Assembly (NCBI GenBank): GCA_003697085.1
Contig: RFFU01000023.1
Location: 1 to 20,640, forward strand
Source: Candidatus Hydrogenedentota bacterium
GTDB lineage: Bacteria; UBA8481; J006
Length of the DNA: 20,640 nucleotides
Reading direction: 5' to 3'
Positions 1 to 20,640 of the stretch are shown here, piece after piece. The notes below the pieces were generated by a model. It worked only from the letters and a program-made list of their open reading frames with translations, searched no databases and was not told the DNA's origin. Position 1 is the stretch's first letter. The number at the start of each line of letters is the position of its first letter. The position numbers and the translations under genes are program-made.

Positions 1-588
1 ACCCCCTCCCCCCGACGCCGCGGCCGTCTCCGCGGGGATTTCTCTCTCTCCGCGCGTCTCCCCCCCGCTCGCCGGAACCGACGCACTCGGCTCGATCAAA
101 ATCTCCGCGTTGAACGGGAGCGAAATCGGCCGAAAACACTGCGCATCGTCGCAGGGCTGATACCGTAATTTTCCGCGGATCTGATGGCGGCCGGGGGTTC
201 CGGAAAAACGCGCGCGAATCTCGATCCTTCCTTCGTACAACCGCACCGGCTCGGGAGAAAAATCAACTCGCTTCTCGGTTCCCGCGGGATACGCGATCTC
301 CTCGAGTTCGACCCCCCGGGGAAGCTCGAAACTTACTTCCGTGGGGATCAACCCCGGTTCGGAAACCGGGTTGGCCTGAAAATGGAATCCCTTCGGAATG
401 ATCACCGTAATTTCGAGCACGGAGCCCTCCGCCGCGGAGGTTCCAATCACCGGTTTCGGAAGAGCCCATCCCGCGCCGCCAAGGCCGAAAAGAAGTTGAG
501 CGATCAAACAATATTCAATTATAACGGCCGCCCGCCTTTTCCCGGCGGACCGAACGTCCGCGCCCCGACAAGCACGGCTTCGCCTCAT
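1..588 (-). CDS. DsbD-like protein, N-terminal periplasmic domain (partial, 3' end beyond left edge)
   Basis: The minus-strand frame is open from an ATG at 588 to the window edge, giving about 196 residues without a stop. After a basic N-terminus and a hydrophobic stretch (about residues 21-42, ending GGAGWA) there is a beta-rich domain. It carries the signature RYQPCDDAQCFRP near residues 150-162, matching the cysteine pair of the DsbD alpha domain (PF11412 family), which passes electrons from the DsbD membrane domain to periplasmic partners. A linker rich in Gly, Ala and Glu follows and runs off the edge, so I cannot tell whether the transmembrane and thioredoxin domains follow. The start is uncertain: the purine-rich site sits only about 2 nt before the ATG, and a TTG at 507 would give a short signal peptide. 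It lies 103 nt downstream of the epimerase gene on the same strand and may be the last gene of that operon. Confidence 0.72.
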   Translation of the reverse strand, partial: MRRSRACRGADVRSAGKRRAAVIIEYCLIAQLLFGLGGAGWALPKPVIGTSAAEGSVLEITVIIPKGFHFQANPVSEPGLIPTEVSFELPRGVELEEIAYPAGTEKRVDFSPEPVRLYEGRIEIRARFSGTPGRHQIRGKLRYQPCDDAQCFRPISLPFNAEILIEPSASVPASGGETRGEREIPAETAAASGGGG

Positions 589-691
589 TTCCTTCCCACA
601 CTCCCTCGGGCGAACGAACTCGATCCGCCGGGGGCACAAGTGCGGAAGCCGGCCGTTCCGTTTCGCGTCCCGCTCACCATCCCGACTCCCA

Positions 692-1123
692 TCACCCGCC
701 GTCCGCCTCGTCTTCCGCCGGATTCTTCTCTTCGCTCAATTCCAAAAGCACTCCGCCGGTCGATCGCGGATGAAGGAACGCGACCCGCGTCCCGTGCGCT
801 CCGCGTCGGCTCCCGCCTCCGAGAACCTCTCCTCCCTCCTCCGCCGCTCTCTTCAACTCCCCCTCGAGATCGTCCGTCTTCAAGGAGATATGATGAATTC
901 CCGGACCGCGTTTCCGCAGGAACCGAGCGATGGAATTCGCCTCGGAAAGCGGCTCGATCAGTTCCAGTCGTCCTCCCCCCAGATCGAAAAAGACGAGCCG
1001 CACGCCCTGTTCCTCCAGAACCTCCGGCTCCGACGGCTCCCCTCCAAGCAACCGCCGGTAAAAAGGGATCGCCTCTTCCAGACTTTTCACGACCACGGCG
1101 ATGTGATCGATACCCGTGATCAT
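692..1123 (-). CDS. mce: methylmalonyl-CoA epimerase (VOC family)
   Basis: This 143-residue protein has the length and fold signature of methylmalonyl-CoA epimerase, which interconverts the (S) and (R) epimers of methylmalonyl-CoA. It begins MITGIDHIAVVVKSLEEAI, the usual first beta-alpha unit with a metal-ligand His at residue 7. Later come RLELIEPLS, GPGIHHISLKTDD (second metal His) and GVLLELSE (metal Glu), in the expected order for the two vicinal-oxygen-chelate halves. The start ATG overlaps the stop of meaB by 3 nt (ATGA) and has GGAAGGAG about 7 nt upstream. The C-terminus is a short acidic tail. Gene order mutase subunit, meaB, epimerase supports the assignment strongly. Confidence 0.93.
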   Translation of the reverse strand: MITGIDHIAVVVKSLEEAIPFYRRLLGGEPSEPEVLEEQGVRLVFFDLGGGRLELIEPLSEANSIARFLRKRGPGIHHISLKTDDLEGELKRAAEEGGEVLGGGSRRGAHGTRVAFLHPRSTGGVLLELSEEKNPAEDEADGG

Positions 1124-2052
1124 TTCTTCTCTCCTTCCGTCCGGGCGGTCCCGTCGAAAATCCCCCGCAGAACCCGTTGAACTCCGTCCCACGGAGCAAG
1201 GGTTCCTTCCGATACCCTTCTGGAAATCTCTCCGTGGAGCACACTCTCCTTCAGGCGATCGCGGAGTTCCCATTCGAGAAGGCGGTTGAACTCCGCCACG
1301 CGCCGCGTCGAGGCCAATCGCGCTCTCTTTCCGCACTCCTCCACGTAACGCCGATGCCGGCGAAGTGCATCCAACAAGCAGTCGAGATTTTCTCCCGTCC
1401 GCGCCGAGACCTTGACCCGCGGTGGTTCCCAGCCGGATTTTCTTTCGGAAAAGGCCGCTTCGAGCGCCCCCAACGCCCGGTCCGAGCCGGAAATATCGGA
1501 CTTGTTCACGACAAGAAGGTCGGCGGATTCGAAGAGGCCGGCCTTGAGCGCTTGGATGTCATCGCCGGTGTGAGGAGAAAGAACGACCACGGTTGTCTCG
1601 GCTATTCCCGCGATTTCGACTTCTCCCTGCCCGACCCCGACCGTCTCGATATGAACATCGGGAAATCCCGAGGCCGCAAGAAACCGCGCCAGGCGAAGGA
1701 CCCCCGGAGCCAACCCTCCGTGCATCAACCGCGAGGGAACGGATCGGATGAAGAAGCCTTCATCGAGGGAAAGATCCTCCATGCGAATCCGATCTCCCAA
1801 AACGGCTCCTCCGGAACGCGGGCTTGTGGGGTCAACCGCGAGCACGGCGGCTCGGTACTGCGGATCGCTCCGACGCTTCGCCTTCAACACCGCGCTCAAA
1901 AGGGTCGATTTCCCCGCCCCGGCCGGGCCGGTCCAGCCCACGATGTACGGCTCCACGTTCGCGGCATCTTCGAGAAGCCGCCGCCCCGCCGCCGTGTCCC
2001 GCTCCACCTCGGTCACGGCGCGCGCCAACTCCGCCCGCGAGGAAAATTCCAT
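1120..2052 (-). CDS. meaB: methylmalonyl-CoA mutase-associated GTPase MeaB
   Basis: This is a 310-residue G3E-type P-loop GTPase of the MeaB/ArgK family, which gates cobalamin loading and protects methylmalonyl-CoA mutase from inactivation. Visible motifs are Walker A GPAGAGKST (42-50), VDPTSPRSGGAVLGDRIRM (from residue 73; a Mg-site/switch I hallmark of the family), HIETVGVGQGEVEIA (switch II region) and the guanine-specificity motif NKSD. The ATG at 2052 is chosen because the family begins shortly before the P-loop and because it lies 2 nt after the stop of the upstream mutase subunit. An upstream in-frame extension would overlap that gene wholly. No good Shine-Dalgarno sequence is seen, so translational coupling is likely. 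All key motifs are intact. Confidence 0.95.
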   Translation of the reverse strand: MEFSSRAELARAVTEVERDTAAGRRLLEDAANVEPYIVGWTGPAGAGKSTLLSAVLKAKRRSDPQYRAAVLAVDPTSPRSGGAVLGDRIRMEDLSLDEGFFIRSVPSRLMHGGLAPGVLRLARFLAASGFPDVHIETVGVGQGEVEIAGIAETTVVVLSPHTGDDIQALKAGLFESADLLVVNKSDISGSDRALGALEAAFSERKSGWEPPRVKVSARTGENLDCLLDALRRHRRYVEECGKRARLASTRRVAEFNRLLEWELRDRLKESVLHGEISRRVSEGTLAPWDGVQRVLRGIFDGTARTEGEKK

Positions 2053-2054
2053 CG

Positions 2055-2516
2055 TCAATCGGAATCCGGCCGCGCCGGAGATGACGACTCCCCCTTCCTC
2101 GCGTCCCCCTTCCTCTTCTCCTCGGCCAGTTCCTTCACGGCTGCGATGATCTCTTCGAGCGAGGAGCCGGGCCCGAAGACGCGCCGGATGCCCGCTTGCT
2201 CCAACTCCGAAACATCCTCCGGAGGAATGGTTCCCCCCCCGAGAACGGGAATGTCTCCCCGCCCGCGAGCCCGCAACTCCTGAAGAACCCTCGGAAAAAG
2301 TTCGCAATGCGCGCCGCTCAGACAGGAGAGCCCCACCACATCCACGTCCTCGTCCGCGGCGACCGCCGCGATACGCTCCGGAGTCTGTCGGATGCCGGTG
2401 TAAAGAACGTCCATTCCTTCGTCCCGCAGAGCACGAACGATGACGTGGGCTCCGCGGTCATGTCCGTCCAGCCCCGGTTTCGCTATCAATACCTTGATGG
2501 CGGATTTCCCTTTCAT
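2055..2516 (-). CDS. methylmalonyl-CoA mutase, B12-binding (small/C-terminal) subunit
   Basis: This 153-residue protein is a stand-alone cobalamin-binding domain of the methylmalonyl-CoA mutase type. The base-off/His-on motif DxHxxG is seen as [14 protein letters not shown] (about residues 14-27), followed by the partner motifs GLSCLSGAH and LGGGTIPP. Together these form the Rossmann-like B12 fold. Such subunits pair with a separate catalytic TIM-barrel subunit of about 550 residues, which is not in this window. The ATG at 2516 has AGGAGG 13 nt upstream and a second purine cluster nearer. An in-frame ATG at 2549 would add 11 residues not usual for the family. The C-terminal 20 residues are charged and Ser/Pro-rich. 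The gene is followed after 2 nt by meaB and lies 64 nt downstream of the rhomboid gene. Confidence 0.9.
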
Positions 2517-2580
2517 CCTCGTCCTTTTTCCTCCTGTCGCCATTCCCACCGCTGCGCTCCGTCGTCGCGAAGCGCGGGAA

Positions 2581-3324
2581 TCATATCACACGATCGATTC
2601 TCGTTGCACGCACGCCGAGCACCTTCACTAAAACGGCGCCGGCCACCATCCCGCCGATGTGCGCGGCATTGTCGATCCCCGGAACGAAGGCCCCGAAGAG
2701 GATCGTGAAGACGATCCAACGCGTCGTGATTCGTCGCAAAATCTCCCCGTACACCCCGCCCCTGGCTCGGCCGATCATATAGAGGGCGCCGAGCAGACCG
2801 CAAATGGCTCCGGAAGCCCCGACCTGAAAGAGACGCATCCCGAAATAGAGGAGACTGCAAAGGTTGCCGAAGAGGCCCGCGAGCAAATAAAGGACCAAGA
2901 ACCGTAATTTTCCGAGGTTCTGCTCCGTTTCCGGTCCGACGACCTTCAAGGCCACCATGTTGAAAAAGAGATGAATGATTCCATAATGAAGAAACATCGC
3001 CGTGAAAAGACGATACCATTGGCCACCGAGGAGAACGGCCGGTCCCGAAAGCGAGCCCAGAAGGTAGATCGCTCCCTGAAACGCCTGTCCCGGGCTGATC
3101 ACTTCCCACAAGCGCCCGCCGGAGAAGAGCGCCAGTCCGTAGGTAACGAGAAAGACGGCGATGCACAGTCGCCGCAGCAGTTCCGTAATCGTAACGCGTT
3201 CCCAGAAGGACTCACGAACGACGACTTGCACCGCCTGCAACGGCGCTCCGCAACGATGGCACAAAACGCTGTTGACGGATTCCACCGCGCCGCAGTTCGG
3301 ACAACAGATGGCGGTCCGTTCCAT
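2581..3324 (-). CDS. rhomboid-family intramembrane serine protease with N-terminal zinc ribbon
   Basis: This 247-residue protein begins with a zinc-ribbon-like knuckle pair (CPNCG at 8-12 and CHRCG at 22-26). Several hydrophobic segments follow, and the rhomboid core is recognisable: [11 protein letters not shown] (113-123, the conserved His...N of TM2), [12 protein letters not shown] (169-180, nucleophile Ser171) and [11 protein letters not shown] (221-231, catalytic His222). The Ser-His dyad is present, so the protein is predicted to be an active protease that cleaves transmembrane substrates within the inner membrane. The substrate is unknown. The N-terminal ribbon would lie in the cytoplasm. 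The start ATG has GGGAG about 10 nt upstream. The gene sits 90 nt after trpD and 64 nt before the mutase subunit, possibly co-transcribed with either, but no functional link is evident. Confidence 0.9.
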
Positions 3325-3414
3325 CAGAAATCGCTCCCACGAAAAAGGAGGGGCTTCGAAACGAAAACGTTGATCGAGAGTTCGTTCGACCGGAGCATCA
3401 TTTCACCTTTCCCG

Positions 3415-4485
3415 TCACGCCGTCGCCGAAGCGATGACGGAATCAAGAACTTTTCTTCCCCAACCCTCCGCGAGAATTCTTCCCGCCTCTTCGAAGGCCC
3501 GGTCCCAATCCCAACCACACGCTGCCACAAGACCCGCGGCGGTGTTGAACCGAACGATGGCTTCCCCAGCCCTGTCCTCGCCTTTCCCGCTCAAGATATT
3601 TCGGATCCGTTCTGCCGATTCCTCCGCCGAGCCGACCCTCAAGGCGGAAACGGGGAAGGACCGCACACCGAACCTCCCGGGCTCCAACTCTTCCTCGAAA
3701 CGCTCCCCGCCACGGAACCGTATAATTCTCGTCGGGCCGGAAATCGATATCTCGTCCATCGCTTCGCCCGTCTCACTTCGGCCGCTGGCGCAGACCGCTC
3801 CCCGAACACCGAGCCTTTCCAGCACCTCGGCCATAACCGAAAGCTTCCTCTCGACGAAAACACCCATCACCTGCCACGCAGCCCGCGCGGGATTGGCCAG
3901 CGGCCCGATCAGATTGAAGGCCGTGCGCCGGCCTTGCGCCGCCAAACGCTTCCTCACGGGCATCACAAAGGCGAAGGCCTTGTGGAAACGCGGAGCGAAG
4001 AGAAATCCGAACCCGTTCGTCCGAACCGAAGACGCCACCTGCTCCGGACTTCCTTCGACCGGAACGCCGAGCCTCTCGAGGACATCGGCGGAGCCGGAAG
4101 TCGAAGCAATCGCGCGATTGCCATGTTTGGCAACCGCCAGCGAAGAGCACTCCCCCCCAAGGAACCGTGCACCGGCGAGACAGAACGCCGCCGCCGTCGA
4201 AACATTGAAGGTGGAAACCCCACCTCCCGTTCCACAGGTGTCGATCAGATTTTCGGAACTCACGCCCGGAAGGGAAATCGCACGCTCTCTCACGACCCCC
4301 GCCAGGCCCGCCAGAGTCGCGGCATCGACATCTTCGAAAGACAACGCCGGAGTCAAAAGAAATCGCTCGATGGCCCCCTCGCCACAGCCGCCGTCCGCCA
4401 AAATCTCCATCGCCGCCGCGGCCTCCTCCTCGGTTAAATTCCGTTCCTCGGCCGTGACGATCAGTTCCTCAAAACGCTCGGTCAT
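3415..4485 (-). CDS. trpD: anthranilate phosphoribosyltransferase
   Basis: TrpD transfers the phosphoribosyl group from PRPP to anthranilate, the second step of tryptophan synthesis. The 356-residue protein has a helical N-terminal domain, then the PRPP-binding glycine loop DTCGTGGG (82-89), TFNVSTAAAF, KHGNRAIASTSGSADVLERLG (from residue 120) and FNLIGPLANPA, all in the family order. Length is normal. Two local oddities: the glycine loop reads GTGGGVSTFN rather than the commoner GTGGDGxxTFN, and about eight extra residues (around RFLGGECSS, 107-115) precede the KHGNR motif. The reading frame is clean through both. I chose ATG 4485 because the purine-rich site GGGAAAGG fits it; another ATG 6 nt upstream abuts that site. 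No other trp gene is nearby. The gene begins 43 nt after tRNA-Thr. Confidence 0.92.
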   Translation of the reverse strand: MTERFEELIVTAEERNLTEEEAAAAMEILADGGCGEGAIERFLLTPALSFEDVDAATLAGLAGVVRERAISLPGVSSENLIDTCGTGGGVSTFNVSTAAAFCLAGARFLGGECSSLAVAKHGNRAIASTSGSADVLERLGVPVEGSPEQVASSVRTNGFGFLFAPRFHKAFAFVMPVRKRLAAQGRRTAFNLIGPLANPARAAWQVMGVFVERKLSVMAEVLERLGVRGAVCASGRSETGEAMDEISISGPTRIIRFRGGERFEEELEPGRFGVRSFPVSALRVGSAEESAERIRNILSGKGEDRAGEAIVRFNTAAGLVAACGWDWDRAFEEAGRILAEGWGRKVLDSVIASATA

Positions 4486-4528
4486 CCTCATCCTTTCCCG
4501 CGGGGCTTCTCTTGATAAACCCGGTACA

Positions 4529-4601
4529 AGCCGATGGTGGGGTTCGAACCCACGACCTACCGCTTACAAGGCGGTTGCTCTAGCCGCTGAGCTACATCGG
4601 C
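4529..4601 (-). tRNA. tRNA-Thr (anticodon UGU)
   Basis: The reverse complement of 4529-4601 folds as a 73-nt cloverleaf. It has a perfect 7-bp acceptor stem (GCCGATG/CATCGGC), a D stem GCTC/GAGC with loop AGCGGCTA, an anticodon stem ACCGC/GCGGT with loop CTTGTAA (anticodon TGT, threonine), a 5-nt variable loop, and a T stem GTGGG/CCCAC with loop TTCGAAC. The discriminator base is T. The CCA end is not encoded, so it must be added by a nucleotidyltransferase. Confidence 0.97.
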
Positions 4602-4611
4602 GAACCATTCC

Positions 4612-4640
4612 ATTCTACGGCCGAGCAACCGCGACGGCAA
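4612..4640 (-). promoter_or_regulatory. sigma70-type promoter of tRNA-Thr
   Basis: On the minus strand a -35 box TTGCCG (4635-4640) and a -10 box TAGAAT (4612-4617) are separated by exactly 17 bp and lie 10 nt before the mature tRNA 5' end. The promoter ends just before repeat copy A (from 4659), so that repeat has landed immediately upstream of it. No hairpin with a T-run is seen between the tRNA and trpD, so the transcript may continue into trpD. Confidence 0.6.
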
Positions 4641-4658
4641 GACCGCCGAACCAACGGA

Positions 4659-4895
4659 AAAGGTGTCATTCTTACATTTTGTCATTTTGATGTTCAAATG
4701 ATGATGCCTCCACGATTCTTCGAGGCCTATGCTGGAAGCGGTTCTCTAAGGCTTCCTTTCCCCCCTGATATTGCAGGACTTTTGAGGCCGTACCGGTGTA
4801 CCGGTACTTATGGAACCGCTTCAGGAGGCCTTTCCGGCGCGCTTCGGCCGATGGAGGGGCCGGAGTCTTGGGCGAAAGAGACAGGCGCTGCGCGC
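4659..4895. repeat. interspersed repeat, copy A
   Basis: Bases 4659-4733 align without gaps to 5935-6009 with about seven mismatches, beginning AAAGGTGTCATTCTTACATT. A second block, 4831-4895, matches 6018-6081, including the shared core GATGGAGGGGCCGGAGT and then ACAGGCGCTGCGCGC. Between the blocks, copy A has about 97 nt where copy B has about 8. Both copies have the same orientation. The family is not identified by name; the structure fits a short non-autonomous mobile repeat or insertion-sequence remnant. It supplies the first ~65 codons of the open frame that continues into the RHS fragment. Confidence 0.8.
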
Positions 4896-5936
4896 GGTCT
4901 CCCGTTCTTGCCAAATTTCTCTATCTCCCTCGTGTCTCGGTGGTTCCTCCCTGGGTCGCTTGCGTCGTTTTCGGCTCAGAACGGCTCCGGCGTGATCACC
5001 GTGCCGGGGCGGCCGGTGGCGTGGACGGACGCGAACGGGAACGTGACGCGGTTCGAGTACGACGCGTGGGGGCGGCAGGTCGCGGAGGTCTATCCGGACG
5101 GGAGCCCGGAGGAGACGCGATACGACGCTGCGGGGAGGGTGATCGAGGCGATCGACCGAGCGGGGCGGAGCATCACGTTCCGCTACGATCCCGGCGGGAG
5201 GTTGATCGAGCGGAAGGGGCCCGGGATCGGGACCGAGTCGTACGAATACGACGCGGCGAACCGGTTGGTGCGGGTGGTGGATGCACGCGGGAGGCACGAG
5301 TTCACGTACGACGCGGTGGGGCGGGTCGTGCGGGCGCGTCAGCCGAACGGGTTCGTGGTGGGGTATGCGTACGACGCGGCGGGGAATCGAACGAGGCTGG
5401 AATATCCGGGGGGAAGGGTGATAGAATACGGGTATGATGCGAGGAACCGGGTGGTGAGGATCGTGGACGGAACGGACGAGTATTCGTTCGGGTATGACGC
5501 GGCGTCGAGGCGGACGCGGTTGGAATTCCCCAACGGGTTTGCGGCGAAATATTCGTACGACGCGGCGAATCGCTTGACGGGGCTTGTTTACGAGAACGTC
5601 CGTGGCGGCGGCGGTGGAGCGGGCGGCGGCGGCGGTGGCCGTGGAGCGGGTGCGGGCGGTGTTGGCGTTGGTGCCGGCGGCGGAACGGAATCGCTTGGGT
5701 ACACGTACGACGCCGTGGGGAACATTCTCACACGCGAAGACGTGGCGGGGACGCACCGGTACGGGTACGACGCGGCGTATCAGATCACGTCCGCGGATTA
5801 TCCCGCGCGTTATGCTTACGCGGACCAGACCTTCGTGTACGATCCGGCGGGGAACCGGACGGCGTTCACGGAGGGTCCAGCGACGACGGCGTACACGGTG
5901 AACGAATTGAACCAGTACACCCGCGTCGATGTGTAA
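4698..5936 (+). pseudogene. RHS/YD-repeat protein fragment
   Basis: This plus-strand frame encodes 412 residues. From about residue 105 (base 5010) it is a string of YD repeats of the RHS type, for example FEYDAWGRQVAEVYPDG, YEYDAANRLVRVVDARG and FTYDAVGRVVRARQPNG. Full RHS proteins are usually 1000 or more residues, with an N-terminal export region and a conserved C-terminal core before a variable tip. Here both are missing. The apparent N-terminus (MMMPPRFFEAYAG) is encoded by repeat copy A, and the frame stops after NELNQYTRVDV, where copy B begins; copy B supplies the stop codon. Residues ~300-326 are a Gly-rich insert between YD repeats. It is best read as a dead internal RHS piece. Translation from 4698 is possible but unsupported, with no export signal. 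Confidence 0.8.
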
Positions 5937-6081
5937 AGGTGTCATTCTTGCATTTTGTCAATTTGATGTTCAAATGATTATACCTCCTCGATTCTTCGGG
6001 GCCCATGCCAGCAGGACTTTCCGTTGCGAATCGGCTGATGGAGGGGCCGGAGTTTCCGCCGAGGAAACAGGCGCTGCGCGC
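5935..6081. repeat. interspersed repeat, copy B
   Basis: This is a direct copy of the repeat at 4659-4895, about 90% identical over its first 75 nt and more diverged afterwards. It abuts the truncated 3' end of the RHS fragment. It is the compact form, without the ~97-nt internal segment of copy A. A minus-strand frame runs through both copies (residues TPAPPSA shared) but has no other sign of being a gene. Confidence 0.8.
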
Positions 6082-6583
6082 ATTGGCGGGTCGGGGCGCC
6101 CGTCCCCTCCATTTGCGAGGTATTGCGCACATTCGATGTCCTCCCGAATCCCTCGCTTCCGCTCGGGACAGGCTCCGTGAGGAATCCCCTTCACGAGGCA
6201 TCCCGTGGAGGGGGCCAATACTCCCCCCTTACCCCAACCCTCCCTGCCTGCGCCGCGATGCGTCGCGGCAGGCAGGTCCCCAGAGGGGCGAGGGAGAACG
6301 AGGCGGTTGTCAGCAATCTCGGGGGATTGCTCGTCGGCGTCGCTCCGCGCCGCCTCGCTCGGAATCACAGCAGTGGTGGAGACAGAGCCTCAGTGTGAAA
6401 AGGTGAAACGCCGTGCGGGAGGAATGAAGAACGCCGGAAAGCAAAGCCGGGCGCGGCGGATCGGAAACTTCGGTCGGGCTCCCGATGGGGACACCGGGGA
6501 ATTCTTTCTCCTTTCCCTTTCTTCGGTCACCGTACCCTCTGTTGTTTTTTGAGACACGTATTCGCCCCCTCCCCGATCGAGGG
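6082..6583. other. gene-free repeat-rich spacer
   Basis: About 500 nt between repeat copy B and the 3' end of the ptsP-like gene. It holds a strong REP-like hairpin at 6243-6276. I find no open frame with a recognisable protein, no tRNA and no convincing terminator. The frames that cross it on either strand have compositions typical of spurious translation of repeats. Confidence 0.6.
6243..6276. repeat. REP-like palindromic hairpin
   Basis: The left arm 6243-6258 (CCTGCCTGCGCCGCGA) pairs with the right arm 6263-6276 (TCGCGGCAGGCAGG) through 14 bp, with a 2-nt bulge and a TGCG loop. There is no T-run next to it, so it is not a typical intrinsic terminator. The outer CCTGCC/GGCAGG arms recur in the hairpin at 16549-16566, which suggests a dispersed extragenic palindrome family. 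Confidence 0.65.
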
Positions 6584-8848
6584 TCACTCGAAAACGAGCG
6601 GAGCGTACTGGCGAAGAATATTTCGGATAAGGCGTTCTGTCTTCCGCGAGGTATCGGCCTGAAGCAACGGTGTTCGCAACAGCGCCACGACCTTTGAGGG
6701 AAGATGGTTGACCAGATACCGCACGGTCCATATGCGCGACGGAGAAACGCTGAATTTGCGATACCCGATAGCCAGCAGCGCCGTGCACGAGACCGGGTCG
6801 CCGGCGATCTCCCCGCAGATCGAAAACCTCTTCCCGAGCCCGGCCAGGGAGCGGAAGAGATGGGCAAGCGCTCGGAGAAAGGCGGGATGAAACGGGTTAG
6901 CGAGTGCCGTAATCCGTGCGATACTCCGATCAGCCGCCATCAGGTACTGCGCAAGATCGTTCGTTCCGATGCTGACGAAGTCCGCCTCCCGCGCCAACTC
7001 CTCGACCTGAAAAAGCGCGGCGGGAACCTCGATCATCATCCCCAGCGGATACTCAGCTCCTTCCGTAACCTTCATCATCTCTTCCCGCACGGCTTCCAGT
7101 TCCCAGGGATGTGTCACCATGGGAACGAGAATCCGCGGCCGACATCGGGTTCTCTTCGCCGCTTCATGGATCGCGCGTATCTGGCTCCGGAGAATCTCCG
7201 GGCGATCCAAGAGAAGGCGCACGGACCGCAGCCCCAGCGCTCCATATTCCTCCTCCTCGCCGATCAAGGATGCCACCTTTTTGTCTCCGCCGACGTCCAG
7301 GAGCCGGACGGTGACGGGGCCGGGACAGAACTTCCCGAATAGTTCCTCGTAAAAGCGAATATGTACCTCGTCGTTCGGCCACGTGGAATGCTGCATATAG
7401 AAGAACTCCGTTCGCAAAAGCCCGACGGATCTCAACCCTTCCCCCAACGCCGCCTCCGCCTCGACCGGAAGGCCGATATTGACGTCGAGAGCCACCTGGC
7501 TTCCCAGAAGACTCTTCCCCTCCGAAGCCGCCTCGCGGATCCGCTCCCGGCGTTGCTGAATCTCGGACCGGCGTTCTTCGTAGGCGGAAATTTCGTCGCG
7601 GGCGGGATTGAGGATCACCGTCCCGCGATCACCGTCGACGAGCACGGAGTCTTCCGGCTTCAGGTGTTCGACGATTCCGGACACGCCGACGACGGCGGGC
7701 AGTCTCAGGGCCCGCGCCAGGATCGCGGCATGGGAATAGTCCCCCCCCGTCTCCGTTACGATCGCCACAACCTTCGCGGTATCGAGCCGGACGGTTTCCT
7801 GCGGCGTCAAATCCCGCGCCACCACGACCATGTTCTCCTCCTCGAATTCCGGAGCGAAATGGGTGATCTTCTTGTCCATCATCAGTTCAAGGAGTTGATC
7901 ACGGAGCCCTTTGAGATCCTGCGCCTTTTCCCGGAGAAGCGGATTATCGAGGCGCGAGAAACGATCAATGAATTGATTCATTACCTCGGCGACCGCGCGA
8001 GGAGCGCTTTCCTTTTTATTCTGAATCAATTCCAAAACACGACCGCGGAATTCCTCGTCCTGAAGGATGAGTTCATGCGCCAAAAAGATCTTTCCCGCGG
8101 ACTCGGAATTTTTCTCGATCTGTTCCCGCAGTCCGCGGACCTCCGCAATCGCGGCATCAAGCGTCTTTTGGAAGAGATCGGTTTCGAATTCGACCCCTCG
8201 AAACCCCCGCGCCGCCACCACGATCCGTTCCGGTGACGAGGTGAAGACGTGGACGCGGGCCGCGGCGATTCCGGAAGAGACACCTTGCCCGAGAAAGACG
8301 CGTCTTCCCGCCCCGTGCAGGGTCCGGAGAGAAAGTGCCACATCCACCGCTTGTCCCAGTTGGCCGGCGATGACCTGGAGAAATTGTCGATCCGTCGTTG
8401 TGAAATCGTACGGTTCCCGCGTCTGAACGGTCAGAACACCCGTGACTTTGCCGCGATGCACCATTGGAACCGCAGCCATCGAGGCCATTTCCTCTTCCTT
8501 GGTCTCGGGAAAATATCGATAACGCGGATCCTCGGCCGCCACCTTGACGAAGATCGGTTCCTCCATCTCCGCAGCCGCTCCGACGAGTCCCTCGCTCAGC
8601 GGCAACACGACCTTGCCCACCGCCGCTGGATCGAGCCCATGCGTGGCCGCCAAAACCAGCGTTTGCTTCTCCCGGTCCAGAATGTACATTGAACAGACAT
8701 CCCACTGCAGCGCTCCGGCGATCAACTCCACGAGGCGCGTCAAGCGCTCCCCCGGTGTCAGACCCTGAACGGCTTCCCTCGTGATCTGGTCCAGAACCTC
8801 CAGATAATGGCGTTCCGGTAGGTCGGGCCTCTCCTTCACCGTTTCCAC
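6584..8848 (-). CDS. ptsP: GAF-domain PTS enzyme I (phosphoenolpyruvate-protein phosphotransferase, PtsP type)
   Basis: The 754-residue protein has a GAF domain (about 20-170), the enzyme I N-terminal helical region (about 185-320), the phosphohistidine domain with GGDYSHAAILAR (His373 phosphorylated) and a PEP-binding TIM barrel. The barrel shows LLRTEF (Arg479), RLLDVGGDK, IGTNDLAQYLMAADR and CGEIAGDP (Cys678). This is the architecture of enzyme I(Ntr), which takes phosphate from PEP to NPr/EIIA(Ntr) in the regulatory nitrogen PTS; the GAF domain senses a small molecule such as glutamine in characterised homologues. The catalytic set is complete. The GTG start at 8848 has GGGAGGAA about 5 nt upstream. 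No HPr/NPr or EIIA gene is nearby, so its partners are elsewhere. It lies 147 nt downstream of the FecR-domain gene. Confidence 0.93.
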   Translation of the reverse strand: METVKERPDLPERHYLEVLDQITREAVQGLTPGERLTRLVELIAGALQWDVCSMYILDREKQTLVLAATHGLDPAAVGKVVLPLSEGLVGAAAEMEEPIFVKVAAEDPRYRYFPETKEEEMASMAAVPMVHRGKVTGVLTVQTREPYDFTTTDRQFLQVIAGQLGQAVDVALSLRTLHGAGRRVFLGQGVSSGIAAARVHVFTSSPERIVVAARGFRGVEFETDLFQKTLDAAIAEVRGLREQIEKNSESAGKIFLAHELILQDEEFRGRVLELIQNKKESAPRAVAEVMNQFIDRFSRLDNPLLREKAQDLKGLRDQLLELMMDKKITHFAPEFEEENMVVVARDLTPQETVRLDTAKVVAIVTETGGDYSHAAILARALRLPAVVGVSGIVEHLKPEDSVLVDGDRGTVILNPARDEISAYEERRSEIQQRRERIREAASEGKSLLGSQVALDVNIGLPVEAEAALGEGLRSVGLLRTEFFYMQHSTWPNDEVHIRFYEELFGKFCPGPVTVRLLDVGGDKKVASLIGEEEEYGALGLRSVRLLLDRPEILRSQIRAIHEAAKRTRCRPRILVPMVTHPWELEAVREEMMKVTEGAEYPLGMMIEVPAALFQVEELAREADFVSIGTNDLAQYLMAADRSIARITALANPFHPAFLRALAHLFRSLAGLGKRFSICGEIAGDPVSCTALLAIGYRKFSVSPSRIWTVRYLVNHLPSKVVALLRTPLLQADTSRKTERLIRNILRQYAPLVFE

Positions 8849-8995
8849 TCGTTCCTCCCGTGCAATGTCTCCGCCTTTCCGGTCGGATTCACCGTCTTCT
8901 TTCGCACTTCTCTTCTCTTCTCTCTTTATATTCTTCCCCGGTTTCCCCTCTGGCGCGAAGATTCCCGCGCGCGGCCACGGAGAACCGTCCTTCTT

Positions 8996-9838
8996 CTATC
9001 GCACCGTTTTCACGCCCTGACGGGGCAACCTCACCGGAGTGGGATTTCCAGGTGTGACGTCGCGAGGAGTGGAATTCTCCGTCTTCAACGCGCGAGCCGA
9101 CGCTGCGGTAGGCGCTTCCGACGCCGCGCTATACAACGGCTCCATGGCGCCACGGTCGCCCTTTTCCTCCAGCAACGATACCCCTCCCGTCCTCGTTCCC
9201 TCACCCTTTCCATAATAATTCGACGACGATGGAGCCAGTGTAGCAGAAGACTGTTTCCATCGCCAAGGTCTCTCGGGAAGATCGAACCTTCGCGGGACAA
9301 AATACGACTCCTCAAAGCCCTCGACGGTTACCGCCTCCCCTCCGCTCAAGACAACCGTCTCTCCCGAAAAATTCTCCACCACCACCCGCCCCCGTCCGAC
9401 CTCGACGATCGTTCGTATCCCCCCCTTCAACTCGACCGAAAAAACGGCCTCCCCCGCCGATACGGTGGCATTCGGTGCCCGCACACTGTACCAGCGCCCC
9501 GTTCCCGATTCCGAAAGAGTCACCGTTACGCGCCCGCGCTCAAGAAAAATCAACCGTCCGTGCAGATCTTTCGAGCCGGGGATGATGATGCGCGCTCCTT
9601 TATGAACCATCAGTTCGGCCGGACCATTGCGCACGGTCAACTCCTCGTCCAACATCGCCTCGACAACACGATCCGGAAGAGGAGGCGGCGGAGAAGGCCG
9701 GCGCGACTCGCGATAGACGCGCACCAGGTCAATGAGTGTCAGAACGACCGCCAGAAAGAGAAGCAGCAGGATCACCTGCGTTACCCGAGAAACCATTATC
9801 GGAGGACGGTGATGAACGGATTTCTTCTTCCGTTTCAT
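8996..9838 (-). CDS. membrane-anchored FecR-domain protein
   Basis: This 280-residue protein has a very basic start (MKRKKK), one transmembrane segment (about residues 19-39) and a Pro-rich spacer. A beta-strand-rich region follows (about 70-190) with the FecR-like pattern: a RAPNATVSAGEAVFSVEL segment, then RTIVEVGRGRVVVEN, then VVLSGGEAVTV. FecR-type domains occur in periplasmic signalling and cell-surface proteins. The remaining C-terminal ~90 residues look disordered (Ser, Pro, Ala and Thr rich). Topology is predicted as cytoplasmic N-terminus, periplasmic C-terminus. The ATG at 9838 overlaps the stop of the thioredoxin-like gene by 4 nt (ATGA), so the two are probably translationally coupled. 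No sigma factor or TonB receptor accompanies it, which argues against a classical iron-signalling role. Function not recognised. Confidence 0.75.
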   Translation of the reverse strand: MKRKKKSVHHRPPIMVSRVTQVILLLLFLAVVLTLIDLVRVYRESRRPSPPPPLPDRVVEAMLDEELTVRNGPAELMVHKGARIIIPGSKDLHGRLIFLERGRVTVTLSESGTGRWYSVRAPNATVSAGEAVFSVELKGGIRTIVEVGRGRVVVENFSGETVVLSGGEAVTVEGFEESYFVPRRFDLPERPWRWKQSSATLAPSSSNYYGKGEGTRTGGVSLLEEKGDRGAMEPLYSAASEAPTAASARALKTENSTPRDVTPGNPTPVRLPRQGVKTVR

Positions 9839-10542
9839 TTCCCCGGCTCGATCTCCTGCTCCAACCAGCCGAGCACCCTTTCGTAAGCCTCCGCCCCTTC
9901 CCAACGCTTTCGCCCGTCCGGGCCAAAGATCACGAAATGGGGAATGCTCTCCAACGAGTGCTGGCGGGCGACGGGGGAGTTCCAATCGATCCCCGTGTAC
10001 CCTCTTCTGTTGATATCGATCTTCCGGACGACGTAGTCACGGTTCTGAGTCGCAAATTTCTCAAGGTAAGGAGCAATCTGCACGCAGGGCCCGCAGTACC
10101 TGCTGTAGAAATCGAAGATCGTCGTTCGGCCTTTCACGACGAAGTTTTCGAGAACCACCTCCGCCCCCGGGCTGTCCGCGTTGAGGACGAGCACCGGAGG
10201 AATATTCACTTGGGTTTCCGCGCCGTTCTCGCCGGATATCCCTCGTCCCAGTTCGGGCCATTCCTCCAACGGAATCCAACGTTTGCGATAAAAGATCGGA
10301 GTACGTTTTGTCAGACGTCCGGATCGATATCCCGACCGAATCTCCTTCAAAGTCATCGAGACGGTTTCTCCGCCCGTTCGTATCCGATAGGTCCTCTCCG
10401 AAGCACCGCACCCGTAAGAAATGGTCAAGAGCAAGGAAAAGGCGAATGCGATAAAAAGAATTCGTGTCCCCCAAAGTTTCTTCGTTTCGGAGAGACAACG
10501 GCAGCGAAATCGCGGTACCTCGTTCCCGCTTTTCTTTCTCAC
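9835..10542 (-). CDS. exported thioredoxin-like protein
   Basis: The 235-residue protein has a long basic N-region, a hydrophobic signal segment (about 26-44, ending ISYGC, a weak lipobox) and then a thioredoxin fold. The redox motif CGPC is at 150-153 within FDFYSRYCGPC, and the cis-Pro loop ESIPHFVIF has its Pro at 201. It is likely a periplasmic or lipid-anchored disulfide/thiol exchange protein. Between signal and thioredoxin, residues ~51-97 (TYRIRTGGETVSMTLKEI and on to EEWPEL) resemble the GYF_2-type module that often reads as a 'Grlt...tpv...W' pattern; this is a weak match by eye. The GTG start at 10542 is the first in-frame start after a stop and has GGGAGGA 13 nt upstream. It overlaps the following FecR-domain gene by 4 nt. 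Confidence 0.82.
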   Translation of the reverse strand: MRKKSGNEVPRFRCRCLSETKKLWGTRILFIAFAFSLLLTISYGCGASERTYRIRTGGETVSMTLKEIRSGYRSGRLTKRTPIFYRKRWIPLEEWPELGRGISGENGAETQVNIPPVLVLNADSPGAEVVLENFVVKGRTTIFDFYSRYCGPCVQIAPYLEKFATQNRDYVVRKIDINRRGYTGIDWNSPVARQHSLESIPHFVIFGPDGRKRWEGAEAYERVLGWLEQEIEPGK

Positions 10543-10573
10543 AATTCTTTAGGTCCTCCCTCTTCGATTTCCA

Positions 10574-10602
10574 ATCATAAAACGCTCCTTACTCCATTGC
10601 AA
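10574..10602 (-). promoter_or_regulatory. sigma70-type promoter for the thioredoxin-like/FecR operon
   Basis: On the minus strand a -35 box TTGCAA (10597-10602) is followed after exactly 17 bp by a -10 box TATGAT (10574-10579). The predicted transcript start near 10567 leaves a leader of about 25 nt containing the GGGAGGA ribosome binding site before GTG 10542. This is the best-looking promoter in the window. Confidence 0.65.
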
Positions 10603-10636
10603 ACGCGACTCGGAAAAGAGAGAAACGAAGAAAGCA

Positions 10637-10735
10637 GATTGTATCGTTCACCGTTCTTCGTTTTTGATTTTCCAAGATTGAACGGTACGTTTGAAACCCT
10701 CAACGGTACGGAGTGAACAGTGAACGTTAAACGAG
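10637..10735. repeat. degenerate short-word repeat (GAACGGTACG / GTGAACG)
   Basis: The stretch contains TTCACCGTTC near 10648, GAACGGTACG near 10680, CAACGGTACGG near 10701 and GTGAACAGTGAACG near 10712. These are overlapping variants of one word in both orientations. It lies upstream of the thioredoxin-like promoter. No gene is seen in it. Confidence 0.4.
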
Positions 10736-10739
10736 CATT

Positions 10740-10922
10740 TCAATTTTGTTCCCTTTTTCCTTTTTCTCTTTGACTTTTGCCTTCTTTTGTTCCGTGTGCT
10801 CCGTGGTTCTCTTTTTGCCTTTTTTCTTTTTCCGTGTCATTCCGCGTGCTCCGTGGTTCCCCTCCCTCCGAGTGTCCCGTGTCTTCCGTGGTTCTCCTTA
10901 CCTTCCGTGGTTTTGAACGCAC
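10740..10922. repeat. low-complexity array of CCGTGGTT-type words with a polypyrimidine tract
   Basis: Four copies of CCGTGGTT start at 10801, 10851, 10886 and 10905, mostly preceded by CCGTGTGCT or CCGTGTCTT variants. On the minus strand this reads as AACCACGG with ACACGGA spacers. A TTTTTCC-rich polypyrimidine tract precedes it (10750-10785). Such 'CACGGA' arrays are found between genes in many environmental bacterial genomes and are often mis-called as small proteins rich in TTED and NHGAHG; the 60-codon minus-strand frame here is such a case. No gene is called. Confidence 0.7.
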
Positions 10923-10939
10923 GACTCACGGCCACGCGT

Positions 10940-12118
10940 TCACCATTTCCTCGCCTCCTCGACCAATTCACAAAGCGGAATCACGATAACGCCTCCGGGG
11001 ATACCATATCGTTCTTTTCCTGGATAAACGAGATACCTTCGTTCCGCGTTGATGTCGGCGGAGGCCAGCCGAAAGCCTTTCGAAACCGTGGGAGACAATG
11101 AACGTTTTATCTCGAGAGCTGCAACGTTCCGAACACCCCGAGAAATCACGAGATCGATTTCCGCAGCCGCGGAGCTCCGATAAAACCACGCCGAGGTTCC
11201 CGGAGGAAGCACGGCGAGAATGTTTTCCATCACGAACCCCTCCCAGCTCGCTCCTGCCACGGGATGCCCGAAAAGGTCGTCCAGAGTCGTGATCCCCAGA
11301 AGAGAATGTACCAAACCGCTGTCTCGAATATATACTTTCGGTGTCTTGACAAGTCTCTTCTTGAGATTGCCAGCCCAGGGGCGAAGAGTCCTGATAAGCA
11401 AAAGCCCTTCCAGAAGATCGAGGTATCTCCTGACCGACTGGCCGGAAACACCCAGGCTTGCGGCCAATTTCGCGGCGTTGATCTGTTGCCCCTGGCAATG
11501 AGCGAGCATCATCCAGAAACGTCTCATCGTCACCGGCGGAACGCGGGAGCCGAATTGCGGAATGTCCCTCTCCAGATAGGTTGAGATGAGGTTCTCGCGC
11601 CAACGCATACTCGCGGAATCGCTCTTCGCAAGGAAACTCTCGGGAAATCCCCCACGCAGCCAAAGGCGATCAAGGTTCCCCTTCGGCTGTTTTGGAACCT
11701 CGAGCACCGTAAATCCGGGAAGTTCACGATAGGCGATTCTTCCCGCCAAGGATTCGGCTGATTGGTTGAGGAGATCGCCGGAGGCGGAACCGAGAATCAA
11801 GAAATGCCCCGCCTTCCTTCCCGCTCGCCTTCGCGCATCAATCGCCCCCCGAAGGACGCGGAAGATTTCCGGGACACGATGTATCTCGTCGAGAATGAGC
11901 AGACGGTCGAAATGATGATCGAAGTATTGCTCGGGATCAGCCAATTTAGCCAGATCGGAGGGGCGTTCGAGATCGAGATAAACGGGCTTCGGACGCATTT
12001 TTTTGGCCAGTTGAAGCGCCAGCGTCGTCTTTCCGACCTGCCGAGCGCCCAGGATTCCGACCGCCGGAAACTCCCGGAGAAGCATCCGAAATTCCCTTTC
12101 GAAGACCCGGTTTATCAC
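10940..12118 (-). CDS. AAA_14/DUF4143 family ATPase
   Basis: This 392-residue protein has an N-terminal P-loop ATPase domain with Walker A GARQVGKTT (24-32) and Walker B LLILDEIHR (73-81), with LILGSAS as the likely sensor 1. A winged-helix-like segment follows (around LAASLGVSGQSVRRYLDLL) and then the DUF4143 C-terminal region, with EIDLVISRG...VAALEIKRS. That last pattern resembles a PD-(D/E)xK nuclease-type core (Asp...Glu-x-Lys). These proteins are common, often sporadically distributed, and their cellular role is not established; toxin-antitoxin-like and mobile-element links have been suggested. It is full length and intact. The start is GTG at 12118 with no clear ribosome binding site. 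It is a stand-alone gene, divergent from the aminotransferase. Confidence 0.9.
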   Translation of the reverse strand: MINRVFEREFRMLLREFPAVGILGARQVGKTTLALQLAKKMRPKPVYLDLERPSDLAKLADPEQYFDHHFDRLLILDEIHRVPEIFRVLRGAIDARRRAGRKAGHFLILGSASGDLLNQSAESLAGRIAYRELPGFTVLEVPKQPKGNLDRLWLRGGFPESFLAKSDSASMRWRENLISTYLERDIPQFGSRVPPVTMRRFWMMLAHCQGQQINAAKLAASLGVSGQSVRRYLDLLEGLLLIRTLRPWAGNLKKRLVKTPKVYIRDSGLVHSLLGITTLDDLFGHPVAGASWEGFVMENILAVLPPGTSAWFYRSSAAAEIDLVISRGVRNVAALEIKRSLSPTVSKGFRLASADINAERRYLVYPGKERYGIPGGVIVIPLCELVEEARKW

Positions 12119-12124
12119 ATTGTA

Positions 12125-12152
12125 ATTTTACTATTCTGTAGAAGATTTACAA
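12125..12152 (-). promoter_or_regulatory. putative promoter of the AAA ATPase gene (leaderless?)
   Basis: On the minus strand TTGTAA (12147-12152) and TAAAAT (12125-12130) are spaced by 16 bp in a notably AT-rich patch. The -10 box ends 6 nt before the GTG start at 12118, so the transcript would be almost leaderless, in line with the missing ribosome binding site. Confidence 0.35.
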
Positions 12153-12200
12153 GGATAGATTTCTCAAAAGAAATTCGTCTCCCGGCCCCGAACTCCCCTC

Positions 12201-12220
12201 TCCCGCGCGGGAAAGTTCCC
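12201..12220. promoter_or_regulatory. overlapping palindromes in divergent intergenic region
   Basis: A perfect 12-nt palindrome TCCCGCGCGGGA (12201-12212) overlaps a second inverted repeat GGGAA-AG-TTCCC (12209-12220). It sits between the divergent ATPase and aminotransferase genes and could be an operator. No regulator gene is adjacent, so this is only a candidate site. Confidence 0.3.
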
Positions 12221-12319
12221 GCTCCAGAATGGAATATGAATGGGGCTGGCGTTTTACATCAACCGCGCTTGGACTTTGACCTTTTCTTTTCTCTGCCGCC
12301 CGATAGATTATCCTTCGTT

Positions 12320-13429
12320 ATGCTGCATTCCAGGACTCAACTCATCGATGCTTCCGGAATCCGAAAGGTCTTCGATCTCGCTGCCGATCTCCGGGATCCA
12401 ATCAACCTCTCGATCGGCCAACCCGATTTCGATGTTCCGGAACCGGTCAAACAAGCCGCGATGGAGGCCATCCGTGCCGGACACAACCGTTACACCGTCA
12501 CCCAGGGAATCACGGAACTGCGGGAAGCCGTTCGAGACCATCTCAACGAGACGCGCCGGACCTCCTACGATACCTCGAACATCCTCATCACCTCCGGCGT
12601 CTCCGGCGGCCTTCTCCTCGCTTTTCTCAGCCTCTTCGGCCCCGGCGACGAGGTGATCATTCCCGATCCCTATTTCGTTATGTATAAACATCTTCTTCGA
12701 ATCCTGGGCGCCACGCCTGTTTTCGCCGACACCTATCCCGATTTTCGTTTCACGGCGGAACGCATCGAACCGCTGATTTCGGAGAAAACGAAAGCCATCG
12801 TGATCGGCTCCCCTTCGAACCCGACCGGAGTCGTCGTTTCGGAGACGGAATGGAAAGAGATCGTCTCCCTAGTGGCAAAGAAGAATCTTCTTCTCATCTC
12901 GGACGAGATCTACGATGCCTTCGTATACGACGGCTCCTTTCATTCCCCCGCCGCGCTTCACGAAAACGTGCTCCTTCTCGGCGGTTTCTCGAAATCTCAT
13001 GCAATGACCGGATGGCGCATCGGGTTCGCGGCAGGGGACAAGGATCTGATCAATGCAATGACGACGTTCCAGCAATTCACCTTCGTCTGTGCACCCTCAA
13101 TGGTCCAACACGCCGCGCTCGAGGCGTTGAAGACGAAGATCGGGCGATATCGCGAGGCTTACCGCCGAAAACGCGACCTTCTCCTGACGGCTCTTTCTCC
13201 TTACTACGAGATCGTCGGCGCCGAGGGAGCCTTCTACCTCTTCCCCAAGGCTCCCGGAGGGGACGCGACAAGCTTTTGCACCCGCGCCATCTCCGAAAAA
13301 CAACTTTTGATCATTCCCGGTTCCGTATTCTCGGAAAGAGACACTCATTTTCGGATCAGTTACGCCGCTGACGAAACGGTTCTCGAGCGAGGCATCGAGG
13401 CTCTGATCGCGTTGGCCCCGCGGGCGTAG
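12320..13429 (+). CDS. pyridoxal-phosphate-dependent aminotransferase, class I/II
   Basis: The 369-residue protein is a fold-type I aminotransferase. It shows INLSIGQPDFDVPEPV near the N-terminus, NRYTVTQGITELREAV (substrate and cofactor region), SPSNPTGVV, SDEIYDAFVYDG (the Asp that binds the pyridine nitrogen and the Tyr near the ring), the Schiff-base Lys in GGFSKSHAMTGWRIGF, and the substrate-carboxylate Arg in HFRISYA. Its length and motifs match the aspartate/aromatic aminotransferase I-gamma group; the exact amino donor cannot be read from sequence. The frame stays open well upstream, but homology begins at the ATG at 12320, and the upstream part is antisense to the ATPase gene. There is no clear ribosome binding site. 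It converges with ftsI, leaving 6 nt between the stops. Confidence 0.93.
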   Translation: MLHSRTQLIDASGIRKVFDLAADLRDPINLSIGQPDFDVPEPVKQAAMEAIRAGHNRYTVTQGITELREAVRDHLNETRRTSYDTSNILITSGVSGGLLLAFLSLFGPGDEVIIPDPYFVMYKHLLRILGATPVFADTYPDFRFTAERIEPLISEKTKAIVIGSPSNPTGVVVSETEWKEIVSLVAKKNLLLISDEIYDAFVYDGSFHSPAALHENVLLLGGFSKSHAMTGWRIGFAAGDKDLINAMTTFQQFTFVCAPSMVQHAALEALKTKIGRYREAYRRKRDLLLTALSPYYEIVGAEGAFYLFPKAPGGDATSFCTRAISEKQLLIIPGSVFSERDTHFRISYAADETVLERGIEALIALAPRA

Positions 13430-13435
13430 GAGCGG

Positions 13436-15418
13436 TCAGCGCGCCGGACGTTCCTTCTCCGGAGGAGCGATATCCACCAACTCCTGGATCTCCTCCGGGG
13501 GCTCGAAGGTCACGCTGACGGTCGAATCAAACGGGACCGCTTCTCCCGGAGCGATACTTTGGCCGACAGCGACACCGGAACCCTGAGGACGAAAGCGAAT
13601 GGGAGCGCGTTCGAGCAGTTCCTTCACATCGCGCAAGGTAAGCCCCTTCAGATCGGGCATAATGACACGGCCGTTGCGGATGGTTATTTGACGGCGAGCC
13701 CGGGCGCGCCGACGCCGGCTCTTCTCGACGATCGATTTCCCCATCTCGCCGGGAACCTCGAGATAGGAGAGGGCCTCGGTCGCCACCCACTGGAACACCG
13801 GAGCCGCCACGAGTCCTCCGTAATACCCCTTTTCCACGGAGGGCTCGTGGATCACGATCGCCATCGCCAGAACCGGATTCTTTTTAGGCGTCCAACCGAT
13901 AAAGACGGCGTTATAGTGTCCGGGAAGGTAACCCAGTCGTGGATCCGCAACCTGGCCCGTTCCCGTCTTGCCCGCGACGGAATATCCTTTCACCTGAGCA
14001 CGCCGGCCCGTACCGCTTGCGACGACGCGTTCGAGCGCCGCCGCCATCGCGCGCGCCGTCGAGGCGGAAACGGCTTGCCGCCGTACTTTCGGTCCGAAAC
14101 TCTCCACCACGTTTCCTTCCCCGTCCAAAATTTTTCGGACGAGCCGCGGCTTCATCAGGCGCCCCCCGTTCGCCAGAGCGGACGTCGCCATCGCCAGTTG
14201 AAGATCCGTTACACTGATCTCCTGCCCGATGCCCAGCATCACCGGGGAAAGACCGGACCATTCCGAGACCGGCCGAAGTTTTCCCGCGGCCTCTCCGGTC
14301 AGTTCGATACCCGATTTCTCTCCGTAGCCGAACCTCCGAAGGCCGTCGTAAAGCATCTCCTTCGGGAGCCTTTGCGCGACCTGCATCGCCACGACGTTAC
14401 AGGACACCTCCAATGCCCGCGCGTAGTCCAACCACCCGTGTGATTTGTAACAGCGGATTTTGTGCCCGTAGAGTTCGAGGTAACCGCGGCATTCGAAGAT
14501 CTCGTTGCTCCGCACCAACTTCTCCTCCATTGCAATCGCTCCGACAAAGGGCTTCATCGAGGAGCCGGGTTCGAAGAGATCGGAGATCGCGCGATTGCGT
14601 CGCGCGGAGGCCTTCGAGCGAGCCGGAGCGCCGGGGTCGAAGGTGGGGACGTTCGCCAACGCCAGGATTTCTCCCGTAACCGGATCGACGACGACGATAC
14701 TTCCGCTCTTCGCTTCGTAAGCCTCGACCTGCGTCGCCAACGCCTCTTCCGCGATGCTCTGGATCACGGCGTCGACCGTGAGCACCACCTTGTATCCGTT
14801 GTATTCGGGGTAAGCGATCTTTCCGTTCACCGGGATGGGATTTCCGCGGGCATCGTGCGTAAAGGAGGCGGCGATTCGCGGCCCTTTGAGCAGGCGGTTC
14901 TCCGTCTTCTCGATCCCCTCCAGACCGTCGTCGTCGATTCCGACGAATCCGAGAATATGGGCCGCCGAACTCCCCAAGGGATACTCGCGCCGGAATTCCG
15001 TCTCGAAGAAGAGTCCGGGCTCCTTCCAAGCCGCGATCGCCTCCGCGACGGTATCGGGGAGTTTCCGTTTGAGCCAGGCAAAATCGCCCTTGCGATCCAA
15101 CCTCCGCTCAATCTCTTCCGAAGAGATTCCCAGCAGGGGAGCGAGCCGTGATGCGATGCGGCGGCGCGCGACGGGATCCGAAAACCGCTTGGGATCAGCG
15201 GCCAGCGACTTCACGCGGATCGAGACCGCCAAGGCCTCCCCTCGCCGGTCGAGGATCGGTCCGCGCTCGCGTTCGAGCCGAGTCGCTTGGTGGGATTGGC
15301 GCAGGCTTCGCGCGAGATACTTCTCGTGATCGAGAATTTGAATCTGAAAGAGTCGCGCCATCACGATCGCGAAGGCCGCAATCGTCGCGGCGCGAAGAAA
15401 GAGAATCCGTCCCTTCAC
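13436..15418 (-). CDS. ftsI: FtsI/PBP2-type penicillin-binding protein (transpeptidase) with C-terminal PASTA domain
   Basis: The 660-residue protein has one N-terminal membrane anchor (about 5-25), the class B PBP dimerisation domain and a transpeptidase domain with all three active-site motifs: SSMK (Ser286 nucleophile, Lys289), SCN (339-341) and KTG (484-486). A single PASTA-like domain (about 595-650) follows, beginning VIMPDLKGLTLRDVKELL. It crosslinks septal or elongation peptidoglycan in the periplasm. Motif order and length fit FtsI/SpoVD-type proteins, and the PASTA domain favours that group over PBP2/MrdA. No dcw-cluster genes (ftsL, murE, mraY) are adjacent. The start is a GTG at 15418 overlapping the lepB stop by 4 nt, so it is probably translated by coupling. 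Confidence 0.92.
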   Translation of the reverse strand: MKGRILFLRAATIAAFAIVMARLFQIQILDHEKYLARSLRQSHQATRLERERGPILDRRGEALAVSIRVKSLAADPKRFSDPVARRRIASRLAPLLGISSEEIERRLDRKGDFAWLKRKLPDTVAEAIAAWKEPGLFFETEFRREYPLGSSAAHILGFVGIDDDGLEGIEKTENRLLKGPRIAASFTHDARGNPIPVNGKIAYPEYNGYKVVLTVDAVIQSIAEEALATQVEAYEAKSGSIVVVDPVTGEILALANVPTFDPGAPARSKASARRNRAISDLFEPGSSMKPFVGAIAMEEKLVRSNEIFECRGYLELYGHKIRCYKSHGWLDYARALEVSCNVVAMQVAQRLPKEMLYDGLRRFGYGEKSGIELTGEAAGKLRPVSEWSGLSPVMLGIGQEISVTDLQLAMATSALANGGRLMKPRLVRKILDGEGNVVESFGPKVRRQAVSASTARAMAAALERVVASGTGRRAQVKGYSVAGKTGTGQVADPRLGYLPGHYNAVFIGWTPKKNPVLAMAIVIHEPSVEKGYYGGLVAAPVFQWVATEALSYLEVPGEMGKSIVEKSRRRRARARRQITIRNGRVIMPDLKGLTLRDVKELLERAPIRFRPQGSGVAVGQSIAPGEAVPFDSTVSVTFEPPEEIQELVDIAPPEKERPAR

Positions 15419-16236
15419 AAGAGGCGCATCCGTCCCAGCGGCCAGTAGGTCGCCAGCACTCGCCCCCGAATCTCCTTCGTCCTTACAAATCCGAAATACC
15501 GGGAATCAACACTCTCCCGCGCGTTGTCTCCCAAAACATAAACGTACCCCTTCGGAACTCGGAGGGAACGGAGTCCCATTTCTCCGCCGCCAAGATCAAC
15601 GATGTCCTCCGGCTCCAGCCCCTCCAGAGCCGCGACGGGAAAGTCCGTCGGCATCCGATCTTCGATCGGACGCCCGTCGATCCAGAGCCTTCCGGACCGA
15701 AGTTGCAATTCTTCTCCCTCGAATCGAAAAAGAAAATCCGCGCGATAAGGCTCCCCCGAAGCGCAAGGCCACGGTTTTCCGTTCACATACACGATTCCCT
15801 TCTTCAGGCTCAAGTGATCCCCCGGAAGGCCGACGATCCTCTTGACGAATTCGCGGGGGCCCTCCTCGCGCCGAATTTCCGCGGCCACCGCGGGGCTCAT
15901 CAAAGAAAGAAGATCCCGGGACATCTTCCCATCGAAAACGATGATCTCGCCCCGTTCAAACCAGCCGAGAAGCGGAGTTACTTTCTCCGTGAGGATATGG
16001 TCAAGCGGAAGGAGCGTCTCGGCCATGGAACGTGAGGGAATATAGAAGGGCTGAACAACGAAAGCACGGAGAAAAGTCGCAATCAGAAGAGCCAACCCGA
16101 CGATCTCAAGCGCCTCCCCCCACGGAGAGGCCCGGAAGGCCTCCAGGCTCCGCCGCACCGCTTTCCAGACCGATTGCCGCTCCCCGGAAACGACGCCTCC
16201 TCTCCACGCCGTCGTCATCCTACCGGAAATACGCAT
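15415..16236 (-). CDS. lepB: signal peptidase I
   Basis: The 273-residue protein has one clear transmembrane segment (about 43-61) followed by IPSRSMAETLLPLDHI, which holds the catalytic Ser70 of the PSxSM box. FVKRIVGLPGD (Lys132, general base) and the C-terminal GDNARESVDSR box follow. It removes signal peptides from exported preproteins at the outer face of the inner membrane. The insert between the PSxSM and KRIVGLPGD boxes and the long domain after it are typical of Gram-negative LepB. I chose ATG 16236 because GGGAGGAG lies about 10 nt upstream; an in-frame TTG at 16299 and an ATG at 16218 are alternatives. The gene is followed by ftsI with a 4-nt overlap. Confidence 0.93.
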   Translation of the reverse strand: MRISGRMTTAWRGGVVSGERQSVWKAVRRSLEAFRASPWGEALEIVGLALLIATFLRAFVVQPFYIPSRSMAETLLPLDHILTEKVTPLLGWFERGEIIVFDGKMSRDLLSLMSPAVAAEIRREEGPREFVKRIVGLPGDHLSLKKGIVYVNGKPWPCASGEPYRADFLFRFEGEELQLRSGRLWIDGRPIEDRMPTDFPVAALEGLEPEDIVDLGGGEMGLRSLRVPKGYVYVLGDNARESVDSRYFGFVRTKEIRGRVLATYWPLGRMRLL

Positions 16237-16352
16237 TCCTTCCGTCTCTCCTCCCGTCTCTTCCCTCGCCCCCTTCCTCCCGTACACAGGGCTGGTCAAT
16301 AATCCTATCGGCCCATTCCCGCCGTATCTTTCATTTTTTACCGAGTTCGTGG

Positions 16353-16385
16353 AAAAAGGGTGTCATTCTTACAGTTTGACAGTTT
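16353..16385. repeat. diverged copy of the interspersed repeat end
   Basis: The sequence GGTGTCATTCTTACA followed by a GTTTGACAGTTT tail matches the left ends of the repeats at 4659 and 5935 (shared word GGTGTCATTCTT, then TTTTGTCATTT there). After about 30 nt the similarity stops. It has the same orientation as copies A and B. Confidence 0.55.
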
Positions 16386-16548
16386 CGAGAAAAAGCGCGG
16401 GCCTCAAGACGCAAGCGGCAAGGAGGCCGCACGACAAAGAATCGGCCTTTGTGCCGAACCAGGCTTCGCCTCCCCCCGCCGGAAGACGAACGCACGATTG
16501 GAGCGGTCGAAAGGTGAACCTCCATCAACACGTTTGTGCAAGCAAGAT

Positions 16549-16566
16549 GCCTGCCTACCGGCAGGC
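16549..16566. repeat. REP-like hairpin
   Basis: GCCTGCC (16549-16555) and GGCAGGC (16560-16566) form a perfect 7-bp stem with a TACC loop. It shares its arms with the larger hairpin at 6243-6276. No T-run follows on either strand. Confidence 0.55.
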
Positions 16567-16694
16567 CTGCGCTCCCATGTCTCCCCGCTTCTTCCTCTGG
16601 CCTTGCCCCTGCATTTCCGTCGTCTCTTCCGTGGGTTACCCTTTCGCGTTCTTCCGCGCGGTGCTTCGCGGACAAAAGTATCCGCGCTTACCAT

Positions 16695-16760
16695 CTTCTG
16701 TTCCCTTTCGCTTTTTGACTTTTCCCTTTTTCCTTTTTCCTTTTTTCTTGCCCTTGCCGT
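16695..16760. repeat. polypyrimidine tract (TTTTTCC-rich)
   Basis: The plus strand is almost pure pyrimidine, with repeated CCCTTTTTCC units. It shares the 17-mer TCCCTTTTTCCTTTTTC and a GACTTTT word with the tract at 10750-10785. On the minus strand it gives purine-rich frames full of Lys, Arg, Gly and Glu that are not genes. It lies just downstream of argJ. Confidence 0.55.
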
Positions 16761-16829
16761 TCTCTTGATTTTTATCGCCTTCTTCGATCCATTCAAACTC
16801 CCCATGGGGAAACGCCGGGAAAATTCGGA

Positions 16830-18035
16830 TCAGGTCGTATAATCGGCGTTGATCGTGACATACTCCTTGGAAAGATCGCAGGTGAGGTGCGTCCATTCGC
16901 CGTGGCCCCGGCCCACATTCACGGTCACAACGACGACCTTTTCCCGCATCGCCCGCAAACATTTCTCCTGATTCTCCGCGCACGGCTCGCCATTCCGAAA
17001 GAGAAGGTTTTCCCCGATCGAGATTGAAACGTTTTCCGGATCGACGGCGACGCCCGAACGTCCGACGGCCGCCAGAATCCGCCCCCAGTTCGGATCTCCA
17101 CCGTGCAGTGCTGTTTTGAAGAGGAACGAGGTTCCGATTGCATCCGCGATCCGTCGCGCTTCCTTCTCCGAGACGGCTCCAGAGACGACGATCCGCGCGA
17201 CGCGCGTGGCGCCCTCGCCGTCACGAACGATCTGTTCCGCCAGATCGCGGCAGATCATCTCGAGATCCTCTTCAAAAGTCGCCGGTTTCTTTCCCGAGGC
17301 ACCGGACGCCATCAGCAAAACCATATCATTCGTGGACATATCGTTGTCCACGCTTATGGTGTTGAAGGTCCGATCGACGACGGCGCGGAGAGTCCGGTCA
17401 GCGGTGTCCGGATCAGCAACGGCATCAGTCGTAATGAAGGCTAACATTGTTGCCATACAGGGATGAATCATTCCGGCTCCTTTCGCCATTCCGCCCCAGC
17501 GAACACTTTCGGATTCCCGTTCGGTCAGTTTCGGTACGGTATCGGTGGTCATCAACGCCCGTGCGGCCTTTTCCGCGGCCGTCGGATCCGGTTCCGCGGC
17601 AAGTCTCTCGAGACACCGCGAGACGCCGGCCAGCAATTGCTCACGCGGAGGGACGCGGCCGATCACTCCCGTGGAAGCCACAAGGATCTCCTCTTCGACC
17701 GTTCCCAATCCTTCCGCCGCGACCCGCGCCGTCGCATGGACGATCTCTTCGCCGGCGCGCCCGGTCCCGCAATTCGCGTTCCCGGCGTTGGCAACAACCG
17801 CTCGGAACCTTCGGCGATCCCGATAGAGATCGCGGCAATAAGAAATCGGAGCGGCAACGAATCGATTTGTCGTAAAGACCGCCGCCGTCACGACCGGCTT
17901 TTCCGCCGCCAAAATCACGAGGTCATCGCGATCCGCATCGGGATAGAGGCCGGCGCGCGCCGACGCGACGCGAAAACCGCGGGGAAAGGTGACGCCGCAG
18001 CGCCCTTCTTGCTTCACGATGTCTCCCCGTCCCAT
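16830..18035 (-). CDS. argJ: arginine biosynthesis bifunctional protein ArgJ (ornithine acetyltransferase)
   Basis: ArgJ moves the acetyl group from N-acetylornithine to glutamate, recycling it in arginine synthesis; some members also make N-acetylglutamate from acetyl-CoA. The 401-residue protein has STGVIGR (121-127, oxyanion hole), the GMAKGAGMIHPCMATML block (182-198) whose Ala-Thr bond is the self-cleavage site (Thr196 nucleophile of the beta chain), HGGDPNWGRILAAVGRSG, and the conserved C-terminus YVTINADYTT. It is complete. ATG 18035 overlaps the phosphatase gene by 22 nt; a GTG at 18017 preceded by GGGGAG and forming a GTGA overlap is an equally good start, 6 codons shorter. No other arg gene is near; the upstream genes encode export and signalling proteins. 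Confidence 0.94.
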   Translation of the reverse strand: MGRGDIVKQEGRCGVTFPRGFRVASARAGLYPDADRDDLVILAAEKPVVTAAVFTTNRFVAAPISYCRDLYRDRRRFRAVVANAGNANCGTGRAGEEIVHATARVAAEGLGTVEEEILVASTGVIGRVPPREQLLAGVSRCLERLAAEPDPTAAEKAARALMTTDTVPKLTERESESVRWGGMAKGAGMIHPCMATMLAFITTDAVADPDTADRTLRAVVDRTFNTISVDNDMSTNDMVLLMASGASGKKPATFEEDLEMICRDLAEQIVRDGEGATRVARIVVSGAVSEKEARRIADAIGTSFLFKTALHGGDPNWGRILAAVGRSGVAVDPENVSISIGENLLFRNGEPCAENQEKCLRAMREKVVVVTVNVGRGHGEWTHLTCDLSKEYVTINADYTT

Positions 18036-18796
18036 GTTCTCCGCTCGCGTGCTTCGGCTCCCTTGAATTCAATCAAGACAGCCGTTCGATCGTCATCGTC
18101 CCCTTCCTCGACCAAACGATTCACGACCTCTTCCGGACGCAACTCCGGCGGAAATCCGCTCACCCTCTCGATCAGTCGTTCCGGCGTGCCTCCCTCCAAG
18201 AGCACGCCGTCCGTATAGAGCAAAAAGCGATCACCAGGATGAAACTCCACCTTCGCCTCGGTACACCGATCCGGAGCCACCAGCCCCAAAGGCGGTGTGA
18301 CGGCTTCGAGCAGTTTCGCTTCTCCCGAGGCGGAGAAGAGTATCGGGGAAGGGTGCCCCGCATTGGAATACCTCAGCGTCCCGTCGGGAGAAAGAATTCC
18401 GAGAAAGAGGGTGGCGGAAAAGAGTCGCGGTCCTCCTCGGCGGCGTCCCAAATCCGCCAGCAGGTTGTGAAGATCCTCGAAAATCCGGCAGGGATGTTCA
18501 TCGTGCCTTGCGGCTTCGCGCAGAGCCCCGTAGAGAACCGCCATCACGAAAGCGGAGGAGGAAGAATGGCCCGTGACATCGCCTATGAGAAACGCACACC
18601 GGTCTTCCGGGAGCGGAAGAATATCGTAGAGATCCCCTCCGACCTCGCCGTGCGCGGGCCGGAAGGCCGCGACCGCCTCGGCGGAATGACCGCGAAAGAG
18701 CGTTCCGGGATGAAGGGCTCTTTGGAAAGATTTCAGGAGGGCGCCGTCGTCATCGTATTTTTCGAGATGATACACTTCTTCCTTCGTCTCGACCAT
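18014..18796 (-). CDS. SpoIIE/RsbU-type PP2C serine phosphatase
   Basis: The 260-residue protein is essentially one PPM/SpoIIE phosphatase domain. Metal-binding acidic residues appear in EVGGDLYDI (Asp55, Asp58), IGDVTGHSSSSAFVMA (Asp73), YTDGVLLEGG and DDDRTAVLIEF, all in order, so it should be active. Such enzymes dephosphorylate anti-sigma-factor antagonists in partner-switching or other Ser/Thr phospho-switches. There is no sensor domain (PAS, GAF, receiver) and no membrane segment; the first ~40 residues are a possible partner-binding helix. No anti-sigma or STAS gene is nearby. The ATG at 18796 has a strong AGGAGGT about 8 nt upstream. It lies 27 nt after tatC and overlaps argJ, so it is probably part of the same operon. 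Confidence 0.9.
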   Translation of the reverse strand: MVETKEEVYHLEKYDDDGALLKSFQRALHPGTLFRGHSAEAVAAFRPAHGEVGGDLYDILPLPEDRCAFLIGDVTGHSSSSAFVMAVLYGALREAARHDEHPCRIFEDLHNLLADLGRRRGGPRLFSATLFLGILSPDGTLRYSNAGHPSPILFSASGEAKLLEAVTPPLGLVAPDRCTEAKVEFHPGDRFLLYTDGVLLEGGTPERLIERVSGFPPELRPEEVVNRLVEEGDDDDRTAVLIEFKGAEARERRTWDGETS

Positions 18797-18823
18797 CGCA
18801 GCGTTACCTCCTCACTCTTCCCT

Positions 18824-19615
18824 TCACGACGACTCCTTCTCGTCCCGTCCGCCCTTCTCCTTGGAACGAACCTCCATTCCCTTCGAGAGTATGACCGCCC
18901 CTTCGAATAAAATCCACATCGGAAGTGAAACGAGCGATTGGGTCATCATATCGCCGGTGGGTGTCAGAACGGCCGCCAGGGTCACGATGGCGAGAATCCA
19001 GTATCCCCGCTGCGCGGCCAGACTCTCCGGCGTCACGATTCCGGCGCGCACGAGGCCGAGCAGGACCAAGGGAAACTGAAACGCCAACCCCGTTCCCAAC
19101 AGCAGACCCGCGAAGGTTTTGAGATAGGATCCCAAAGCGCCACCGTAGACGAGCTGATCCGTTTCGAAAGAGAGAAAGAAACGCACGACGACCGGCATCA
19201 GAATGAAATAGGCGAAAAGGACGCCGGCGAAGAAAAGGCCTGTCGAGGCGAAAGAGAGCCGAACAGCGACGCGGCGCTCGCGCGGATAAAGGCCGGGCGC
19301 GACGAACGCCCAAATCTGATAAGCGACATACGGAAGGGCCAGGATCGTTCCGATGATGAGCGAAAGGAAAAGATGAGTCGTAAAGCCTTCCGCCAACCCG
19401 AGATACATCAATTTCCGCGATCCCAGCGGCTTCAAGGCGAGGTCGAAGACCATCCTCTCGAGAAACGCAATGGAAAGGACAACGCCTACGGCGATGCCAG
19501 CAAGAGATTTGAGAAGCCGCTCCCGCAGTTCGACGAGATGAGACCAGAACGGCATCGCCGCCATACTCTCGGAAAGCGCATCCGACTTTTCTTCCGGAGT
19601 TTCTCGTTCCACCAC
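18824..19615 (-). CDS. tatC: twin-arginine translocase subunit TatC
   Basis: The 263-residue protein has six predicted transmembrane segments and the TatC hallmarks. These are FWSHLVELRERLLKSL at the N-terminus (signal-peptide-binding cytoplasmic face), the first periplasmic loop, YVAYQIWAFVAPGLYPRERR (conserved P-G-L and E-R-x) and the F-E-x-P-like QFPLVLLGL segment. TatC is the core receptor for folded Tat substrates in the inner membrane. The start is a GTG pair at 19615, 6 nt after the tatB stop. The charged C-terminal tail is cytoplasmic. Length is normal. Confidence 0.95.
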   Translation of the reverse strand: MVERETPEEKSDALSESMAAMPFWSHLVELRERLLKSLAGIAVGVVLSIAFLERMVFDLALKPLGSRKLMYLGLAEGFTTHLFLSLIIGTILALPYVAYQIWAFVAPGLYPRERRVAVRLSFASTGLFFAGVLFAYFILMPVVVRFFLSFETDQLVYGGALGSYLKTFAGLLLGTGLAFQFPLVLLGLVRAGIVTPESLAAQRGYWILAIVTLAAVLTPTGDMMTQSLVSLPMWILFEGAVILSKGMEVRSKEKGGRDEKESS

Positions 19616-19621
19616 CCCGCC

Positions 19622-20002
19622 TCAATCGCCTCCCTTTTCGCGCACGTCTTCCTCCCGAACTTCCCTGCTTGAAGACATTCTTTCCGATTTATCGGATTCC
19701 CCCTCCCCAGAGGCGGCGCTTGCTTCCTCTCCCCGCCTTCCGACTCCCTTCTCCGCGGAAACGGTACCGGGAAGAGCCTGGCGTGCGGGAGCCGAGCGCG
19801 CTGCGCCGTCCTTCTGGCGTAACTCGGCGCGAAGATCAATGTCGTAACGATCGATCTCTCTCCGAAAATCATCGGCGGCGCGGCGCAGCGACGCCGTGAT
19901 CCTTCCAAGCGTACGAAAGAACTCGGGCAGGCGTTGCGGCCCCAAGACCAGAACCGCGATGATCCCGATCAAGATCATCTCCTGATACCCTAGCGAGAAC
20001 AC
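19622..20002 (-). CDS. tatB: twin-arginine translocase subunit TatB (TatA/B family)
   Basis: The 126-residue protein has the TatA/B architecture: a short N-terminal transmembrane helix (about 5-21), the hinge GPQRLPEF, an amphipathic helix (about 28-50) and a polar, disordered tail. The N-terminus MFSLGYQEMILIGIIAVLVLGPQRLPE has the Glu at position 8 and the LGPQRLP box that favour TatB over TatA. It works with TatC as receptor for twin-arginine signal peptides. No separate tatA is in the window. The GTG start at 20002 has AAGGAGGAG about 8 nt upstream and overlaps mazG by 13 nt. The stop is 6 nt before tatC. Confidence 0.9.
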   Translation of the reverse strand: MFSLGYQEMILIGIIAVLVLGPQRLPEFFRTLGRITASLRRAADDFRREIDRYDIDLRAELRQKDGAARSAPARQALPGTVSAEKGVGRRGEEASAASGEGESDKSERMSSSREVREEDVREKGGD

Positions 20003-20640
20003 CGGTTGATCTCCTCCTTGATCTTCCTCCCCTCCCGCCGTACAACCTCCTCCACATCGATTCCATAAAGCGCTCCCAACGCCGCCAAATCACGAATCAA
20101 CCCGCCGATCGCCTCCGGTCTCGGCTCCGTCTCGGCAATTCTCCGCCGAAGAACCCCTTCCTCACACCATTCGGGACGGTGGTCCGAGAGCCGTATCTTC
20201 TCGACGATCCGAAAGATCATCAGAAGCGCCGGCAGATTGTCCGGGACTCCGTCGAGCAGTCCCTTTCTTTCCCGAGTTTGCCCGCGGGATTCGCGACTCT
20301 TGAGCCGTTCCCAATTCTCTAAAACCGCCTCCGCATCGCCCAGATCGACGTCACCGAAGACGTGGGGATGCCGCCGGATCAACTTTTCGCAGATTCCTCG
20401 CGCCACGTCGTCCAAGGTAAAGTCGCCGCGTTCTTTTCCCAACTGAGCGTGAAAGACGACCTGGAGCAAAAGGTCGCCCAGCTCCTCGACCATCTTCTCC
20501 CTGTCTCCGGAATCCACCGCGTCGAGGAACTCGTAAACCTCCTCGACCGCGTATTTCTTCAAGGATTCGTGGGTTTGTTCGCGATCCCACGGACAGCCGT
20601 CTTCCGCCCGTAGCCGTTCCATAATCGCCTCGAGCCGCAC
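19990..20640 (-). CDS. mazG: MazG nucleoside triphosphate pyrophosphohydrolase (start probably beyond right edge)
   Basis: The 216 visible residues begin with MERLRAEDGCPWDREQTHESLKKYAVEE, the classic MazG opening, with the metal-site residues in EEVYEFLDA (33-41) and VEELGDLLLQVVFHAQ (51-66). FTLDDVARGICEKLIRRHPHVFGD follows. MazG hydrolyses (d)NTPs to monophosphate and pyrophosphate, clearing aberrant nucleotides or affecting the stringent response. The second half, normally another MazG-like helical unit with its own acidic motif, is shortened: the expected E-x-x-E and E-L-G-D pattern is replaced by RRRIAETEPRPEAIGGLIRDLAALG. The frame is open to the last base; the GTG at the edge may be internal. 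The gene overlaps tatB by 13 nt. Confidence 0.9.
   Translation of the reverse strand: MRLEAIMERLRAEDGCPWDREQTHESLKKYAVEEVYEFLDAVDSGDREKMVEELGDLLLQVVFHAQLGKERGDFTLDDVARGICEKLIRRHPHVFGDVDLGDAEAVLENWERLKSRESRGQTRERKGLLDGVPDNLPALLMIFRIVEKIRLSDHRPEWCEEGVLRRRIAETEPRPEAIGGLIRDLAALGALYGIDVEEVVRREGRKIKEEINRCSR

Follow-up and report, generated by a model that had tools for sequence, protein, structure and literature searches.

With moderate confidence, we interpret the repeat on either side of an RHS gene fragment in the window (the whole stretch of DNA analysed, 20,640 nucleotides, contig C53 of genome G000) as the terminal repeat (TIR) of an approximately 1.07-kb TIRYT element, and the RHS piece as a scrap of cargo in a cassette-like segment with TIRs at its borders, whose formation or movement we ascribe to the TIRYT, to recombination, or to both. 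TIRYT, or TIRtron, stands for TIR-associated tyrosine transposase (Di Nocera et al. 2013, PMC3733652). The RHS piece is read as cassette-like cargo because the TIR-bordered architecture elsewhere borders toxin-antitoxin (TA) pairs. Seen alone, the window holds a gene scrap between two repeats, and the weight of the interpretation rests on recurrence elsewhere. Genome G000 comprises 3.2 Mb in 145 contigs and is about 95% complete.

Table 1. Features of the RHS locus in the window, and the direct TIR pairs of genome G000 with the content of their intervals.
Feature	Position	Strand	Remarks
tRNA-Thr (TGT anticodon)	4529-4601	-	confirmed by RNA-family search
TIR copy 1 core	4659-4688	+	AAAGGTGTCATTCTTACATTTTGTCATTTT
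Unit 1 tail, part 1	4689-4732	+	89% to 5965-6008
Nominal ORF, 412 aa	4698-5936	+	starts inside unit 1; TAA overlaps TIR copy 2
Nested palindromic module, about 85 nt	4734-4822		complementary ends GAAGCGGTTC...GAACCGCTTC; second dispersed repeat family
Unit 1 tail, part 2	4823-4895	+	81% to 6009-6081
Junction stretch, unit 1 tail to RHS homology	4896-5006	+	best RHS alignment begins at 5007
RHS/YD-repeat fragment, both ends truncated	5007-5930	+	profile match and alignment
TIR copy 2 core	5935-5964	+	
Unit 2 tail	5965-6081	+	homologous to C124 TIR-unit tails
Dispersed repeat (third family), tens of copies	6134-6250		adjoins unit 2
Third TIR copy of the window, solo	16356-16385	+	
Direct pair, C53			RHS fragment
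Direct pair, C124			PIN and VapB
Direct pair, C124			HTH and AbiEii
Direct pair, C60			HEPN and HicB/nucleotidyltransferase

The two repeat copies (4659-4732 and 5935-6008) lie on the same strand and are 91% identical over 74 nt, in good agreement with the direct copies of about 90% identity over 75 nt described in an earlier reading made from the sequence alone (the sequence-only reading). Their similarity extends to about 4895 and 6081, respectively, with 4822-4895 matching 6009-6081 at 81%. A nested module, missing from copy 2, interrupts copy 1; this module was found at about ten further places in the genome, and a unit copy on contig C124 holds it too, at another position and in the opposite orientation. 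The tails of the window units could be aligned with those of the C124 units over 130 nt at 72% identity, with an alignment score of 75 as compared to a shuffled maximum of 25.

A genome-wide search with the 27-nt core GGTGTCATTCTTNCANTTTGNCANTTT gave 60 copies, 33 on the plus strand and 27 on the minus strand, while a reversed control pattern gave 0, confirming that the repeat is interspersed. The sequence-only reading had also considered that the repeat might exist only as two copies made by local duplication. A purely local origin of the window units, unrelated to other loci, would be in line with how alike they are, and one copy may be derived from the other, but with 60 cores in the genome and extended tails common to C124 it is hardly credible. 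Most TIR copies are solo and without cargo. Eleven of the 60 directly adjoin the end of an ORF on their own strand that is 150 aa or longer, at its stop codon (0.94 expected); the RHS frame, with its stop at 5935, is one of these cases.

The 5' flank of the TIRs in G000 is A-rich. In three further genomes with the motif, G030, G177 and G312 (L201-L219), this flank frequently consists of a short tandem repeat of the form X-GGG-X-GGG-X directly followed by GGGGTCATTC, with a mean recurrence of 4.1 nt versus 1.07 in shuffles; the pattern was not seen in G000 and may reflect the way in which the TIRs insert. Close pairs of TIRs were also observed. Contig C31 carries two TIRs 46 nt apart (L077, 2028 and 2074), the first right after an apparent tRNA 3' end, and G177:C142 (29-145) has two inward-facing TIRs 90 nt apart, resembling a REPIN pair.

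The general nature of the RHS piece, proposed to lack both core and ends and to lie between the repeats, was supported by its match to PF05593 (E=5.9e-54, seven stretches), by four YD-repeat stretches, and by homology to a long RHS frame of another genome, which runs from 5007 to 5930 and ends within two codons of the stop. The YD repeats amount to only about 308 residues, whereas homologous frames found elsewhere often reach 1000-2000 aa or more, and the fragment does not have the full repeat array, core and variable tip of a functional RHS protein. Being without core and without tip, it is probably a non-functional, inert scrap. Its stop codon is indeed provided by the downstream repeat, the TAA overlapping the start of copy 2 (GTG TAA AGG). 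The start that had been assigned to the upstream repeat stands only in so far as an ATG at 4698 lies inside copy 1; it is just the first ATG of the frame and precedes the RHS homology by about 300 nt. The GC3 of the piece is above that of its neighbours, yet in codon usage it resembles the host as well as the large C124 gene, so that composition is uninformative as to a foreign origin.

Three scenarios had been put forward in the sequence-only reading: two independent repeat insertions into an RHS gene, recombination between repeats, and movement of repeat-RHS-repeat as a unit. The first expects RHS sequence outside both copies. It is disfavoured because none was seen there, the left flank being the tRNA-Thr region and the right flank a dispersed repeat from about 6134. 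A full RHS gene elsewhere in the genome, which the same reading had proposed to look for, did not appear either; the fragment was the sole RHS match in this draft assembly, where others may be missed. A variant of the insertion scenario is that the locus is a relic of an RHS gene struck twice by TIR units, the outer RHS parts having been deleted later. The RHS homology does reach TIR copy 2, as insertion into a gene would leave it, and the host-like codon usage allows a native origin. On the other hand, RHS sequence is absent both outside the units and elsewhere in the assembly, and the scenario requires two further deletions with ends close to the units; we therefore consider a relic unlikely. 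Recombination between the direct copies would remove the interval and not keep it.

The tRNA-Thr gene reported next to the repeats was recovered (Table 1), and TIR copy 1 begins 57 nt upstream of its 5' end. No other RNA family was detected in 4300-6700. With at least three repeat families beside the tRNA gene, the spot is a mosaic. No empty site, excision, junction or circle was seen, in collections without a close relative. In G001, the sole genome of the same order (TrpD 41% identical), the local order around trpD is kept and a flagellar-type gene occupies the tRNA-Thr position; no tRNA was found within 4 kb in the trpD region of that genome.

The TIRs are linked to their transposase by an inward-facing pair on contig C64, with 1.07 kb between the outer ends, which bounds one Y1/IS200-like transposase gene, the sole Y1_Tnp gene detected in this genome. 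The protein matches PF01797 with a score exceeding the gathering threshold (E=4e-7), and also NF047646, the NCBIfam model for REP-associated tyrosine transposases, at E=3.6e-12 although under the curated cut-off of 80 bits. An HUH motif (H57-F58-H59) and Y116, the candidate catalytic tyrosine, are invariant in eight proteins. The transposase, a protein of about 330 aa, has a long C-terminal region, in which an HTH Pfam match was not obtained at E<0.1, and a sequence search returned no solved structure for it. The TIRYT/TIRtron class probably corresponds to TnpA-Y1 subclass 2.1, which has a C-terminal helix-turn-helix extension (PMC6006769).

Among 386 genomes, the motif (at most 2 mismatches) occurred only in G000, G030, G177 and G312. 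The latter three are the sole members of their phylum in the genome set, a phylum different from that of G000, and a search of the family and phylum of G030 for more arrays again gave just these three. The closest transposase homologues reside in the motif-bearing genomes (49-54% identity; next genome 39%). The six closest are all flanked at both ends by inward-facing GG(G/T)GTCATTC with variable 7-mers, in elements of 1.05-1.07 kb, while among more distant homologues those in G133 (38-39% identity) have one TIR end only and that on G030 C36 has none. Two motif variants were searched for on viral contigs, without a match. The linkage between TIR and transposase is thus well supported, and the repeat is the terminal-repeat family of a TIRYT element and not a classical REP. 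In the TIRs of L087 and L203-L208, an internal [7-mer]G[7-mer] duplication was observed whose 7-mer changes between elements, and this 7-mer could be a specificity or guide sequence.

The stretch GGGGWSAS in the TIR is common to some TIRYTs only (PMC3733652), and the present TIR (GGGGTCAT / GGTGTCAT) is a near match to it, with T instead of C/G at the last position; the G000 TIR also has T at the third G. REPs are defined by a GT(A/G)G head and a stable palindrome (Nunvar 2010, PMC2817692). A classical REP of the GTAG family was rejected, as the motif starts with AAAGGTGTC or GGGGTC and has no GT(A/G)G head, and as there is no GC-rich stem-loop palindrome. For most motif variants, folding is no better than that of shuffled sequences; a weak stem is possible in one G000 variant and one G177 variant. 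Ends of IS21, IS256 and IS481, considered at first, were dropped after the motif was found to bound a Y1 transposase.

The spacing of the window repeats is not unique to the RHS locus. Four same-orientation TIR pairs lie 1276-1374 nt apart in G000 versus 0.17 expected, a comparison that assumes uniform placement and a bin chosen after the pairs were seen, which makes its P value optimistic. TA pairs occupy three of the four intervals, and the window provides the only RHS case (Table 1). A direct TIR pair does not always mean a cassette, because a wider direct interval on C133 contains leuS and one on C15 of G312 contains metX. The 62 small ORFs near solo TIRs belong mostly to ordinary or housekeeping families; in the 25 listed out of 51 families, one was TA-like.

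Longer arrays were found in the other phylum, with five same-orientation exact TIRs in G030:C4 and four in G312:C224. The cargo between them consists of HicA-like (a match below the curated cut-off), DUF433 plus DUF5615, DUF2283, nucleotidyltransferase plus HepT, and HicB genes. In both arrays, every TIR is fused to a duplicate of the head gene's 3' end, giving tails of 150-270 bp that are near-identical in some copies. The head genes encode a C-terminal domain with a weak match to CFI-box. Similarly, two units on C124, at 6441 and 3721, have tails that clearly match the large C124 gene at its 3' end; the best match covers 71 nt (score 72, shuffled maximum 28) and lies on the other side of the TIR. 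When the window tails were compared directly with the 3' end of this C124 head gene, the score was at the shuffle limit and not above it. The C124 head gene (L221 11056 to L101 3341) encodes a very large, secreted-looking protein, the last 1112 residues of which gave no Pfam match. Downstream of the G030 array (L201 12006-12720), a TIR copy with 2 mismatches meets the ORF of a truncated group II intron maturase.

These loci could also have arisen passively, with dispersed TIR units, TA genes and scraps gathering in insertion-tolerant spots through recombination or tandem duplication, and without the transposase carrying cargo. Genomic islands often contain TA genes and RHS scraps, and three repeat families pile up at the window spot. 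Furthermore, the array tails, at their length and with some of them near-identical, are long enough for homologous recombination, and leuS and metX are likewise found between direct copies. In contrast, a passive origin does not readily account for TA pairs in three of the four direct intervals of 1.2-1.5 kb when ORFs at solo TIRs are mostly housekeeping, nor for an association between TIRs and TA genes that repeats in two unrelated lineages. Passive gathering is a possibility that we regard as doubtful.

Of the three original scenarios, repeat-RHS-repeat being moved or assembled as a unit fits best, since its spacing and orientation recur with TA pairs at two other G000 loci and since recurring arrays exist in two genomes of another phylum; the movement itself we infer. 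Following the published RAYT/TIRYT model, the transposase would seed solo TIRs. It could also move a TIR together with adjacent DNA by single-strand transfer, thereby forming or moving a segment, and homologous recombination between TIR-tail units might act alternatively or additionally. The segment would have been placed next to an insertion-tolerant tRNA gene, the RHS piece being carried or assembled as its content, as at the TA loci. A stronger version, to which we give little credence, would make the TIRYT an integron-like cassette system in which single-strand transposition of a TIR plus neighbouring DNA, together with a duplicated gene 3' end, captures TA modules and gene fragments like the RHS piece and stacks them in ordered arrays of one orientation.

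RAYT and TIRYT proteins are usually seen as domesticated or self-limited transposases that spread only tiny repeats. If TIRs do border exchangeable cassettes, this would offer a route to TA arrays without integrons, and the benefit of RAYT/TIRYT proteins to the host would become a testable question. Transposases of this class, and the dispersed TIR families that go with them, are already known; in the open-access literature searched, no description of TA arrays bordered by TIRYT or RAYT repeats was found.

Compared with known systems, the element shares with TIRYTs/TIRtrons a single RAYT-related Y1/HUH gene, flanking terminal inverted repeats, a moderately abundant dispersed family, and a TIR resembling GGGGWSAS, here GG(G/T)GTCAT. 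It differs in that its TIRs also occur in direct pairs and arrays that border TA pairs and an RHS fragment, and in having, inside the TIR, a [7-mer]G[7-mer] duplication that differs from one element to the next. As in RAYT/REP/REPIN systems (PMC2817692; Bertels and Rainey 2011, PMC3116915), inverted repeats flank the gene and repeat abundance is tied to the cognate transposase, but the GT(A/G)G head and a conserved GC-rich palindrome are lacking, and direct pairs with cargo are found in place of inverted BIME modules. The layout of small-cargo arrays, often TA, with same-orientation sites in between resembles integron cassettes and CALINs (reviewed in PMC8618304), although the cargo is separated here by transposase TIRs and duplicated gene 3' ends. 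Finally, orphan tips and standalone cassettes of polymorphic toxins (PMC3482391) likewise involve displaced RHS pieces and duplicated gene ends beside toxin genes, whereas neither a C-terminal toxin tip nor an immunity gene was identified for the present fragment, which is bordered by the TIRs of a transposase.
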